Below are positions 1-64,000 of a stretch of DNA of 64,000 nucleotides, piece after piece. Each line of letters opens with the position of its first letter. The first letter of the stretch is position 1. The position numbers and the translations under genes were made by a program. The stretch covers positions 186,001-250,000 of the forward strand of contig NZ_SOAL01000007.1 in NCBI RefSeq assembly GCF_004364775.1. Reading direction: 5' to 3'. The notes under the pieces are model-generated. The model ran no database searches and was not told the origin of the DNA. It worked only from the letters and a program-made list of their open reading frames with translations. The stretch comes from Comamonas sp. JUb58. GTDB taxonomy: Bacteria; Pseudomonadota; Gammaproteobacteria; Burkholderiales; Burkholderiaceae_C.

Positions 1-370
1 GTGCTGGCAGCCGGTCGCTGAAGAACAGTGCCCCCAGAGCTGCTGAAAAAATAGGCATGGTATAGCCCAGGATGGCCGCGCGGCCGCTGGGCAGCAGCGG
101 AATCGCCACGATGATCAGCGTGTGCCACATCACCATGTTGAAAAAGCCCAGCACCAGCAGCGGGCCCCAGTAGCGGCGCTCCAGCCGGAAGGGCACCTTC
201 AGCACCACCAGGCCCAGCGCCAGCAAGGGCAGGCCGATCAGCATCGACAGCGCGCGAAAGCTCAGCGGCGGAAAGTGCTGCACCCCCGTCTTCATCACCG
301 GCCAGTTCAGCCCCCAGACCAGGGTCAGCAGGCACAGGATCACCAGTTGTTGTCGTGTCAGGCTAGGCAT
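1..370 (-). CDS. EamA/DMT-family transporter, 3' end outside window
   Basis: Inner-membrane drug/metabolite transporter of the EamA type; substrate unknown. The protein starts [20 protein letters not shown] and runs 123 residues before leaving the window. The N-terminal helix with the WGLNW motif and the following hydrophobic helices are typical of the first half of a 10-TM EamA protein. The start ATG is at 368-370, divergent from pyrF with 83 bp between them. A second EamA gene lies at 2449-3390. Family assignment is firm; the transported compound cannot be read from sequence. Confidence 0.8.
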
Positions 371-453
371 GGGTTGCGATTGTGCCCGCAATCCCCGTGC
401 GACGCAGTCAGCCGTGCGCAGCCTTGGCAGTGCTAGCTTTTACAATAGCGCCC

Positions 454-1275
454 ATGCCTTTCATCGACCAGCTGCGCGCCGCAGCCACCCAAAACAACTC
501 CATGCTGTGCGTGGGCCTGGATCCGGAACCCAGCCGTTTTCCCGCCACGATGCGCGGCGATGCCAGCAAGATCTATGATTTTTGCGCGGCCATCGTCGAT
601 GCCACCCATGACCTGGTCAACAGCTTCAAGCCTCAAATCGCCTATTTCGCGGCGCACCGCGCTGAGGACCAGCTGGAAAAGCTGATGGCCCATATGCGCC
701 GCGTGGCCCCCCAGGTACCGGTGATTCTCGACGCCAAGCGCGGCGACATCGGCTCGACCGCCGAGCAGTACGCCAAGGAGGCCTTTGAGCGCTATGGTGC
801 CGATGCGGTGACCTTGTCGCCCTTCATGGGCTTTGACTCCATCACGCCCTATCTGCAGTACGAAGGCAAGGGCGCCTTCCTGCTGTGCCGCACCTCCAAC
901 CCCGGTGGTGACGACCTGCAGGCCCAGACCCTGGCCGATGTGCCCGGCCAGCCGCAAATGTTCGAGCATGTGGCGCGCCTGGCCCAAGGCCCCTGGAACA
1001 CCAATGGCCAACTGGGTCTGGTCGTCGGCGCTACCCGCCCGCAAGAGATCGAGCGCGTGCGCGCCGTGGCGCCGCACCTGCCGCTGTTGATTCCCGGCGT
1101 CGGTGCGCAGGGCGGTGATGCGGTTGCCACCGTCAAGGCAGCCCGCATCGGCGGCGGCCCGATCATCATCAACTCCTCGCGCGCCATTCTGTATGCGAGC
1201 AGCGGCGAGGACTTTGCCAGCGCGGCGCGTGCCGCTGCGATCAAGACCCGCGATCTGCTGAACGCGGTGGACTGA
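454..1275 (+). CDS. pyrF: Orotidine 5'-phosphate decarboxylase (type 2)
   Basis: Converts OMP to UMP in the last step of pyrimidine synthesis; cytosolic. The 273-residue length fits the type 2 PyrF family. The catalytic motif [10 protein letters not shown] lies at residues 93-102, and the phosphate-binding region near the C-terminus (PGVGAQGGD, then [10 protein letters not shown]) is intact. An open frame continues upstream, but the ATG at 454 gives the conserved start MPFIDQL. A TACAAT hexamer ends 7 bases before this ATG and no Shine-Dalgarno is visible, so the mRNA may be leaderless. A strong terminator follows the gene. Confidence 0.96.
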
Positions 1276-1307
1276 ACTGCCTCCGCACCAAGGACGACAG
1301 GGTCCGC

Positions 1308-1340
1308 GCTGCATGCTGGCACGGACCCTGCTTCTTTTTC
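1308..1340 (+). terminator. Rho-independent terminator of pyrF
   Basis: CAGGGTCCG at 1308-1316 pairs perfectly with CGGACCCTG at 1322-1330, followed by CTTCTTTTTC. It separates pyrF from the downstream Bug receptor gene. Confidence 0.85.
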
Positions 1341-1430
1341 CGGGATGCTGCGCAGGGCCTCTGGGGTCGATACACAATGCGCCCTGCAGCTTTTCCTCTG
1401 ACGACGCCTCCACCGCCATAAGGATTCCCG

Positions 1431-2426
1431 ATGCCTCCTATGCTTTTCTCTCGCCCCCGCCGGGCGGCAACCCTCGGTCTGCTGGCATGGGCAGCCAGCA
1501 TGGCGGCAGGCGCGCAAGCGGCTGCGGACTACCCGAACAAGCCCATCACCCTGGTGATTGCCTACCCACCCGGCGGCAGCACTGATGCGGTGGGCCGCAT
1601 GGTGGGCACCGAGCTGGCGCAGCGGCTCAAGCAACCAGTGGTGATTGAGAACCTCGGTGGTGCCGGTGGCGCCATCGGCGCGCAGAAGGTGGCCCGGGCG
1701 CCGGCCGACGGCTACACCCTGCTGCTGGCGGCCAACAACGAGGTGGCGATTGCGCCGCTGATCAACAAGGCCATCAAGTACCGCGTGTTCGAGGATTTCA
1801 CGCCGATCAGCCTGGTGGCGACGCAGCCCATGGTGCTGGTGGCCTCGCAGGCCAGCGGCGTCAAGAACACGCAGGAGTTCCTCAGCCTGCTGCGGCAGAA
1901 CCCCGGCAAGTACAGCTACGGCAGCTCGGGCGTGGGCACGGCCCTGCACATTGCTGGCGAGATGGTGCAGCAGGCGGGCGATGTGACGATGACCCATGTG
2001 CCCTACAAGGGCGTGGCACCGCTGACCAATGACCTGCTGGGCGGCAGCCTGGAGTTTGGGGTGTTTGTGCTGTCCTCGGGCCTGCCGCATATCCGCGCCG
2101 GCAAGGTGGTGGCGCTGGGCACGACCGAGGCCAAGCGTTCCACGGTCACGCCTGACATCCCCGCCCTGGCCGAAACTTCGGCATTTGCCAAGGTCGATAT
2201 CAACAGCTGGTTTGCGCTGATGGGCCCGGCCAAGCTGCCCCCGCAGGTGCTTACGGCCTTGCGTGCGGCCATCGATGACACCCTGCAGTCACCGAGCTTT
2301 CGCGCCAAGCTCGAAGCCAGTGGCAATGTGATGGCCGCGCCCGGCCAGGACATGGGCGCTTTCCTGAAGGCCCAGGTGGCCAAGTACCAGCAGATCGTCG
2401 AGACCGCCAAGATCGAAGACCGCTGA
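1431..2426 (+). CDS. Bug/TctC-family tripartite tricarboxylate transporter receptor
   Basis: Periplasmic solute-binding protein of the Bug family, which is greatly expanded in Burkholderiales and binds small carboxylates. Signal peptide at residues 1-30 ending around AGAQAAADYP; then the family signature YPNKPITLVIAYPPGGSTD, and further on VVIENLGGAGGAIGA and the conserved PYKG. At 331 residues it is full length. A purine-rich AAGGATT lies just before the ATG. No tctA/tctB membrane genes are adjacent, as is usual for orphan Bug proteins, so the ligand is unknown. Confidence 0.93.
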   Translation: MPPMLFSRPRRAATLGLLAWAASMAAGAQAAADYPNKPITLVIAYPPGGSTDAVGRMVGTELAQRLKQPVVIENLGGAGGAIGAQKVARAPADGYTLLLAANNEVAIAPLINKAIKYRVFEDFTPISLVATQPMVLVASQASGVKNTQEFLSLLRQNPGKYSYGSSGVGTALHIAGEMVQQAGDVTMTHVPYKGVAPLTNDLLGGSLEFGVFVLSSGLPHIRAGKVVALGTTEAKRSTVTPDIPALAETSAFAKVDINSWFALMGPAKLPPQVLTALRAAIDDTLQSPSFRAKLEASGNVMAAPGQDMGAFLKAQVAKYQQIVETAKIEDR

Positions 2427-2448
2427 GCGCGGTGTTCTTCGGTAGGGT

Positions 2449-3390
2449 TTAGCGCCGCGCTGCCTGCAGCCAGCGGCCGCCCCAGACCACGACGACCAGC
2501 GCCAGCACGACACACACAGCGCCGGCCCATTGCCAGCCGGTCACCGTCTCGCCCAGCACCAGCATGCCGGTGGTCAGCCCGATGACGGGCACGCAGAGGC
2601 TGAAGGGCGCCACGCGGTTGGCGGAGTAGCGCTGGATCAGTTGGGTCCACAGCCCGTAGCCGACGATGGTGGCCACCCAGCCTAGGTAGGCGATGGATGC
2701 CCAGGCCAGCCAGGGGATCTGCTGCCAGGTGGCTGCATGCAGCCACTTGCCCACGCTGCCCTCGTCCAACCAGGCGCTCAGCCCGATAAAGGGCAGGATG
2801 GGCATCAGGCTGCTCCAGGCGATAAAGCCCACCGGGTTGTAGCTGGCATTTTCCTTTTGCGCCAGGCGCACCACCACGTTGGAGCAGGCCCAGGACGTGG
2901 CCGCGCACAGCACCAGCAGCAGGCCCGCCAAGGTGGTGCCACCGGCGCCATTGCTGCGCAACTCATTGATCAGCAGGCAGGCCAGGCCCAGCGCCGCAAT
3001 GCCCATGCCGGCCACCAGCGGGCGGCCGGGCCGCTCGCGCAGCAGCACCCAGGTCCAGACGGCCGTGAGAAACACCTGGGTCTGCAGCATCACGCTGGCC
3101 AGCGACGCCGTCATGCCCACCTTGAGCGCGGTGAACAAGAAGCCGAACTGGCCCACGCCCTGCAGCAGGCCAAACAGTACCACCCAGCGCCAGTGCACGC
3201 GCGGCGGCTTGATGAACAGCACCAGCGGAAAGGCGGCGCAGAGGTAGCGCAGGGCGCCCAGCTCAAACGGGGTCAGGCTTTGCAGGCCCCATTTCATGAT
3301 CACAAAGTTGATGCCCCAGACCACCACCACGACCAGCGCCAACGCGAGGTCAGTGGGGCGGAAGGGGACGGGGGAGCTGGAAGCAGACAT
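2449..3390 (-). CDS. EamA/DMT-family transporter
   Basis: 313-residue inner-membrane protein with about 10 TM helices and two EamA repeats (roughly residues 12-145 and 160-300). The first repeat contains VVVVWGINFVIMKWG, typical of the PecM/YdcZ-like exporters. Substrate unknown. It converges on the Bug receptor gene with a 22 bp gap. Start ATG at 3388-3390. Confidence 0.88.
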   Translation of the reverse strand: MSASSSPVPFRPTDLALALVVVVVWGINFVIMKWGLQSLTPFELGALRYLCAAFPLVLFIKPPRVHWRWVVLFGLLQGVGQFGFLFTALKVGMTASLASVMLQTQVFLTAVWTWVLLRERPGRPLVAGMGIAALGLACLLINELRSNGAGGTTLAGLLLVLCAATSWACSNVVVRLAQKENASYNPVGFIAWSSLMPILPFIGLSAWLDEGSVGKWLHAATWQQIPWLAWASIAYLGWVATIVGYGLWTQLIQRYSANRVAPFSLCVPVIGLTTGMLVLGETVTGWQWAGAVCVVLALVVVVWGGRWLQAARR

Positions 3391-3483
3391 GGCTGGAGGC
3401 GCTGGTGTGCGCAGCGCCGGATGTTATTCAAAGTTTTCCAGCAGTGTGCCAGCAAGCGCGGCTGCGTGCTGGCACTGCGCTAT

Positions 3484-4671
3484 TCAGCGCGAGCACCGCG
3501 TGGGCGACAGCGCCTCAGGCTGCACACCCTGGCCGGCCAGCGCCGGGTCCAGCGGCTCATGCAAGGCCAGGTTGCGCGCCAGCAGGCCGTAGCCATAGGC
3601 GCTCTGGATGCCGTAGCCGCCCTGCGCGGCCACCCACAGAAACTGCGGCGCCTGGCCATCCCAGCCGATCACCATCTCGCCATCGGCAACAAAGGAGCGC
3701 AGGCCCGCCCAGCTGTGGCTGGGGCGGCGGATGTCGAAGTGGCTGGCCTGCATGATGCGGTCAATGCCCTCGGCAATGTCCATCATCTCGGGCTGCACAT
3801 CATGCGGATGGGTGGCATCGGCATTGGCGGGCGAGCCCAGCAGCTGGCCGGCATCGGGCTTGAAGTACCACTGCTCGCCAATATCGATGACGGCCGGCCA
3901 GTGCTGGCCGTCCATGCCGTCGGGCATCGCAAAGGTGAAGGCGCTGCGGCGCTTGGGTGTGAGGCCAATCGCAGCGGCCCCGGCCATCTGGCCCAGCTCA
4001 TCGGCCCAGGCGCCGGCGGCGTTGACGACATGGAGGGCCTGCAGCGCGCGGCCATCGGCCAGATTGATCTGCCAGTGGCTGGTGCTGGCATCCCAGTGCA
4101 GGCTCTGCACCCGGGCATCGTTCCAGAGCTGGCCGCCGCGCCGGCGCATGCCCTTCAAAAAGCCCTGGTGCAGCGCATGCACATCCATATCGCGGGCGCC
4201 ATCGTCGGTAAAGCCGGCTTCCAGCACCTCGGTGTTCAAGGCGGGCAAGAAGGCTTTCAGTTCGGTCTTGTCCAGCCAGCTGGCGCCGGGCGAATGCTGG
4301 CGCGCCTCGTCGTAGGCAGCTTGCAGCGCGGGCAACTGCTCGGGCGTGGCCACATACAGCACGCCCCGGGGGCTGACCAGCGCATGCTCGGCAAAGTCAG
4401 CCGGCGGCTGCTCGTAAAACTGGCGGCTGGCCCGGGTAAGCGCTTGCACCTGGGCTGGGCCATAGTGCTCTTCAAACAGCGCTGCCGAGCGGCCGGTGGT
4501 GTGGTAGCCGGGCTGGGATTCCTGCTCCAGCACCAGCACCTGGGCGCTGCTGGCCAGGTGCCAGGCGGTGGCGCTGCCGGCCATGCCGGCGCCGATGACG
4601 ACAAAATCCCAGACGGCCGGGCTGGCAGCTGCAGAAGGGGAGGCTGAAGGGGAACTGTTGGGGGTATCCAT
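3484..4671 (-). CDS. FAD-dependent oxidoreductase (DAO family)
   Basis: Predicted FAD amine/amino-acid oxidase or dehydrogenase of the D-amino-acid oxidase fold. The dinucleotide-binding motif VIGAGMAGSATAW follows a low-complexity Ser/Ala/Pro N-terminus, and the second FAD contact, WAGLRSFVADGEMVIG, is near the C-terminus. I chose the ATG at 4669-4671 (MDTPNSS) because the longer frame to 4746 would overlap the divergent gene at 4714. 395 residues, the usual length. No signal peptide. Substrate not deducible; related proteins act on D-arginine, sarcosine or glycine. Confidence 0.85.
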   Translation of the reverse strand: MDTPNSSPSASPSAAASPAVWDFVVIGAGMAGSATAWHLASSAQVLVLEQESQPGYHTTGRSAALFEEHYGPAQVQALTRASRQFYEQPPADFAEHALVSPRGVLYVATPEQLPALQAAYDEARQHSPGASWLDKTELKAFLPALNTEVLEAGFTDDGARDMDVHALHQGFLKGMRRRGGQLWNDARVQSLHWDASTSHWQINLADGRALQALHVVNAAGAWADELGQMAGAAAIGLTPKRRSAFTFAMPDGMDGQHWPAVIDIGEQWYFKPDAGQLLGSPANADATHPHDVQPEMMDIAEGIDRIMQASHFDIRRPSHSWAGLRSFVADGEMVIGWDGQAPQFLWVAAQGGYGIQSAYGYGLLARNLALHEPLDPALAGQGVQPEALSPTRCSR

Positions 4672-4713
4672 GGTCAGCATGGTAAGGTCAGTGACACTTC
4701 GCAAAGGGCAAAC

Positions 4714-5862
4714 ATGAGACAGAAACAGGCACGCAAGGGTTTTCATTCATGGGCGCTGGGCGCCAGCTGGCTGCTTGCCGTCTGCGCCGCCAGCACTGCG
4801 CAAGCACAAACGGCGGCGCCCGCGTTGCCCAAGCCCACGGTGGTGGGCAGCGGCTATCTCAACCCCTGGGCCATTGCGCCCTTGCCCGACAAACGCTTTT
4901 TGCTGACCGAACGCGGCGGCAAGCTCTGGCTGCTCGATGCCGATGGCCGCAAGCAGTCCGAACTGCAAGGCGTGCCCAAGGTGGTCGATGCCGGCCAGGG
5001 CGGCCTGCTGGATGTGGTGGCCGACAGCCAGTTCGCCAGCAACCGCCGCATCTATTTCTGCTTCAGCGAAGCCGGGCCCCAGGCCGGCACCAACAGCACG
5101 GCGCTGGCCACGGCGCGTATCGCGACCGATGAGCGCCAGCTTGAAGAGGTCAAAGTGCTGTTCAGCCAGCGCCCCAAGGCCAAGAGCAATGCCCACTTTG
5201 GCTGCCGCATTGCCGAAACGCCCGATGGCAACCTCTTCCTGAGCCTGGGTGACCGCTTCTCCTTGCGCAACGATGCGCAGACCCTGAACAACCACCACGG
5301 CAAGCTGGTGCGCATCGCCAAGGATGGCAGCGTGCCCAAGGACAACCCCTATGTGGGCCGCCAGGATGCGCTGCCCGAGATATACAGCTACGGCCACCGC
5401 AACAGCCAGGGCCTGGCCGTGGCGGCCGATGGCAGCCTGTGGCAGCACGAGCACGGCCCGCAGGGCGGCGACGAGATCAACCGGCCCCAGCCCGGCAAGA
5501 ACTATGGCTGGCCGGTGATCACCTATGGCGAGGAATACGGCGGCGGCAAGATCGGCGAAGGCACCCAAAAGGCCGGCATGGAGCAGCCTTTGCACTACTG
5601 GGTGCCCAGCATTGCGCCCTCGGGCATGGCCTTTGTCACGAGCGACCGCTATGGCCCGGCCTGGAAAGGCAGCCTGCTGGTCGGTGGCCTCAAGTCGCGC
5701 AGCGTTGCCCAGCTGACGGTCAAGGACGGCAAGGTGACGGGCGAGAAGCGGCTCTACGAATCGCTCGGTGAGCGCATCCGCGATGTGCGCCAAGGCGCCG
5801 ATGGCCTGGTCTACCTGCTGACCGATGGGCCCGATGGCAAGCTGATTCGCCTGGTGCCCTGA
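4714..5862 (+). CDS. PQQ-dependent aldose sugar dehydrogenase family, periplasmic
   Basis: Soluble beta-propeller dehydrogenase of the YliI/aldose-sugar-dehydrogenase type, which oxidises aldoses with PQQ in the periplasm. Signal peptide MRQKQARKGF...AQAQT (about 32 residues), then LNPWAIAPLPDKRFLLTERGG, GHRNSQGLA and EHGPQGGDEIN, all conserved in the family. The last of these carries the catalytic/PQQ region. 382 residues, full length. No PQQ synthesis genes are nearby. Divergent from the FAD oxidoreductase with 42 bp between the starts. Confidence 0.88.
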   Translation: MRQKQARKGFHSWALGASWLLAVCAASTAQAQTAAPALPKPTVVGSGYLNPWAIAPLPDKRFLLTERGGKLWLLDADGRKQSELQGVPKVVDAGQGGLLDVVADSQFASNRRIYFCFSEAGPQAGTNSTALATARIATDERQLEEVKVLFSQRPKAKSNAHFGCRIAETPDGNLFLSLGDRFSLRNDAQTLNNHHGKLVRIAKDGSVPKDNPYVGRQDALPEIYSYGHRNSQGLAVAADGSLWQHEHGPQGGDEINRPQPGKNYGWPVITYGEEYGGGKIGEGTQKAGMEQPLHYWVPSIAPSGMAFVTSDRYGPAWKGSLLVGGLKSRSVAQLTVKDGKVTGEKRLYESLGERIRDVRQGADGLVYLLTDGPDGKLIRLVP

Positions 5863-5875
5863 TCGCCGCGCGGCA

Positions 5876-6349
5876 TCAGAGCTGGATCTTCATGCCCAGA
5901 TGGCTCGCAACAAAGCCGAGCCGCTGGTAGAAGCGCTGCGCATCTTCGCGCGAGCGGTCGGTCGTCAGCTGCACCACCTGGCAGCCCCGCGCCTTGCATT
6001 GCGCCAGCGCCCAGGCAAACAGCTGCTGCCCAGCACCCTGGCCGCGCAATGACGAGGTGATGCGCACCGACTCGATCTGGCCGCGCCAGGCGCCGGTATG
6101 TGAGAGCCCGGGGATAAACGACAGCTGCAAGGTTCCCACCACCTGGCCGTTCTGCTCGGCAACGGCCAGCAGCTGGTTGGCATCGGCCTGGATGGCGGCG
6201 AAGGCGCTGACATAGCGGCTGTCTGGTGGATCGCTCAGCACCTCGCGCGCGCGGCCCAGGCGGTCGTCGGCAAGCAGGGCGATGATGGCGGGCAGATCGG
6301 CCTGCGTGGCCGGGCGGAAGATCAGGTCATCGGGCATGGGTGCGTTCAT
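5876..6349 (-). CDS. GNAT-family N-acetyltransferase
   Basis: 157-residue acetyltransferase using acetyl-CoA. The acetyl-CoA-binding motif A (V-RITSSLRGQGAGQQLF, about residues 95-110) and the C-terminal RFYQRLGF are clear. It starts 3 bp after the stop of the DUF4272 gene at 6353 on the same strand, so the two are probably co-transcribed. Substrate unknown. Confidence 0.9.
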   Translation of the reverse strand: MNAPMPDDLIFRPATQADLPAIIALLADDRLGRAREVLSDPPDSRYVSAFAAIQADANQLLAVAEQNGQVVGTLQLSFIPGLSHTGAWRGQIESVRITSSLRGQGAGQQLFAWALAQCKARGCQVVQLTTDRSREDAQRFYQRLGFVASHLGMKIQL

Positions 6350-6352
6350 TTC

Positions 6353-7474
6353 TCAGGTGGGCATGTCCACATCATCCCAGTCGGCATGGGCAAAGCGCAC
6401 CAGCCAGTTGAGTGCGCGGTGGCGCTCCAGCACGACGCCAGGCAAGAGGCCATCGGGCGCGGGCTGCTGCTTGATCTGGGCATCGCGGATGCACCAGTGC
6501 AGGCGGAAGGTTTCGTCCAGCGCATCGAGCAGCTCGCTGGCGCTGCGCGGCTGCGCCTGGGCCAGCAGGGCCTGGCTGCTGCCGGCGTCCAGAAAGCGGC
6601 GCGTCAGCGGGCCCACATCGCAGATGCTGTCAGGGAAGGGCAGCGTCTGCTGCAGGCCCAGCGCCCAGGCAAAAACTGCCACGCATTCATAGCGCCAGCC
6701 CATGTTGGCGATCAGTTGGGCCTCAGGCGCTGGCGTTTGCATGAAGGCGCGCTCCTGCGGCGACCAGGCTGCGGCGGCATCGGGCAGGCGCGCGAGGATC
6801 TCGTCGCTGCTGAGCGCCTGCTCGCTGGCCAGCGACTCGGCGCGCACGGCGGCCGCCAGCACCGCAACCGCACGCGCGGCGATCTCTTCGGGTGTGCGCA
6901 GCTGCAGCTCGGCCTCGGCCAGCACCGGCGGCAGGCTGGCGGGGCTGCGCAAGCCATGGGCTTGCAGTACCGCTTCGCTGCGTGCCTTGCGTGCCAGCGC
7001 GTCGGGCAGGCTGGGCAGCGCGGCCTCGGGGTCCGCGGCCTGGCCGGCGGCATTGAGTAGCTCTCGGCCTTGGGTGTCGAAAATGCTGGCGTCGGGCAAA
7101 AAGGAAAGGGCATTGGCGCGCTGCGCCCAGGCTAGGTAGGCGGGCCAGGCCGCCTCGCTCACGACCAGGCTGACCTGCTGCTGCACCCGCTCGATATGGC
7201 GCATCAGTCCGTAGCGCCGGGCCGTTATCTCGCCATCGCCACGGCTGAGCACATGCTGCACAAAGCCTTCCAGGTGCGGCGCAAGCGCCGGGTCGCTGGC
7301 ATCGCGCTGGGCCAGCAGCTGGTGTTCAAAATCCAGCGGCGGCAGCACGCACACCGTGGCGTAGGCGTTGACCAGCAGGCCCTCGCTCTGCGGCGCAGCC
7401 GGGCTCGAGGCCGGGCTGGCTGCCGCTGGGGCCTTAGTGCTTTTGCCGAGGAGGCGCTCCAACCATGCTTTCAT
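6353..7474 (-). CDS. DUF4272 domain-containing protein
   Basis: 373-residue protein. The middle part (about residues 165-250) shows the DUF4272 pattern: AVLQAHGLRSPASLPP followed by LRTPEEIAARAVAVL. No catalytic residues or membrane segments are evident. The N-terminal linker is Ala/Pro/Ser rich. It lies 57 bp downstream of uvrA on the same strand and just before the GNAT gene, so uvrA, this gene and the acetyltransferase may form a transcript. Function unknown. Confidence 0.7.
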   Translation of the reverse strand: MKAWLERLLGKSTKAPAAASPASSPAAPQSEGLLVNAYATVCVLPPLDFEHQLLAQRDASDPALAPHLEGFVQHVLSRGDGEITARRYGLMRHIERVQQQVSLVVSEAAWPAYLAWAQRANALSFLPDASIFDTQGRELLNAAGQAADPEAALPSLPDALARKARSEAVLQAHGLRSPASLPPVLAEAELQLRTPEEIAARAVAVLAAAVRAESLASEQALSSDEILARLPDAAAAWSPQERAFMQTPAPEAQLIANMGWRYECVAVFAWALGLQQTLPFPDSICDVGPLTRRFLDAGSSQALLAQAQPRSASELLDALDETFRLHWCIRDAQIKQQPAPDGLLPGVVLERHRALNWLVRFAHADWDDVDMPT

Positions 7475-7530
7475 CTCTGAGCCTTTGCGGTGTTTGGGTG
7501 GGCTCGATACTACTGCAGGCGGATGACAGC

Positions 7531-10680
<3,150 letters not shown>

Positions 10681-11006
10681 GTGGGCGTCAAGATCCAAAA
10701 CCCCTCATGATAGCCAGCCTGCCCGTTCGTTGTGCAATCTCCCGGGTATCGCTGCACATGCTTTGCGGATAAACCGGGCGCAGCCCCAGGGGAGCGGCCT
10801 ACAACTTGCGGCCAAAACCGATGTAAGGGCTTGCTGCAGCTTTGCACCTAGCTATGGTTTCTGATGCGCGGGTGGGCGCTGAGATTCCGTCTACCAGCAG
10901 GGCTTGCGGCTGCGCTCTACACTTGCCGCTGGCGATCGTCGCCATCCGTCCCTTGTTTGCCTGCGTATCGCCCTTGTCTCTCACTTCTGTTTCTTCTTCC
11001 ACGGCC
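10681..11006. other. Intergenic region between divergent uvrA and MFS genes
   Basis: 326 bp without a convincing gene. It must hold the promoters of both flanking genes. I looked for a CTGT-N8-ACAG SOS box for uvrA and found none. Confidence 0.5.
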
Positions 11007-12206
11007 ATGCTGCCGGCCGAGCGGCGCGCCAGCTTCAGCCTGGCGCTGATCTTTGCATTGCGCATGCTGGGCCTGTTCCTGGTGCTGCCGGTGTTTGCGC
11101 TGGAGGCCCACAAATACCCTGGCGGTGATGACCCGGCCCTGGTCGGGCTGGCCATGGGCGTCTATGGCCTGACCCAGGCCGTCTGCCAGCTGCCGCTGGG
11201 CATGGCGTCTGACCGCTATGGGCGCAAGAAAGTCATTGTGCTGGGCCTGCTGGTGTTTGCCGCCGGCAGCCTGATCGCCGGCATGGCCGGTAATCTGCAT
11301 ACCTTGTTGCTGGGCCGGGCGCTGCAAGGCGCCGGCGCGGTGTCCGCCGCCGTCACGGCGCTGCTGGCCGACCAGACCCGCGATGTGGTGCGCACCAAGG
11401 CCATGGCCCTGGTGGGCGCCAGCATTGGCCTGATGTTTGCGCTGGCGCTGGTGCTTAGCCCGCTGCTGGTGGTGCATATAGGCCTGAGCGGTCTGTTCTT
11501 GATGACCTGTGGATTGGCGCTGGGCGGCATTGCCGTGGTGCTATGGGTGGTGCCGCCGGAGCCGCTGGAGCACCGGGGCGGCGCACGCAGTGGCCTACGC
11601 GAGGTGTTTCGCCATGCCGACCTGGTGCGCCTCAATGCCGGTGTCTTTGTGCTGCACACGGTGCAGATGTCCATGTGGGTGGCCGTGCCCGCGATGCTGG
11701 TGGCCGCAGGCCTGCCCAAGGCTGAGCACTGGCAGGTCTACCTGCCGGCTGTGGTGCTGTCCTTTGTGCTGATGGGCGGGCTGTTTGCACTGGAGCGGCG
11801 CGGTTACCTGCGCGGCGCGCTGCTGGGCTCGATCGCGCTGGTGGCCCTGGTACAGATGGCGCTAGGCCTGGTAGCGACCTCGGGCCATGCGCCCACGCTC
11901 TGGCTGATGGGCGTGCTGCTGTTTGTCTTTTTCTGCGGTTTCAATGCGCTGGAGGCCACGCAGCCCAGCCTGGTCTCGCGCATGGCGCCAGCATCCTTGC
12001 GCGGTGCCGCGCTGGGTAGTTACAACACCTTGCAATCGCTGGGCCTGTTTGCCGGTGGCGCGCTCGGTGGGGTGCTGACCCGCTGGGGCAGCGTGACCGA
12101 TTTGTTCATCGCCACCAGCGCCTTGGCGCTGCTGTGGCTGGTGCTGACCTGGCCGCTGCAACCGCAGGCCCGCACCGTGGCTGGCGCTGGCGCTGCACAA
12201 AAGTAA
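11007..12206 (+). CDS. MFS transporter
   Basis: 399-residue major facilitator with about 12 TM helices. The loop 2-3 signature appears as GMASDRYGRKKVIVLG; helix 4 carries GRALQGAGAVSAAVTALLAD, typical of drug-exporting DHA1 members. The open frame extends upstream, but the ATG at 11007 (MLPAERRASF) gives the normal family start. Placement between uvrA and ssb is common in Comamonadaceae and does not imply a repair role. Substrate unknown. Confidence 0.9.
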   Translation: MLPAERRASFSLALIFALRMLGLFLVLPVFALEAHKYPGGDDPALVGLAMGVYGLTQAVCQLPLGMASDRYGRKKVIVLGLLVFAAGSLIAGMAGNLHTLLLGRALQGAGAVSAAVTALLADQTRDVVRTKAMALVGASIGLMFALALVLSPLLVVHIGLSGLFLMTCGLALGGIAVVLWVVPPEPLEHRGGARSGLREVFRHADLVRLNAGVFVLHTVQMSMWVAVPAMLVAAGLPKAEHWQVYLPAVVLSFVLMGGLFALERRGYLRGALLGSIALVALVQMALGLVATSGHAPTLWLMGVLLFVFFCGFNALEATQPSLVSRMAPASLRGAALGSYNTLQSLGLFAGGALGGVLTRWGSVTDLFIATSALALLWLVLTWPLQPQARTVAGAGAAQK

Positions 12207-12397
12207 GCGCTGGCTGGGAATGCGGCAGGCCTGTCAGGCCCCGTTGCAAAATCTGCGGCCACCGGGCGATAAATTCCTGGCCGCTTTGGGGTAGGATACG
12301 CCCCTGAATCACAGTGATGGGCGCTTTGAAGGCTGCAATGCCTGCAACACTGCCAACGCATAGTAGGCGCCCATTTTTCAAAGGAAATACCTGAACC

Positions 12398-12988
12398 ATG
12401 GCATCCGTCAACAAAGTCATCATCGTCGGCAACCTCGGCCGCGACCCTGAAATCCGCACCTTCCCCTCGGGCGACCAGGTAGCCAACGTCACCATCGCCA
12501 CCACCGACCGCTGGCGCGACAAGAACAGCGGCGAGAACAAGGAAGCCACCGAGTGGCACCGCGTCGTATTCAATGGCCGTCTGGCTGAAATCGTCGGCCA
12601 GTACCTGCGCAAGGGCAGCCAGGTCTATGTGGAAGGCAGCCTGCGCACCCGCAAGTGGACCGACCAGGCCAGCGGCCAGGAGCGCTATGCGACGGAAATC
12701 CGCGCTGACTCCATGCAAATGCTGGGCAGCCGCCAAGGCCAGGGCGGCGGTGGCGGCCAGGGCGGTGGTGATGACTACGGCTATGGCGACAGCGGCTACG
12801 GCGACCAAGGTGGCGGCGGCGGTGCACCCGCAGGCAACTACCAGCGCCGCGCCCCAGCACCGGCCATGGCCCCAGCAGCCGCACCCCGCCAGGCGCCACC
12901 TCCCCGTCCAGCACCGGCGCCAATGCCCGCGCCGGCCCCACGCGCTGCGTCGGGCTTTGACGATATGGACGACGATATTCCGTTCTAA
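12398..12988 (+). CDS. ssb: Single-stranded DNA-binding protein
   Basis: Essential ssDNA-coating protein of replication and repair. OB-fold at residues 1-110 ([20 protein letters not shown]), then a Gly-rich and Pro/Ala-rich linker, ending with the acidic interaction tip MDDDIPF that recruits partner proteins. 196 residues. AAGGAAA upstream serves as ribosome-binding site. A strong terminator follows. Compare the phage protein at 49962-50633, which ends with a similar tip. Confidence 0.97.
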
Positions 12989-13013
12989 AAAGCACCTGTG
13001 CTGATTTGTCAAT

Positions 13014-13048
13014 AAAGGTCCCTGGCGCGTACGCTGCGGACCTTTTTT
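13014..13048 (+). terminator. Rho-independent terminator of ssb
   Basis: AAAGGTCC at 13014-13021 pairs with GGACCTTT at about 13038-13045, ending in a run of six T. Confidence 0.85.
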
Positions 13049-13062
13049 AATTGCCGTTGACA

Positions 13063-13440
13063 GGCGCAAAATTTTTGATTTCGCAGCAGCGCCCGTCTGG
13101 GGCGTGCCCAGCGCGGTCAATTTGAGGATTGACGCTCGAATATGGAGCTCGGCCACCTGGCGCGCAAACGTCCTGGCCATTAGCTTCTCGCCCAGACGCT
13201 TTTAGCAATTCATCTCGGCTTCTACCAGAGACTTTCGGTGGTAGCCGCTCCATCTTTGCCAGATAGTCCGCCCCAACCTCCTACAAGCCTTGACCGCTGA
13301 GGTGCGCAAATGCCAGCCCTTTGCGCAGCTTTGCTCCTTTGCGTGGCGGGATGATTTGAATGGCTTCCCGCAGATAACACGCCTTATGGACATCCTGCGT
13401 GTCGAATGCCCCATTGCTAGCGTGGAGCCCCTGTAGTCGC
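13063..13440 (-). pseudogene. Decayed IS5-family transposase, C-terminal remnant
   Basis: Read on the minus strand, one frame gives DTQDVHKACY and then IIPPRKGAK. After a frameshift near 13290 the next frame gives ACRRLGRTIWQRWSGYHRKS, then an in-frame TAA at 13202-13204, and continues as KRLGEKLMARTFARQVAELH and IRASILKLTALGTPQT. This is the conserved C-terminal part of IS5-type DDE transposases (PPRK, GYHRRSL, ARxFxRQVAEL). The N-terminal half is missing and no terminal inverted repeats were found, so the element is dead. Confidence 0.8.
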
Positions 13441-13483
13441 GCAGTGCCTCCTCATGCTGGGCTTTCGCAGCATGCAGGTCAAT

Positions 13484-13606
13484 GTGTATAGAAAACCGTA
13501 GTTAGCTATGCAGCTGGAGGCTGCGTTGCGCGGAAAGGTGCATGAAACGCAGCTTTTCTATACACGTGGACGGCGATATGTATAAGAATTGGCGTTTTCT
13601 ATACAT
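13484..13606. promoter_or_regulatory. Three TTTTCTATACA boxes upstream of the Fic gene
   Basis: The same 12-mer occurs three times: inverted as GTGTATAGAAAA (13484-13495), then TTTTCTATACAC (13554-13565) and TTTTCTATACAT (13595-13606). A fourth, degenerate copy, TGTATAAGAA, begins at 13579 and forms an inverted TGTATA/TATACA pair with the third. The last box ends 14 bp before the Fic start. The spacing suggests operators, perhaps autoregulatory because the Fic protein has a C-terminal winged-helix-like region. Confidence 0.5.
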
Positions 13607-13620
13607 GTTGGGTTGACCTC

Positions 13621-14679
13621 ATGGAATCCCTTGCCGCGTTGCAGGCCGAGCGCTTTGACACCGCCCCCATTCTCAAGAAGTTGGCCAGCGCCAGCCGCAA
13701 GCTGGCGGAGCTGAAGGGCATTGCTGCGGCCATACCCAATCAAAGCATTCTCATCAACACCTTGGGTTTGCAGGAGGCCAAGGACAGTTCAGAGATTGAG
13801 AATATTGTCACCACACACGATGAGCTCTTTAAAGACGATGTGTCCTCTGAAAGCCAGCTGTCTGCCGCCAGCAAAGAGGTGCTGAGTTACCGGCAGGCGT
13901 TGTACACGGGCTTTCGGCTGGTGAAAGAGACTGGCTTGCTGACAGCCAACCATCTGATTGGGATGCAGCGTGAGCTGGAACGCAACCAGGCAGGCTTTCG
14001 CAAATTGCCCGGCACAGCCTTGAAAGATGGTGCAGGGCGCACGGTGTATACACCGCCGCAGGAGCCGGATGCCATCGTGGCGCTGATGCGTGATTTGGAG
14101 CAGGCCATCAACGACCCCGATGCAGTGCCCGTAGACGCGCTCATCAAGATGGCGCTGATCCACCACCAGTTCGAGAGCATTCACCCCTTCTATGACGGCA
14201 ATGGTCGAACGGGGCGCATTTTGAATGTGCTGTATTTGGTCAAGGAGGGGCTGCTGGACATTCCGGTGCTGTACCTGAGCCGCCATATTGTGCAAACCAA
14301 GGCTGAGTATTACCGCCTGCTGCAGGCCGTGCGTGACGATGATGCGTGGGAGGACTGGGTGCTCTACATGCTAGAGGCGGTGGAGCAAACAGCCCAGCAG
14401 ACGGTGAAGACGGTGATTGCCATTCGGGACGCCTTGTTCGACTACAAGCACCGCATTCGGGAACAGCACAAGTTCTACAGCCAAGACCTCATCAACAGCT
14501 TGTTTATGCATCCATACACCAAGATTGAGTTCCTGCAGAACGACCTGCAGGTATCACGGTTGACGGCGACCAAGTATCTGGATGCTCTGACGGAGACAGG
14601 CTTTTTGCTAAAGCAGAAGGTGGGGCGCAGCAACTACTACATTAACCACGCGTTGACCGGGATTTTGACGACGCCGTAA
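13621..14679 (+). CDS. Fic-family protein, class II (N-terminal inhibitory helix)
   Basis: Predicted AMP-transferase that modifies a protein hydroxyl with AMP from ATP. The Fic core HPFYDGNGRTGRI (about residues 189-201) matches HxFx(D/E)GNGRxxR. An inhibitory motif, SSEIEN (the S/TxxxE(G/N) pattern), lies near residue 58, so this is an auto-inhibited class II enzyme. The last 80 residues (KIEFLQNDLQVSRLTATKYL) look like a winged helix-turn-helix. 352 residues, typical of Fic/DOC_N plus HTH proteins. It sits beside an IS remnant. Target unknown. Confidence 0.9.
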   Translation: MESLAALQAERFDTAPILKKLASASRKLAELKGIAAAIPNQSILINTLGLQEAKDSSEIENIVTTHDELFKDDVSSESQLSAASKEVLSYRQALYTGFRLVKETGLLTANHLIGMQRELERNQAGFRKLPGTALKDGAGRTVYTPPQEPDAIVALMRDLEQAINDPDAVPVDALIKMALIHHQFESIHPFYDGNGRTGRILNVLYLVKEGLLDIPVLYLSRHIVQTKAEYYRLLQAVRDDDAWEDWVLYMLEAVEQTAQQTVKTVIAIRDALFDYKHRIREQHKFYSQDLINSLFMHPYTKIEFLQNDLQVSRLTATKYLDALTETGFLLKQKVGRSNYYINHALTGILTTP

Positions 14680-14816
14680 TTTCGGCGCCGTGCAGAGGCC
14701 GGTGCGCCACAGGTCATACCAGCAGCGGGAGAATGTGAGGCTGCAGCGCCCCTGCCCGCCGAGCGTCGGCCCTACCCAGCGCGCAGCCCTTTGTTCCACC
14801 TTTCTCGAAAGCGGCC

Positions 14817-15554
14817 ATGACACAGACCACTGACATCGCTTCCCTCATCGCCCCCACTGGCCGCCTGCGCGCGGCCATCAATGTGGGCAATCCCGTGCTG
14901 GCGCACAAACGGGCCGATGGCTCGGGCGCAGGCGTTTCCGTTGATCTGGCAACGCGCATGGCGGCCCAGCTGGGGCTGCCGCTGGATCTGCAGCTGTTTG
15001 AGGCCGCTGCCCATTCGGTGGATGCGGTGACCCAGGGCCAGGCCGATGTCGGCTTTTTTGCGGTGGACCCGGTGCGTGGCGCGGGCATTGGTTTTTCTGC
15101 CCCCTATGTGCTGATCGAGGGCGCCTACATGGTGCGCAGCGATTCGGCGCTGAGCGACAACGCGCAGGTGGATGTGGCCGAGCACGAAGTGGTGGTGGGC
15201 CAGGGCAGCGCCTATGACCTCTACCTGAGCCGGGCGCTGAAACACGCCCGCATCCTGCGGGCACCCACCTCGCCGGCGGTGGTCGATGTCTATCTGCAGC
15301 CCCTGGGCGATGTGGCTGCAGGCGTCAAGGTACAGCTGGAGGCCGCCGTGGCCAGCCACCCGGGTCTGCGCATGCTGCCTGGGCATTTCATGCTGATCCA
15401 GCAGGCCATGGGCCTGCCCAAGGGCCGGTGCGAGGCCGCCATCCAGTGGCTGTCCGCCTTTGTCGAAGAGACCAAGGCCAGCGGCTTTGTGGCCCAGGCG
15501 CTGGCACAGCACCAGGTGCAAGGCGCGGTGGTGGCACCGGGATTGCAGCCATGA
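14817..15554 (+). CDS. Amino-acid-type ABC transporter substrate-binding-like protein
   Basis: 245-residue type II periplasmic-binding fold (SBP_bac_3): LRAAINVGNPVLAHKR, VSVDLATRMAAQLGLPLDL and GQADVGFFAVDPVRGAGIGFSAPYV are family motifs. Oddly, no signal peptide is visible: it begins MTQTTDIASLIAPTGRL. It may act in the cytoplasm or have lost export. No ABC permease is adjacent. The stop overlaps the start of the YbaK-like gene (ATGA), so the two are translationally coupled. Confidence 0.8.
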   Translation: MTQTTDIASLIAPTGRLRAAINVGNPVLAHKRADGSGAGVSVDLATRMAAQLGLPLDLQLFEAAAHSVDAVTQGQADVGFFAVDPVRGAGIGFSAPYVLIEGAYMVRSDSALSDNAQVDVAEHEVVVGQGSAYDLYLSRALKHARILRAPTSPAVVDVYLQPLGDVAAGVKVQLEAAVASHPGLRMLPGHFMLIQQAMGLPKGRCEAAIQWLSAFVEETKASGFVAQALAQHQVQGAVVAPGLQP

Positions 15555-16027
15555 GCGTGTTTGAGCAGCTGCAGCAGTTGCTGGAAGGCGAGGGCGCCCG
15601 CTTTCGGGTGCTGAGCCACTCGGCAGAGGGCAAATCGGACGAGGTGGCGCGCATCCGGGGCACGACGCCGGGCCAGGGTGCCAAGGCCATGCTGTGCAAG
15701 ACCCGCAATGCCGAGCACTGGGTGCTGGCCGTGCTGCCGGGCGACCAGAAGCTGGACTTTCGCCTGCTGGCGGCCGCGCTGGGCCTGCCCAAGATGACGA
15801 TGGCCAGCGCGGAAGAAGCGACCGAGCGGACCGGCTGCGTGATCGGCGCCATTCCGCCGTTCAGCCCCGGCCCGCAGGTTGCCCTGGTGGTGGACCCGGA
15901 CCTGGTGGAGCGGCATGCCGAAATAGCGTTCAATGCCGGCCGGCTGGACCGCTCGATGGTGCTCAATGCGCAGGACTACGTGCGTGTGGCCAAGCCGGCG
16001 CTGCACCGCATCTCTGTGGTTGGCTAA
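15551..16027 (+). CDS. YbaK/ProX-type aminoacyl-tRNA deacylase domain protein
   Basis: 158-residue protein of the YbaK/prolyl-tRNA-synthetase-associated domain, which hydrolyses mischarged tRNAs. The pattern TPGQGAKAMLCK, then KLDFRLLAAALGLPKMTMASAEEATERTGCVIGAIPPFS, carries the conserved Lys and the G-x-P-P-F segment. Start codon overlaps the upstream stop by 4 bp. The amino acid edited cannot be inferred. Confidence 0.83.
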   Translation: MSVFEQLQQLLEGEGARFRVLSHSAEGKSDEVARIRGTTPGQGAKAMLCKTRNAEHWVLAVLPGDQKLDFRLLAAALGLPKMTMASAEEATERTGCVIGAIPPFSPGPQVALVVDPDLVERHAEIAFNAGRLDRSMVLNAQDYVRVAKPALHRISVVG

Positions 16028-16104
16028 CGCAAAAATCCAACACTGCCGCTGACTGTGCTCGGCGCGGCAGCCTGCCGCCGCAGCGCCGCTGCACAATAGG
16101 CGCC

Positions 16105-17619
16105 ATGTTCATCGCCATCCCTCTGGAAAACAAACCCTCCTGGCAGTCGCCGCCCTGGATGACGGTGCTGTTGATTGCGATCAACTGCCTGGTGTTCTGG
16201 GTCTGGCAAGGGGGTGAGGAGAGGGCAGCAGAGCGGGCCTCCAAAACCTATGCGCATACGGCGCTGCCGGCGATCGAGGTGCCGGCCTTTGTGAAGTACC
16301 TCGATGCACAAAGCCGCAACCCGGACAGCCGCATCAAGCCGCAGATGGTACGCATGGTGCAGGGCCTGCAAAAAAACCAGGACTACGGCCAGATCTACCT
16401 GCTGATGCAGCAGGAAGGGCGCTTTCGCCGCCAGTTGCTGGCTGGCGAGGTGATCCAGGCAGGCGATCCGCTGCATGCCGAATGGCAGGCGGCCCGCGCC
16501 CGCTTTGCGCCGCTGGAGCCCAAGCCCTTTACCGCGCGCTGGGCGATGAGCTACGAGGCCGGCGCCGGCCTGCAGCCTGTGCAGGCGCTGACCTCCACCT
16601 TTTTGCACGGCAGCACCGGCCATCTGCTGGGCAATATGGTGTTCCTGTTTCTGTTTGGTTTTACGTTGGAGATGGCGCTGGGTGCCGGGCTCTACCTGTG
16701 CTTTTACCTGGTCGCCGGTGTCAGCGCCTCGCTGTTTGCCGGCCTGTTCTATGTCGGCTCGGGCAGCTATGGGCTGGGCGCGTCGGGCGCGATTGCCGGG
16801 CTGATGGCCATGTATGTGGTGCTCTACCGCATGCGCCGCATCCGCTTTTTCTACATGCTGGCCTTCTACTTCAACTACGCCACCTGGCCCGCGCTGGTGG
16901 TGCTGCCGGTGTGGATGGGCTTTGAGCTGGCCCAGCACTTCATGGGGCAGCAGGGCGTGGCCTATATGGCGCACTTTGGCGGCTTGCTGGCCGGCGGCCT
17001 GCTGATGGCCTTGTACCTGCAGCTGCGGCGCAAGGAGTCGGTGGTCGAGGTGGCGGCCCGTGACAAGCAGCAGGCCCAGGCCCAGAGCGCCGCACTGGCC
17101 GCCGCCGTGCAACGCGCGCAAAAGCACACCGATGCGCTGGCCTTTGAGCTGGCCGCGCCCGCCTGGCGCCAGGCCGCCAAGCTGGCCCCGACCGATGCCG
17201 CCATCTTGCGCGCCTGGTTTGAAAGCGCCCGCCATGCGCCGGGCAGCGAGGATTTCCACCGCGCGGCCCGCGCCATCTTCAAGCTGCCAGCCAACACCGA
17301 CGCGCTGCGCCGACTCCAGCACCACAGCTGGCAAACCTATGTGGACCGCGCCAGGCCCGCCCCGCGCATCAGCGACAACAGTCTGCATGCGCTGGCGCGC
17401 AGCTTTGTGCGCCTGGGCGAATGGGACAGTGCCCAAAAGATCTGCCAGCAGCTGGAGAGCGCTGCCGACCACCCCCATTGGCCGGCGACCCTGGCCCTGG
17501 TGGCCAATGGCCTGGCCAAGGCCGGCCGGCTGGAAGACGCTCGGCGCTGGCTGCCGGCGCTGCAACGCGCCGCGCCCCAGGAGCCGGTGACGCGCTGGCT
17601 CAGCCAGGCCAGCACCTGA
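16105..17619 (+). CDS. Rhomboid-family intramembrane serine protease with C-terminal soluble domain
   Basis: Membrane protease that cleaves substrates within the bilayer. Rhomboid core: HGSTGHLLGNMVFLFLFG on an early helix, the catalytic serine in GLGASGAIAG (Ser227) and the partner histidine in AHFGGLLAGG (His290). An N-terminal loop of about 100 residues follows the first TM helix, and a soluble helical, TPR-like tail of about 190 residues follows the core. 504 residues. The ATG at 16105 lies 7 bases after CACAAT and lacks a Shine-Dalgarno, so the mRNA may be leaderless. Substrates unknown. Confidence 0.9.
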   Translation: MFIAIPLENKPSWQSPPWMTVLLIAINCLVFWVWQGGEERAAERASKTYAHTALPAIEVPAFVKYLDAQSRNPDSRIKPQMVRMVQGLQKNQDYGQIYLLMQQEGRFRRQLLAGEVIQAGDPLHAEWQAARARFAPLEPKPFTARWAMSYEAGAGLQPVQALTSTFLHGSTGHLLGNMVFLFLFGFTLEMALGAGLYLCFYLVAGVSASLFAGLFYVGSGSYGLGASGAIAGLMAMYVVLYRMRRIRFFYMLAFYFNYATWPALVVLPVWMGFELAQHFMGQQGVAYMAHFGGLLAGGLLMALYLQLRRKESVVEVAARDKQQAQAQSAALAAAVQRAQKHTDALAFELAAPAWRQAAKLAPTDAAILRAWFESARHAPGSEDFHRAARAIFKLPANTDALRRLQHHSWQTYVDRARPAPRISDNSLHALARSFVRLGEWDSAQKICQQLESAADHPHWPATLALVANGLAKAGRLEDARRWLPALQRAAPQEPVTRWLSQAST

Positions 17620-17751
17620 ATGCGGGTTGAGCGCAGGGGCAGCAGTGGCTAGCGCCCTTGTGCGTCAGCTCCATGTAAAGTTTTGGTGAAGCTATGCCTT
17701 ATGATCGCTGCCAAGCTGCGCCGGCGGGGGCTGCAGACAGAAAGGCTGGCC

Positions 17752-19092
17752 ATGGGCCCATTGCGTTCTCCACAGCAAGACGACGAGGTTGACAGCACCC
17801 AATGGGTGATTGAGCCTTTCTGGCGCAAGCTCAACAGCTTTTTCCTGTTTCCGCTGCAGCGCAAGCCCTTGCTGTATGCGCTGGTGCTGTCGCTCTGCGC
17901 CTATATGCTGATGTGGGGTCTGTTGATCGGCTTGGCCGTGGCGGTGGGTCTGCTGCTGGCGATCAGCCGGCATGCGTTCAAGATTGCGGCCTATGCTTCG
18001 CATGGCGTGCTCGACAGCAATGACTACGACGACTACCCCTGCGATGCCGACCTCAAGGTGCTGCCCTGGAAGTTCTTCGGCGTGCTGCTGGTGCATGGCT
18101 TTCTGATCGGCATGCTCGCCCGGGTCAGCCCGGGGCTGGGCGCACTGGGTGATTTGCTCTCCTCTTTCTTGATCCCCGCCACCTTGATGGTGCTGATCAC
18201 CAGCGGCAGCCTGCGCGCTGCCATCAACCCCTCCATGCTGCTGAGCACCATGGGCGCCATCGGTCTGCCCTATGGCCTGCTCTGCCTGTTTCTGTTCCTG
18301 CTGATGCAGGGCGTGCCGATGGCCTTTTCGCTCTTGGTCACGGTCATGCCTCAGGCGCTGCTGGCGCCCTTGCTGGCCTTTGTGGTGATCTATTTCAACG
18401 GGGTGATCGCCGCGATGATCGGCTATGTGATGTACCAGAACCATGCGGACCTGGGCATCACGCCGGACAAGGCACCCCAGGCCGAAGCTGGCGCGCCCGT
18501 GGTCGACCCGCAGACCGCGCTGGCCCAGCGCCGCGATGCCCAGGTGGCCCAGCTGGTGCAGAACGGCGACATGAACGCCGCCCTGGCCGAGGCCCGCGAA
18601 TGGCAGCGCAGCGATCCGGGCAACCTGGCCGACCAGCGCCGCTACCACCGCGTGCTCAAGCTCAGCGACAAGCCCGATGAGCTGGCGCGCCATGCGCAAA
18701 GCTATATTGCGCTGCTGCTGCAAAAGCAGCGCAGTACCGATGCGCTGGAGGTTTGGGGCAGTTGCTACAAGCGCGACAAGGGCTTTCGGCTGAACGAGGC
18801 CAGCCACACGCTTGCGCTGGCGCAGACGGCCTGGAAGCGCATGCAGCTGCCGCACACGCTGGCCTTGCTGCATGGGTTTGAGAAAAGCTATGCCGGCAGC
18901 GATCTGGTGCCCCAGGCGCTGGAGCTGACGGTGCGCGTGCTCAAGCAAGGCGCCAACAAGCCCGACCAGGCTGTGCGCGTGTTCATGCGCATGAAGATCC
19001 GCTACCCCGCGCATGCCTGCACGCAGGAGGCCGCCTGGATCTTGCGCGATGAGCTGCCGGGCGCGGCGCAGTCGCCTGCCGCCCCCGCCTGA
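17752..19092 (+). CDS. Membrane protein with C-terminal TPR-like region
   Basis: Unknown function. About five hydrophobic helices in residues 45-230 (for example ALVLSLCAYMLMWGLLIGLAVAVGLLLA) are followed by a soluble Ala-rich helical half with helix pairs resembling tetratricopeptide repeats. I prefer the ATG at 17752 (MGPLRSPQQDDEVD, preceded by GAAAGG) to the TTG at 17683. It follows the rhomboid gene on the same strand, and both combine a membrane core with a TPR-like tail. Converges on mnmA. Confidence 0.72.
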   Translation: MGPLRSPQQDDEVDSTQWVIEPFWRKLNSFFLFPLQRKPLLYALVLSLCAYMLMWGLLIGLAVAVGLLLAISRHAFKIAAYASHGVLDSNDYDDYPCDADLKVLPWKFFGVLLVHGFLIGMLARVSPGLGALGDLLSSFLIPATLMVLITSGSLRAAINPSMLLSTMGAIGLPYGLLCLFLFLLMQGVPMAFSLLVTVMPQALLAPLLAFVVIYFNGVIAAMIGYVMYQNHADLGITPDKAPQAEAGAPVVDPQTALAQRRDAQVAQLVQNGDMNAALAEAREWQRSDPGNLADQRRYHRVLKLSDKPDELARHAQSYIALLLQKQRSTDALEVWGSCYKRDKGFRLNEASHTLALAQTAWKRMQLPHTLALLHGFEKSYAGSDLVPQALELTVRVLKQGANKPDQAVRVFMRMKIRYPAHACTQEAAWILRDELPGAAQSPAAPA

Positions 19093-19107
19093 GGGACTGC
19101 TTGTTTT

Positions 19108-20235
19108 TTAAGCGGCCGTAGAAGGCGCCACGCTGGCGATGATGCCGCCGCCCAGACAGACCTCGCCGTCATACAGCACCGCCGATTGGCCGGGCGTCAC
19201 CGCCCATTGCGACTCGGGGAAGTCGAGGTGGAAATGCGCGGGCGTTGCATCGGCGCCGATGATGGCGGGCGAATCGGGCTGGCGGTAGCGGGTTTTGGAG
19301 CCATAGGTGCCGGCAGCGGGCGGGTGGCCGGCCACCCAGCTGGTGTTGTCGGCATTCAGCGCCTGCGACAGCAGCCAGGGGTGGTCATGGCCTTGCACCA
19401 CGCGCAGGATGTTCTTGTCCAGCTCCTTGCGGGCCACAAACCAGGGCGCATGCTCGCCGGCGCCACGGGCGGCGCCTTTTTCCTTCACGCCACCAATGCC
19501 CAGGCCCGAGCGCTGGCCCAGGGTGTAGAAGGACAGGCCCACATGCTTGCCCAGCTTGCGATTGCGGTCGTCCAGGATCAGGCCCGGTTCCTTGCTGATG
19601 TAGCGGTTCAGAAAGTCGCGGAAAGGGCGCTCGCCGATAAAGCAGATACCGGTCGAGTCCTTTTTCTTGGCATTGGGCAGGCCGATTTCTTCGGCAATGC
19701 GACGCACTTCAGTCTTTTTCAGCTCACCGACCGGGAACAGCGCCTTGGACAGCTGGGCCTGGTTCAGGCGGTGCAGAAAATAGCTCTGGTCCTTGGCCGG
19801 GTCCAGGCCCTTGAGCAGCTCAAACAGCTGGGTGTCGGGGTTCTGGCGCACGCGGGCGTAGTGGCCGGTGGCGATCTTTTCGGCACCCAGGCGCATGGCA
19901 TGGTCCAAAAAGGCCTTGAACTTGATCTCGGCATTGCACAGCACATCGGGGTTGGGTGTGCGGCCGGCCTGGTATTCGCGCAGAAACTCGGCAAACACCC
20001 GGTCCTTGTAGTCGGCGGCAAAGTTGACGTGTTCGATCTCGATGCCCACCACGTCGGCCACGGCTGCGGCATCGACAAAGTCGATGTTGGACGAGCAGTA
20101 CTCGCTGTCGTCGTCATCTTCCCAGTTCTTCATGAAGATGCCGACGACCTCGTGCCCCTGCTTTTTGAGCAAATACGCGGTGACGGCCGAATCCACGCCG
20201 CCACTCAGCCCCACTACGATGCGCTGTTTAACCAT
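19108..20235 (-). CDS. mnmA: tRNA-specific 2-thiouridylase
   Basis: Installs sulfur at position 2 of wobble U34 in Lys, Glu and Gln tRNAs. The PP-loop ATPase motif [17 protein letters not shown] is at the start; the catalytic cysteines are in [12 protein letters not shown] and [12 protein letters not shown]. 375 residues, the normal length. On the minus strand GATAAT ends 7 bases before the ATG with no Shine-Dalgarno, suggesting a leaderless mRNA. Confidence 0.96.
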
Positions 20236-20304
20236 GGGCGCAATTATCCGCCTGGCGGCAGGCGCCTGCTTCGCTAGGGCTATGTGGCGTTGTGGCGCGC
20301 AACA

Positions 20305-20339
20305 GGGCTTTTCAGCGCCTATCCGCGCTGAAAAGACCC
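20305..20339 (-). terminator. Hairpin downstream of the penicillin-acylase gene
   Basis: CTTTTCAGCGC at 20308-20318 pairs perfectly with GCGCTGAAAAG at 20325-20335, extended by a GGG/CCC. There is no real T run, so this may be a weak or factor-assisted terminator. Confidence 0.5.
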
Positions 20340-20360
20340 GTTAGTGGCCGCCAGTCCGGC

Positions 20361-22829
20361 TTACTGTGGCGTCAGCGCGATGCGTTCGCGCGTAGCCTTT
20401 TCCACCGCGCTGCGCGAGTAGGCCAGCGGAAAGTACTGGCCTGCGGCCCAGGTGTTGGCCAGGTCGCGGTAGTGCGGGCTGGCCGGGTTGCCCGATTGGC
20501 CGGGGGTGTTGACCACACGCGAGGCATCCCAGTTGCCCACATCCACCACCATGCGGAAGGAGGCGCCCGAGGTCAGCTGGTAGGTATCGACGTTGTAGCT
20601 GGTGGCCATGGGCGTCGCCCAAGAGCCGCCGATGCCGCCGACGCCGACATTGAGCTTTTGCTTGGTGGCACTGTCCACCACGCCGGCGAGCGGGTGCACA
20701 AAGATCGCCTGGTGCAGGCTGCCCCAGGTCCAGCTCCTGGCATCGGCCCCCAGCTTGGTCTGCAGCCACTGCATCGCCGGGGCGATGGAGGAGAGCAGCA
20801 CCTGGTCGCGCTCTGCCTCGCTCATCCAGCCCTGCGGGCTCTCCAGCACCGCGATCATGCGGGTGGCGCTGGTTTCTTTGGCAAAGCTGCGCTCGTGGGC
20901 GGCCAGCACCTTGTCGGTCAGCGCTTTCTTCAAGGTAGCATTGCTCCAGACCTCATACAGCGCAGCGGCGGCGCTGTCCTTGGCCATCGTGCCGTCCCAG
21001 CCCTGCAGCAGCGCCAGGCCCTGGGCGGTCTGTGCATCGCTGCTTTGCAGCGGCGCCAGCAGCTTCAGCAGGCGCTGGGCCGGTACGGCGACGATGTCGG
21101 TCTGCCAGGCTTCAGAGTCGGCGACGCTGAGCTTCTTGCCCTCCTTGGCGGCCTTTTCAAACAGGCCATGCAGGCGCTGCGCGCGGGCCGAATCGGACCA
21201 TTCGTAGCCAATGCCCTTTTGGTAGAGCGGGTGGTTGGGTGGCACATTGTTTTCATTGGCGGTCACCACATAGCCGCGCTGGGGGTTGAACTCCCAGGGC
21301 AGCTCGTCGCCATTGCGGTAGCCCGTCCATTCATAGCGGCCATCGCCGGGCACCGGGGTCAGCCCGTCCCAGTTGGGGCGGATGGGGGTGAGCCCGCCGG
21401 GGATCCAGCCGATATTGCCGCTGCTGTCGGCATAGACCTGGTTCTCGCCCGGTGCGCCCCAGCGGTTCATCGCGGCGCGGAACTGGTCAAAGTCCTGCGC
21501 GCGCATGTAGTCCATCGATCCGAAATAGGGCGCCATGCCCAGGTCCAGCCAGGCGGCGCGCAGCGCATAGGCCTTGTTACCTTCGGCAGCCAGCACCGGG
21601 CCGTGGCGGGTGTACCAGTTCTCGACGATGACCGGCTGGGCCGCGCCCTTGACGGCAATGCTTTCCGTCACCCGGGTCATCGGCTCCCAGCGGCCCTGGT
21701 ACTTGTATTCCTTGCTGTTTTGCGGGTTGGTCTCGTAGACATACAGGTCTTCCTGGTCCATGTAGAAACGCGTCAGGCCAAAGGCGATGCGGCCGTTGTG
21801 GCCGATGGAGATGCCGGGCAGGAAGGGCTCGCCAGCGCCGATCACATCCATGCCGGGGGCGGAGATGTGCGAGATATAGCGCAGGCTGGGCGCGCCATGG
21901 GCGCGGTGCGGGTCATTGGCCAGAATCGGGCGGCCGGTGGTGGTCATGCCCGGCGCAATCGTCCAGTTGTTGCTGCCGTAGCTGGCCAGGGTGTTGGCAT
22001 CGGGCTGGTTCAGGGTGGATTCGGACAGCGCCAGCAACTGCTCGGGGGTCATGTCCAGCACGGACACCTTGACGTTCTCCTTGGTGAAGCGCGGGCTGGC
22101 AGTGGCCAGCGCATAGGCGCGCTTGAGCTCCTTGCCGGGCAGACCACAGACATCCAGCCCCTCGGGGATCTGCGGCTTCACATCGGGCACCAGCTCGCGG
22201 CGCAGCCAGTCCACCCGGGCGCCGTTCTGCTTGCCTTCGCAAAAGGCCTGGGCGCGGTCCACCTCGCCGGTAAAGTTCAGGGTCAGGCCATGGTGGCGGA
22301 TGCGCACCGTGTCTTCTGCCGCCCAAGGGCTGGGCTGGTAGCCCAGCAGCTTGAACTCTTCAGGCAGCAGGCGGGGGTCGGCCTGGGTCTGGGCGACAAA
22401 GGCATTCACCCCGGCCACAAAGGCCTCGGCCACGCGTTTGGAGTCCGAGCCATAGGCCAGCCACTCGCGGTACATGTCGCCCCGGAACAGCACGGCGCGT
22501 GCCGCCTTGTCGCTCTCCACCCAGGCCGGGCCAAAGTCCTGGGCCATCTGGCCCAGGCCGCGCTTGCGCCACAGGTCCATCTGCCAGAGCCGGTCGCGTG
22601 CGGCCATATAGCCCTGCACCACAAAGGCGTCATAGGTGGTGCCGGCGTAGATATGCGGCACGCCCCACTGGTCGATCAGCACCTCGGCGGGCTTTTCCAG
22701 CCCGGCAATTTTGGCGCTGTGCTGGCTGCTGGGCGCGGTGCCCAGGGAGCTGCATCCGGCTGCCAGCAGTGCAGCGGCCAGTGGCAAGGCCAGGCGGTTG
22801 GCAAAACGGAAGGGGGCGCGTTGTGGCAT
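20361..22829 (-). CDS. Penicillin acylase family (Ntn-hydrolase) lipoprotein
   Basis: Periplasmic amidohydrolase precursor that self-cleaves into alpha and beta chains. Members act on penicillin G, acyl-homoserine lactones or other N-acyl compounds. Lipobox AAALLAAGCSS puts the lipidated cysteine near residue 25. The nucleophile is Ser286 in YGSNNWTIAPG, the first residue of the beta chain. The conserved beta-chain asparagine region (MNRWGAPGENQVYAD...GNIGW) follows. The ATG at 22829 has a good AGGAGACAG; a longer frame upstream lacks a signal. 822 residues. Substrate cannot be assigned. Confidence 0.9.
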   Translation of the reverse strand: MPQRAPFRFANRLALPLAAALLAAGCSSLGTAPSSQHSAKIAGLEKPAEVLIDQWGVPHIYAGTTYDAFVVQGYMAARDRLWQMDLWRKRGLGQMAQDFGPAWVESDKAARAVLFRGDMYREWLAYGSDSKRVAEAFVAGVNAFVAQTQADPRLLPEEFKLLGYQPSPWAAEDTVRIRHHGLTLNFTGEVDRAQAFCEGKQNGARVDWLRRELVPDVKPQIPEGLDVCGLPGKELKRAYALATASPRFTKENVKVSVLDMTPEQLLALSESTLNQPDANTLASYGSNNWTIAPGMTTTGRPILANDPHRAHGAPSLRYISHISAPGMDVIGAGEPFLPGISIGHNGRIAFGLTRFYMDQEDLYVYETNPQNSKEYKYQGRWEPMTRVTESIAVKGAAQPVIVENWYTRHGPVLAAEGNKAYALRAAWLDLGMAPYFGSMDYMRAQDFDQFRAAMNRWGAPGENQVYADSSGNIGWIPGGLTPIRPNWDGLTPVPGDGRYEWTGYRNGDELPWEFNPQRGYVVTANENNVPPNHPLYQKGIGYEWSDSARAQRLHGLFEKAAKEGKKLSVADSEAWQTDIVAVPAQRLLKLLAPLQSSDAQTAQGLALLQGWDGTMAKDSAAAALYEVWSNATLKKALTDKVLAAHERSFAKETSATRMIAVLESPQGWMSEAERDQVLLSSIAPAMQWLQTKLGADARSWTWGSLHQAIFVHPLAGVVDSATKQKLNVGVGGIGGSWATPMATSYNVDTYQLTSGASFRMVVDVGNWDASRVVNTPGQSGNPASPHYRDLANTWAAGQYFPLAYSRSAVEKATRERIALTPQ

Positions 22830-22937
22830 GGTCTGTCTCCTCGTTATGGTGAGCAGACCATGCCATGCCTGCCAGCGGCGCGCAATCGCGTTGGCGCCAA
22901 GCGGTGACCAAGGCGTTTGCGCAAACCGCGCGCCGCC

Positions 22938-22972
22938 CAAAAACAAAGCCCATGGTGCTGGGCCATGGGCTT
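22938..22972 (-). terminator. Rho-independent terminator of the Nudix gene
   Basis: On the minus strand a perfect 10 bp stem, AAGCCCATGG/CCATGGGCTT (22946-22955 and 22963-22972), is followed by TGTTTTTGG. Confidence 0.75.
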
Positions 22973-22977
22973 GGGGT

Positions 22978-23481
22978 TTACTCCAGCGGTCTCACACCGT
23001 CGGGCTGCACCAGCACGGAGGCATCGGTGTAGATCAGGTTCAGCGCAAAGCGCTGGCCGGCCAGGTAGTCATCCAGCGACTGCAGTACCAGCGGGCTGCG
23101 CATCTGGTGGGCCTCGGCGCGCATCTCGTCGGCGGTCATCCAGACGGTACGGCGTATGCCTTCGTCGAGCGGCTGGTTTTCGTAGAACGCACCCACGGTG
23201 CCGGTAAAGGCAAAGCGCATATAGGTGGTGTCCGCGCCGCTCTTGGTGCGTACAAAGCGGTTCATGTAGATGCCCAGCAGGGCCGAGGGCTTGAAGTCGA
23301 AGGCCGTCTCTTCGAGCACCTCGCGCACACAGGCCTGGATGGGGGATTCGCCAGGGTCCAGATGGCCCGCCGGATTGTTCAGGCGGATGCCGTCCGAGGT
23401 GTCTTCCTCTACCAGCAAAAATCGGCCATCTCGCTCAATGACGGCGGCCACGGTGACGTTGGGTTTCCAGCGGTGGGGCAT
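22978..23481 (-). CDS. Nudix hydrolase
   Basis: Hydrolyses a nucleoside diphosphate linked to another moiety. The Nudix box is complete: G-HLDPG-E-SPIQACV-REVLEETAF (GX5EX7REUXEEXGU) at about residues 39-61. 167 residues, similar to the NudJ-like phosphatase group. On the minus strand CATAAT lies 5 bases before the ATG. Physiological substrate unknown. Confidence 0.92.
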   Translation of the reverse strand: MPHRWKPNVTVAAVIERDGRFLLVEEDTSDGIRLNNPAGHLDPGESPIQACVREVLEETAFDFKPSALLGIYMNRFVRTKSGADTTYMRFAFTGTVGAFYENQPLDEGIRRTVWMTADEMRAEAHQMRSPLVLQSLDDYLAGQRFALNLIYTDASVLVQPDGVRPLE

Positions 23482-23585
23482 GCGGCATTATGTGCCAAGT
23501 CTCTGAAATCATAAAAAGAACCTTGAGGGCTTGTCATGCTGTTGCAATCACCACCACAGGCAAAGCTCTGCAGTACGATAGCAGC

Positions 23586-25028
23586 ATGCAAGCAACCGCC
23601 CCCACCCCAGCCATTCCCGCACAGTCCGTCTATGCCGAGCGCCGCGCCCAGGTCGCGCGCCAGCTGGGCGAGGGCGGGATCGCCATCATTCCCACCGCGC
23701 CCGAGCACCCGCGCAACCGCGACAGCGACTTTTTGTACCGCCACGACAGCTATTTCTACTACCTCACCGGCTTCACCGAGCCCAACGCCAGCCTGGTGAT
23801 CAGCGCCGATGGCAAGACCACCTTGTTCTGTGCGCCCAAGGACCTGGCGCGCGAAATCTGGGACGGCTACCGCCTGGGCCCCGAGGCCGCAGTGGCGGCC
23901 TTGGGTGTGACCGAAGCCTATTCGGTGGCCGAGCAGGCCGCCCGCATGCCCAAGATGCTGGAGAACCGCAGCGTGGTGTGGTACCCGTTTGCGATCCACC
24001 AGGGGCTGGAGGGCACGGTGGCCCAATGGCTCAACGGCGTGCGCGCCCGCACCCGCTATGGCGCGCTGGTGCCTGAGCAGCAGCGCGACCTGTGCACCGT
24101 GCTCGACGAGATGCGCTTGTTCAAGGACGCGCATGAGGTGCCCATCCTGCGCCGCGCCGGCGCCATCAGCGCCCGTGCCCATATCCTGGCGATGCAGCGC
24201 TCGGCACGCATGATCCATGCCGGCCAGGATGTGCGCGAATACCACCTGGATGCCGAGCTGCTGCAGGCCTTCCGCGAATACGGCTCGCAGTACCCCGCCT
24301 ATGGCTCGATCGTCGCCGCCGGTGCCAATGCCTGCGTGCTGCACTACCGCGCCGATGCCGCGCCCATCCGCAGTGGTGAGCTGGTGCTGATCGATGCCGG
24401 TTGCGAGCTCGATGGCTATGCCAGCGACATCACCCGCACCTTCCCGGCCAACGGCAAGTTCACCGGCCCGCAGCGCGATCTATACGACCTGGTGCTGGCC
24501 AGCCAGGATGCGGCCATTGCCCTGGCGCGGCCCGGCAAGCGCTTCAACAACATGCATGACGCCACCGTGGCCGTGCTGGCGCAGGGCATGCTCGATCTGG
24601 GCCTGCTCGACAAGAACAAGGTCGGCGGCGTGCAGGATGTCATCGACAACCGCAGCTACTTCCAGTTCTACATGCACCGCACTGGCCACTGGATGGGCAT
24701 GGACGTGCATGACTGCGGCAGCTACATCGAGCCCAGCGAGGTCGGCCACATCAGCGAGCGGCGCGATCCGCTCTCGGGCGAGCTGATCCTCAACCGCCCC
24801 AGCCGCATCCTGCGCCCCGGCATGCTGACCACCATCGAGCCGGGCATCTATGTGCGTCCGGCCGACGGCGTGCCCGAAGCCTTCCACAACATCGGCATCC
24901 GCATTGAAGACGATGCGCTGATCACCGACGACGGCTGCGAGCTGCTCACGCGCGGCGTGCCTGTGAAGGCCGACGAGATCGAAGCACTGATGCGCGATGG
25001 CGCGCCCCGGCCTGCCGATCTGGTCTGA
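23586..25028 (+). CDS. pepP: Xaa-Pro aminopeptidase
   Basis: Removes N-terminal residues preceding proline. Aminopeptidase P N-terminal domain (about residues 10-145) with DSDFLYRHDSYFYYLTGF, then the pita-bread catalytic domain with metal ligands in VLIDAGCELDGYASDITRTFP, TGHWMGMDVHD and TIEPGIYV. The ATG at 23586 is preferred to upstream in-frame codons because the protein then begins at the conserved SVYAERRAQVARQL region. 480 residues. A strong terminator follows. Confidence 0.93.
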   Translation: MQATAPTPAIPAQSVYAERRAQVARQLGEGGIAIIPTAPEHPRNRDSDFLYRHDSYFYYLTGFTEPNASLVISADGKTTLFCAPKDLAREIWDGYRLGPEAAVAALGVTEAYSVAEQAARMPKMLENRSVVWYPFAIHQGLEGTVAQWLNGVRARTRYGALVPEQQRDLCTVLDEMRLFKDAHEVPILRRAGAISARAHILAMQRSARMIHAGQDVREYHLDAELLQAFREYGSQYPAYGSIVAAGANACVLHYRADAAPIRSGELVLIDAGCELDGYASDITRTFPANGKFTGPQRDLYDLVLASQDAAIALARPGKRFNNMHDATVAVLAQGMLDLGLLDKNKVGGVQDVIDNRSYFQFYMHRTGHWMGMDVHDCGSYIEPSEVGHISERRDPLSGELILNRPSRILRPGMLTTIEPGIYVRPADGVPEAFHNIGIRIEDDALITDDGCELLTRGVPVKADEIEALMRDGAPRPADLV

Positions 25029-25046
25029 TCTGACCCGCTCTCAACC

Positions 25047-25084
25047 AACACCTGCCGGGCCTGGCGCCTTGCAGGTGTTTTTTA
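25047..25084 (+). terminator. Rho-independent terminator of pepP
   Basis: AACACCTGC at 25047-25055 pairs with GCAGGTGTT at 25071-25079, ending in seven T. Confidence 0.87.
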
Positions 25085-25238
25085 TGGGCCGCGCCATTGT
25101 GCAAACGCACATCGAATGAAACCGCGCTGTAACTCGCAGTGGCTGTTTCTCGTGTCAGAATGGAACTGAATTACATCGGGTCGGTATCTGGTGACAGGGC
25201 CGGCCCCACTTTTGAGACAAAGACACAGGGACCTGTCC

Positions 25239-26684
25239 ATGATTTCCCCCAAGATCCGCCGCGCCACCAAGATTGTTGCCACCCTGGGCCCCGCCTCCAG
25301 CGAGCCGGCCCTGCTCGAAGAGATGATCCGCGCAGGGGTCAATGTGGTGCGACTGAACTTCAGCCACGGCAAGGCGCAGGACCATGTGGACCGCGCCCGC
25401 ATGGTGCGCGAGGCCGCGCAGCGCGCCGGCCGCGAAGTGGCGATCATGGCGGACCTGCAAGGCCCCAAGATCCGCGTCGGCAAGTTTGCCGAAGGCAAGG
25501 TGATGCTGGAGCCGGGCGCCAAGTTTGTGCTCGATGCCTCGCGCCAGGAGCCCGGTGACCTGCAGGGCGTGGGCCTGGACTACAAGGAACTGCCGCGTGA
25601 CGTGAAGCCCGGCGATATTTTGTTGCTGAATGACGGCCTGATCGTGCTCACCGTCGATGGCGTGCGCGGCGACGCAGTGCACACCACCGTCAAGCTGGGA
25701 GGCGAGCTGTCCAACAACAAGGGCATCAACAAAAAGGGCGGCGGCCTGACCGCGCCGGCGCTCACTGCCAAGGACATGGAAGACATCAAGACCGCGATGA
25801 GCTTCCAGGCCGACTATGTGGCCGTCAGCTTTCCCAAGACCGCCACCGACATGGAAATGGCGCGCCAGCTGTGCATGGTGGCAGCGGCCGAGTACCGCCA
25901 CCGCCCCGGCCTGATCGCCAAGATCGAGCGTGCCGAGGCCATTCCGCACCTGGAAGACATCCTGCGCGTGTCCGACGGCATCATGGTCGCGCGTGGCGAC
26001 CTGGCCGTAGAAGTGGGCCATGCGGCGGTGCCGGCCCTGCAAAAGAAGATGATCCGCATGGCGCGCGAGATGGACAAGGTCGTCATCACCGCCACGCAGA
26101 TGATGGAGAGCATGATCACCAACCCCGTGCCCACCCGCGCTGAGGTGAGCGACGTGGCCAATGCCGTGCTGGACGGCACCGATGCGGTGATGCTGAGCGC
26201 CGAGACCGCCGCTGGCAAGTTCCCGCTGGAGACGGTGCTGGAGATGGTCGATATCTGCGCCCAGGCCGAGGCCTCGGCCGACTGGGATGTGGACACCGAC
26301 TTTGTCGGCAAGACCTTCCAGCGCATCGACCAGAGCATTGCGCTGGGCGCTCTGTTTACCGCCACCCACCTGGGCGCCAAGGCCCTGGTCGCCATGACGG
26401 ACAGCGGCTCGACCGCGCTGTGGATGAGCCGCCACCGCACCCAGATCCCCATCTACGCACTGACCCCCAAGGTGGCCACCCAGCGCAAGATGGCGCTGTA
26501 CCGCAATGTGCGCCCCCTGCTGATGGACACCAGCGCCGACCGCGATACCGCGCTGGCCCAGGCCGAGGTGCATCTGAAGGCCCGCGACATCGTGCAAAGC
26601 GGCGATATCTATGCGATCACCTGTGGCGAACCGATGGGCTCGCCCGGCGGCACCAATATGATGAAGATCAGCCGCGTGGTCTAA
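25239..26684 (+). CDS. pyk: Pyruvate kinase
   Basis: Makes pyruvate and ATP from phosphoenolpyruvate. Motifs: KIVATLGPASSEP at the start, RLNFSHG, the signature IAKIERAEAIPHLEDIL with the catalytic lysine, MVARGDLAVEVG, and TQMMESMITNPVPTRAEVSDVANAVLDG. 481 residues. The start is the ATG at 25239, after GACACAGGGACC; an upstream in-frame GTG/TTG is not needed. A terminator follows. Confidence 0.96.
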   Translation: MISPKIRRATKIVATLGPASSEPALLEEMIRAGVNVVRLNFSHGKAQDHVDRARMVREAAQRAGREVAIMADLQGPKIRVGKFAEGKVMLEPGAKFVLDASRQEPGDLQGVGLDYKELPRDVKPGDILLLNDGLIVLTVDGVRGDAVHTTVKLGGELSNNKGINKKGGGLTAPALTAKDMEDIKTAMSFQADYVAVSFPKTATDMEMARQLCMVAAAEYRHRPGLIAKIERAEAIPHLEDILRVSDGIMVARGDLAVEVGHAAVPALQKKMIRMAREMDKVVITATQMMESMITNPVPTRAEVSDVANAVLDGTDAVMLSAETAAGKFPLETVLEMVDICAQAEASADWDVDTDFVGKTFQRIDQSIALGALFTATHLGAKALVAMTDSGSTALWMSRHRTQIPIYALTPKVATQRKMALYRNVRPLLMDTSADRDTALAQAEVHLKARDIVQSGDIYAITCGEPMGSPGGTNMMKISRVV

Positions 26685-26711
26685 CGCGCAACTGTCTTCA
26701 AGCAACACACC

Positions 26712-26737
26712 AGGGCGCTCGCAAGCGCCCTTTTTTT
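26712..26737 (+). terminator. Rho-independent terminator of pyk
   Basis: GGGCGC / GCGCCC stem around a TCGCAA loop, followed by seven T. Confidence 0.9.
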
Positions 26738-27038
26738 GCGTCTCTAGATCCGTCCAGTTTTGTGCGGATTTGCAACTGCGGCCATACTATGCCGCTCAGC
26801 GCGGCCTGCCCGCACGTCCGTGTGGATCAAGGGACTGCGCTGAATCCATTCGAAGCCAGGCTTTCTTGCCCCCGGAGACAGGGGCAAACCGGTGGTTCAC
26901 CAGACTGGCCTTCGATCACCTAGCCAAGCTGCTGCGATAAAAATTCACAACACGCACGCACATAGCAGCCCAGCCAAGCCCTTGTTGTTTAGCAGCACAG
27001 CGCCGCTGTGCCTGCATGTTTTTTGGAAGAGGGAATCT
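26738..27038. other. Intergenic leader of the imelysin cluster
   Basis: 301 bp without a gene. It should carry the promoter of the following four-gene cluster. I looked for a Fur-box-like palindrome and saw no convincing one. GGAAGAGGGA just before 27039 is a good ribosome-binding site. Confidence 0.4.
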
Positions 27039-28241
27039 ATGTCGCAACGACTAGTACGCCGTTCGGTGTTGGGGTTGGCCTTGGGCCTGTGTTTGGGCGC
27101 AGTGACTGGTGTGGCAACACCAGCATTTGCACAGACGGCGGCCGCCAAGGCCAGCAAGCTGGATGCCCGTGCGGTAGCCGTGGGCTACAGCGAATTGGTC
27201 TATGCCAACTACAGCGACAGCCTCGCATCGGCACGCGACATGCAAAAGGCCATTGCCGCCTTGCTCGCCGCCCCCTCCAAAGACACACTGGCAGCGGCCC
27301 GCAAAAGCTGGATCGACGCACGTGAGTTCTACGGCCAGACGGAAGCCTTCCGCTTCTACGGCGGCCCGATCGATGACGAGAACGGCCCCGAAGGCCAGAT
27401 CAATGCCTGGCCGATGGACGAGTCCTATGTGGACTATGTCGAGGGCAAGCCCAACGCCGGCTTCATCAACGACCCCAAGTTCAAGATCACCAAGGCGAAC
27501 CTGGCCAAGCAAAACGAGCGCGGTGGCGAGGAAAACATTGCCACCGGCTGGCATGCGATCGAGTTTCTGCTTTGGGGCCAGGACCTGTCCGAAACCGGCC
27601 CGGGCGACCGCTCGTTTGAAGACTATGTGGACGGCAAGCGCCCCCATGCCGACCGCCGCCGCCTCTACCTGAAGGTGGTGACCGAGCTGCTGATCGACGA
27701 CCTGGCCAGCGTCAGCAAGGCCTGGGCACCGGGCCAGAAGAACTACCGCGCCCAGTTCGACAAGGGCGGTGTGGAATCGGTGCGCAAGATCATCGTCGGC
27801 CTGGGCTCGCTCTCGCGCGGCGAACTGGCGGGCGAGCGCATGGAAGTGCCGCTGAACTCGCAGGACCAGGAAGACGAGCATTCCTGCTTCTCCGACAACA
27901 CCCACCGCGACATGGTCGCCAATGCCACCGGCATCCAGAACGTCTGGCTGGGCCAGTACAAGCGCCGTGATGGCTCGACCCTGAAGGTGGCCTCGCTGGC
28001 CGACCTGGTGGCTGCCAAGAACGCCGAATTGTCGGGCAAGACCAGCGCGCAGATCGACAGCACGGTCAAGGCGACCGAGGGCATCCAGGCTCCGTTCGAC
28101 CGCGAAATCATTGGCGGTGCCGACGCACCCGGCCGCAAGCGCATCCAGGCGGCGGTGGACAGCGCCACCGAGCAGTCCAAGCTGCTGGTGCAGGCGGCCA
28201 ATGCCATCGGCATCACCAAGCTGACTCTGGTCCAGCCCTGA
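27039..28241 (+). CDS. Imelysin-family periplasmic protein
   Basis: Iron-regulated imelysin (peptidase M75-like, IrpA/EfeO fold), probably a periplasmic iron-binding component rather than a protease. Signal peptide MSQRLVRRSVLGLALGLCLG...AFAQT (about 32 residues). The GxHxxE signature is intact as GWHAIE at residues 170-175. 400 residues. First gene of a cluster with a di-heme oxidoreductase, a second imelysin and DUF1513; 20 bp separates it from the next gene. Iron handling is inferred from the family and this recurring cluster. Confidence 0.88.
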   Translation: MSQRLVRRSVLGLALGLCLGAVTGVATPAFAQTAAAKASKLDARAVAVGYSELVYANYSDSLASARDMQKAIAALLAAPSKDTLAAARKSWIDAREFYGQTEAFRFYGGPIDDENGPEGQINAWPMDESYVDYVEGKPNAGFINDPKFKITKANLAKQNERGGEENIATGWHAIEFLLWGQDLSETGPGDRSFEDYVDGKRPHADRRRLYLKVVTELLIDDLASVSKAWAPGQKNYRAQFDKGGVESVRKIIVGLGSLSRGELAGERMEVPLNSQDQEDEHSCFSDNTHRDMVANATGIQNVWLGQYKRRDGSTLKVASLADLVAAKNAELSGKTSAQIDSTVKATEGIQAPFDREIIGGADAPGRKRIQAAVDSATEQSKLLVQAANAIGITKLTLVQP

Positions 28242-28261
28242 CGAAGGACCGTTGCTGCACT

Positions 28262-29809
28262 ATGTCTGTGAAGATGAATGACAAGATGCCCGGTGGCCGC
28301 GCGCAGCGGCTGGCATGGGCAGCAGCGGGTCTGTGCGCGGCCACCGCCCTGGCGGTGGCCCTGCGCCCGGAGGCCAGCGTGGCGCAGACCAGCGCCCCCG
28401 CCGAGGCCCCCGCGCAAGACCCCAGCGAGCTGACCGGCGGCGACACCACGGTGTTTGCCACTGGCAAGAACGCGTTCTCGTTTCCTTTTGCCTCTCTGGC
28501 CGATGAAGAGCGCACGCGCTTTGTCATTGGCAACTCCTTTTTCAAGCGCAACTGGGTGGAGGCACCGGCCTCGACCCGGGCGCGCGATGGCCTGGGTCCG
28601 CATTTCATTGCGCGCAGCTGCGGCGGTTGCCACATCATGGATGGGCGCGGTGAGCCGCCAGAGTTCCACCGCACCTTGGGCCCTGATCCGGATCCCACCG
28701 TGGCGCTGCTGATCCGCCTGTCGGTGCCCGGCAAGGCCGACCCGCATGTAGGCGTGGTGCCCGAGCCGACCTATGGCGACCAGTTCAACAATGCGGCGGT
28801 GCAGGGCGTCAAGCCCGAGGGCATCGTGCGCATCCATGGCACGCCCATCAAGGGCCGCTTTGCCGATGGCACGGCCTACGAACTCATCCAGCCCCGCTAC
28901 GAGCTGACCGACCTGGGCTACGGCCCGATGGCCAAGGATGTGATGCTGGGCCCGCGCATTGCGCCCCAGGTGGTGGGCGTAGGCCTGATCGAAGCGATTG
29001 CCGAAGCCGACATCCTCGCCAATGTGCAGGAGCAGGCGGCGCTGGCCGGCCCCATCAAGGGCCAGGTCAACCGCGTCTGGGATGCCTACGGCCAGCGTGA
29101 GGCGATTGGCCGCTTTGGCTGGAAGGCCAACTCGCCCAGCGTGGCGCACCAGACGGCCAACGCCTTCTCGGGCGACATGGGCATCACCTCGCGCATCTTC
29201 CCGAACGAGAACTGCAGCCCGGCGCAAAAGGACTGCCTGGCCGCACCCCATGGCGGCGGCCTGGACAAATCCACCGCCGGCCGCACGGCAGCCCAGGCGC
29301 GTGCCGATGCGCCCGAGATCGATGACAAGACGCTCGACGACGTGATCTTCTACCAGGCCACCTTGGCGCCTGCGGCCCGCCGCAACATCAATGATTCGGC
29401 CGTCAAGCTGGGCCAGCGCCTGTTTGCCCAGGCGCAGTGCGCCGTCTGCCACAAGCCCAGCTATGTGACCGGCCCCGGCCCCTTCCCCCGGCTGACGGCC
29501 AAGAACATTGCCGGCCAAAAGATCTGGCCCTACACCGATCTGCTGCTGCATGACATGGGCCCGGCGCTGGCCGATGGCCGGCCGGACTTTCTGGCCAACG
29601 GCCAGCAGTGGCGCACGCCGCCGCTGTGGGGCATTGGCCTGATCCAGGATGTGAACGGCCACCAGCGCCTGCTGCACGATGGCCGTGCGCGGGGCGTGCT
29701 GGAGGCGATTCTCTGGCATGGCGGTGAGGCCGAGCAGGCCAAGCAGCAGGTGCTGAACATGGATGCCTCCGAGCGCGAGGCCTTGGTCAAGTTTGTGGAG
29801 TCTCTATGA
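28262..29809 (+). CDS. Di-heme c-type cytochrome oxidoreductase (DUF1111, thiol-oxidoreductase-like)
   Basis: Periplasmic cytochrome with an N-terminal signal anchor (AWAAAGLCAATALAVAL) and two CxxCH haem sites, CGGCH at residues 120-124 and CAVCH at 393-397. Full length at 515 residues. The DUF1111 family regularly accompanies imelysins and may oxidise or reduce iron for uptake; that role is inference. The stop overlaps the start of the second imelysin gene by 4 bp (ATGA), so they are coupled. Confidence 0.88.
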   Translation: MSVKMNDKMPGGRAQRLAWAAAGLCAATALAVALRPEASVAQTSAPAEAPAQDPSELTGGDTTVFATGKNAFSFPFASLADEERTRFVIGNSFFKRNWVEAPASTRARDGLGPHFIARSCGGCHIMDGRGEPPEFHRTLGPDPDPTVALLIRLSVPGKADPHVGVVPEPTYGDQFNNAAVQGVKPEGIVRIHGTPIKGRFADGTAYELIQPRYELTDLGYGPMAKDVMLGPRIAPQVVGVGLIEAIAEADILANVQEQAALAGPIKGQVNRVWDAYGQREAIGRFGWKANSPSVAHQTANAFSGDMGITSRIFPNENCSPAQKDCLAAPHGGGLDKSTAGRTAAQARADAPEIDDKTLDDVIFYQATLAPAARRNINDSAVKLGQRLFAQAQCAVCHKPSYVTGPGPFPRLTAKNIAGQKIWPYTDLLLHDMGPALADGRPDFLANGQQWRTPPLWGIGLIQDVNGHQRLLHDGRARGVLEAILWHGGEAEQAKQQVLNMDASEREALVKFVESL

Positions 29810-30975
29810 CGCAAGTCGGTATCAAGCCTTGGCCTGCCAAGGCCGCGCAATCGCTGGGCAGGGCCTGCACCCTGCTGGCCCTGGCCGCCACGGGCGGTGT
29901 TGCCCCGTTGGCACAGGCGGCGGACACCCCCATGCCTTACTACACGGCCGCCCAGGCGCTGCAAAGCCTGTATGGCCAGCATCTGCCCGCCCGTGCGGCG
30001 GCGTTCACCCAGGCCGCCAGCGCGCAGGACCAGGCCTTGGCCAGCTTCTGCGCCGGGCCGGCCGCTGCCGCCAAAACAGCGGCGACAGAGCTGCGCGGCC
30101 AGTGGCAGCGCAGCCATACCGCCTGGCTGCAGCTGTCCACGCCCAGCGTGGGGCCCTTGGTGGAGCGCCGCTCGCTGCGGCAGATTGATTTCACGCCCAT
30201 CCGTACAGCGCTGATCACCCGCGCCGTCAAAAAAGGTCCGCAGACCGCTGCCGACATGGAGCTGGTGGGCACGCCCGCCAAGGGCTTTGGCGCGCTGGAC
30301 TGGTTGCTGAGCCAGGGCCTGCAACCGGCCAGCCCCGAATGCGCGTTTGCAGTGCAGGTGGCCAAGGCCATCAGCGCCGAAGCCCTAAGCCTGCAGGCCG
30401 CGCTGGAGCCCCTGCGCAGCAAGACCTGGAGTGTCGAAGGTTCTGAGAGCGAGCCCGAGGATGTGGCCAGCCCCGGCGCCAAGGAGACAGGCGCGGCCAT
30501 TGAGGAATGGGTCAACCAGTGGCTCGGCGGCCTGGAGCGCCTGCGCTGGGCGCAGATGGAAAAGCCGGTCAAGGTGGTCGAGGGCAGCAACAAGGCCCCC
30601 GCCTTTGCCCGCATAGCGATGGCCGACAACTGGCGCGAGTGGCAGACCCAGTGGCAGGCCCTGCATGCCCAGGCTTTGCTGACCCCGGCGCAGCGCCAGC
30701 AGCCGCCCGTGCCCGGCAAGGACCTGATCTCGATCGAAGCACTGCTGCTCAGCAAGGGCCATATCGCCCTGGCCCAGCGCTGGCGCGAGGCCATTGGCGT
30801 GGTCGATGCCGCCATGCCGGCCCCCGGCACAGTGCCTGCCAAGGCGGGCGCGCAGGCCAACAGCGAGATTCTGGCGCTCGCCACCAAGCTCAAGGGCATC
30901 ACCGCGCTGTACCAGGCCGAGGTGGCGCCGGCACTCGATATTCCGCTGGGCTTTAGCGACAGCGATGGCGACTGA
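29806..30975 (+). CDS. Second imelysin-family protein, variant motif
   Basis: 389-residue periplasmic protein with a signal peptide ending near PLAQAADTP. It aligns with the imelysin fold, but the GxHxxE position reads GFGALD, lacking the histidine. This is a divergent subgroup found in the same clusters. It probably partners the first imelysin in metal binding or delivery. ATGA overlap with the upstream cytochrome gene and a 9 bp gap to the DUF1513 gene indicate one operon. Confidence 0.8.
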   Translation: MTQVGIKPWPAKAAQSLGRACTLLALAATGGVAPLAQAADTPMPYYTAAQALQSLYGQHLPARAAAFTQAASAQDQALASFCAGPAAAAKTAATELRGQWQRSHTAWLQLSTPSVGPLVERRSLRQIDFTPIRTALITRAVKKGPQTAADMELVGTPAKGFGALDWLLSQGLQPASPECAFAVQVAKAISAEALSLQAALEPLRSKTWSVEGSESEPEDVASPGAKETGAAIEEWVNQWLGGLERLRWAQMEKPVKVVEGSNKAPAFARIAMADNWREWQTQWQALHAQALLTPAQRQQPPVPGKDLISIEALLLSKGHIALAQRWREAIGVVDAAMPAPGTVPAKAGAQANSEILALATKLKGITALYQAEVAPALDIPLGFSDSDGD

Positions 30976-30984
30976 GGACAGACT

Positions 30985-32187
30985 GTGACCGCGTTATCCA
31001 CATCCCTGCCCCGGCGCGCGCTGCTGCGCGGGCTGGGTGCATCGGCCATGGGCGCGCTGGGCCTGGCTGAACTATCGTTTGCCAAAGAGGCGGGCAGCAC
31101 GGCTGGGGTGACCCGGCTGGCAGCGGTCTGGCGCGATGGCCCCAGCGCGATGGCGCAGGACTGGGCCGGCGTGCTTGAAGTGCTGCCCCAAGCCGGTGGC
31201 GGCCATGCCTGGCGCATTGCAGCGCGCACCCCGCTGCCCACACGCGGCCATGGTGTGCAAACCCTGCCGGATGGCCAGCTGGTCTTTGCCGCGCGCCGGC
31301 CCGGCGATTGGCTGCTGCGCTGGCAGCCCCAGACAGACGCGCTGCAATGGGCCTGGATGCAGGAGGACCGCTGCTTCAACGGCCATGTGGCGCTGGCGGC
31401 GCCGGCCACTGCGCGGGCTCAATCTGGCGCAGGCCGCAGCGGCATTCTCTTCACCACCGAAACCGATCTGGAAGATAGCCAGGGCTGTATTGGCCTGCGC
31501 GATGCCGTCAGCCTGGAGAAGCTGGCCGAATGGCGCAGCCATGGCATGGACCCGCATGAGCTGCTGGTGCTGCCCGCTGCGCTGGGCAAGCTGCCTGCCG
31601 GCACCCTGGTGGTTGCCAACGGCGGCATCCCCACGCAAAGCGAGACCGGCCGCAGCAAAAAATGGCTGGACAGCATGGACCCATCCTTGGTCGCGCTGCA
31701 CCCGGCTGATGGGCGACTGCTGGGCCAGTGGAAGCTGCCCGACCCGCGCCTGTCGATCCGGCATCTGGCCTGGGATGCCGCGCGCCAGCGCCTGGGCATT
31801 GCGCTGCAGGCCGAGCATGACGATGCACGGCGTGACAGCGCGCCCATCTTCGCCGTCTGGGATGGCCAGCGCCTGCAGCTGGCGCAAGACCAGCCACCGC
31901 TGGCCGGTTATGGCGGCAGTGTGGAATGCGCGCCGCTGGCACAAGGTGGTTTTGTGGTCAGCTGCCCCAAGTCCGACTGCATGGCCTGGTTTGACGCCCA
32001 GGCGCGCTACCTGGGCAGCAGCCCCCAGGGTGATGTCTGCCCGGTGGCCCGCGATGGCGCGCGGCTATGGGCTGGCGGCGGCCACGGGGTGGCCGAGCGG
32101 ACCAGCCGCAGCAGCGACCAGGCGGTGACTGCACTGGATACGGTGACCGGGCTGATGTTTGACAACCACTGGCGCCTGGTCGGTTAA
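30985..32187 (+). CDS. DUF1513 protein, probable Tat substrate
   Basis: 400-residue predicted beta-propeller. GTG start at 30985. The N-terminus SLPRRALLRGLGASAMGALG is a twin-arginine signal. Motifs such as LPTRGHGVQTLPDGQLVFAARRPGDW, HGMDPHELLVLP and SCPKSDC fit DUF1513, which nearly always ends imelysin/di-heme clusters. Biochemical role unknown; a periplasmic part in iron acquisition is inferred from context. Confidence 0.85.
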   Translation: MTALSTSLPRRALLRGLGASAMGALGLAELSFAKEAGSTAGVTRLAAVWRDGPSAMAQDWAGVLEVLPQAGGGHAWRIAARTPLPTRGHGVQTLPDGQLVFAARRPGDWLLRWQPQTDALQWAWMQEDRCFNGHVALAAPATARAQSGAGRSGILFTTETDLEDSQGCIGLRDAVSLEKLAEWRSHGMDPHELLVLPAALGKLPAGTLVVANGGIPTQSETGRSKKWLDSMDPSLVALHPADGRLLGQWKLPDPRLSIRHLAWDAARQRLGIALQAEHDDARRDSAPIFAVWDGQRLQLAQDQPPLAGYGGSVECAPLAQGGFVVSCPKSDCMAWFDAQARYLGSSPQGDVCPVARDGARLWAGGGHGVAERTSRSSDQAVTALDTVTGLMFDNHWRLVG

Positions 32188-32200
32188 GCCTTCTGGTTGT

Positions 32201-32339
32201 TAGAGCCGGTAACACGACCCAGCAAACCGAAGGTTTGCGGTTGAGACTGGGCGCCCCCGACTAGGCGTCAAGCCGCAGGCAGTACAGGCGTACGACAAGG
32301 CTTGGCAACGACGTATCAAGGGTTGTGTTAGCGGCTCTT
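32201..32339. repeat. Intergenic element with ~19 bp terminal inverted repeats
   Basis: AGAGCCGGTAACACGACCC (32202-32220) faces GGGTTGTGTTAGCGGCTCT (32320-32338), 17 of 19 positions paired. Inside the left half is a smaller hairpin, CAAACC-GAA-GGTTTG, within CCCAG/CTGGG. The element touches the stop codon of the PAP2 gene. The structure suggests a dispersed non-autonomous repeat or a folded RNA; no coding potential. Confidence 0.6.
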
Positions 32340-33051
32340 AGTCCGCAGCTTGGCTGCGGCGGCGTGCCCCGCCCATGTCGATGGCCAAGCCAGCCGTCCA
32401 GCACAGCCAGGCCGTCCACAAGGTGTGGCTCATGTAGTGGGCGCCGCGCATCTGCTGGCCCAGGCCGAGCAGCAGGCCCACGGCCAAGGCGACCGCCAGC
32501 CACCAGCGCGCGGCGCGTGGTGTGTCGCGGGCCAGCGCAAAATAGCCGCCGACAAAGGAAAAGCCCGCCGCCGCATGGCCGGCCGGAAAGCAGCGGCCAG
32601 CGCCGCCGTCATGCACGCCCCAGCGCCAGTGCGACACATACTCGGCCACGCCGCCAAAGATCGACAGGTCCCAGGGGCAGCTGGTGGCGCTGCTGCGCTT
32701 GAGGATGGCCACCACCGCGAGAGAGGCCAGAATGCTGACCAGCAGCTGCACCCGGCGGGCGGTGGGCAGCTTGCGCAGCAGGCCAAAGGGCAGCCAGACG
32801 CCCAGGCTCAGCGCCAGCACGATCACCCAGCCCAGGTTGCGCATGCCCTGGTGCATATAGGTGACCAGAAAATGGTCGTCGCGCAGCGCAAAGCCCTGGG
32901 CCGTGCCCCAGAGGTGGGCCAGCGCCAGGTCCTGGCCGGAGGCATCCCAGAGCGCAATCAGCAAAAAACTGAGCACGGTGGCCAGCAGCCAGCGGGGGTT
33001 GTAGAGAGCGGGGCGGGGATCGGTCAGCGGGACCGGCGGGCAGGAAGGCAT
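32338..33051 (-). CDS. PAP2-superfamily membrane phosphatase
   Basis: 237-residue, six-helix membrane protein. The three PAP2 motifs are recognisable: KRSSATSCPWDL, CFPAGHAAAGFSFVGG (catalytic His in the PxGH motif) and RGAHYMSHTLWTAW. Probable lipid-phosphate phosphatase, for example on undecaprenyl pyrophosphate or lipid A; substrate not determinable. Divergent from the response regulator gene. Confidence 0.85.
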   Translation of the reverse strand: MPSCPPVPLTDPRPALYNPRWLLATVLSFLLIALWDASGQDLALAHLWGTAQGFALRDDHFLVTYMHQGMRNLGWVIVLALSLGVWLPFGLLRKLPTARRVQLLVSILASLAVVAILKRSSATSCPWDLSIFGGVAEYVSHWRWGVHDGGAGRCFPAGHAAAGFSFVGGYFALARDTPRAARWWLAVALAVGLLLGLGQQMRGAHYMSHTLWTAWLCWTAGLAIDMGGARRRSQAAD

Positions 33052-33150
33052 CTGCCGATGCTGCGGCGGCCGGCTTAAGGGCTTCTTAATGTCCCAGGCC
33101 CCTGGCGCAGGCCATAGGCGCGCAGGCCCAAGTCATGCACAATGCCAGCC

Positions 33151-33852
33151 ATGCGCATACTCATGGTGGAAGACGATGCCGGCATTGCCGAAGGCCTGAA
33201 GGCCAATCTGCAGCAGCGCGGCCATGCGGTGGACTGGTGCCCGACACTGGCCGAGGCTTGGCGCGCCCTGACGGCCGAGGGCTTTGACGTGGTGCTGCTG
33301 GACCTGGGCCTGCCCGATGGCGATGGCTCGCGCCTGTTGCAGCAGCTGCGCAATGCGCCGCCGCCTACGGGGCTGCGCAAAAGCCTGCCTGACCCGGCCA
33401 CGCCGGTCATCGTGCTGACGGCCCGCGACGGCGTGCATGACCGCATCGAAAACCTGGACCTGGGCGCCGACGACTACCTCTCCAAACCCTTTGATGCCGA
33501 AGAGCTGCAGGCCCGGCTGCGTGCGCTCATGCGCCGCGCGGCAGGCCGCGCCAATCCGTTGATCCACTACCGCGACCTGGTGCTGGACCCGGCCTTGCAC
33601 CAGGTGCGGCTGAGTGACGAGGGCGTCGAGCTCTCGCCCCGGGCCTACACCATCTTGCTGATCCTGCTGCAGGCCCATGGCCGGGTGCTGTCGCGCCAGC
33701 AGCTCGAAGAAAAGCTCTACAGCTTTGACGCCTCGGTCGAGAGCAATGCGGTGGAGGTGCATATCCACCACCTGCGCAAAAAGCTGGGTGCCGACTACAT
33801 CCTGACCATGCGCGGCGTGGGCTATTTCATGCCCCAGGACCAGGCATCGTGA
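33151..33852 (+). CDS. OmpR/PhoB-family response regulator
   Basis: Receiver domain with acidic pocket VEDD at residues 6-9, phosphoacceptor Asp51 (VVLLDLGLPDGDG) and Lys in YLSKPF, then a winged-helix DNA-binding domain (GVELSPRAYTILLILLQAHGRVLSRQQL...VEVHIHHLRKKLG). A 13-residue insert (APPPTGLRKSLPD) before the third beta strand is unusual. ATG at 33151 is preferred over 33142 because it begins MRILMVEDD; CACAAT ends 7 bases upstream, suggesting a leaderless mRNA. Coupled to the kinase gene by a 4 bp overlap. Confidence 0.92.
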   Translation: MRILMVEDDAGIAEGLKANLQQRGHAVDWCPTLAEAWRALTAEGFDVVLLDLGLPDGDGSRLLQQLRNAPPPTGLRKSLPDPATPVIVLTARDGVHDRIENLDLGADDYLSKPFDAEELQARLRALMRRAAGRANPLIHYRDLVLDPALHQVRLSDEGVELSPRAYTILLILLQAHGRVLSRQQLEEKLYSFDASVESNAVEVHIHHLRKKLGADYILTMRGVGYFMPQDQAS

Positions 33853-35204
33853 ACCTGGCGGCCAAGCCCCAGCGCCTGCCCCAGCTGCGCACCCGGCTGC
33901 TGGTCTGGATTCTGGCGGCGCTGGTCATCGTCTGGGCCAGCTTTGTCTACTGGGCCTACCAAACCGGTATTGAGGAAGCCGATGAGCTGACCGACGGGCA
34001 CCTGGCCGGCGTCGCCGCGCTGGTGCTCAATATTCCTTACAGCGCGCAGATTCCGGCGGGCCTGCCGACCGAGCGGGTGCCGCTGCCCGGGCTGCATGCG
34101 CATGACTACCAGCAGTCGATGAGCCTGCAGGTCTGGAGCGCCGAGGGCGACCTGGTGCTCAATGTCGGCAGCGCGCCGCGCCTGCATTTTGCCGATGGGC
34201 GCAGTGGCTTTTTTGATGCCCAGCTGGGCCCCAAGCACGAGGTCTGGCGCACCTTCACCCAGTGGAACACCGAGCACACGCGCAAGGTGGCCGTGCTGGT
34301 CAACCTGCAGGAGCGTGATGACCTGGCCGATGACATTGCCGGACAGATGATTCTGCCGGGGCTGTGGTTGCTGCCGGTGGTCACCCTGGTGCTGGGTTTC
34401 ACGATACGCGCCGGCCTCAAACCCCTGACCCAGCTGTCGCGCGATGTGGAGCAGCTCGAACCCGAGCAGGGCCAGCGCCTGTCCACCGGCCACAACTGGC
34501 AGGAGTTCCGGGCGGTGACCCTGGCCTTCAACAGCCTGCTGGACCGCAATGACGAGGCCATGGAGCGCGAGCGGACCTTGGCCAACCAGGTGGCGCATGA
34601 GCTGCGCACACCGCTGGCCTCCATCAGCCTGCATGCGCAGTCTTTGCAAGGTGGGCTGGACCCCGCCCAGCAGGCCCAGGCGGTGCAGCGTCTGCATGCC
34701 GATGCGCTGCGCGCCGGCCATGTGCTCAACCAGATTCTGGCCTTGGCCCGCAGCAACCGCGTGGCCTTGACCCAGCAGGCCGCGCCAGTCGATCTGGCGC
34801 AGCTGGCGCGCAATGTGGGGGCCGAATACGCCCAGGCCGCCTGGCGCCGGGGCGGCAGTGTGGCGGTGGAGATGCCCGAGCAGCTGTGGGTCAAAGGCCA
34901 CGCCGTGCTGCTGGAGGTGGCCCTGCGCAACCTGGTCGAGAACGCACTGCGCCACACCCCCGAGGGCACGCAGATCGAGGTGCAGGGCGGTATCGACGGC
35001 GGGCAGTGCTGGCTGCAGGTCTGTGACGATGGCGGCCGCCTGAAGGAGAAGGCAGCGCCCGAGCCGGTGGACAGTCTGCAGCTGGGCCACCAGATTGTGC
35101 AGCGCATCATGGCTTTGCACGGGGGCGATTTTGGGCAGCCGGAGGCGCTGGCGCCCTATACCACTTGCTACCGCCTCAGTATGCCTCTCGCCCAGATGGC
35201 CTGA
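33849..35204 (+). CDS. Sensor histidine kinase with atypical ATP lid
   Basis: Partner of the upstream regulator; GTG start overlaps its stop. TM helices at about residues 17-38 and 166-186 flank a 130-residue periplasmic sensor; a HAMP-like linker and the H box ANQVAHELRTPLASISL (His250) follow. The N box NLVENALRHTPEGT is good, but the G1 region reads CDDGGRLKEKAA and the usual G2 GLGL is absent, leaving a short lid before LGHQIVQRIMALHGG. It may be a weak kinase or mainly a phosphatase. 451 residues. Signal unknown. Confidence 0.88.
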   Translation: MNLAAKPQRLPQLRTRLLVWILAALVIVWASFVYWAYQTGIEEADELTDGHLAGVAALVLNIPYSAQIPAGLPTERVPLPGLHAHDYQQSMSLQVWSAEGDLVLNVGSAPRLHFADGRSGFFDAQLGPKHEVWRTFTQWNTEHTRKVAVLVNLQERDDLADDIAGQMILPGLWLLPVVTLVLGFTIRAGLKPLTQLSRDVEQLEPEQGQRLSTGHNWQEFRAVTLAFNSLLDRNDEAMERERTLANQVAHELRTPLASISLHAQSLQGGLDPAQQAQAVQRLHADALRAGHVLNQILALARSNRVALTQQAAPVDLAQLARNVGAEYAQAAWRRGGSVAVEMPEQLWVKGHAVLLEVALRNLVENALRHTPEGTQIEVQGGIDGGQCWLQVCDDGGRLKEKAAPEPVDSLQLGHQIVQRIMALHGGDFGQPEALAPYTTCYRLSMPLAQMA

Positions 35205-35260
35205 GCTTGCTAAAATAGGCAGTTACCAAGCGGTTACCATGCCGCAAATATGAATCCAGG

Positions 35261-35294
35261 GTGTTGCAGCAACCGCTGCAACACTCTTTCTTTG
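35261..35294 (+). terminator. Hairpin in the leader of fba
   Basis: GTGTTGCAG (35261-35269) pairs perfectly with CTGCAACAC (35276-35284), followed by TCTTTCTTTG. It could end the two-component transcript or attenuate fba, which starts 33 bp downstream. Confidence 0.55.
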
Positions 35295-35316
35295 CATTAG
35301 AACGGACCCGACCACC

Positions 35317-36381
35317 ATGCCTTTGATCTCGATGCGCGAAATGCTCGACCATGCTGCCGAAAATGGCTACGGCATCCCTGCCTTTAACGTCAACAACCTG
35401 GAACAAGTCCAGGCGGTGATGGCGGCGGCGGACGAAGTGGGCGCGCCCGTGATCCTGCAGGCCAGCGCTGGCGCCCGCAAGTATGCCGGTGAGCCCTTCA
35501 TCAAGCACCTGATCCAGGCCGCTGCCGAGATGTACCCCCACATCCCGCTGGTGATGCACCAGGACCACGGCACCACCCCCGAGATCTGCCAGGGCGCACT
35601 GAACCTGGGCTTTGGCTCGGTGATGATGGACGGCTCGCTGATGAGCGATGGCAAGACCCCTTCGTCCTTCGACTACAACGTCGATGTGACCCAGAAGGTC
35701 GTCGCGATGGCCCACCAGATCGGTGCCACCGTGGAAGGCGAGCTGGGCTGCCTGGGCAACCTGGAAACCGGTGAAGCCGGCGAAGAAGACGGCATTGGCG
35801 CCGAAGGCAAGCTGGACCACAGCCAGATGCTGACCGACCCCGAAGAAGCAGCCGTGTTTGTCAAGGCTACGCAACTGGACGCGCTGGCCATCGCCATCGG
35901 CACCAGCCATGGCGCCTACAAGTTCAGCCGCAAGCCCACGGGCGACATCCTGGCGATTTCGCGCGTCAAGGAAATCCATGCCCGCATCCCCAACACCCAC
36001 CTGGTGATGCATGGTTCCTCGTCGGTGCCCCAAGAGCTGCTGGCCATCATCAACCAGTACGGCGGCAAGATGAAGGAAACCTACGGCGTGCCCGTCGAAG
36101 AGATCCAGGAAGCCATCAAGTACGGCGTGCGCAAGATCAACATCGACACCGACATCCGCCTGGCGATGACCGGCGCGGTGCGCAAGTTCCTGGCCGAGAA
36201 CCCCGACAAGTTCGACGCCCGCGAATGGCTCAAGCCCGCCCGTGAAGCCGCCAAGCAAGTCTGCAAGGCCCGCTACATCGAGTTTGGCTGCGAAGGCCAG
36301 GGCGGCAAGATCAAGGGCTACAACCTGGAGCAGATGGCCAAGAAGTACAGCGCCGGCGACCTGGCCCAGCTGGTCAAGTAA
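35317..36381 (+). CDS. fba: Class II fructose-bisphosphate aldolase (CbbA/Fba type)
   Basis: Zinc-dependent aldolase of glycolysis, gluconeogenesis or the Calvin cycle. 354 residues starting [27 protein letters not shown]. Zinc-binding [11 protein letters not shown] and [10 protein letters not shown], catalytic [10 protein letters not shown] and [14 protein letters not shown] are all present. No other Calvin-cycle genes are near, so a central-metabolism role is most likely. Confidence 0.96.
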
Positions 36382-36404
36382 ATCTGCCTGCCATTGCCAG
36401 TGCC

Positions 36405-36574
36405 CTAGGGGACCCTCTGCAAAACTCCATGCCGTGGTCTGAACGCGGTCTCGGGCGATCCGCTGCGTTGTCTTCCTTGTCAATAGCTACGGCTATTGAC
36501 TGCAAAAGACGCCTTGCGCCTCATCCCGATCCGCGTCCATCCCGCTTGGCGAGGGTTTTGCAGAGCATCCCTAG
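36405..36574. repeat. 170 bp palindromic foldback element (MITE-like)
   Basis: The left end, CTAGGGGACCCTCTGCAAAA (from 36405), and the right end, TTTTGCAGAGCATCCCTAG (to 36574), are inverted repeats. The whole segment is an imperfect palindrome centred on GTCAATAGC-TACG-GCTATTGAC (36479-36500), whose midpoint is exactly that of the ends. Between fba and gor; no ORF inside. Its compact symmetry suggests a mobile, non-autonomous repeat. Confidence 0.65.
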
Positions 36575-36715
36575 GCGCTGGCCTCCAAAGCCTGCAACGC
36601 TTGCGCATTGCAGGCTTTTGCTTTGCGCCTACGCGATGCAGCGATAACCGCACACGCGCACTGCGGCCCGTGTTTTTGCACAATGCCATGCATCGCAAAC
36701 ATAGGAGCGCAAAGC

Positions 36716-38116
36716 ATGCAGACAAGCCATTCCTGGGACCTGGATCTGGTGGTGATTGGTGGCGGATCGGGGGGCGTACGGGCCGCCCGCATGGCGGCAG
36801 CGCGGGGCGCCAAGGTGGCGGTGGTGGAGTCCAAGGCCATGGGCGGTACCTGCGTCAATGTGGGTTGCATCCCCAAAAAGCTCTACAGCTATGCCGCCGG
36901 CTATGCCGAGGCCTTTGCAGAGGCGCGTGGCTATGGCTGGCAAATGCCCGAGGCGATTGCGCTGGACTGGCAGGCGCTGAAGGCGGCGCGCGCGCAGGAG
37001 ATCTCCCGCCTCAATGGCATCTACGAAGGCCTGATGCGCAACGCCAAGGTGGAGCGCATTGCAGGCCATGGCCGGCTGACGGATGCCCACACCGTGGTCG
37101 TTTCTGCCGATGGTGCCGATGTGCGCACCTTGACCGCTGCCCACATCCTGATCGCCACCGGCGGCACGCCGGTACACCCCGAGCTGCCCGGCAGCGAGCA
37201 TGTGATCGTCTCCGACGACATGTTTGACCTGGCCCAGTTGCCGCGCCGTCTGGTGGTCGTGGGTGGCGGCTATATCGGCTGCGAAATGGCCAGCATCTTC
37301 CACGGCTTGGGCGTGGAGGTGAGCCTACTGCACCGGGGCGACCAGATTCTGCGCGGCTTTGACGACGAGGTGCGCAGCTTTGTCGCCGAGGAAATCCGCA
37401 AGAGCGGCGTGGACCTGCGCCTGAAGACCGAAGTGAAGGCCATCCACTGCGATGCCGCCAGCGGCGAGCGCACACTGACCTTGGCCGATGGCACGGAGCT
37501 GAAGGCCGACCAGGTGCTGTATGCCACCGGCCGCAAGGCCAATGTGGCCGGCCTGGGGCTGGAGGCGCTGGGCATTGCGCTGGACAAGAGTGGCGCCATC
37601 GTCGTCGATGCGCAGCTGGCCACTGCCCAGCCGAGCGTGCATGCGCTGGGCGATGTGGTGGGGCGCATGGAACTGACCCCGGTGGCGCTGGCCGAGGCCA
37701 TGGCCTGGGTGGACCATATTTGGGGGCCCGAGGCGGGCAAGGCCGCGCGGGTGATGGACTACGACAACATCCCGACGGCAGTCTTTACCCATCCGCAGAT
37801 CGGCACCGTGGGCCTGACCGAAGCCCAGGCCCGCGAGCGCCATGGGGCGGTGCGCATCTACCGCAGCGATTTCAAGCCGCTGCGCCACACCCTGTCGGGC
37901 CGCAGCGAGCGCTGCCTGGTCAAGCTGGTGGTCGACGACGCCAGCGACAAGGTGCTGGGCCTGCATGTGGTGGGCGCCGATGCGGCCGAGATCACCCAGG
38001 GCTTTGCGGTGGCCCTGAAAGCCGGTGCCACCAAGGCGCTGTTTGACCAGACGATTGGCATCCATCCCACGATGGCCGAAGAGCTGGTCACCTTGCGCGA
38101 AGTAAGCCGCACGTAA
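36716..38116 (+). CDS. gor: Glutathione-disulfide reductase
   Basis: NADPH-dependent flavoenzyme that regenerates glutathione. FAD motif VVIGGGSGGVRAARMAA, redox-active disulfide GGTCVNVGCIPKKL (Cys47 and Cys52 approximately), NADPH motif VVGGGYIGCEMASIFHGLG, and C-terminal HPTMAEELVTL with the active-site His-Glu pair. 466 residues from the ATG at 36716, which follows AGGAGCG; the open frame extends further upstream without support. Confidence 0.93.
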   Translation: MQTSHSWDLDLVVIGGGSGGVRAARMAAARGAKVAVVESKAMGGTCVNVGCIPKKLYSYAAGYAEAFAEARGYGWQMPEAIALDWQALKAARAQEISRLNGIYEGLMRNAKVERIAGHGRLTDAHTVVVSADGADVRTLTAAHILIATGGTPVHPELPGSEHVIVSDDMFDLAQLPRRLVVVGGGYIGCEMASIFHGLGVEVSLLHRGDQILRGFDDEVRSFVAEEIRKSGVDLRLKTEVKAIHCDAASGERTLTLADGTELKADQVLYATGRKANVAGLGLEALGIALDKSGAIVVDAQLATAQPSVHALGDVVGRMELTPVALAEAMAWVDHIWGPEAGKAARVMDYDNIPTAVFTHPQIGTVGLTEAQARERHGAVRIYRSDFKPLRHTLSGRSERCLVKLVVDDASDKVLGLHVVGADAAEITQGFAVALKAGATKALFDQTIGIHPTMAEELVTLREVSRT

Positions 38117-38219
38117 GCTTCAGATCGCGGCAGTTGCTGCTTTGCAACATCTTATAAATTCTCTCTATAAAGGCCGCGTGTCTCGGGCATGATACGCGCT
38201 CTTTACAGAGGAGATACAT

Positions 38220-39452
38220 ATGAAGGAGTGGGTGTATCCGCGGGAGCGGACCCTGGGCGCCATCACCCTGGTTCTGGGTCTGTTGGCATGGTTGCTGATC
38301 TTGTTGCTGTCCCTGGGCACGGTGCTGATCTACCTGCTCATCGGTTTCATTTTTTATCTCTTTGCGCAGTCGGCACTGATCGCCTGGCTGCGTGGCACGG
38401 CCGTGCGCCTGTCCGACGAGCAGTTCCCTGAGCTCTATCTGCAGTACCTGCAATGCTGCAAAAAGCTGGAACTGGTCGACCCGCCAGAGGCCTATCTGCT
38501 GCAAGGCGACGGGATGATGAATGCCTTTGCCACCCGCTTTCTGGGCCGCAACTTCGTCATCGTGCTGAGCGACACGGTGGACGCGATGCGCGCCATGCCC
38601 GACGGCATCAACTTCTACTTCGGCCATGAGCTGGGCCACATCAAGCAAGGCCATCTGACCGGCCACTTCTGGCGCATGCCGGTGCTGTGGCTGCCGCTGA
38701 TTGGCGCGGCCTACGCCCGCGCCCAGGAATACACCTGCGACCTGCACGGCCGCGCCTGCTGCGAAGGCTCGGAATCGGCCGGCCGCGCGCTGTCGGTGCT
38801 GGCTGCGGGCGGCCAGAAGTGGAAGACCATCAACCTGGTGCAGTATGCGCGCCAGACCATGGCCAACCGGGGCTTCTTCCCCGATCTGCATGAGCTGCTG
38901 GGCGGCTACCCCTGGCTGACCAAGCGCGTGGCGCGCATGATCAGCCCCGGTATCAAGATGCCGGGCCGCAACCCCTTCTCCTACCTGTTTGCGCTGTTTG
39001 TGCCCTATGGCGGCCGGGCCGGTGGTGGTGCAGTGGGCCTGCTGATGGTGATCGCGATCATCGGTATCGCAGCCGCAGTGGCCATCCCGGCGCTCAAGGG
39101 CGGAGCCGGCGGCGGCGCCTTCAGCCAGATGCTGATGCAAGGCATGCAGTCGCAGAAGGGCAAGGACGCTTTCGAGAAGGAATGGACGCAGGCCGAGCCC
39201 GTGCGCCAGGCACTGTCGCGCTACTACCAGACCTATGAGGAAGTGCCTGACTCGCTGGCCGATGCTGGTGTGTCGCCCGAGCAGGAGGGCCGGCTGATGT
39301 ATGACAGCGACGACATGTCGCTGACTGCACTGACCATCCATGGCCAGTTGGAGATGCAGCCCATGCAGGGTGAGGGCGGCAAGGTGATCTGGCATTGCAG
39401 CGCTGATGGCGCGGCGCAACAGTATCTGCCGGCCAGCTGCCAGAGCAAGTGA
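38220..39452 (+). CDS. M48-family metallopeptidase with C-terminal pilin-like segment
   Basis: Membrane zinc protease. Two TM helices in residues 15-50, catalytic HELGH at 136-140 within YFGHELGHIKQGH, and the downstream Glu in ARAQEYTCDLHG. The last 140 residues are unusual: GLLMVIAIIGIAAAVAIPAL (about 270-290) resembles a type IV pilin N-terminal helix. It is followed by a small domain ending VIWHCSADGAAQQYLPASC, like minor-pilin C-termini with a disulfide. GAGGAGATACAT gives a strong ribosome-binding site. 410 residues. Function unknown. Confidence 0.85.
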   Translation: MKEWVYPRERTLGAITLVLGLLAWLLILLLSLGTVLIYLLIGFIFYLFAQSALIAWLRGTAVRLSDEQFPELYLQYLQCCKKLELVDPPEAYLLQGDGMMNAFATRFLGRNFVIVLSDTVDAMRAMPDGINFYFGHELGHIKQGHLTGHFWRMPVLWLPLIGAAYARAQEYTCDLHGRACCEGSESAGRALSVLAAGGQKWKTINLVQYARQTMANRGFFPDLHELLGGYPWLTKRVARMISPGIKMPGRNPFSYLFALFVPYGGRAGGGAVGLLMVIAIIGIAAAVAIPALKGGAGGGAFSQMLMQGMQSQKGKDAFEKEWTQAEPVRQALSRYYQTYEEVPDSLADAGVSPEQEGRLMYDSDDMSLTALTIHGQLEMQPMQGEGGKVIWHCSADGAAQQYLPASCQSK

Positions 39453-39497
39453 AGCATTTAGATACATTCACTGCCAAAGTCTCCTGATTCGGCCCGG

Positions 39498-39541
39498 CGG
39501 CCTCGGACAGAATCCGCTACGGCCTAGAACAGAATCCGCGA
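39498..39541. repeat. Tandem 22 bp direct repeat upstream of a lipoprotein gene
   Basis: Two adjacent 22 bp units, 39498-39519 and 39520-39541, agree at 19 positions. Each begins CGGCCT and contains ACAGAATCCGC. It lies 46 bp downstream of the M48 stop and 87 bp before the lipoprotein start. Possible tandem regulator site. Confidence 0.5.
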
Positions 39542-39628
39542 GCGCCTTGCTATGATGCAGGGCTTGGCGGTGTGGCACAGGCCACGCGCTGTCTGTTGGC
39601 CGCCGCTACTGTTTTCAGGATCCGCCTT

Positions 39629-40501
39629 ATGTCTTTTTCCGCTGCCCGTTCTCTGTCCTGGCTGGGGTGCGCCGCCGCAGCCGTGGTGCTGAGCGCCTGC
39701 GCGCCACTGCCTTCGCATGTGGAGCCGGTGGGCCGCACCCTGGTGTCCCTGGACCAGAACAGCGACCTGCGCTGGAGCTACTGGGGCACGGACAGCGAGG
39801 TGCTGGATGTGCTGCCCGAAGACCTGGCCAAGGACAAGCCGCTGCAGGCCCGGCTCTGGCAGATGCGCACCAAGCTGGGCGAGCTGGTCGGCGTGATGTC
39901 GCTGCGCTCCAGCGTTGATGACCTGAACAACCGCAACACCGTCTGGACCCAAGACTGCCCCAAGCAAAAGGGCGTGCTGGTTGAACGCACCCAGGGCCTG
40001 AACATCGGCCGCGTGGACTGCCTGCGCATCAAGCGCACCGCCAACAGCAGCGATTGGCTGGCGCAGAACGATGCGGCGATGGCCTCGCGTCTGGAGGCCG
40101 CCGGTGTCTACTTTGCGCGCCCGGTGGCCTATGTGTCCTACCAGTTCAGCACCAGCAATGGCGGCTATGTCGAAGCGCAGGTGCTGGTGGACCAGCGCCT
40201 GGTGCGCCCGCCCATCCGCAGCAGTGTGGATTTTCTGGCCGCAGGCCGCTCGCTGGACCGTTGGGCCCAGGACCTGGCCCGCTCCATGCGTGAGAGCACC
40301 GGTTACTTCAACGGCGTGCTGACCGTGCCGCCTTTCCCCTACGAGATCGACCAGCAGCCCTACTACGAGACCAAGCAGGACGACTCCGATACGCTGTTTG
40401 GCAAGGAAAAGCCCAACCCCAAGGCCGCTGAGGAAAAAGCCGCGTCGGTGGTCGCACCGACCGGGGCAGCTCCGGCAGCGGCCCCAGCCGCCAAGCGCTG
40501 A
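39629..40501 (+). CDS. Lipoprotein of unknown function
   Basis: 290-residue envelope lipoprotein. Lipobox VVLSACAP places the lipidated cysteine near residue 24. Mixed alpha/beta body with two cysteines (TQDCPKQKG and GRVDCLRIK) that could form a disulfide; the C-terminus is a Lys/Ala/Pro-rich tail. The ATG at 39629 is chosen because it gives a proper signal peptide. I do not recognise the family. A terminator follows. Confidence 0.75.
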   Translation: MSFSAARSLSWLGCAAAAVVLSACAPLPSHVEPVGRTLVSLDQNSDLRWSYWGTDSEVLDVLPEDLAKDKPLQARLWQMRTKLGELVGVMSLRSSVDDLNNRNTVWTQDCPKQKGVLVERTQGLNIGRVDCLRIKRTANSSDWLAQNDAAMASRLEAAGVYFARPVAYVSYQFSTSNGGYVEAQVLVDQRLVRPPIRSSVDFLAAGRSLDRWAQDLARSMRESTGYFNGVLTVPPFPYEIDQQPYYETKQDDSDTLFGKEKPNPKAAEEKAASVVAPTGAAPAAAPAAKR

Positions 40502-40522
40502 TCGCTTCCCCCGCACTGCAGC

Positions 40523-40552
40523 AGCCATGACCACGGTCATGGCTTTTTTTTG
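40523..40552 (+). terminator. Rho-independent terminator of the lipoprotein gene
   Basis: AGCCATGACC pairs with GGTCATGGCT (40523-40532 and 40535-40544), followed by a run of eight T. Confidence 0.88.
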
Positions 40553-40688
40553 CCTTTTTACGGGTATATCCAGACTTGGAATGGGCTCAGAATTTGCACA
40601 ATAGTGCGAGATCGAACAACATGGCTCAACAGCAGGCTGTGCGCACAGGGCGCCGGCACTGGCTGTATGACCGACAGGAGACTTGTGC

Positions 40689-42377
40689 ATGACCGAACGC
40701 CCATGGCTGGCCGCTTACCCACCAGAGATTCCCGAGGACATTGACCCTGAGCGCATTCCGACCTTGGTGCAGCTGCTCAACCAGGCCTTCATCCAGTACG
40801 CCGACCGCACGGCGCTGCACTTCATGGGCGCGCGCTTCAGCTACCGCCAGCTCGATGACTACAGCGTGGCCCTGGCCGCCTACCTGCAGACCCTACCGCT
40901 CGCCAAGGGCGACCGCGTGGCGCTGATGATGCCCAATGTGCCGCAGTATGCGGTGGCCGTCGCCGCCGTGCTGCGCGCCGGGCTGGTCGTGGTCAATGTG
41001 AACCCGCTCTACACCGCCTCGGAGCTGGACCACCAGCTCAAGGACAGCGGTGCCAAGGTGATGATCGTGCTGGAGAACTTTGGCGCCACCGTGCAGAACT
41101 GCCCGGCCCACCGCCAGCTCGACCAGATCATCGTCTGCAGCATGGGCGATTGCCTGGGCCTGATCAAGGGCAGCATCGTCAACTATGTGGTGCGCCACAG
41201 CAAGAAGCTGGTGGCGCCTTTTACATTGGAGCGCAGCATCCGCTACCCCGATGCGATCAGCCAGGGCGAGCGCCATAGCTTCTCGCCGGTCGATGTGGGC
41301 CCCGACGACATGGCGGCGCTGCAGTACACCGGCGGCACCACCGGCGTGGCCAAGGGCGCGGTGCTGCTGCACCGCAACCTGGGCGCCAATGTGCTGCAGG
41401 TGCAGGCCTGGTACGGGCCGGCGCTCAAGACCATTCCGCAGGGCGAGCAGCCGCTGTGCGTCTGCGCGCTGCCGCTCTACCATATCTTCGCGTTCACGGT
41501 CTGTTTTCTGCTGTCCATGCGCCTGGGCCACCATGTTCTGCTGATCCCCAATCCGCGCGACATGAAGGCGGTGCTGGGCGAGCTGGGCAAGTACGAGTTC
41601 CACACCTTGCCAGCGGTCAACACCTTGTTCAACGGCCTGATGAGCCACCCCGATTTCGACAAGGTGAACTGGAAGAACCTGCGCGTGGTCGTGGGCGGCG
41701 GCGCTGCCGTGCAGTCGTCCGTGGCCGAGCGCTGGCTGCAGCGCACCGGCCAACCCATCGTCGAAGGCTATGGCCTCTCGGAAACCAGCCCGGTGGCCAG
41801 CTGCAACTTTGTCGGCACCGGCCAGAAGGCATCGGGCTCCATCGGCTACCCGATGCCGGGCACCGACATGGCCATCCTCGACGATGCCGGTGAGCCGGTG
41901 GCACAGGGCGAGCGCGGCGAGGTCTGCATACGCGGCCCGCAGGTAATGGCCGGCTACTGGCAGCGCCCGGACGAAACCGCCAAGACCATGACCGAGGATG
42001 GCTTCTTCCGCTCGGGCGACATCGGCATCATGGAGCCCGATGGCATGTTCCGCATCGTGGACCGCAAGAAGGACATGGTGTTGGTGAGCGGCTTCAACGT
42101 CTACCCCAATGAGGTGGAAGACGTGGCCGCGTCCTTCCCCGGCGTGGCCGAATGTGCGGTGGTCGGCGTGCCCGACGAGAAGACCGGCGAGGCGATCAAG
42201 CTGGTGGTCGTGCGCAAGTCGGCCGATGTGACCGAAGCGCAACTGCGCGCCCATTGCGCCGAGCACCTGACTGGCTACAAGCGGCCCAAGTACATCGAGT
42301 TCCGCGACAACCTGCCCAAGACCCCGGTGGGCAAGATCCTGCGGCGCGAGCTGCGCGACGAAACCACCAAGGCCTAA
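40689..42377 (+). CDS. fadD: Long-chain fatty-acid-CoA ligase
   Basis: Activates fatty acids with ATP and CoA for beta-oxidation. AMP-binding motif YTGGTTGVAKGAVLLHRN, then EGYGLSETSPVASCN, RSGDIGIMEPDG, DRKKDMVLVSGFNVYPNEVED and the catalytic lysine in KTPVGKILRRELR. 562 residues. The ATG at 40689 follows CAGGAGACTT. Last chromosomal gene before the prophage. Confidence 0.92.
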   Translation: MTERPWLAAYPPEIPEDIDPERIPTLVQLLNQAFIQYADRTALHFMGARFSYRQLDDYSVALAAYLQTLPLAKGDRVALMMPNVPQYAVAVAAVLRAGLVVVNVNPLYTASELDHQLKDSGAKVMIVLENFGATVQNCPAHRQLDQIIVCSMGDCLGLIKGSIVNYVVRHSKKLVAPFTLERSIRYPDAISQGERHSFSPVDVGPDDMAALQYTGGTTGVAKGAVLLHRNLGANVLQVQAWYGPALKTIPQGEQPLCVCALPLYHIFAFTVCFLLSMRLGHHVLLIPNPRDMKAVLGELGKYEFHTLPAVNTLFNGLMSHPDFDKVNWKNLRVVVGGGAAVQSSVAERWLQRTGQPIVEGYGLSETSPVASCNFVGTGQKASGSIGYPMPGTDMAILDDAGEPVAQGERGEVCIRGPQVMAGYWQRPDETAKTMTEDGFFRSGDIGIMEPDGMFRIVDRKKDMVLVSGFNVYPNEVEDVAASFPGVAECAVVGVPDEKTGEAIKLVVVRKSADVTEAQLRAHCAEHLTGYKRPKYIEFRDNLPKTPVGKILRRELRDETTKA

Positions 42378-42432
42378 GAACCTGTTGAACTGGTTCTAAG
42401 CCGCCAGTCCCTCACCGCCAACCCACCCGACA

Positions 42433-42464
42433 AAGCGGAGATTGCAGCGACAATCTCCGCTTCT
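42433..42464 (+). terminator. Terminator downstream of fadD
   Basis: Perfect 12 bp stem AAGCGGAGATTG / CAATCTCCGCTT (42433-42444, 42451-42462) with a 6-base loop; the T run is short. The right arm contains AATCTCCGC, which recurs at 42602-42610 just before the integrase start. Confidence 0.75.
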
Positions 42465-42611
42465 GCCTTGTTGCGTTCTGCTGCAAGTCGAAGCTAATTC
42501 CTTGTTTATTAAGGATATGGCTCAGATGGTGTGCTGCAGTATGTTGCACCAAGGCGCATGCAATTGTCATTCTTATGAGGGCATGATGAGGGCGTGAATA
42601 TAATCTCCGCC
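42465..42611. other. Left prophage junction region (attL expected here)
   Basis: 147 bp between the fadD terminator and the integrase start. More AT-rich than the chromosome. No tRNA or tmRNA fragment is visible. The attL core cannot be fixed without the right end; AATCTCCGC, present at 42452-42460 and 42602-42610, is one candidate. Confidence 0.35.
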
Positions 42612-43811
42612 ATGCCAAAGAGAGCCAAGGAACTGAGCGCAGCAGCCGTATCAAAACTGCGTGAACCCGGTCGCTATGCAGTGGGCGGTGTGGAAGGCTT
42701 GCAACTGAGAATCACTGAGGCCGGCAGCCGCCTGTGGATCTACCGGAGTGTGATCGATGGCAAGCGCCGTGACATCGGTCTGGGGTATTACGAAGACGTG
42801 ACGCTCAGCCAGGCACGAGATGAAGCGCGGGAGAAGCGCCGCTCGGTACGCCTCGGGTTGGATCTGGGGCTGGCGCCCGTGGGGCAGCGCAAGACACTGG
42901 CGGCAGAAGGAGAAAGCGCAGGGCATTCTTTTGAGGCGGTGGCAATCGAGTTTCTCGATTCCAAAAAGGATGGCTGGCGCAACGAGAAGCACAAGACCCA
43001 ATGGGTTAGAACACTGGAGACCTACGCATTTCCTGTGATCGGTCAGATGGACGTTGCGGACATTGAGCTCGCCCATGTGCTGGATATTCTGCGGCCCATC
43101 TGGCTGACCAAAACTGAAACCGCTACCCGCCTTCGCGGACGCATTGAGTCCGTCATCGGATACGCCATCGCGCACGAGTGGCGCGAAAAAGGCAACCCTG
43201 CCCAGTGGCGCGGTCTGCTGGACAAAGTGCTGCCAGAGCCGTCAAAGGTGAAGAAGACGGAGCACCACAAATCGATGCCGGCAGCAGAGACTCCGGCATT
43301 CATGGCCGCGCTGGACGGTATGGAAGGAGGGGCCGCCCGCGCACTCCAGCTGTTGATTCTCACCGCCACGCGATCGGGTGAGGCGAGGGGTGCGCGATGG
43401 TCAGAGTTTGATATGGAAGAAAGGATTTGGACGATACCGGCGGAACGCATGAAGGCGGGGGTAGAGCACCGCGTCCCGCTGAGCGATCAGGCGTTGAGCA
43501 TCCTGCAGGGGGTGCCGCGCCTGGAGTCAGTCGATATGCTGTTTCCAGATCGGTCTGGCAGAAAGCCGATTTCAGATTTGGCCCTGAGCAAGATCATGCG
43601 CAAGCAGCAGTTGGAGTTTGTGCCTCATGGTTTCCGGTCAACCTTCCGCGATTGGGCAGGGGACCATACCGAATACGCTCGGGAGCTGCTGGAGGCATCA
43701 TTGGCCCACACCCTGGAGTCCAAGGTGGAGGCGGCGTATCGGCGCAAGGATGCGCTTGAGCGGCGCCGCCCCCTTATGCAGGATTGGGCAAACTTCATTT
43801 CTCAGCGGTAG
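42612..43811 (+). CDS. int: Phage tyrosine integrase (P4-type, Arm-DNA-binding domain)
   Basis: Site-specific recombinase for prophage integration and excision. N-terminal arm-binding domain of the DUF4102 type (PKRAKELSAAAVSKLREPGR...GLQLRITEAGSRLWIYR), SAM-like core-binding domain, then the catalytic set: Arg254 (TATRSGEARGARW), His339-x-x-Arg342 (HGFRSTFRDW), His in LAHTLESK and nucleophile Tyr376 (EAAYRRKDALERR). 399 residues. ATG at 42612 preferred over a GTG 18 bp upstream. Its 3' end overlaps the convergent excisionase gene. Confidence 0.94.
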   Translation: MPKRAKELSAAAVSKLREPGRYAVGGVEGLQLRITEAGSRLWIYRSVIDGKRRDIGLGYYEDVTLSQARDEAREKRRSVRLGLDLGLAPVGQRKTLAAEGESAGHSFEAVAIEFLDSKKDGWRNEKHKTQWVRTLETYAFPVIGQMDVADIELAHVLDILRPIWLTKTETATRLRGRIESVIGYAIAHEWREKGNPAQWRGLLDKVLPEPSKVKKTEHHKSMPAAETPAFMAALDGMEGGAARALQLLILTATRSGEARGARWSEFDMEERIWTIPAERMKAGVEHRVPLSDQALSILQGVPRLESVDMLFPDRSGRKPISDLALSKIMRKQQLEFVPHGFRSTFRDWAGDHTEYARELLEASLAHTLESKVEAAYRRKDALERRRPLMQDWANFISQR

Positions 43812-44001
43812 GGGCTGCCCATTCGCCTCGCTGCCATGATTCAAGTTCCGAGCGGCGCCATGCAACTGTGTGTGGCCCAATCTTGACTGGCTTGGGGGCA
43901 ATTCCTGCTTTGATCCACCGCCACCATGTGGTGCGGTGTACTGGGGCGACTGTGGAGAGGACTTGCTTTTCTCTCACGAAGATTTCTGTAGCCATATTCA
44001 T
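43795..44001 (-). CDS. AlpA-like excisionase/regulator
   Basis: 68-residue winged-helix protein of the AlpA/MerR-like type: VHRTTWWRWIKAGIAPKPVKIGPHTVAWRRSELESWQRGE. Such proteins serve as recombination directionality factors or integrase regulators. The start codon overlaps the upstream small gene (ATGA); a second ATG six bases on (43995) is better spaced from GGAG. The last 17 bp overlap int convergently. Last gene of the leftward operon. Confidence 0.85.
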   Translation of the reverse strand: MNMATEIFVREKQVLSTVAPVHRTTWWRWIKAGIAPKPVKIGPHTVAWRRSELESWQRGEWAAPTAEK

Positions 44002-44120
44002 TTCTCCAAAAAGTTGCCCCGCACATTGGCGGGGCTGTTTTGTTCTTGGGGCTCTTTCCAGCGGTCGCGTTTGTCGCCTCGCTGGCGCGCACGCCGGCTT
44101 GCAGTGGTTGCGTCATTCAT
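43998..44120 (-). CDS. Small basic phage protein (40 aa)
   Basis: MNDATTASRRARQRGDKRDR followed by WKEPQEQNSP and a short tail; 40 residues, strongly basic N-terminus. Both ends overlap neighbours by ATGA (with the gene ending at 44117 and with the excisionase), which supports real translation. Possible nucleic-acid contact through the Arg-rich segment; function unknown. Confidence 0.55.
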   Translation of the reverse strand: MNDATTASRRARQRGDKRDRWKEPQEQNSPANVRGNFLEK

Positions 44121-44557
44121 GCTCTTCCCCTGTATGCAGCCAAGGCCTTGCGCAGCTCAAGGTGCTCGCCGTGGCCGCGGATGTTCATGCGGATGTCCAG
44201 TGGCGTCATCCAAAGCCATTCGCCAGAAGGATCAATCTGCACCTTGGCTGCTGGCGCTCCACGCGCAACGCGGGCGGTATTGAACTCGAGGAACTTCCAG
44301 TGCCGTTGCGCGCTGGGCTGCTCCACCTTTTTCACCGGTCGAGGTGGCAGGGCTGGGGGCCGTGCAGCTGCGCGCATGTCGAGCTGTGCGCCACGCTTGT
44401 AGAAACGGTCGAAAACTGCGCCGTCATCCCGGTCAAGCCACCAGACCTCAGCACCATTGACATGGTGAAGGCCTGTGGGGCCTACGTAGGTGACGATGCC
44501 GGGGCCTTTAGAGCTGTCCGTGGCTACGTCACCGACTTCAAGGGGTCGGACTTCCAT
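44117..44557 (-). CDS. Hypothetical phage protein (146 aa)
   Basis: Starts at the ATG at 44557 (MEVRPLEVGDVATDSSKGPG) behind AAGAGGAACCCC; the frame extends upstream but overlaps the next gene. The N-terminal 60 residues look like a small beta domain (IVTYVGPTGLHHVNGAEVWWLD). A Pro-rich linker separates a C-terminal part (IDPSGEWLWMTPLDIRMNIRGHGEHLELRKAL). Function unknown. Confidence 0.6.
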   Translation of the reverse strand: MEVRPLEVGDVATDSSKGPGIVTYVGPTGLHHVNGAEVWWLDRDDGAVFDRFYKRGAQLDMRAAARPPALPPRPVKKVEQPSAQRHWKFLEFNTARVARGAPAAKVQIDPSGEWLWMTPLDIRMNIRGHGEHLELRKALAAYRGRA

Positions 44558-44777
44558 GGGGTTCCTCTTTCGATTGGGCTGGCGCTGGGAGATAGCGCAT
44601 GCACCAGGTGGGGTGATAGATACCGGTGTTCTCGTTGCCATCCATGCGGACGCGGAGGCGAGCGCCAGCTGAGCCAACGACGGTGCCTTGCTTTACATCC
44701 TGGTGCCCGGTGTATTCCACGCGGGCGCCACGGCGTGCCGGCACCTCGTAGTAACTGCGGATGTAGCGCAGGCTCAT
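44538..44777 (-). CDS. Hypothetical phage protein (79 aa)
   Basis: Small protein with beta-rich, SH3-like patterning (ARVEYTGHQDVKQGTVVGSAGARLRVRMDG). ATGA overlap with the upstream gene; overlaps the downstream start by 20 bp. Function unknown. Confidence 0.6.
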   Translation of the reverse strand: MSLRYIRSYYEVPARRGARVEYTGHQDVKQGTVVGSAGARLRVRMDGNENTGIYHPTWCMRYLPAPAQSKEEPHGSPTP

Positions 44778-45331
44778 TGGCCGCCTTTCAGAGGCTCTCG
44801 CTCAGGTGGGAAAGGGGCGGCTGAGAGCATGGCCAGAACTTGCTGCTCTGTGTAGAGCGCCGTCCAGCATGCGTTTACAGGGTTGGAAAACCAGAGGTGC
44901 CCGTTTGTCGTGGTCTGCTTGGCATCCAGTTCGGATTGAAGCGTCCAGGCGACAGGATCCACTGGCACCAGGCGCCGCCCATCCGGCGCAGCCTGCCGCG
45001 CTGATAGCTGGGCATACCGGGTTGCATCCAGCTTGCCTGTTCCGTCTTGCAGCAGATGGCCGTTTGCAAGAATGTCGCAGACAACGGTGCGCTCCGGGTC
45101 GCGCATAGTGCTTTGGGCTGCCTGCAAGGCGTCGCAGCGGCGCTTGTAAAAGTCTTTCTCGGCCTCTAGCTCTGCGATGCGGGCAGCTTGTGCCTCTGTC
45201 TCGGCGTGCAGGCGGCGTAGCTCTCTGCCTCCAACTAACATATCGCCGTGGGTGGTCTTGAAGGGTGCATTGATGAGCCATGCAGCTACTCGCAGCGCTT
45301 CGGGCTGTGCTTCTGTCTTGTCGTCAGTCAT
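44774..45331 (-). CDS. Hypothetical phage protein (185 aa) with central coiled coil
   Basis: Acidic N-terminus, a coiled-coil stretch at about residues 40-75 (LHAETEAQAARIAELEAEKDFYKRR) and a C-terminal region ending PVNACWTALYTEQQVLAML, a tail common to several phage accessory proteins. Linked to both neighbours by 4 bp overlaps. Function unknown. Confidence 0.65.
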   Translation of the reverse strand: MTDDKTEAQPEALRVAAWLINAPFKTTHGDMLVGGRELRRLHAETEAQAARIAELEAEKDFYKRRCDALQAAQSTMRDPERTVVCDILANGHLLQDGTGKLDATRYAQLSARQAAPDGRRLVPVDPVAWTLQSELDAKQTTTNGHLWFSNPVNACWTALYTEQQVLAMLSAAPFPPEREPLKGGQ

Positions 45332-45567
45332 GGTGCTTCCTTGGGGGCGGTCTCGCGTGGTCGCGTATCAATGTCGGCTCGGCACCATGGGCAGTAGTTG
45401 AACGGCGCCCATTCGCGGCCTTTGACGATGGCAAGCTGTTGTCGCCGCGCTTTCGACTCCATGTCGATAAGGTGCTGCAACCTCACCATCCCGGTATGGA
45501 CGGCGTGTGTCGCGGCTTCGCAGAGTTGCAGGGTTGCGCCCTTGGCGCGCCGGCATTTTTCGGGCAT
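45328..45567 (-). CDS. Hypothetical phage protein (79 aa)
   Basis: From the ATG at 45567 (MPEKCRRAKGATLQL), preceded by GGAGGATTGAG. Ends FNYCPWCRADIDTR plus tail: a single CPWC knuckle, possibly half of a zinc site with an upstream cysteine. Function unknown. Confidence 0.6.
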   Translation of the reverse strand: MPEKCRRAKGATLQLCEAATHAVHTGMVRLQHLIDMESKARRQQLAIVKGREWAPFNYCPWCRADIDTRPRETAPKEAP

Positions 45568-45568
45568 C

Positions 45569-45760
45569 TCAATCCTCCTTCTTGGCCTGGGCTGCCTTGC
45601 CCGCCCAGTAGCCGGCTCGAAAGGCCACGCTACTGGCAGCGGCCCAGTACATGATCCCGTGCTGCTTGGTTTGGCGGGCCAGCCCCAAAGTGATAGCGAC
45701 CAGGTCAGCTTCGCGCTCACGCGCCCACCGGGCCTTCATTTGTTCCTCGGTCTCGCTCAT
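45569..45760 (-). CDS. Hypothetical phage protein (63 aa)
   Basis: MSETEEQMKARWAREREADL followed by a helical Ala-rich segment and a C-terminal KKED. The ATG at 45760 has AAGGAC upstream; the stop of the next upstream gene overlaps it. Function unknown. Confidence 0.55.
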   Translation of the reverse strand: MSETEEQMKARWAREREADLVAITLGLARQTKQHGIMYWAAASSVAFRAGYWAGKAAQAKKED

Positions 45761-46131
45761 TGGTTGCTGTCCTTCTGTGGTTGGGCCTGGGCGGGCTGGC
45801 CCTCCCTCTGTTGGGCGCGCTGGTCGTTGCGGAGGGCCGCACGCGCTTCCCATGCCTCCCACGGATCCGCCGAATCGTCAGAATCGTCGTCGGCTGCAAC
45901 CATGGCATCGCAGCAGGCCGCGCACCAGCGGTAGCGCATGAAGTCACCGAATTTGGCGGCCATGCTGCGCACGCGCTCGCCCTTCTGAATCTCCTGCTCA
46001 CAGTGAGAGCACGGGCCAGCCTTGCGGGCGGTCACCATCTTGTTGGACAACACCGTGTCTCCCGGTTCCCCGAAGTCACCCTCGAAAGGGTCGAAGTCAA
46101 GGATTGCTTGTTCTTTGGTTTGGGTGCTCAT
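45757..46131 (-). CDS. Phage zinc-knuckle protein (124 aa)
   Basis: Two paired-cysteine motifs, CSHCEQEIQKGERVR and WCAACC, spaced about 28 residues apart, suggest a treble-clef zinc finger. The C-terminus is acidic (DDDSDDSADPWE) then Gln/Arg rich. Co-transcribed with neighbours by 4 bp overlaps. Possible DNA- or protein-binding accessory factor. Confidence 0.65.
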   Translation of the reverse strand: MSTQTKEQAILDFDPFEGDFGEPGDTVLSNKMVTARKAGPCSHCEQEIQKGERVRSMAAKFGDFMRYRWCAACCDAMVAADDDSDDSADPWEAWEARAALRNDQRAQQREGQPAQAQPQKDSNQ

Positions 46132-46958
46132 GCTGCACCATCCTTTCCAGATGAGGCATTGCCGCCTTCCTGGGCTGCAGCCATGGCGGCGTCGAGCGCA
46201 ATGTCAAGGTCGTGGCCATCAGCATCAAACTCAATGTCCAAGGTCTTCTTGCCCTTGGTTGCTTCAAGGCGAGATACCCATTCACGAACGCAGTTTTCGC
46301 GCAAGTAGTCATAGCGCGCAGCCTTCTTGATCGTCTCCGCATCCAGCGCATCAGCGGGCTGGGCCTGGGGTGCTGTGTAGAGCTGGTGGATGCCGGGCGG
46401 CAGTTCGCCATAGCGCAACTCAAGTTCAACTGTCTTTTTCCCTGCCTCGTCTTGGCCGACGCGCGCTTCCGCCACCGGCTCGGCCTGCACCTCTGCCAGG
46501 TCACCTGCCGAGGAATCCTCGGTAGCTGGAAGGGCTGGGGTGGCGGCAAGGGCGGCGCGCTCGAAGCAATGCGCACGCGGGTTGGAGCGGCCACCTCCGC
46601 AAGACCCTGTAAATGCTTCTTCAGCACCACATACGCCGCAAGGCATCACCTCTGCGGGCGCTGCCTGTGCTGCCACTGCCTGGTCGCCTCGCATCCGCAA
46701 GCATTCGTCGCGGATCATCAAGCCGGCCGCATGCGAGTCAGCGGAATGCGGCCACTCAGCAACCACTGCGATCAGCACCGGGTCAATGTCCTGGCGCTTG
46801 ATACGGCAAATCGAGGTATTCAGGGCGTTTGCTTCTTCTAGCGCCACCTTGCGGGATGGCATTGGGTGCACATCATCAGCGCCTGTAACGTGCACACACC
46901 AGAGCGGTGCAGCCCCCTCGGCAGTCTTGAGGGGAGCGGAAGAGTTGTTTTCAGCCAT
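46128..46958 (-). CDS. Hypothetical phage protein (276 aa)
   Basis: Low-complexity Ala/Glu-rich protein with a cysteine-rich patch (PCGVCGAEEAFTGSCGGG). A C-terminal segment, ARYDYLRENCVREWVSRLEA then DLDIALDAAM, is a common ending of phage early-region proteins. GGAGG ribosome-binding site. Overlaps the 3' end of the methyltransferase gene by 8 bp. Function unknown. Confidence 0.6.
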   Translation of the reverse strand: MAENNSSAPLKTAEGAAPLWCVHVTGADDVHPMPSRKVALEEANALNTSICRIKRQDIDPVLIAVVAEWPHSADSHAAGLMIRDECLRMRGDQAVAAQAAPAEVMPCGVCGAEEAFTGSCGGGRSNPRAHCFERAALAATPALPATEDSSAGDLAEVQAEPVAEARVGQDEAGKKTVELELRYGELPPGIHQLYTAPQAQPADALDAETIKKAARYDYLRENCVREWVSRLEATKGKKTLDIEFDADGHDLDIALDAAMAAAQEGGNASSGKDGAA

Positions 46959-48465
46959 GTTGGGCCTCCAATTTCAGGATTTGGGTGTTGATGCGGCGGC
47001 CTATCCAGCGCGCCACGGGTACTGCCCAGCTATTGCCTAGCGCTTTGTAGCGAGGGCCATCTGGACATTGGTCGGCTGGCTTGCCGCGCCAGGGGATCGC
47101 GGTGTAGCCATCTGGAAAGCCTTGGAGGCGTTCGCACTCGACGGGGGTTAGGCGACGAACCTGGCTGGCGGTCAGCAGTGCTGGTGCAGGGCTGCATGCA
47201 TCGAGGCAAGGGCTGCGTTCCTCGAAAATCTTTCCAGCGTTGTTGCTGGCAGTGTTATGCAGCTTGGTGGTGTAGGCGATAAAGTGACCAGCTGCAGCTC
47301 CCTCAGGCCGTCCTCCTGCGCCGCCTGTGAAGCTGTCGCGGCAGATGGCGCCAACAACATGGGGGATAACTGGCACCAAATATTCGTCTTTACTATCCCC
47401 CGACATCGCACCATGGCTGGCTTTGCTCCCGCCTCCGCTTCTGAGGGTAGGCATGATGTCCACATGGGCTACGCACACCGCATTCTCTTGCCCTTGGTTT
47501 ATTCCGAGGGTATGCGCCATGTCGCGCAGCGTGTCCGGGTCTTGTGAGCCGTGTACAACAAGCATGGAGTGCCCATGGTTGCTATCCTGTCCACTTGCAC
47601 CTTGCAGCCTGCCGTAGCTCGCATCAAGAGTTGCAGTTACAGGCTGCAGGTATCCACTGCAAGCCTCGTCTGTCCCTGGGAAACCGCCAGCTCCAGTGCG
47701 GCTTGCAAGCGTTCCGGCAGTTTCTTCCCCCGTTTCTCGGCTCGGCGCAGAATCCCGGCGCATGCCGTCCCACTCAAAAAGAACCGACGCGGGATCAAAC
47801 CCCGGTCTAGCACTTGCGACAACAAACACACGTCGGCGGCGTTGGGCCACTCCGAAATATTGGGCGTCCATGGTCCGCCATGCGATTGCTCTTTGGGGTC
47901 CAAACACACAACCAGCGAGCCCCCAGCTTGCATTGTGCTGCCCGGCTTTTTTGTCCCACTTCCAGAACTTGCTTGATTTTCCGGCTGCTGGCCTGGGCTC
48001 TGGTGGCTCCAGTGGGCCATTTTCGCCGGCAAGCCCAGCCAAAAAGCACCCGAATGCGTTATCGGCGGTGGTGAGAACTCCGGGCACGTTTTCCCAGAAG
48101 ATGGATGCGGCGGGCTTTCCGGCGCGGGTTCTAGAAAAGTCAATTGCATTTGCAAGCTCCACGAATTTAAGGGTTAGATTTCCGCGCTCGTCCTCCAAAG
48201 ACTTGCGCAGGCCGGCCACGCTGAAACCCTGGCAGGGCGTGCCGCCGGCCAGGACATCAGGGGCTGAGACTTCGCCGATAAGGACGCGGCGGGCAATGGT
48301 GGTCATGTCGCCCAGGTTGGGGACGGTTGGATGGTGATGAGCCAGCGCGGCAGCTGGGAACGGCTCAATCTCAGCCAGCCAAGCTGCGCGCCATCCCAAT
48401 GGGTGCCACGCAACACTTGCCGCCTCGATGCCGCTGCAGACTGAGCCAAATTCGATGGGGTCCAT
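46951..48465 (-). CDS. DNA (cytosine-5) methyltransferase, solitary
   Basis: Phage Dcm-type C5 methyltransferase. SAM motif FGSVCSGIEAASVAW at the N-terminus, catalytic Cys78 in GTPCQGFSVAGLR, ENV motif in FWENVPGVL, and the C-terminal motif (RRLTPVECERLQGFPDGYT) with ALGNSWAVPVA. 504 residues. The ATG at 48465 gives the standard start; the frame stays open to a GTG at 48525. No restriction nuclease gene is adjacent, so it probably protects phage DNA from host enzymes. Recognition sequence unknown. Confidence 0.92.
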   Translation of the reverse strand: MDPIEFGSVCSGIEAASVAWHPLGWRAAWLAEIEPFPAAALAHHHPTVPNLGDMTTIARRVLIGEVSAPDVLAGGTPCQGFSVAGLRKSLEDERGNLTLKFVELANAIDFSRTRAGKPAASIFWENVPGVLTTADNAFGCFLAGLAGENGPLEPPEPRPAAGKSSKFWKWDKKAGQHNASWGLAGCVFGPQRAIAWRTMDAQYFGVAQRRRRVFVVASARPGFDPASVLFEWDGMRRDSAPSRETGEETAGTLASRTGAGGFPGTDEACSGYLQPVTATLDASYGRLQGASGQDSNHGHSMLVVHGSQDPDTLRDMAHTLGINQGQENAVCVAHVDIMPTLRSGGGSKASHGAMSGDSKDEYLVPVIPHVVGAICRDSFTGGAGGRPEGAAAGHFIAYTTKLHNTASNNAGKIFEERSPCLDACSPAPALLTASQVRRLTPVECERLQGFPDGYTAIPWRGKPADQCPDGPRYKALGNSWAVPVARWIGRRINTQILKLEAQHG

Positions 48466-48481
48466 GGCGTAGAAAGAAATG

Positions 48482-48509
48482 AGCCCGCCTCGATTGCTCA
48501 GGGCGGGCT
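48482..48509 (-). terminator. Hairpin just upstream of the methyltransferase start
   Basis: AGCCCGCC (48482-48489) pairs with GGCGGGCT (48502-48509). On the minus strand it is followed by CATTTCTTTC, so it is a weak terminator or attenuator in the leader of the methyltransferase gene. Confidence 0.5.
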
Positions 48510-48576
48510 GTGAATAGGGGCCCACTGGGGGCGGTGGTTAGCCAGGGCGTCTTTTTTGTTCCGGGGGAATCCCGGA

Positions 48577-49074
48577 TCAAGTACGGGCGTCTAGCTTGTC
48601 CTTGATGGCGTCGGCGCGCTTGTTGTACTCAAGCTGACCCATCATGTCGGTCATGGCGTCGCGCAACTCACGGCGCGTGCACATCTTTTGCATCTGGTTC
48701 GCCAAGTTCAGGGCGGTCATGACAACGCCGTGTTGCTCATTTGTCATCGACCATGAGCCAGTGTCGATGCCGACCTCTCGCACTTCTCTCATTACAAGAC
48801 GGCCAGCGTGAAGATCATTCCATCCTTCATTGAAATGGTTGTCGTTCAGAATAAGCGCAAAATTTATGCGCCCCATAACTGAATTCCAAATATCACGATC
48901 TGCAGTCCCATCCAGAAACGTATTTGCGCCCTGGGTTGGGGCCAGCATCATCCAAGTCTCTTCTTCCGCGCTGAAGCGCATGTTGACTGGCATCTGGATG
49001 TGCCCAGTCCCACGGCGCGGAGGCTTTGCACGCCTGGCGGCGCGGCGCTGTTCCCGGTTCATCATCACTTCCAT
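48577..49074 (-). CDS. Hypothetical phage protein (165 aa)
   Basis: Basic N-terminus (MNREQRRAARRAKPPRRG) followed by an alpha-helical body (MGRINFALILNDNHFNEGWNDLHAGRL). GGAGATAGCC precedes the ATG at 49074. I do not recognise the family with certainty. Confidence 0.65.
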   Translation of the reverse strand: MEVMMNREQRRAARRAKPPRRGTGHIQMPVNMRFSAEEETWMMLAPTQGANTFLDGTADRDIWNSVMGRINFALILNDNHFNEGWNDLHAGRLVMREVREVGIDTGSWSMTNEQHGVVMTALNLANQMQKMCTRRELRDAMTDMMGQLEYNKRADAIKDKLDART

Positions 49075-49076
49075 GG

Positions 49077-49418
49077 CTATCTCCGGTATGCCAGCTCTGT
49101 ACCTTCGTACTTGCCGAACACAGTGGCGTTGCAGATTGGCGCCTTATCGCTCAGCGCGCTGATGCAGCGCTGGATCTTGATGTGCTTGGGCATGATGACT
49201 TCTGCCTCAGCCGCCAGCGATACGCCTCCGCGGTTAGGATTGATCTTCAAGTTCTGATGCTCTGCTGGCACGCGAGGAAAGCGCGCCATTCTTTTCTGAG
49301 CGGTCCTGTCCGAGATGCCCAGCTCCTTAGCCACTTGCTTTGCAGTGAATCCCTGCGCTCGCATGGCCATCAGGCGCTTCTCCATCTCCGGGGTGAGTTC
49401 GATGCGTGGTTTTCTCAT
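49077..49418 (-). CDS. Phage helix-turn-helix protein (113 aa)
   Basis: LTPEMEKRLMAMRAQGFTAKQVAKELGISDRTAQKRMARF is a classic helix-turn-helix at residues 8-47. The C-terminal part is unassigned. Probably a DNA-binding regulator; 2 bp separates it from the downstream gene. A terminator hairpin sits directly upstream. Confidence 0.7.
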   Translation of the reverse strand: MRKPRIELTPEMEKRLMAMRAQGFTAKQVAKELGISDRTAQKRMARFPRVPAEHQNLKINPNRGGVSLAAEAEVIMPKHIKIQRCISALSDKAPICNATVFGKYEGTELAYRR

Positions 49419-49420
49419 AG

Positions 49421-49441
49421 AAAAACCGCCACTTGGGCGGT
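49421..49441 (-). terminator. Intrinsic terminator within the leftward operon
   Basis: Minus-strand stem ACCGCC/GGCGGT with a 5-base loop and a run of five T, between the Gp157 gene and the HTH gene. Confidence 0.75.
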
Positions 49442-49451
49442 CCTGAGTTGG

Positions 49452-49949
49452 TTAGCTGATCTGCAGCCGGTCACGGCGCACAAGTTCGGCGCCGGCCACC
49501 GGCTCACCTTCCTTAATCGCCTTCTTTATCTTCGTGAGACTTGGCGTTGCCGGCTTGGGATCGTTGCAAAGTGAAGCTGGGAACTCAGCGCCTGGCTGCA
49601 GAATCACGGACTCATCTCGATCCAGGTAGAGCTTTGCGCCAAAAATGCCAAACTCATGCTTGATCTCCAAGATGCCAGTGGCTTTCATGTTGTCGGCCAC
49701 ATAGCCTTTGAAGCGCTCCAGGCGCTTCTCGCGGGCTTCCAGCTTCTTGGTCATCTCTTTGAGCATGGCCTTGGCGCCTTCAAGCGTCGCTTCTTCCTCC
49801 TTGGCATAGGCCACGCAGGCCAGAGCCTTGTTCTCAAACAGCGAGCGATTGGCCGAATAGTTCTCGGTGATCTCTCCCGTTTCAGGGTCCGTTTGATTGA
49901 CGGATTCGCGGACCTGTTGCGCCAGGTCGAATAGCGTTACGGCTGTCAT
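49452..49949 (-). CDS. Siphovirus Gp157-family protein
   Basis: 165 residues with the Gp157 pattern: an N-terminal helix, a long coiled coil (ALACVAYAKEEEATLEGAKAMLKEMTKKLEAREKRLERFKGY) and the conserved C-terminal segment (ILEIKHEFGIFGAKLYLDRDESV). In Streptococcus phages Gp157 is linked to phage resistance; in other phages it accompanies recombination genes. Here it sits immediately downstream of an SSB-like gene and a RecA-core ATPase gene. GGAGTGCGCC precedes the ATG. Confidence 0.85.
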   Translation of the reverse strand: MTAVTLFDLAQQVRESVNQTDPETGEITENYSANRSLFENKALACVAYAKEEEATLEGAKAMLKEMTKKLEAREKRLERFKGYVADNMKATGILEIKHEFGIFGAKLYLDRDESVILQPGAEFPASLCNDPKPATPSLTKIKKAIKEGEPVAGAELVRRDRLQIS

Positions 49950-49961
49950 GGCGCACTCCGA

Positions 49962-50633
49962 TCAATATGGGATATCGTCGTCTGGCGAGTTGAATCCGCC
50001 ATTTGCAGGATGGCCGGCAGGCGGCTCGGAATAGTCATTGCTGGAGTGGCTGGCTTGAGCAACTGGGCGGTTCTTCAAAGGCCGGTCTGCGATGCTGGAC
50101 ATGATGGATGCCAGCTTCTTTGGCTGTGTGGCGCGGTCCATGATCTCGGCCGCAGTGAATTCAGTGGCGGCCTCAAACGGCGCCGTCAGCTCCAGTCGCC
50201 ATCCGGTTTCACCAGTCTTCCGGCCTTCGCGCATCTTTTCGTATTCGGTTTTTTGCAGCACCAAGCCGATAGGGCGGTTCACCAGTTCGGGAAATACCTC
50301 GGCCTGTTCTTTATACGACTGCTTTGTGGTGTAGTCGAATCGATCAACCTCAGCCTTCGCCACAGTGACGCCTTTGACCTTCATGCAAGCCATGATCGCA
50401 TTGATGGTCTTGAAGCCCATCAGATGTTCGCCCTGGGCGCTCATGGTCCAAATGTCGAAGCGGGTTGTCTGCTTCGAATCGGACTCAAAGGTAAAGCCTA
50501 CGCCGTGCGTTCCTTTGTTGGCGCTCACCAGCTTCTCGGCTCGGATGAACTTGCCTTTGTATTTTCCGGTTTCAGCCAGGTAGCTGCTGAAGTTCTCTGC
50601 CTCGCGGGCAGCGGTTGCGTCAATGGTGTACAT
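49962..50633 (-). CDS. Phage ssDNA-binding-like protein with SSB acidic tip
   Basis: 223 residues: a beta-rich N-terminal domain (YKGKFIRAEKLVSANKGTHGVGFTFESDSKQTTRFDIWTM), a central part with ALMMM-like helices and a low-complexity linker ending SPDDDIPY. The final DDDIPY mimics the acidic protein-interaction tip of bacterial SSB (host ssb here ends DDDIPF). Between Gp157 and the ATPase gene, this fits a phage SSB serving single-strand annealing. Function inferred. Confidence 0.65.
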   Translation of the reverse strand: MYTIDATAAREAENFSSYLAETGKYKGKFIRAEKLVSANKGTHGVGFTFESDSKQTTRFDIWTMSAQGEHLMGFKTINAIMACMKVKGVTVAKAEVDRFDYTTKQSYKEQAEVFPELVNRPIGLVLQKTEYEKMREGRKTGETGWRLELTAPFEAATEFTAAEIMDRATQPKKLASIMSSIADRPLKNRPVAQASHSSNDYSEPPAGHPANGGFNSPDDDIPY

Positions 50634-50667
50634 GGTTAATTTCCTTGCTTGGGTGCTCTTGGAGATG

Positions 50668-50691
50668 AAAAAACCGCCTTGTTAGGCGGTT
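50668..50691 (-). terminator. Intrinsic terminator overlapping the ATPase stop codon
   Basis: Minus-strand stem AACCGCC/GGCGGTT with six T. The ATPase stop codon (50682-50684) lies in the loop. Confidence 0.75.
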
Positions 50692-51332
50692 GCTGTGATA
50701 CCGTAGAACGCGCATATCTGCTTGTCCACTTCGGCGAGGTCGTTGGGGATGTGCTGATCAGCAAACATCTCCATGGGAGATTTGCAGCAGTCCTGTCCGT
50801 TGGACTGCGTGGCAAAGAGGTACTGGCCGTTGATGACCTCGGTGCGCAGAACGATGGTGAAGTAGCCTTCCGGCACGATCATGGTGTCCACCATCTTGCC
50901 TACCGTCTTCATGCGGATCTGGCCCGACTCATCGGTTTGCGTGTGCGTGAGGATGTACACGCGGCGATGGTCTGCCAGTCGGCCGGCTGTCTGGAAAACC
51001 TCCCATGCGTTCTTAGCGATGTCGGTGAACTTGTCATAGCCTCGTTCCGCGCTCCGACTGATCAGCTCGTTGATCAGAACCGCTTGGTAGTCATCGATGA
51101 CAACAACGTCCTGCGTGCTGCCCTGCAAGACCTTCAAGATGGTTTCGGGCTTGTCTGTGCGGACCACGTTGCCCTGTGGCGTGGCTTTGGTGCATGGGGT
51201 CCAGCCGCTGGCCCGGAAGGGTAGGGGCTTATTGATGCACTGAATCAGCAGGGTCGAGGCTGGATCGAGATGGCGGAGGCTGGTGGATTTGCCGCTGCCT
51301 GAGTTGCCGAGAATCATGGTTGCGATGGACAT
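50682..51332 (-). CDS. Phage RecA-core ATP-binding protein (Sak4-like candidate)
   Basis: 216-residue P-loop ATPase from the ATG at 51332 (MSIATMILGNSGSGKSTSLR). Walker A GNSGSGKST is at residues 9-17 and Walker B-like DVVVIDDYQAV near 80-90, followed by YILTHTQTDESG. The short RecA-like core and an SSB-like neighbour resemble Sak4-type single-strand annealing ATPases of temperate phages. The recombination role is inference; many such proteins are labelled only as ATP-binding. Confidence 0.75.
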   Translation of the reverse strand: MSIATMILGNSGSGKSTSLRHLDPASTLLIQCINKPLPFRASGWTPCTKATPQGNVVRTDKPETILKVLQGSTQDVVVIDDYQAVLINELISRSAERGYDKFTDIAKNAWEVFQTAGRLADHRRVYILTHTQTDESGQIRMKTVGKMVDTMIVPEGYFTIVLRTEVINGQYLFATQSNGQDCCKSPMEMFADQHIPNDLAEVDKQICAFYGITATA

Positions 51333-51374
51333 GGCTTTTCCTTGGGGATGCTTGGTTTGTTGAGGGGGCATGTT

Positions 51375-51575
51375 TTAAACAGGAGCTGGGCAGTTGCTGC
51401 CACTCGTGTATGTGATGGTTCCATGGAGGGGCGGCGGCTTCATCGGACGGAAATGCACATCCAGTCCAGCCAGGTGCTTAAGCTCCTGCGAGCTGTTGGC
51501 TATCCCTTGTCGCAGCACCAGGGCCAGGGCTTCCATGCGGCCAGGCAATTGCTTCTTGCGGGTGCTCGTTTGCAT
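51375..51575 (-). CDS. Hypothetical phage protein (66 aa)
   Basis: MQTSTRKKQLPGRMEALALV and onward; basic, with a Pro-rich end. AAGGACGCACT precedes the ATG. A terminator lies just upstream. Function unknown. Confidence 0.55.
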   Translation of the reverse strand: MQTSTRKKQLPGRMEALALVLRQGIANSSQELKHLAGLDVHFRPMKPPPLHGTITYTSGSNCPAPV

Positions 51576-51620
51576 AGTGCGTCCTTAAAAAATCGCGCCC
51601 GCACGTACAGCGGCCGCACA

Positions 51621-51645
51621 AAAAGAGAGCGCCGTTATGGCGCTC
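51621..51645 (-). terminator. Intrinsic terminator within the leftward operon
   Basis: Minus-strand stem GAGCGCC/GGCGCTC with a 5-base loop, followed by TCTTTTTG. Confidence 0.7.
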
Positions 51646-51670
51646 CAGAGGAATGCGTGATGCAGAAGGT

Positions 51671-51835
51671 TCACGGCTTGTGGTCTTTCCTGAGTTGAAT
51701 TGATTGCAGCCGACGGAATTTCTCAAAGGTCTTGCGGATGTCGGTTGCGACGGCCGGCACGTAGCGGCTCTTCTTCTGGCCTCGCTCGGGGCACAGTGCT
51801 CGGGTTGGCATGGTCAGCATGGGGGTGGTGGTCAT
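51671..51835 (-). CDS. Hypothetical phage protein (54 aa)
   Basis: MTTTPMLTMPTRALCPERGQ then a basic helix (RKTFEKFRRLQSIQLRKDHKP). The start codon at 51833-51835 overlaps the stop of the upstream 43-residue gene (ATGA). Function unknown. Confidence 0.5.
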   Translation of the reverse strand: MTTTPMLTMPTRALCPERGQKKSRYVPAVATDIRKTFEKFRRLQSIQLRKDHKP

Positions 51836-51963
51836 AGCTGCAAAACCCTCACTTTCATTGGACTGCCGTCGTCTTGGGATAGAACGAAGCTCCAGGCCTG
51901 CCAGTCGTCGGCGAACAGGCCTTCGTGCTTGGTGTCGTTGATCGAGATGGAATAGCGTTTCAT
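51832..51963 (-). CDS. Small phage protein (43 aa)
   Basis: MKRYSISINDTKHEGLFADD continues to a stop after VRVLQL. ATGA overlaps at both ends place it firmly in the operon. Beta-strand-rich; function unknown. Confidence 0.55.
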   Translation of the reverse strand: MKRYSISINDTKHEGLFADDWQAWSFVLSQDDGSPMKVRVLQL

Positions 51964-52286
51964 TTGGCCTCCCGGGATTTTTGAATGGCTGCAGCAGCGC
52001 GGACGATGGCACGGTTCGGGTCGAAGTCGGCGGCCAGAGTAACCTCGTCATCGTGGTCCCAAGTGATGCAGTCCCAGCCTCCACCCTCTACCGGCACAAG
52101 GCCCAGGCATAGCTTGACCTGCAATCTGCGGTTATCGCCGTCGTCGTTCAGCGGGTTCCAAGGCTCATAGTTGGCTAGGTGCCCTCGGAACAGCTCTATA
52201 CGCTCTGGATAATCTTGGCCACGCTCCCAGGTGATTGCAATTCCTGCCGCCTTGGCCGCTAGATCAAGAAGTTCGCGGTCGTTCAT
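51960..52286 (-). CDS. Phage protein, paralogue of the gene at 61557 (108 aa)
   Basis: Begins MNDRELLDLAAKAAGIAI, contains YEPWNPLNDDGDNRRLQVKL and ends RAIVRAAAAIQKSREAK. The same three blocks occur in the rightward-operon protein at 61557-61913 (MTDRELLEAAAKSMGF, DDYWNPLVDGNAALNLAV, RAIVRAAAAIQQAKEAQ). AAGGAGGTGTGAG ribosome-binding site. Resembles the DUF2591-type phage family; function unknown. Confidence 0.7.
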   Translation of the reverse strand: MNDRELLDLAAKAAGIAITWERGQDYPERIELFRGHLANYEPWNPLNDDGDNRRLQVKLCLGLVPVEGGGWDCITWDHDDEVTLAADFDPNRAIVRAAAAIQKSREAK

Positions 52287-52287
52287 C

Positions 52288-52572
52288 TCACACCTCCTTG
52301 TGTTTGGCGAGAGCGGCGCGCCAGTCAGCTACAGCCTTGATTGCTTCCGCTGTGGCTTCTGAGGCGTGCTGAGGATGCCCAAACAGGGCTAGAAGCCTGG
52401 ATGCCTCTCTCACCGTGTTTGCGAGCACCTTGATTGGGTCTTCTTCGCCTTCGCGCATGGAACCGATTGACTCTTCGGACCTGTAGTCGTCAGACTTGTA
52501 GGAAATAACTGCTTTTGCAGCCAGAAGTTTTGGGTCTGGCTTCTGCTGGCTCTTTGCGTATTCACTCGTCAT
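52288..52572 (-). CDS. Hypothetical phage protein (94 aa)
   Basis: MTSEYAKSQQKPDPKLLAAK start at the ATG 52572; a TTG two codons upstream is less likely. Acidic centre and a helical C-terminus (EATAEAIKAVADWRAALAKHKEV). 1 bp gap to the next gene. Function unknown. Confidence 0.55.
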   Translation of the reverse strand: MTSEYAKSQQKPDPKLLAAKAVISYKSDDYRSEESIGSMREGEEDPIKVLANTVREASRLLALFGHPQHASEATAEAIKAVADWRAALAKHKEV

Positions 52573-52762
52573 CTTCAATCCCCTCGATCTTGAATTCCCA
52601 TGCGCTCAGCTGGCCGGAAGTTGGCAGGATCAGGGCATGGAAGGCTGTAGTCGATGTGCAGGTGAGCGGCTCAAAGTCTTCGTCACCTGGGCGCTTTGCG
52701 TAGATTTGCTGGCCGTCTGCCAGGGCTCGGAGGTAGGGGGCGTTGATGTGCTCTTGGAGCAT
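52562..52762 (-). CDS. Hypothetical phage protein (66 aa)
   Basis: MLQEHINAPYLRALADGQQI and an acidic end (FKIEGIEDDE). GGAGTAATCGCC precedes the ATG. Overlaps the downstream gene by 11 bp. Function unknown. Confidence 0.55.
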   Translation of the reverse strand: MLQEHINAPYLRALADGQQIYAKRPGDEDFEPLTCTSTTAFHALILPTSGQLSAWEFKIEGIEDDE

Positions 52763-52767
52763 GGCGA

Positions 52768-53010
52768 TTACTCCTCGGCCTGGTCGCAGGCCCTTCGCAG
52801 CTCGTCGCCGCCGCCAGGGGTGAGCTGGTCGAACTTGCTAGCCTCGGCCAGGACCTTCGCGATCAGGGCATAAATCTTGCCTTGCAGGCACTCGACTTCT
52901 TCCTGCGCGCTGGGCGATGGCTGGAGGCGCCAGGGTTGACGCCGTGGCAGCCGACGGTCAAAGGCATCTTGGGCTTCTGCCAAGCGTTCCATGTTGGACA
53001 GATCGCTCAT
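52768..53010 (-). CDS. Hypothetical phage protein (80 aa)
   Basis: Helical protein (MERLAEAQDAFDRRLPRR...LQGKIYALIAKVLAEASKFDQL). GGAGGCTCT ribosome-binding site and 4 bp overlap with the upstream gene. Function unknown. Confidence 0.55.
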   Translation of the reverse strand: MSDLSNMERLAEAQDAFDRRLPRRQPWRLQPSPSAQEEVECLQGKIYALIAKVLAEASKFDQLTPGGGDELRRACDQAEE

Positions 53011-53255
53011 AGAGCCTCCTCATATGGGCGGCAGACATCCTCCAGGTGCTGGATCAGCTTCTTGGAAGTCTTGACCATCAGCATTTCGCGCTTGATGAAC
53101 TTCTGCGCACGCTTGTACACCTTGAGCCAGTCTTTGTTCTGCCGAACACCAAAGGCGCCCTGGGCAGCAAGGCCCGCTCTCATGCTGTCGCGCAGCTTGT
53201 CCCGCCACTCGACACGACTCAGTGCATCCTTGGGGGTCTTGATGTCCGTCGTCAT
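53007..53255 (-). CDS. Hypothetical phage protein (82 aa)
   Basis: Basic helical protein (VEWRDKLRDSMRAGLAAQGAFGVRQNKDWLKVYKRAQKFIKREM). GAAAGGAGATGTC ribosome-binding site, 4 bp overlap upstream. Function unknown; a nucleic-acid-binding role is possible from charge. Confidence 0.55.
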   Translation of the reverse strand: MTTDIKTPKDALSRVEWRDKLRDSMRAGLAAQGAFGVRQNKDWLKVYKRAQKFIKREMLMVKTSKKLIQHLEDVCRPYEEAL

Positions 53256-53497
53256 GACATCTCCTTTCGGGCCCAGGCGCCTGGGCGGCCAATCTGCTCC
53301 GATACCATGCGCAGGGTTTCTTCCTGCGCATACTCAACCATCCCGCAATCCATGAGGTGCTGGATGCGCTCCAGCCCCTCCATTGATCCAGGCCCCTTTA
53401 CGCAGGAGTAGCCGCGCTTCTCAAGCTCTGCTACCAGATCCTCAGAGTCAAACTCATCGAGTTCTGCGTCATCGACCCATACGCTCACATAAGGCAT
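53252..53497 (-). CDS. Hypothetical phage protein (81 aa)
   Basis: Begins MPYVSVWVDDAELDEFDSED, with a conserved-looking ELEKRGY segment; acidic. Found in this form in many phage early regions as a small protein of unknown function. A terminator sits just upstream. Confidence 0.6.
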   Translation of the reverse strand: MPYVSVWVDDAELDEFDSEDLVAELEKRGYSCVKGPGSMEGLERIQHLMDCGMVEYAQEETLRMVSEQIGRPGAWARKEMS

Positions 53498-53512
53498 GGC
53501 AACTCCAGATGT

Positions 53513-53532
53513 AAAAAACCGCCCGAAGGCGG
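53513..53532 (-). terminator. Intrinsic terminator with UUCG loop
   Basis: Minus strand: CCGCC-TTCG-GGCGG followed by six T. The stable UUCG tetraloop supports a real terminator. Confidence 0.8.
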
Positions 53533-53534
53533 CA

Positions 53535-53883
53535 AATCCAGCGTGGTAGTGCTGGAGTGTGTTTTTGAATAGATTGGCCAGGGTTGGCTACATCTATGAA
53601 TAGGTGATGGTGGCCGGTGCTGATCTCCGGCTTGTTGCCAGCTTCTCACGGGATTAACCGCTGGCTTTCAGTTCGTCTCAGCGCCTCAGCGCGTACCCGC
53701 CCAACACTTAGCGCATCAGCCTGCGCATTCACCATCGAGGGCAGAGACTGCCGCGAATTTGTCCGGCTGAACCGGAGTCCATCAGGGCCGCCGCCACTGC
53801 ACTTCTCAATCTCTGCTCTCGATGGCCCTCTTTCGAAGAGTACCCAAAGCATCAAATCATCTGAAATGATGCTCTTGGGGTGC
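53535..53883. other. Gap without a confident gene; weak minus-strand ORF
   Basis: 349 bp. A minus-strand frame from an ATG at 53852 to a stop at 53646 encodes 68 residues (MLWVLFERGPSRAEIEKCSG...), with no ribosome-binding site; a plus-strand frame overlaps it. Neither is convincing. Near the right end an imperfect hairpin (AGCATCA/TGATGCT, 53848-53872) is present. The region could hold a promoter or a small RNA. Confidence 0.3.
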
Positions 53884-54141
53884 TTATGAGGTTGCTGGTG
53901 GGAAGGGGTCACGACTGCGCCGCTCGATGGGGTCCACCGCCCCGAGGGACTTGGCAATCAGCTCAACCAAATGCCTCGTAGAAGAGTTGTCGGTGTACCC
54001 ATAACACGAACGCACGGTAGCGACTTGAGCGACCTTGTGGCCCTCGTGCTGCACCATTACGTGTCGATCTCCAAAGAAATCGCTTTCGATCCAAATCTTG
54101 GTCGGCAGGATCTTCACGACTCGGACTGTTGGGACTTCCAT
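53884..54141 (-). CDS. Hypothetical phage protein (85 aa)
   Basis: Three consecutive ATGs; the third (54141, MEVPTVRVVKILPTKIWIES) is best spaced from GGAAGG. N-terminal beta strands, C-terminal mixed. Function unknown. Confidence 0.55.
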   Translation of the reverse strand: MEVPTVRVVKILPTKIWIESDFFGDRHVMVQHEGHKVAQVATVRSCYGYTDNSSTRHLVELIAKSLGAVDPIERRSRDPFPPATS

Positions 54142-54173
54142 CATCATCCTTCCGCGCCTGAGCGCATAAATTG

Positions 54174-54193
54174 AAAACGCCCTGAGTAGGGCG
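54174..54193 (-). terminator. Intrinsic terminator within the leftward operon
   Basis: Minus-strand stem CGCCCT/AGGGCG with a 4-base loop, then TTTTCAATTT. Confidence 0.65.
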
Positions 54194-54201
54194 CTTGGGG
54201 G

Positions 54202-54405
54202 TTAGAGATAGCCCAGGACTGCACCCAAAGGCGCCAAGAACACACCGACCACCCGAGCGATGAGCAAGCCGGTGAACACATCAAAGCCGGTGTTGATGAT
54301 CTTCACGATGTTCCAAATCCAGCCCACGACGCCAGCAATGGCCAAGATGGATAGCACCAGGGTCACGGCGCCTTGAACTGAGGTAAAGCCCTTCTGAAAT
54401 TTCAT
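54202..54405 (-). CDS. Small phage membrane protein (67 aa)
   Basis: Two TM helices (GAVTLVLSILAIAGVVGWIW and TGLLIARVVGVFLAPLGAVLG). Start at 54405 (MKFQKGFTSVQ) with GGAGTGAGC upstream. In the early operon it is more likely an envelope-acting factor (for example superinfection exclusion) than a holin; this is inference. Confidence 0.6.
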   Translation of the reverse strand: MKFQKGFTSVQGAVTLVLSILAIAGVVGWIWNIVKIINTGFDVFTGLLIARVVGVFLAPLGAVLGYL

Positions 54406-54424
54406 GCTCACTCCTTGATAAAGC

Positions 54425-54450
54425 AAAAGGCGCCTCGGTTGAAGCGCCTT
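54425..54450 (-). terminator. Intrinsic terminator within the leftward operon
   Basis: Minus-strand stem AAGGCGC/GCGCCTT followed by TTGCTTT. Confidence 0.65.
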
Positions 54451-54502
54451 GTGGTTTCCCTCTGATGTCGCCCAGAGGGGAGCGCCGATCGCTCGGGCAA
54501 CA

Positions 54503-54525
54503 AAAAACCCGCACTAGGCGGGTTT
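54503..54525 (-). terminator. Terminator downstream of the toxin-antitoxin pair
   Basis: Minus-strand stem AAACCCGC/GCGGGTTT with a 5-base loop and six T in total, 17 bp beyond the antitoxin stop. Confidence 0.8.
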
Positions 54526-54542
54526 CAGTGAGTGGGAGAGGC

Positions 54543-54866
54543 TTAAGCAGCCTTCTTCATTTCTTCAATTCGTTCATCAGCTTCCCTGGCCTCTGCTTCG
54601 TGGTGCTGTATCACCTCTTTGAGTCCCAGAGGGACGAAGCGCTGCAAAATGTCGCGCATCAGTGGCTGGTAGCCAACGCCGTGATGAGCGGCGATGAGCT
54701 TGTAGGCCTCGATCAGGTCCTTTGGCAATCGAATGGAGATGGCTTGCATCCCCAGCGTGTCGTTTAACGCAGTCAGGTGCTCACTGCTTGCCACCTGTGC
54801 GAACTCGGCATCGGCGCCGAGCTTTCGGTTTTCCCAATTTGCATCAGTGTTGGCGATTTTGGTCAT
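54543..54866 (-). CDS. Ribbon-helix-helix antitoxin (BrnA/CopG-like)
   Basis: 107 residues. The segment QAISIRLPKDLIEAYKLIAAHHGVGYQPLMRDILQRFV is a ribbon-helix-helix DNA-binding domain as in BrnA/CopG antitoxins; the acidic helical C-terminus (EVIQHHEAEAREADERIEEMKK) would mask the toxin. It follows the toxin gene by 12 bp, the toxin-first order typical of brnTA. CAGGAGAGTGAA ribosome-binding site. Expected to neutralise the toxin and repress the shared promoter. Confidence 0.78.
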   Translation of the reverse strand: MTKIANTDANWENRKLGADAEFAQVASSEHLTALNDTLGMQAISIRLPKDLIEAYKLIAAHHGVGYQPLMRDILQRFVPLGLKEVIQHHEAEAREADERIEEMKKAA

Positions 54867-54878
54867 TTCACTCTCCTG

Positions 54879-55163
54879 TTAACCATGTTTTGCGTATATC
54901 GCAATTTCAGCATCATTTGGCTCAAAGCATGACTTCAGGTAGACCTTAGCCCCCTTCTGTATATACGCCACTTTGAGCAATCTATCTTGGTTTGATCTTG
55001 CCAAGAACCACAACGTTGGAGGGTCTGTTTTATGGTCCTCACGGGTGTCCATCAACAGGTTTCCCGAGAGGTTCTCGAAGCACTGCTCTACCTCTCGGCG
55101 GGTCACACCGTGCTTCTCTGCCAGCTTCTTGAGCACGGCCGCTGAGATGATCAAATTTCTCAT
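54879..55163 (-). CDS. BrnT-like toxin of a type II toxin-antitoxin system
   Basis: 94 residues from the ATG at 55163 (MRNLIISAAVLKKLAEKHGV). The pattern V-REVEQCFEN, then DTREDHKTDPPTLWFLA, LLKVAYIQ and the C-terminal CFEPNDAEIAIYAKHG, is that of a small family often misnamed ADP-ribosyl-dinitrogen-reductase hydrolase. It is paired with RHH antitoxins and related to BrnT ribonucleases. First gene of the leftward operon. Activity inferred from family. Confidence 0.75.
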   Translation of the reverse strand: MRNLIISAAVLKKLAEKHGVTRREVEQCFENLSGNLLMDTREDHKTDPPTLWFLARSNQDRLLKVAYIQKGAKVYLKSCFEPNDAEIAIYAKHG

Positions 55164-55196
55164 GAGGGATGAATTATGAACCAAAAACTAGATGTT

Positions 55197-55240
55197 TGTA
55201 TATACATGATGCTATACCCAATCTATAGCAGTGTCTATAG
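55197..55240. promoter_or_regulatory. Palindromes upstream of the toxin gene
   Basis: TGTATATACA (55197-55206) and two CTATAG sites 12 bp apart (55223-55228, 55235-55240). AT-rich palindromes directly upstream of the toxin-antitoxin pair are plausible autoregulatory operators with a local promoter. Confidence 0.4.
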
Positions 55241-55246
55241 ATCCTT

Positions 55247-55285
55247 GAACACCTAAGCGCACGCTTAGAGCGCGCTTAGGTGTTC
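55247..55285. promoter_or_regulatory. Perfect 14 bp hairpin in the pL leader
   Basis: GAACACCTAAGCGC (55247-55260) and GCGCTTAGGTGTTC (55272-55285) are perfect complements around an 11-base loop, with no T run on either side. It lies between pL and the first gene, where lambdoid phages place nut or put antitermination sites. A further stem, CTAGCT/AGCTAG (about 55417-55440), lies upstream in the same leader. Confidence 0.45.
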
Positions 55286-55486
55286 TAGCTTCATGTCCCG
55301 GCCTAAAGCTACTGCTTGCCTCCACCCCCGGCCTGGTAAGAGACGCAGACCTTGGCGGCTGCTCAGCTACGGGATTCCTTCGCTGCTCTCGTCATTGGCT
55401 TGATCGCCTGGTGCAACTAGCTGCGCTCCACTGGAGCTAGACCTTCCTCTTGCATCGAGTCGGTCGCGTTCGTTGCTGCGATGGGT

Positions 55487-55535
55487 GAATATTAGTCCGA
55501 CTGATATTCAAAGTCAACAGTGGGACTAATATTTC
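55487..55535. promoter_or_regulatory. Operators OL1 and OL2
   Basis: OL1 (55487-55509): left arm GAATATTAGTC, centre C, right arm GACTGATATTC, 10 of 11 positions symmetric. OL2 (55513-55535) is a weaker copy sharing ATATTAGTCC on the minus strand. Centres are 26 bp apart and cover the -10 and -35 of pL. The core AGTC-S-GACT is the same as at the repressor-cro operators near 58.4 kb. Confidence 0.8.
55489..55517 (-). promoter_or_regulatory. Leftward early promoter pL
   Basis: On the minus strand TTGACT (-35) and TAATAT (-10) are separated by exactly 17 bases, a near-consensus sigma70 promoter directed at the early leftward operon. Both elements are covered by operators. Confidence 0.8.
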
Positions 55536-55667
55536 GTTCAATTATTTTTTCTTATAGCGCTTCGAGACGGCAGGAGGCCGCTCTGCACAAGGTGCAAATG
55601 TGGCTTGCGCAAACGTGGATTGCGGCAGTGTCAAATTGCGGTTGCATCAGCCTATAGACTGTGTAAC

Positions 55668-55685
55668 ACTGTATGCGCATACAGT
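55668..55685. promoter_or_regulatory. LexA (SOS) box
   Basis: ACTGTATGC (55668-55676) is followed directly by its complement GCATACAGT (55677-55685), giving a perfect palindrome with the form CTGT-N8-ACAG, the LexA consensus of gamma- and beta-proteobacteria. It ends 9 bp before the ATG of the small HTH gene, so LexA binding would block that promoter. Confidence 0.75.
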
Positions 55686-55694
55686 ACTTCAATC

Positions 55695-55970
55695 ATGAGC
55701 ACAGAACAAAAAAAGCTACTTGGAAGCAGGCTCAAAGCAGCAAGGACAGAGGCCGATGTGTCTCAAGACTTTGCGGCCGAGACTCTGGGTGTGACGCGGC
55801 AGTCAGTGTCCGCGTGGGAAAGGGGTGCCAGCAGCCCTTCAGCGATTCAGCTAGGTCAGCTAGCTGCGATGTATTGCATTTGCGCCCACAAGCTCTTGTT
55901 TGGCGAGCCGTTCCAACAGGTACGGCTGAGCGGCATCTTGAGCGGAGAGCGACTCGACTCAAAAAGTTAA
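55695..55970 (+). CDS. SOS-controlled XRE-family HTH protein
   Basis: 91 residues from the ATG at 55695 (MSTEQKKLLGSRLKAARTEA). HTH_XRE domain in VSQDFAAETLGVTRQSVSAWERGASSPSAIQLGQLAAMY, about residues 17-60. No clear Shine-Dalgarno. A perfect LexA box lies directly upstream, and the next gene starts 12 bp downstream on the same strand. Read with the non-cleavable repressor at 57769, it is a candidate SOS-induced antirepressor or its regulator; that role is inference. Confidence 0.75.
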   Translation: MSTEQKKLLGSRLKAARTEADVSQDFAAETLGVTRQSVSAWERGASSPSAIQLGQLAAMYCICAHKLLFGEPFQQVRLSGILSGERLDSKS

Positions 55971-55982
55971 AAGGGGAAAAAC

Positions 55983-56255
55983 ATGACGGAGCAAGAAATC
56001 CTGGCCAAGATCCAATCGCACGATCTACCGCTGCCCAGGCCGAGAGATGTGGGTGCCTTCTATGCAGCCTGGCTAGCGACTGTCTATGACGCCTTGACGC
56101 CCGAGCAGCAGGCGCAGGCAATTACGCTGGGTGGCGTCGTCAACTACCGCAGCACTTACCTCGTCCCCGTCCTGAAAGTTTCCGACATTGACGGCTGGCT
56201 GTCTCAGTGTGGGAAGAGCGTAGGCCCGCTGACTTCTGACGGATCGCTTGCATGA
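55983..56255 (+). CDS. Small phage protein in the SOS-box operon (90 aa)
   Basis: Begins MTEQEILAKIQSHDLPLPRP; AAGGGGAAAAAC ribosome-binding site. 12 bp after the HTH gene, so probably under the same LexA box. Compact alpha/beta composition (ALTPEQQAQAITLGGVVNYRS). LexA-controlled antirepressors in Salmonella Gifsy prophages are of similar size, but no homology is claimed. Confidence 0.6.
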   Translation: MTEQEILAKIQSHDLPLPRPRDVGAFYAAWLATVYDALTPEQQAQAITLGGVVNYRSTYLVPVLKVSDIDGWLSQCGKSVGPLTSDGSLA

Positions 56256-56279
56256 AAAAACCGCCCGGAGGCGGTTTGT
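56256..56279 (-). terminator. Terminator of the RexB-like gene (bidirectional stem)
   Basis: Perfect 8 bp stem AAACCGCC/GGCGGTTT. On the minus strand it is followed by a T run; it also lies just after the stop of the convergent 90-residue gene. Confidence 0.75.
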
Positions 56280-56307
56280 AGATGGCCGATCGCTCTGGTG
56301 CAAATCG

Positions 56308-56751
56308 TCATTCGGCACTAAGCAGTGCAAAAAATACCAACAAGACTCTGTAGAAGCAAGAGAGCGCGTAAGCGAACAGCGTAGCCCAAGCAGGGATGAT
56401 GTAGGTGTAAAGCAACTCGGGTAGCGCGTCGAAAGAGGTGGCCATCAAACAGATGGAACCAATGCATAAAGTAAAGTTTGATAACAGCGCTGCTTTGAAA
56501 TAACCTAACAATATCTTCCAAATCTCCGGCTTGGACTTTAGCCATGTATATTTGGGAGATCTGAAACTTAGCAGCATTGCTTTTGCTGTGCCTAGAAACC
56601 CCATTAATATTGCGGATACGCTAATTGCAGAGTTTAATATTGCTTCAAGCTTGGTGGCTTGAATTTTGAATTCAAAATACCAGGCAAAAAATCCTGTAGT
56701 CAATGAGAAAATTACAGGGAAATACTTCTCTGTGATTAACTTATTGCTCAT
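56308..56751 (-). CDS. 4-TM membrane protein, RexB-like by position and topology
   Basis: 147 residues with four hydrophobic helices (about 11-27, 37-58, 82-105, 115-143), a basic cytoplasmic loop after TM2 (SFRSPKYTWLKSKPE) and no signal peptide. Lambda RexB is 144 residues with four TM helices and acts as an ion channel in phage exclusion. The gene starts 4 bp after the RexA-like gene and is followed by a terminator. The DNA is distinctly AT-richer than the flanks. Kiwa KwaA is an alternative analogue. Confidence 0.65.
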   Translation of the reverse strand: MSNKLITEKYFPVIFSLTTGFFAWYFEFKIQATKLEAILNSAISVSAILMGFLGTAKAMLLSFRSPKYTWLKSKPEIWKILLGYFKAALLSNFTLCIGSICLMATSFDALPELLYTYIIPAWATLFAYALSCFYRVLLVFFALLSAE

Positions 56752-56755
56752 TATT

Positions 56756-57625
56756 TTATATCCAGTCTTTCATTGTCTGCTCTAGCAGACCGTATAGTTG
56801 AATGGGATCATATCTTTTCCCAGTGGTTCTGTCAATGCTATTTGCCTTATATACAGAGAATTTTCTGGATTCCAGGAGGTCTATTGTTTCGACTTGCTCC
56901 TCTTCAGAATGTTTGGCTGTAACAAAAAGACTGTCATTATCACCGGATCGACTTTTTATTTTCTCGACAAGTCGCTCAACCCAGCTCCTATCTAATTTAT
57001 TCTTTTTTATTCTGGCATCCACAGATACGCTGAATTTGTAGGAAGTGCCATGAGCATCAACGCTTTGTTTCAAAGCTCCCTCAATGCCCGTCCCCTGTAA
57101 GAGCGCTACATCGGCCATAGTCACACCATCTATACAAGCCTCGACCTCTGTCACGATCTGCTTGTGGCCGTACTTGGCAGCGGCATCGTTGGTGAGCACG
57201 GGAATAAATGAATAAGCCTGAGGTGTATTCGCTTCGCTTATAGATAAATACTCTTTGATGCGAGATGCTCTCACTCCGTAATGGTTATATTGGATAACTA
57301 ATTTTGAATTTTTTGGCAAGTAGAGTATTGATGTTTCTTCAGATAAAATCTGATCGTCATCCAGATCAAGGTCTTTTACGGCCTCGGCAGTGGTTGATAC
57401 TCCTGGCCAGTTGTCGTCCTGAAATTTGCAGAATCTAACCAGCCAGTAGTCATCACCATTGGTAAATTGTTTTTTCTGAACATCATCGATGCGGATTCTT
57501 TGGCCGCCGCAATCTAGAATTCTGTCTTCTAATGGCTTTGCTGCGATTGCTTGCAAAACATCTTCAAGCGGTTTTGCTTGTTTTGCTTGGTTAACGAGAT
57601 AGCAGTAAACTTTGATGGTCTTCAA
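56756..57625 (-). CDS. Soluble 289-aa protein, RexA-like by position and pattern
   Basis: TTG start at 57623-57625 with a strong AGGAG seven bases upstream. Lambda RexA is 279 residues. The order of features matches: a strand-rich N-terminal third, an acidic DLDLDDDQILSEE before a strand pair (TSILYLPKNSKLVIQY), the hydrophobic IVTEVEACI, and LLQGTGIEGAL, which I compare with ATDIEGEL in RexA. Directly downstream of the repressor, with the 4-TM gene next, as in cI-rexA-rexB. AT-rich, so probably acquired separately. Similarity is remote and needs a profile search. Confidence 0.6.
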   Translation of the reverse strand: MKTIKVYCYLVNQAKQAKPLEDVLQAIAAKPLEDRILDCGGQRIRIDDVQKKQFTNGDDYWLVRFCKFQDDNWPGVSTTAEAVKDLDLDDDQILSEETSILYLPKNSKLVIQYNHYGVRASRIKEYLSISEANTPQAYSFIPVLTNDAAAKYGHKQIVTEVEACIDGVTMADVALLQGTGIEGALKQSVDAHGTSYKFSVSVDARIKKNKLDRSWVERLVEKIKSRSGDNDSLFVTAKHSEEEQVETIDLLESRKFSVYKANSIDRTTGKRYDPIQLYGLLEQTMKDWI

Positions 57626-57738
57626 CCCGGGCTCCTAGTGTTTTTGATGTGTTTACTTAAATCTGATTGCTTCGTCTGAAACGTTTATGCAAGAGGCTGA
57701 TAAGTTCTATTGGTGCTTAGACTTGCCCAATGCCTGCT

Positions 57739-57763
57739 AAAAAAAGCCCTCCGAAGAGGGCTT
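57739..57763 (-). terminator. Repressor terminator with UUCG loop
   Basis: Minus strand: AAGCCCTC-TTCG-GAGGGCTT followed by T (seven in total). It separates the repressor gene from the RexA-like gene, which must then have its own promoter or rely on read-through. Confidence 0.85.
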
Positions 57764-57768
57764 GCACT

Positions 57769-58335
57769 TCACTGCGACTGAGGCTCCTTGGTTTTTCGGG
57801 GCGCGCGCTTTCGTGCTGCCGATTTGGCAGGCGGGGGAGCAGGAGAAGCTGATGGAATGGGAGCGTGAGGGAAAGGATTTGCGGCAGACTTCTGCGGCCG
57901 GGCCACCCCGTGCAAGCGGTTGGCCAGCTGTAACAAATCGTCCTTCGATTCATTGGGCAGATCCCGATACATGAGTACCAGTTGCATCTCAAGCTTTGAC
58001 AGACTGGTTAGGTCCGCCGGCCCAGCCGAATCGTCACCGCCAGCCGTTGCAACTGCTTCACCAATAACCTTAGCCTCGCTCGCGAGGGTCAAGCTGAAAT
58101 CATCGATCTGGCAACCGAAGATCTTCGCAAACTTGGCTGCTGCTGGAGCGTTTAGCGGGATACCTCCGTTGAGGTACTGACTCACCGCGCTCTGGTTGAT
58201 GTCAAGCAGCACGCCCAGGGCAAGTTGCCCACTCGGCAGCCCATCTTTTTTGCGCGCAGCCTTCCATTGCTCAAAGATTGCTTTTAGTCGCCGAGCATCG
58301 GCATGCTGCTCAGGGGAGAGGGGGAGGGCTGGCAT
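57769..58335 (-). CDS. Phage repressor, XRE-HTH type without peptidase domain
   Basis: 188 residues from the ATG at 58335 (MPALPLSPEQHADARRLKAI). The HTH lies in GQLALGVLLDINQSAVSQYLNGGIPLNAPAAAKFAKIFG (about 36-74). The C-terminal half is a short helical segment and a Lys/Ala/Pro tail; no S24/LexA Ser-Lys peptidase motifs are present, so RecA-stimulated self-cleavage is not expected. No Shine-Dalgarno, and a TATACT -10 ends 9 bases before the ATG: probably leaderless, as lambda cI from pRM. Divergent from the Cro-like gene over shared operators. Confidence 0.82.
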   Translation of the reverse strand: MPALPLSPEQHADARRLKAIFEQWKAARKKDGLPSGQLALGVLLDINQSAVSQYLNGGIPLNAPAAAKFAKIFGCQIDDFSLTLASEAKVIGEAVATAGGDDSAGPADLTSLSKLEMQLVLMYRDLPNESKDDLLQLANRLHGVARPQKSAANPFPHAPIPSASPAPPPAKSAARKRAPRKTKEPQSQ

Positions 58336-58344
58336 GGGGGCGAG

Positions 58345-58350
58345 AGTATA
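58345..58350 (-). promoter_or_regulatory. Repressor promoter (pRM-like) -10 element
   Basis: TATACT on the minus strand ends 9 bases before the repressor ATG. A TTGATT lies 15 bases upstream of it, so the -35 is imperfectly spaced, as expected for an activator-assisted promoter. Confidence 0.5.
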
Positions 58351-58370
58351 AGTAACGCTGATTAAAATCA

Positions 58371-58409
58371 AACAGTCGGACTGTTGACTTATGAATTAGT
58401 CGGACTGAT
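58371..58409. promoter_or_regulatory. Operators OR1 and OR2
   Basis: AACAGTC-G-GACTGTT (58371-58385) is a perfect palindrome; ATTAGTC-G-GACTGAT (58395-58409) has one mismatch. Centres are 24 bp apart. Both share the AGTC-S-GACT core with the two operators over pL, 2.9 kb away. Confidence 0.85.
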
Positions 58410-58412
58410 AAT
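58384..58412 (+). promoter_or_regulatory. Rightward early promoter pR
   Basis: TTGACT (58384-58389) and GATAAT (58407-58412) with a 17-base spacer, directed at the Cro-like gene. The transcription start would fall at or within a base or two of its ATG (58418). Confidence 0.8.
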
Positions 58413-58417
58413 GAGGT

Positions 58418-58651
58418 ATGCACAACCTCAAACCTATTCGACAGCTTCTTGGAGTGACGCAACGAGCTATGGCCGAAGGGCTGGGCTGCACCCAGGGCAA
58501 CATCGGCAACTACGAAAAAGGGCAAACCCTTCCGCCCGATGCTGCTAGGAACCTGATCGCCTTCTCGGCAACCCTCGGCCTGGTCATTTCATACGACCAC
58601 ATTTACGGCGGGGCGTTGCTTCCCAAGCGCAAGGAGGTGGCCCATGGATAA
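58418..58651 (+). CDS. Cro-like HTH regulator
   Basis: 77 residues; HTH_XRE in LLGVTQRAMAEGLGCTQGNIGNYEKGQTLPPDAARNLIAF (about 10-50). First gene of the rightward operon. It has no usable ribosome-binding site (GAGG is one base from the ATG), and the pR start point predicts a leaderless mRNA. Its stop overlaps the next gene's start. Expected to bind the same operators as the repressor and favour lytic growth. Confidence 0.85.
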   Translation: MHNLKPIRQLLGVTQRAMAEGLGCTQGNIGNYEKGQTLPPDAARNLIAFSATLGLVISYDHIYGGALLPKRKEVAHG

Positions 58652-58841
58652 GTCCACCGCCCGCATGGTCGCGGCAATCAACCGGACCGCGCGCAGGATG
58701 AGAGAAGAGCGAGATAGGCGTCCAGCACCTGCTCCTGAGTCTCTATCACCGCCAGCGGCGTATCCGCATGACCCTCTTCCCTCAACGCGTTCCGATCTAT
58801 CGCTAGGCCTGTCGCCACCTGAGCAGCCTGCACTGGGGTAA
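58644..58841 (+). CDS. Small Arg-rich phage protein (65 aa)
   Basis: MDKSTARMVAAINRTARRMR, then EERDRRPAPAPES and a Pro/Ser-rich tail. Strong AAGGAGG six bases before the ATG, which overlaps the cro stop. The N-terminus is a basic helix, a possible RNA- or DNA-binding element. Most of the gene lies antisense to the minus-strand gene at 58678. Confidence 0.55.
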   Translation: MDKSTARMVAAINRTARRMREERDRRPAPAPESLSPPAAYPHDPLPSTRSDLSLGLSPPEQPALG

Positions 58842-58920
58842 GTGTCGTGATTAGTTGGGTGACCACCAAGCTCAAGGCTTGCAACTGCCCCTCTATGCCG
58901 GCCATGGAAATACCGCTCAT
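58678..58920 (-). CDS. Hypothetical phage protein on the opposite strand (80 aa)
   Basis: From the ATG at 58920 (MSGISMAGIEGQLQALSLVV), preceded by AAGGAGGGCAGAC, an excellent ribosome-binding site. Helical, protein-like composition (LTPVQAAQVATGLAIDRNAL). It overlaps the plus-strand Arg-rich gene for 164 bp, so only one may be functional, or they regulate each other as antisense RNAs. Confidence 0.5.
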   Translation of the reverse strand: MSGISMAGIEGQLQALSLVVTQLITTLTPVQAAQVATGLAIDRNALREEGHADTPLAVIETQEQVLDAYLALLSSCARSG

Positions 58921-59017
58921 GTCTGCCCTCCTTGAGGCTCTGGTTACTGGTTGTGTCGGAACTACCAGCATAGCTCAAGGCAGGGCAGGCACCTCTCTCT
59001 AGAAATTTTGTAGTCGT

Positions 59018-59046
59018 CGTTTTCATGTTCTCAGTATCTGAAAACG
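59018..59046. promoter_or_regulatory. Inverted repeat upstream of the CII-like gene
   Basis: CGTTTTCA (59018-59025) and TGAAAACG (59039-59046) are perfect 8 bp inverted repeats, centred 65 bp before the CII-like start. Possible binding site for an early regulator. Confidence 0.4.
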
Positions 59047-59096
59047 CCAAACCGACCGCCAGCCTTAAATAAACCGCATTTCAAGGGATCGTAAAA

Positions 59097-59618
59097 ATGA
59101 CCTGCCACCTCTCACAAACCGATTGGCGCGACGTTGTTTACAACACCGTCCGCAGTACCGCTGGTGGCGTTGTTGACGCTGCGCGGTTCCTCACCGAGCG
59201 CCGTGGTCGCTCGATCCACCCCGAAACCCTGCGCGCCCGTCTGCGTGGCGTGGATGGCGAGTGGATCAACCTGGAAATGCTGGAGTTGTTGACCGAGTGG
59301 ATGCAGGAGAAGACCGGCGCTGCGCCCATGGACTGGCTTAAGGCCTTGAGCAACCGCTTTGGCATGGTCGCCATGGAACTGCCTCCGGCTCCAGAGGGTG
59401 GCTGGTCTTGTGAGGTCAGCGCTATCAAGACAAAGCTGCTGCAGCTCAACGTCGAAGGCGGATCGCTCACGGCGCTGGGGATGAAGGTCACTGATGACCT
59501 GTCTATTAGTCCGCGTGAAGCCGAGGAAATGTCTGCCCAGATCATGGCTGAGGTCGAGCTGCTGCTGCGCTTGCGCCGCAATATCTGCCGCGCTGCAGGT
59601 CTGGAGGCTGGTCAATGA
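59097..59618 (+). CDS. Phage CII-like regulatory protein (CP76 family)
   Basis: 173 residues matching the P2/186 CII-type (Phage_CP76) family: VYNTVRSTAGGVVDAARFLTERRGRSIHPETLRARLRG holds the helix-turn-helix, followed by INLEMLELLTEWMQEK. Such proteins activate repressor synthesis to establish lysogeny. Its stop overlaps the next start (ATGA). Confidence 0.75.
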   Translation: MTCHLSQTDWRDVVYNTVRSTAGGVVDAARFLTERRGRSIHPETLRARLRGVDGEWINLEMLELLTEWMQEKTGAAPMDWLKALSNRFGMVAMELPPAPEGGWSCEVSAIKTKLLQLNVEGGSLTALGMKVTDDLSISPREAEEMSAQIMAEVELLLRLRRNICRAAGLEAGQ

Positions 59619-59788
59619 ACGCCTTCACCCGCCCAGCCAAATCCATCGCCTCCGGGCTCACCAAGCCCCGAATCCTCAAGACAGTAGACCGCAACCCTCG
59701 CTACCACGGCTACTACATCGAAAGCGGGGCTCAGGCCCAGGCATCAAGTCTCAAGACCCAACGAATTCTGAAAGGAGCCCTGCGATGA
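59615..59788 (+). CDS. Small phage protein (57 aa)
   Basis: MNAFTRPAKSIASGLTKPRI ... GYYIESGAQ ... basic C-terminus. ATGA overlaps on both sides support translation. Function unknown. Confidence 0.55.
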   Translation: MNAFTRPAKSIASGLTKPRILKTVDRNPRYHGYYIESGAQAQASSLKTQRILKGALR

Positions 59789-60075
59789 ACAACGCCCGAG
59801 CAAGCGACCCAATTACCAGCGTCATCGCAGGCGAGCGCGCAGCTCTGTTTGCGGGCAATCACTGCGACCGCATTTTGGCCGCGCTGGCCGATGATCTGAA
59901 CCCGCCCGGCTGGGGCGGCATGACGGCCGGCGAGATGGCACAGGCCACCGGCATGTCTGTAGAGCAGGTCTGCCGCCGTCTGCCTGAGCTGCAGGCACGC
60001 GGCCAAGTGCAAGTTGTGCAGTTCGAAGGCGAAGACCTGCTGCGCAATGGCTATCGCGTCTGGGAGGCTGTATGA
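59785..60075 (+). CDS. Phage winged-helix protein (96 aa)
   Basis: Start at 59785 after AAAGGAGCCCTGCG. The C-terminal 60 residues (MTAGEMAQATGMSVEQVCRRLPELQARGQVQVVQFEGEDLLRNGYRVW) form a winged helix-turn-helix with recognition helix VEQVCRRLPEL. Directly before the initiator gene with a 4 bp overlap. Likely a DNA-binding regulator or replication accessory. Confidence 0.65.
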   Translation: MNNARASDPITSVIAGERAALFAGNHCDRILAALADDLNPPGWGGMTAGEMAQATGMSVEQVCRRLPELQARGQVQVVQFEGEDLLRNGYRVWEAV

Positions 60076-60932
60076 GCATCAAGCTCATGACGGCAGTATT
60101 TGACCGCTACCCCAACGGTGGCGGCGAAATGCTGCTCGCGCTGGCCCTGGCCGATCACGCAAGCGACGATGGAACCAAGGTCTACCCAAGCATCAAGGCT
60201 CTGGCTGAGAAGACTCGCCAATCTGAGCGCACCGTTCAATATCAGCTGCGCCGCATGCAAGAGACTGGCTGGCTGATCTTGGTTGGCGCTGGTAATGGGG
60301 GGCGCAGCATGACCTCTGAGTACCGCATTTCTCCCATTTGGATAAAGGGTGCAGAAATTGCACCGTTTCAAAAGGGTGCAACTGACGACACAAAGGGTGC
60401 AAGTGACAACACTAAAGGGTGCAATCTGACGCATGAAAGGGTGCAACCCATTGCACCCGCAAATAACCGTCAAGAACCATCAGAGAACCATCAAGTAACC
60501 GTCATTGATGGCGCGAGCGCCAAAAAGCCAAAGGCGAACCGCTCGACTGTCCTGCCTGCCGACTTCATGCCAAACGAAACGGCTGAGGCAATGGCCCTCG
60601 AGATGGGCCTGAACCTGGGCGACCAGCAAGCCGCATTTGAGGACCACCACGCCGCGAAGGGCTCGACCTTCATCGACTGGCAAGCGGCGTTCCGCACCTG
60701 GTTGCGCAACGCCACCCGTTTTGGCCGCTCGACCCAAGCCACTGGCGCGCCACAGCGCAGCGGCGAAACCGGCTACCAGCGCTCGATGCGCGAGCGGGCC
60801 CAAGAGGTCGTACCGTCCATTGCCCGGCAAGCTCCAGAAGCTTCGCCTACCGATTTTTTCAAGAACCAAGCCATTGAGGTCGCGGCTCGGCGCATTGAGC
60901 AGCCACAGAAACGAATTGGAGGCGGAGCATGA
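60072..60932 (+). CDS. Phage replication initiator, lambda O-like organisation
   Basis: 286 residues. N-terminal winged helix (KVYPSIKALAEKTRQSERTVQYQLRRMQETGWLIL, about 36-70) as in phage O/gp18-type initiators; a linker (residues 91-129) of low complexity encoded by five DNA iterons; and a C-terminal domain (FMPNETAEAMALEMGLNLGDQQAAFEDHH...DWQAAFRTWLRNA) typical of phage replication proteins that recruit the helicase loader. Overlaps the P-like gene by 4 bp. Origin-binding is inferred from the internal iterons. Confidence 0.82.
   Translation: MSIKLMTAVFDRYPNGGGEMLLALALADHASDDGTKVYPSIKALAEKTRQSERTVQYQLRRMQETGWLILVGAGNGGRSMTSEYRISPIWIKGAEIAPFQKGATDDTKGASDNTKGCNLTHERVQPIAPANNRQEPSENHQVTVIDGASAKKPKANRSTVLPADFMPNETAEAMALEMGLNLGDQQAAFEDHHAAKGSTFIDWQAAFRTWLRNATRFGRSTQATGAPQRSGETGYQRSMRERAQEVVPSIARQAPEASPTDFFKNQAIEVAARRIEQPQKRIGGGA
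60344..60460. other. Candidate phage replication origin (five iterons)
   Basis: AAAGGGTGCA occurs at 60344, 60371, 60392, 60414 and 60436, all in the same orientation; the last four are 21-22 bp apart, two helical turns. The first and last are followed by TTGCACC/TTGCACCC, making GGGTGCA...TGCACC palindromes at the ends of the array. It lies inside the initiator gene, as lambda ori lies inside gene O. Confidence 0.75.
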
Positions 60933-61390
60933 GCTTGCCGGCAGCATGGATCGACAAGATCTTCACCAAACTGACCCTGGCCTACGGCCGTGACTTCCTG
61001 GGCCGCTGGGAGGGCATCGACCTGAACGCTGTGAAGTCCGACTGGGCGCACGAGTTGGCTGGGTTTGAGCGCTTCCCCGAGGGCATTGCTCACGCGCTGA
61101 CCCATCTGGACCCTGCCAAGCCACCGACGGTGTTCCAGTTCCGCGACCTGGCACGCAAGAGCCCCCGCGCTGAGGACAAGCAACTGCCGGCGCCGGCCGC
61201 ATCACCTGCCGTGGTTGCCGAGCAGCTAAAGCGCCTGGCGCCAATGCTCAAGCGCCTTGAGCCCCGCGCAGACAAGGCATGGGCCCACACGATCCTGAGC
61301 CGCGTTCGTGCCGGCGAGAAGCTGAACCCGACAACAGTTCGATTTGCCCGCGAGGCAGTGGGCGACAAGCAATTGCTGGAGGCGCAATGA
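60929..61390 (+). CDS. Phage helicase-loader-like protein (P-like)
   Basis: 153 residues. N-terminal part WIDKIFTKLTLAYGRDFLGRWEGIDLNAVKSDWAHEL, then PPTVFQFRDLARK, matches the pattern of lambda P-type proteins that load DnaB at the phage origin. Shorter than lambda P (233). Position directly after the O-like gene supports this. Confidence 0.6.
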   Translation: MSLPAAWIDKIFTKLTLAYGRDFLGRWEGIDLNAVKSDWAHELAGFERFPEGIAHALTHLDPAKPPTVFQFRDLARKSPRAEDKQLPAPAASPAVVAEQLKRLAPMLKRLEPRADKAWAHTILSRVRAGEKLNPTTVRFAREAVGDKQLLEAQ

Positions 61391-61560
61391 TCCAAAAGAA
61401 CCAGTTCTACACGCTTCCAAGCGGGGCAATAGTGAAGGTCAACAGCAAGGCAGAGGGATGCCCAGATTGGAACTGCAGCTACCAGGACAAAGGGCGCCAG
61501 GGTGTGCAGGTCAGCCTGAGTGAGGCTTTCATCAGCAAGTTTGCGGAGGTGTGGGGATGA
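61387..61560 (+). CDS. Hypothetical phage protein (57 aa)
   Basis: MIQKNQFYTLPSGAIVKVNS, then a Cys-containing beta-rich segment. ATGA overlaps with both neighbours. Function unknown. Confidence 0.55.
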   Translation: MIQKNQFYTLPSGAIVKVNSKAEGCPDWNCSYQDKGRQGVQVSLSEAFISKFAEVWG

Positions 61561-61913
61561 CAGATCGTGAATTGTTGGAGGCGGCTGCCAAGTCCATGGG
61601 GTTCAAGGATTTCAGCTTCACGGATATGCGGGGATGGGGTGAGGCCCGGTACGGGCTAAGTGAGGGCATCTGCGCTGATGAGTTGGACGACTATTGGAAT
61701 CCTCTGGTGGATGGCAATGCAGCATTGAATCTGGCTGTTGTGCACGGAATGGAAGTCAGCTTCCACCATGGTCTGGGCCAGGCCCTTGCCGTGGTTCCTG
61801 GCCACTCCAGAGGTCGTGGTGAGTATTGGCAAGCAGGCAAGCCAATGGAGGCCACCCGCCGCGCCATTGTCCGCGCAGCCGCCGCCATCCAGCAAGCCAA
61901 GGAGGCCCAGTGA
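61557..61913 (+). CDS. Phage protein, paralogue of the gene at 51960 (118 aa)
   Basis: MTDRELLEAAAKSMGF ... DDYWNPLVDGNAALNLAV ... RAIVRAAAAIQQAKEAQ, matching the leftward-operon protein at 51960-52286 in three blocks. GGAGGTGTGGGG ribosome-binding site. Function unknown. Confidence 0.7.
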   Translation: MTDRELLEAAAKSMGFKDFSFTDMRGWGEARYGLSEGICADELDDYWNPLVDGNAALNLAVVHGMEVSFHHGLGQALAVVPGHSRGRGEYWQAGKPMEATRRAIVRAAAAIQQAKEAQ

Positions 61914-62110
61914 CATGTGCAACCTGCAAACACTGGCAGCTAAAGGACTCGTCCGGCCAAGCAACACCGATGGCAAAGCACCACATGGCGCCATGCGAGT
62001 TTGGCCCATCGTGGCGGTTCATGCCACCACACCAAACATGCAACAGCCACCAGGCTGCACCGGTAAATGTGATCAAGGCCAGGGATGCCTGGCTCAACAA
62101 GAAGGGGTGA
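61910..62110 (+). CDS. Cys-rich phage protein (66 aa)
   Basis: GTG start at 61910 overlapping the upstream stop (GTGA), with AAGGAGGCCCA before it. CATCKHWQLKD ... APCEFGP ... TCNSHQ gives four cysteines, consistent with a small zinc ribbon. A widespread early phage family of unknown function. Confidence 0.65.
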   Translation: MTCATCKHWQLKDSSGQATPMAKHHMAPCEFGPSWRFMPPHQTCNSHQAAPVNVIKARDAWLNKKG

Positions 62111-62114
62111 GGGG

Positions 62115-62420
62115 ATGAGCATCAAAGAATTCGTGGCCAATCTGGATTTAGACCAGCTTTCCCATTGCGCAGAAGAAGTCGAGACGCGGCTCCGCACCTT
62201 GAAAGAGGGCGAAAAGGTTCGCCTTTGGCATGTTGATGTCGAGCGTACCTTTTGCTTTGCGTCTCCTGAGCCTAAAGAGGTAATCGAGTGGCTGCAATCG
62301 TTCCTGGCTCACCGGCATGCATCAGGAGAGCTCGACCGAATCAATGTTTATCCAATGTCCGCCTATCCATGCGAGGTTGCTGGCTGGGTGAAGGGAAATG
62401 AAAAGCCGGAGGACGTATGA
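62115..62420 (+). CDS. Hypothetical phage protein (101 aa)
   Basis: MSIKEFVANLDLDQLSHCAE ... VRLWHVDVERTFCFASPEPKEVIEWLQSF. GAGGGG precedes the ATG. Alpha/beta fold likely; function unknown. Confidence 0.6.
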   Translation: MSIKEFVANLDLDQLSHCAEEVETRLRTLKEGEKVRLWHVDVERTFCFASPEPKEVIEWLQSFLAHRHASGELDRINVYPMSAYPCEVAGWVKGNEKPEDV

Positions 62421-62548
62421 AGCCAAAACTGATCAAGAGCAACGGCATCTGGCACTGCGCCCTGGTGTCGGCACTGCGCGGGTTTGTGGGCCTGGGCTAC
62501 ACGCCGGCCGATGCATACCAAGACTGGCTGACTGGTGGTGCGCGATGA
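62417..62548 (+). CDS. Small phage protein (43 aa)
   Basis: MKPKLIKSNGIWHCALVSAL followed by GYTPADAYQDWLTGGAR; resembles small proteins next to ninB in other phages. ATGA overlaps at both ends. Function unknown. Confidence 0.6.
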   Translation: MKPKLIKSNGIWHCALVSALRGFVGLGYTPADAYQDWLTGGAR

Positions 62549-62958
62549 CTGAGCGCATCAGCCTCTCCCTATGGGAGCCCATCCAAGCGCATAAGGCCCT
62601 CATGCATGCGTGGGGCTTCGTCAAGCCGTGGATTCTGTCCGGCCACCGACTCACCCTGGAGATTCGGCCCGAGAAGCGCAACGATGCGCAGAATCGCCGG
62701 CTGTGGGCGATGCTCTCCGACATCTCCGCCCAGGTGGATTGGCACGGCCACCGCCTGACTACTGAGGAGTGGAAGGATGTTTTCAGCGCCGCGCTCAAGC
62801 GCACCAAGGTGGTGCCAGGCCTGGATGGCGGATTTGTCGTCTGCGGCCAGTCCACCTCAAAGATGACCAAGGCCGAGATGGCAGAGCTGCAGACCCTGAT
62901 GGAGGCTTTCGGGGCTGAGCGGGGCGTTCGGTTCAAGGCGGTGGAGGTCGAGGCATGA
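62545..62958 (+). CDS. ninB: Recombination protein NinB (Orf)
   Basis: 137 residues of the lambda NinB/Orf family, a recombination mediator that binds SSB and ssDNA. The signature (LEIRPEKRNDAQNRRLWAMLSDISAQVDWHG...LTTEEWKDVFSAALKR...VVPGLDGGFVVCGQSTSKMTKAEMAELQTLMEAFGAERGV) is clear across the length. In the nin region with ninG, as in lambda. Confidence 0.9.
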   Translation: MTERISLSLWEPIQAHKALMHAWGFVKPWILSGHRLTLEIRPEKRNDAQNRRLWAMLSDISAQVDWHGHRLTTEEWKDVFSAALKRTKVVPGLDGGFVVCGQSTSKMTKAEMAELQTLMEAFGAERGVRFKAVEVEA

Positions 62959-63068
62959 AGGATGTTGCATTCTTCACAATGCTCTGCGGCTTCGTTCTGG
63001 CTGCGCTGGGGCTACCAGGCTGGGGCTGGTTTCTGTTTGTGGCATTCATGTTTGGGGTGATGGCATGA
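62955..63068 (+). CDS. Small membrane phage protein (37 aa)
   Basis: MKDVAFFTMLCGFVLAALGL and a second hydrophobic stretch to GVMA: one long or two short TM helices. ATGA overlaps with ninB and ninG. Function unknown. Confidence 0.55.
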   Translation: MKDVAFFTMLCGFVLAALGLPGWGWFLFVAFMFGVMA

Positions 63069-63634
63069 CCTTCCGCCGCACCCGTTGCAAGCACTGCAAA
63101 CAGAAGCTAGAGCCCGGGCAGCGCCTGCTGCACCCAGGCTGCATTGATGAATTCGCCGTAGAAGAAGCTGCGCGCATTGAACGAAAGAAGGCCAAGGAGG
63201 CTCTGGCCGCTGCCAAGGTTGAGCGTGCTGAGATGAAGCGGAGGAAGGAGAAGTCACTGACTCTCTCGCAGAGAAAGGCCCGCGCTCAAGTGCAAGTAAA
63301 CGCATATGTGCGCCTGCGTGACGCTGACCTTCCCTGCATCTCTTGTGGACGCTTCCATCAAGGCCAATGGCACGCGGGGCATTACCGCAGCCGCGGTGCT
63401 GCAAGCAACTTGGCCCTTGACCCCCGAAACATCCATAAGCAATGCCAACCCTGTAACAACCACCTGCATGGCAACGCGATTGCATACAGGGCCGGACTGA
63501 TTGAGCGATATGGCGTGGAGTATGTGGAGGCGCTTGAGTCGGACAACGATTCCCGCCACTTGACCGCAGAAGAAGTAGACGCCATCCGAGACGAATACAG
63601 AGCAAAGACGAAAGAACTGAAAGGTAGACCATGA
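63065..63634 (+). CDS. ninG: Recombination protein NinG (Rap)
   Basis: 189 residues, lambda NinG/Rap-like junction nuclease. N-terminal CKHCKQKLEPG...HPGC zinc site, a basic coiled coil (residues 35-75), then the conserved block CISCGRFHQGQWHAGHYRSRGAASNLALDPRNIHKQCQPCNNHLHGN with HNH-like histidines and cysteines. Resolves recombination intermediates. Confidence 0.92.
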   Translation: MTFRRTRCKHCKQKLEPGQRLLHPGCIDEFAVEEAARIERKKAKEALAAAKVERAEMKRRKEKSLTLSQRKARAQVQVNAYVRLRDADLPCISCGRFHQGQWHAGHYRSRGAASNLALDPRNIHKQCQPCNNHLHGNAIAYRAGLIERYGVEYVEALESDNDSRHLTAEEVDAIRDEYRAKTKELKGRP

Positions 63635-64000
63635 GCATCACAGCAGAGCGTTACACAGCAGCAATGCATTCCAGCGACCTTTCGGACGAAGCCCACAAGA
63701 TCGGCCAGGTGGACCTGATCAAGGCAAGCGGCATGAGTAAGGCCAGTGTTGCATCCCACTACCTGCGGATCATCACCAAGCCCAGCCGGTCGGACATTGA
63801 GCGCATGCATGCCGAGCTGGTCCACGAGGCCATGACCAAGAAGGTGGCATCGCCCCACGATTCGGCGGCAGAGGCTATGGCCTGGCTGATCGACCAGAAG
63901 TGCAAGCCCTGCAATGGCACCGGCCTCAAGGTCAAGGAAGCCAAGACCTACACCTGCTCCAAGTGCAAGGGCACCATGCTGGCCCGCGAGCCCGGCAGCA
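63631..64000 (+). CDS. Zinc-finger phage protein at the Q position, 3' end outside window
   Basis: At least 123 residues from the ATG at 63631 (ATGA overlap with ninG). Helical N-terminus, then CKPCNGTGLKVKEAKTYTCSKCKGT, a DnaJ-like CxxCxGxG zinc motif. In lambdoid phages the gene after the nin region is the late antiterminator Q, and some Q proteins carry such a zinc finger. Q is therefore a candidate by position only. Confidence 0.5.
   Translation, partial: MSITAERYTAAMHSSDLSDEAHKIGQVDLIKASGMSKASVASHYLRIITKPSRSDIERMHAELVHEAMTKKVASPHDSAAEAMAWLIDQKCKPCNGTGLKVKEAKTYTCSKCKGTMLAREPGS

What the first reader, a model, noticed from the sequence alone, without database searches (positions are those of the whole stretch)
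56308..57625. RexA/RexB-like exclusion module next to the repressor
Downstream of the repressor, on the same strand, come a 289-residue soluble protein and a 147-residue 4-TM protein, separated by 4 bp and closed by a terminator. Lambda has cI-rexA (279 aa)-rexB (144 aa, 4 TM) in the same order, strand and sizes. The soluble protein shows a similar order of elements and an IEGxL block like that in RexA. The DNA is AT-richer than its surroundings. Rex systems abort infection by other phages. If true, this is a divergent RexAB family in a beta-proteobacterial prophage. Unlike lambda, a terminator separates the repressor from the pair, so it is probably expressed independently.
Basis: partly seen in the sequence, partly recalled or inferred. 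Interest (0 to 1): 0.88.

Follow-up and report, generated by a model that had tools for sequence, protein, structure and literature searches.

The report
Divergent Rex-type phage-exclusion gene pair
A dormant virus in a bacterial chromosome carries two small genes that look like distant cousins of phage lambda's RexA and RexB, a pair known to stop other viruses from growing, and similar pairs turn up in other bacteria and phages.

The parts
56756..57625 (-). RexA-like soluble protein, 289 aa, DUF6731 (PF20505); predicted DNA-binding dimer and infection sensor
56308..56751 (-). RexB-like membrane protein, 147 aa, four long helices in the model; predicted effector
56255..56277 (-). terminator-like hairpin with U run closing the pair
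   Evidence: not listed by the automatic scan
57744..57763 (-). terminator-like hairpin between repressor and pair
57769..58371 (-). repressor-like HTH protein, 200 aa (HTH_3; phrog_4, phrog_8)
58418..58651 (+). Cro-like HTH protein, 77 aa
56807..56835 (-). promoter-like site (11 of 12) inside the end of the RexA-like gene; could express the RexB-like gene alone; function not shown

Best explanation
The two genes are a divergent RexAB-type superinfection-exclusion pair, an AT-rich unit with its own terminator-like flanks beside the immunity region of a prophage. Shown here: a shared fold with lambda RexA over part of the protein, profile-level relation to lambda RexA and RexB, pairing with a membrane ORF in every locus examined. 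Inferred from lambda, Sbash, CarolAnn and P. putida RexAB: the DUF6731 protein is a dimer that binds DNA non-specifically and senses something made by an infecting phage; it then activates the four-helix membrane protein, which damages the inner membrane, stops growth and aborts the infection. The trigger is unknown. DUF6731 has its own signature (NxPG, EET, QYNHxGV) that lambda RexA lacks, so the trigger may differ.
Against: Global TM-score to RexA is 0.36-0.38 and 135 of 289 residues superpose. Lambda RexA and RexB are not among the 50 rows shown from the viral structure library; whether they are in it was not checked. Profile against the single lambda RexA or RexB sequence gives nothing. 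RexA/RexB models do not hit the window proteins, and three of four partners given do not hit PADLOC RexB. DUF6731 has no profile signal to the Sbash/CarolAnn/Sejanus group, nor has lambda RexA. The equivalent of lambda R219 is not basic in most rows. In 8 of 13 judged loci no HTH_3 gene is listed within 3 kb, and L019 sits beside ORFs that look by eye like host genes. The decoy families were not membrane proteins by choice. No anti-phage data.
Confidence: 0.72

Rival explanations
1. Switch modulator: like one role reported for lambda RexA, the soluble protein binds DNA and biases the prophage towards lytic growth, the membrane protein restrains it, and exclusion of other phages is a by-product.
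For: Lambda RexA favours the lytic state independently of RexB (PMC11077077 abstract and discussion). The window pair lies beside repressor and Cro-like genes, and K238 matches lambda K221.
Against: In 8 of 13 judged loci no HTH_3 gene is listed within 3 kb; the Streptococcus phage pair sits directly before the terminase genes.
Confidence: 0.12
2. Reversed roles, as reported for mycobacteriophage Butters: the soluble protein is the antiviral effector and the membrane protein holds it inactive.
For: Butters gp30/gp31 is described so (PMC12894663 discussion).
Against: By profile the pair resembles lambda RexAB, in which RexB is taken to be the effector. Butters was left out of the profiles, so closeness to it was not measured.
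Confidence: 0.08
3. Another two-gene membrane defence such as Kiwa, or an RdgC-like recombination protein beside an unrelated membrane gene.
Against: RexA stands well above RdgC; no Kiwa or RdgC model among the hits; membrane ORF downstream in 17 of 17 loci.
Confidence: 0.05

Closest known systems
Phage lambda RexA/RexB (PF15969, PF15968)
   Same: Gene order, orientation relative to the repressor, protein sizes, partial RexA fold, four-helix partner, profile similarity of both proteins.
   Different: Not detected by RexA/RexB HMMs; a terminator-like hairpin after the repressor; own DUF6731 signature; lambda R219 not kept.
Pseudomonas putida RexABpp (PP_5643/PP_5644; PMC12894663)
   Same: Prophage pair downstream of a CI-like repressor; soluble protein RexA-like by HHpred and AlphaFold; four-TM partner; both needed for defence.
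   Different: RexBpp has at least 181 residues (a Y181H mutant is described) against 147 here; two genes lie between its repressor and pair. No sequence was reachable, so whether RexApp is DUF6731 is not known.
Sbash gp30/gp31, CarolAnn gp44/gp43, Butters gp30/gp31
   Same: Soluble plus four-TM pairs of temperate phages with shown defence; Sbash and Butters pairs lie away from the repressor (PMC11077077 section 23).
   Different: Soluble proteins of 370-403 aa; Sbash and CarolAnn give no profile signal to DUF6731 or lambda RexA (Butters not included).
DUF6731 (PF20505)
   Same: Direct member, E 4.8e-27.
   Different: Described only as of unknown function; the membrane partner is not part of the entry.

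Membership tests
DUF6731 (PF20505) | score above the curated cut-off | tested here: met
   95.7 bits against 27
lambda RexA Pfam family PF15969 | match to the RexA HMM | tested here: not met
   no RexA model among the hits in Pfam, PHROGs, PADLOC up to E 10
lambda RexB Pfam family PF15968 | match to the RexB HMM | tested here: not met
   no hit for the window protein; one of four distant partners, L019, hits PADLOC RexB at 2.2e-4
RexAB-type systems (broad) | RexA fold | tested here: met
   [not shown]
RexAB-type systems (broad) | profile-level relation of both proteins to lambda RexA and RexB | tested here: met
   above 200 of 200 shuffles each
RexAB-type systems (broad) | membrane partner encoded directly downstream | tested here: met
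   17 of 17 loci by hydropathy, 14 of 17 by profile, L022 only at E 0.019
RexAB-type systems (broad) | four transmembrane helices in the partner | tested here: met
   four long helices in the model, pLDDT 83.5; simple hydropathy finds three
RexAB-type systems (broad) | co-transcription with the repressor (lambda, CarolAnn; not Sbash) | tested here: inconclusive
   terminator-like hairpin between them; read-through not measured; not required in Sbash
RexAB-type systems (broad) | dimer with non-specific DNA binding | not testable with these tools
   only the K221 equivalent seen
RexAB-type systems (broad) | phage exclusion and membrane damage | not testable with these tools
   none
Kiwa (KwaA/KwaB) | match to Kiwa models | tested here: not met
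   no Kiwa row among PADLOC and Pfam hits
RdgC | match to RdgC models or fold | tested here: inconclusive
   [not shown]

The most novel reading that the evidence does not exclude
DUF6731 with its membrane partner is a broad RexAB clade, reaching from proteobacterial prophages to Listeria and Streptococcus phages, that uses its own conserved motif (QYNHxGV) to sense a trigger different from lambda's; RexAB would then be a widespread class of phage exclusion.
Probability: 0.5. Interest if true: 0.72.

Novelty: new variant of a known kind. Interest (0 to 1): 0.6.

Why it matters
Lambda Rex exclusion goes back some 70 years and how it is activated is still unknown; PMC12894663 counts five described RexAB-like systems, its own included. 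A Pfam family of unknown function that is paired with a membrane ORF in all 17 loci examined here gives many natural variants for comparing what RexA senses and how RexB is opened, and gives DUF6731 a testable function.

Tried and rejected

Papers: PMC12894663 abstract, sections 7, 8, 11, 12 and passages; PMC11077077 abstract, sections 18, 23, 24 and passages; PMC6426596, PMC6426606, PMC7542560 and PMC3349717 passages only; other papers as search listings only.

Full report
What is there. The window holds the left part of a prophage. IMG/VR has it as a 28,392-base virus; from the coordinates of L007 it runs from window 42594, where an integrase begins, to the end of contig C7. Its order is lambda-like: integrase, leftward single-strand-binding and Sak4-like genes, repressor, Cro-like, CII-like, O-like, NinB and NinG; further right are ORFs that look by eye like terminase and portal (not scanned). 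Downstream of the repressor, on the minus strand, lie the two genes of the finding, 56756-57625 (289 aa) and 56308-56751 (147 aa), 4 bp apart. Terminator-like hairpins lie on both sides, -14.1 and -13.9 kcal/mol, z-scores -2.0 and -2.6. GC is 38-44% over the pair and about 48-64% elsewhere in 50-62 kb. So the pair looks like an AT-rich unit of its own. No promoter-like site was found in the gap before it.

Sequence support. The 34-sequence profiles against the single lambda proteins give nothing. Deeper profiles change this. Fifty DUF6731 rows against 13 distinct lambda-type RexA rows score 25.6, colinear over 163 columns (67-243 against 59-227); of 100 column and 100 block shuffles none reaches it (maximum 20.9), nor does the reversed profile. 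Forty-seven partner rows against 10 distinct RexB rows score 33.0; maximum of 200 shuffles 25.9. Ten unrelated families from the fetched loci score at most 17.5 and 13.1; they were not chosen to be membrane proteins. Of four DUF6731 partners given to PADLOC, the one in L019 hits the RexB model at 2.2e-4 and the others do not. phrog_17119 matches the window membrane protein at 2e-5 and lambda RexB at 0.034 over a similar part. Fold search of the membrane protein gives no match below 0.001; the first row is again from phage ctylc9 (0.015), the third a 165-aa Sbash protein, the length of gp31 (0.23), and lambda RexB is not among the 50 rows. The soluble proteins of Sbash, CarolAnn and Sejanus show no signal with DUF6731 or with lambda RexA.

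Residues. In the alignment lambda K221 falls on K238, K in 36 and R in 8 of 50 rows; lambda R219 falls on T236, T in 16 and S in 11. The double change R219A/K221A abolishes DNA binding of lambda RexA but DNA binding did not correlate with exclusion in that study (PMC11077077). So DNA binding here is likely, not shown, and may not be what matters for exclusion. Lambda D215 falls one column beside D231 (D in 33 of 50). IEGxL is not conserved (E182 21, G183 16 of 50) and three columns off. The DUF6731 signature is P74 (50 of 50), E96 (50), Q112 (49), H115 (44) and G117 (47); in the alignment lambda RexA shares G117 and none of the other four.

Pairing. Seventeen loci with a DUF6731 gene were examined: the window, two phage records (Listeria, Streptococcus), five IMG/VR contigs, four named bacterial genomes and five unnamed ones. 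They were found through the soluble protein, so pairing was not selected for. All 17 have a hydrophobic ORF directly downstream on the same strand, abutting or overlapping. The partner profile finds it in 14 (L022 only at E 0.019); in L003, L021 and L023 it is seen by hydropathy, with 4, 3 and 3 segments. Not counted: L025, which holds only pieces; L026 and L027, found with the partner profile, where no DUF6731 gene was found in the stretch fetched.

Place. By the listed HTH_3 matches, such a gene lies within about 3 kb in L009, L010, L011, L012 and L021, and not in L002, L003, L008, L016, L019, L020, L022 or L023; the list was cut, which matters for L016, L019 and L022; L013-L015 could not be placed. 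A repressor without a detectable HTH_3 would be missed. Adjacency to a repressor is thus seen in 5 of 13 besides the window. This is the weakest point of the analogy, though Sbash and Butters pairs also lie away from their repressors (PMC11077077).

How it may work. Lambda, Sbash, CarolAnn and P. putida systems need both genes, and the membrane protein is the effector that the soluble one activates (PMC12894663 discussion; PMC6426596 and PMC6426606 passages). In P. putida, overproduced RexApp stops growth only with RexBpp present and part of the cells become leaky, without measured depolarization (PMC12894663 section 11). The simplest reading is the same order here. The trigger is unknown. Roles could be reversed as in Butters, or the main role could be to bias the lytic switch.

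An internal promoter-like site. It lies 79-51 bases before the end of the RexA-like gene, 11 of 12 matches; 2 of 300 simple shuffles of the gene hold one as good. Of eight lambda-type rexA genes scanned, three (lambda, MS2 LVA, L044) have sites of 9-10 of 12 at 75-40 bases before the end, five have none there. A promoter for rexB alone inside lambda rexA is recalled and was not confirmed in the papers searched. None of 16 other DUF6731 loci has a site there, so this may be chance.

Novelty. No paper in the held library names DUF6731. The pair is a new variant of a known kind: RexAB-type by partial fold, profile and anatomy, outside the lambda Pfam families.

Noticed in passing
window 56807-56835 (-): Near-consensus promoter-like site inside the end of the RexA-like gene, at a distance similar to weaker sites in three of eight lambda-type rexA genes.
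   Followed up: partly
window 55605-56255 (+): A small ORF that looks by eye like an HTH protein and a 90-aa ORF without PHROG match converge on the pair; the second ends at the pair's terminator-like hairpin.
   Followed up: partly
[not shown]
   Followed up: partly
   Followed up: no
L026 1369-1893: A partner-like membrane ORF without a DUF6731 gene in the fetched stretch.
   Followed up: no
L019: A DUF6731 pair beside ORFs that look by eye like RsmI and YraN, so possibly outside a prophage.
   Followed up: no
P0071: One protein is listed with both DUF4747 and DUF6731; DUF4747 is the weak domain match that the Sbash, CarolAnn and Butters papers report for RexA-like proteins.
   Followed up: no
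window 46951-48525 (-): The prophage carries a 524-aa DNA methyltransferase.
   Followed up: no
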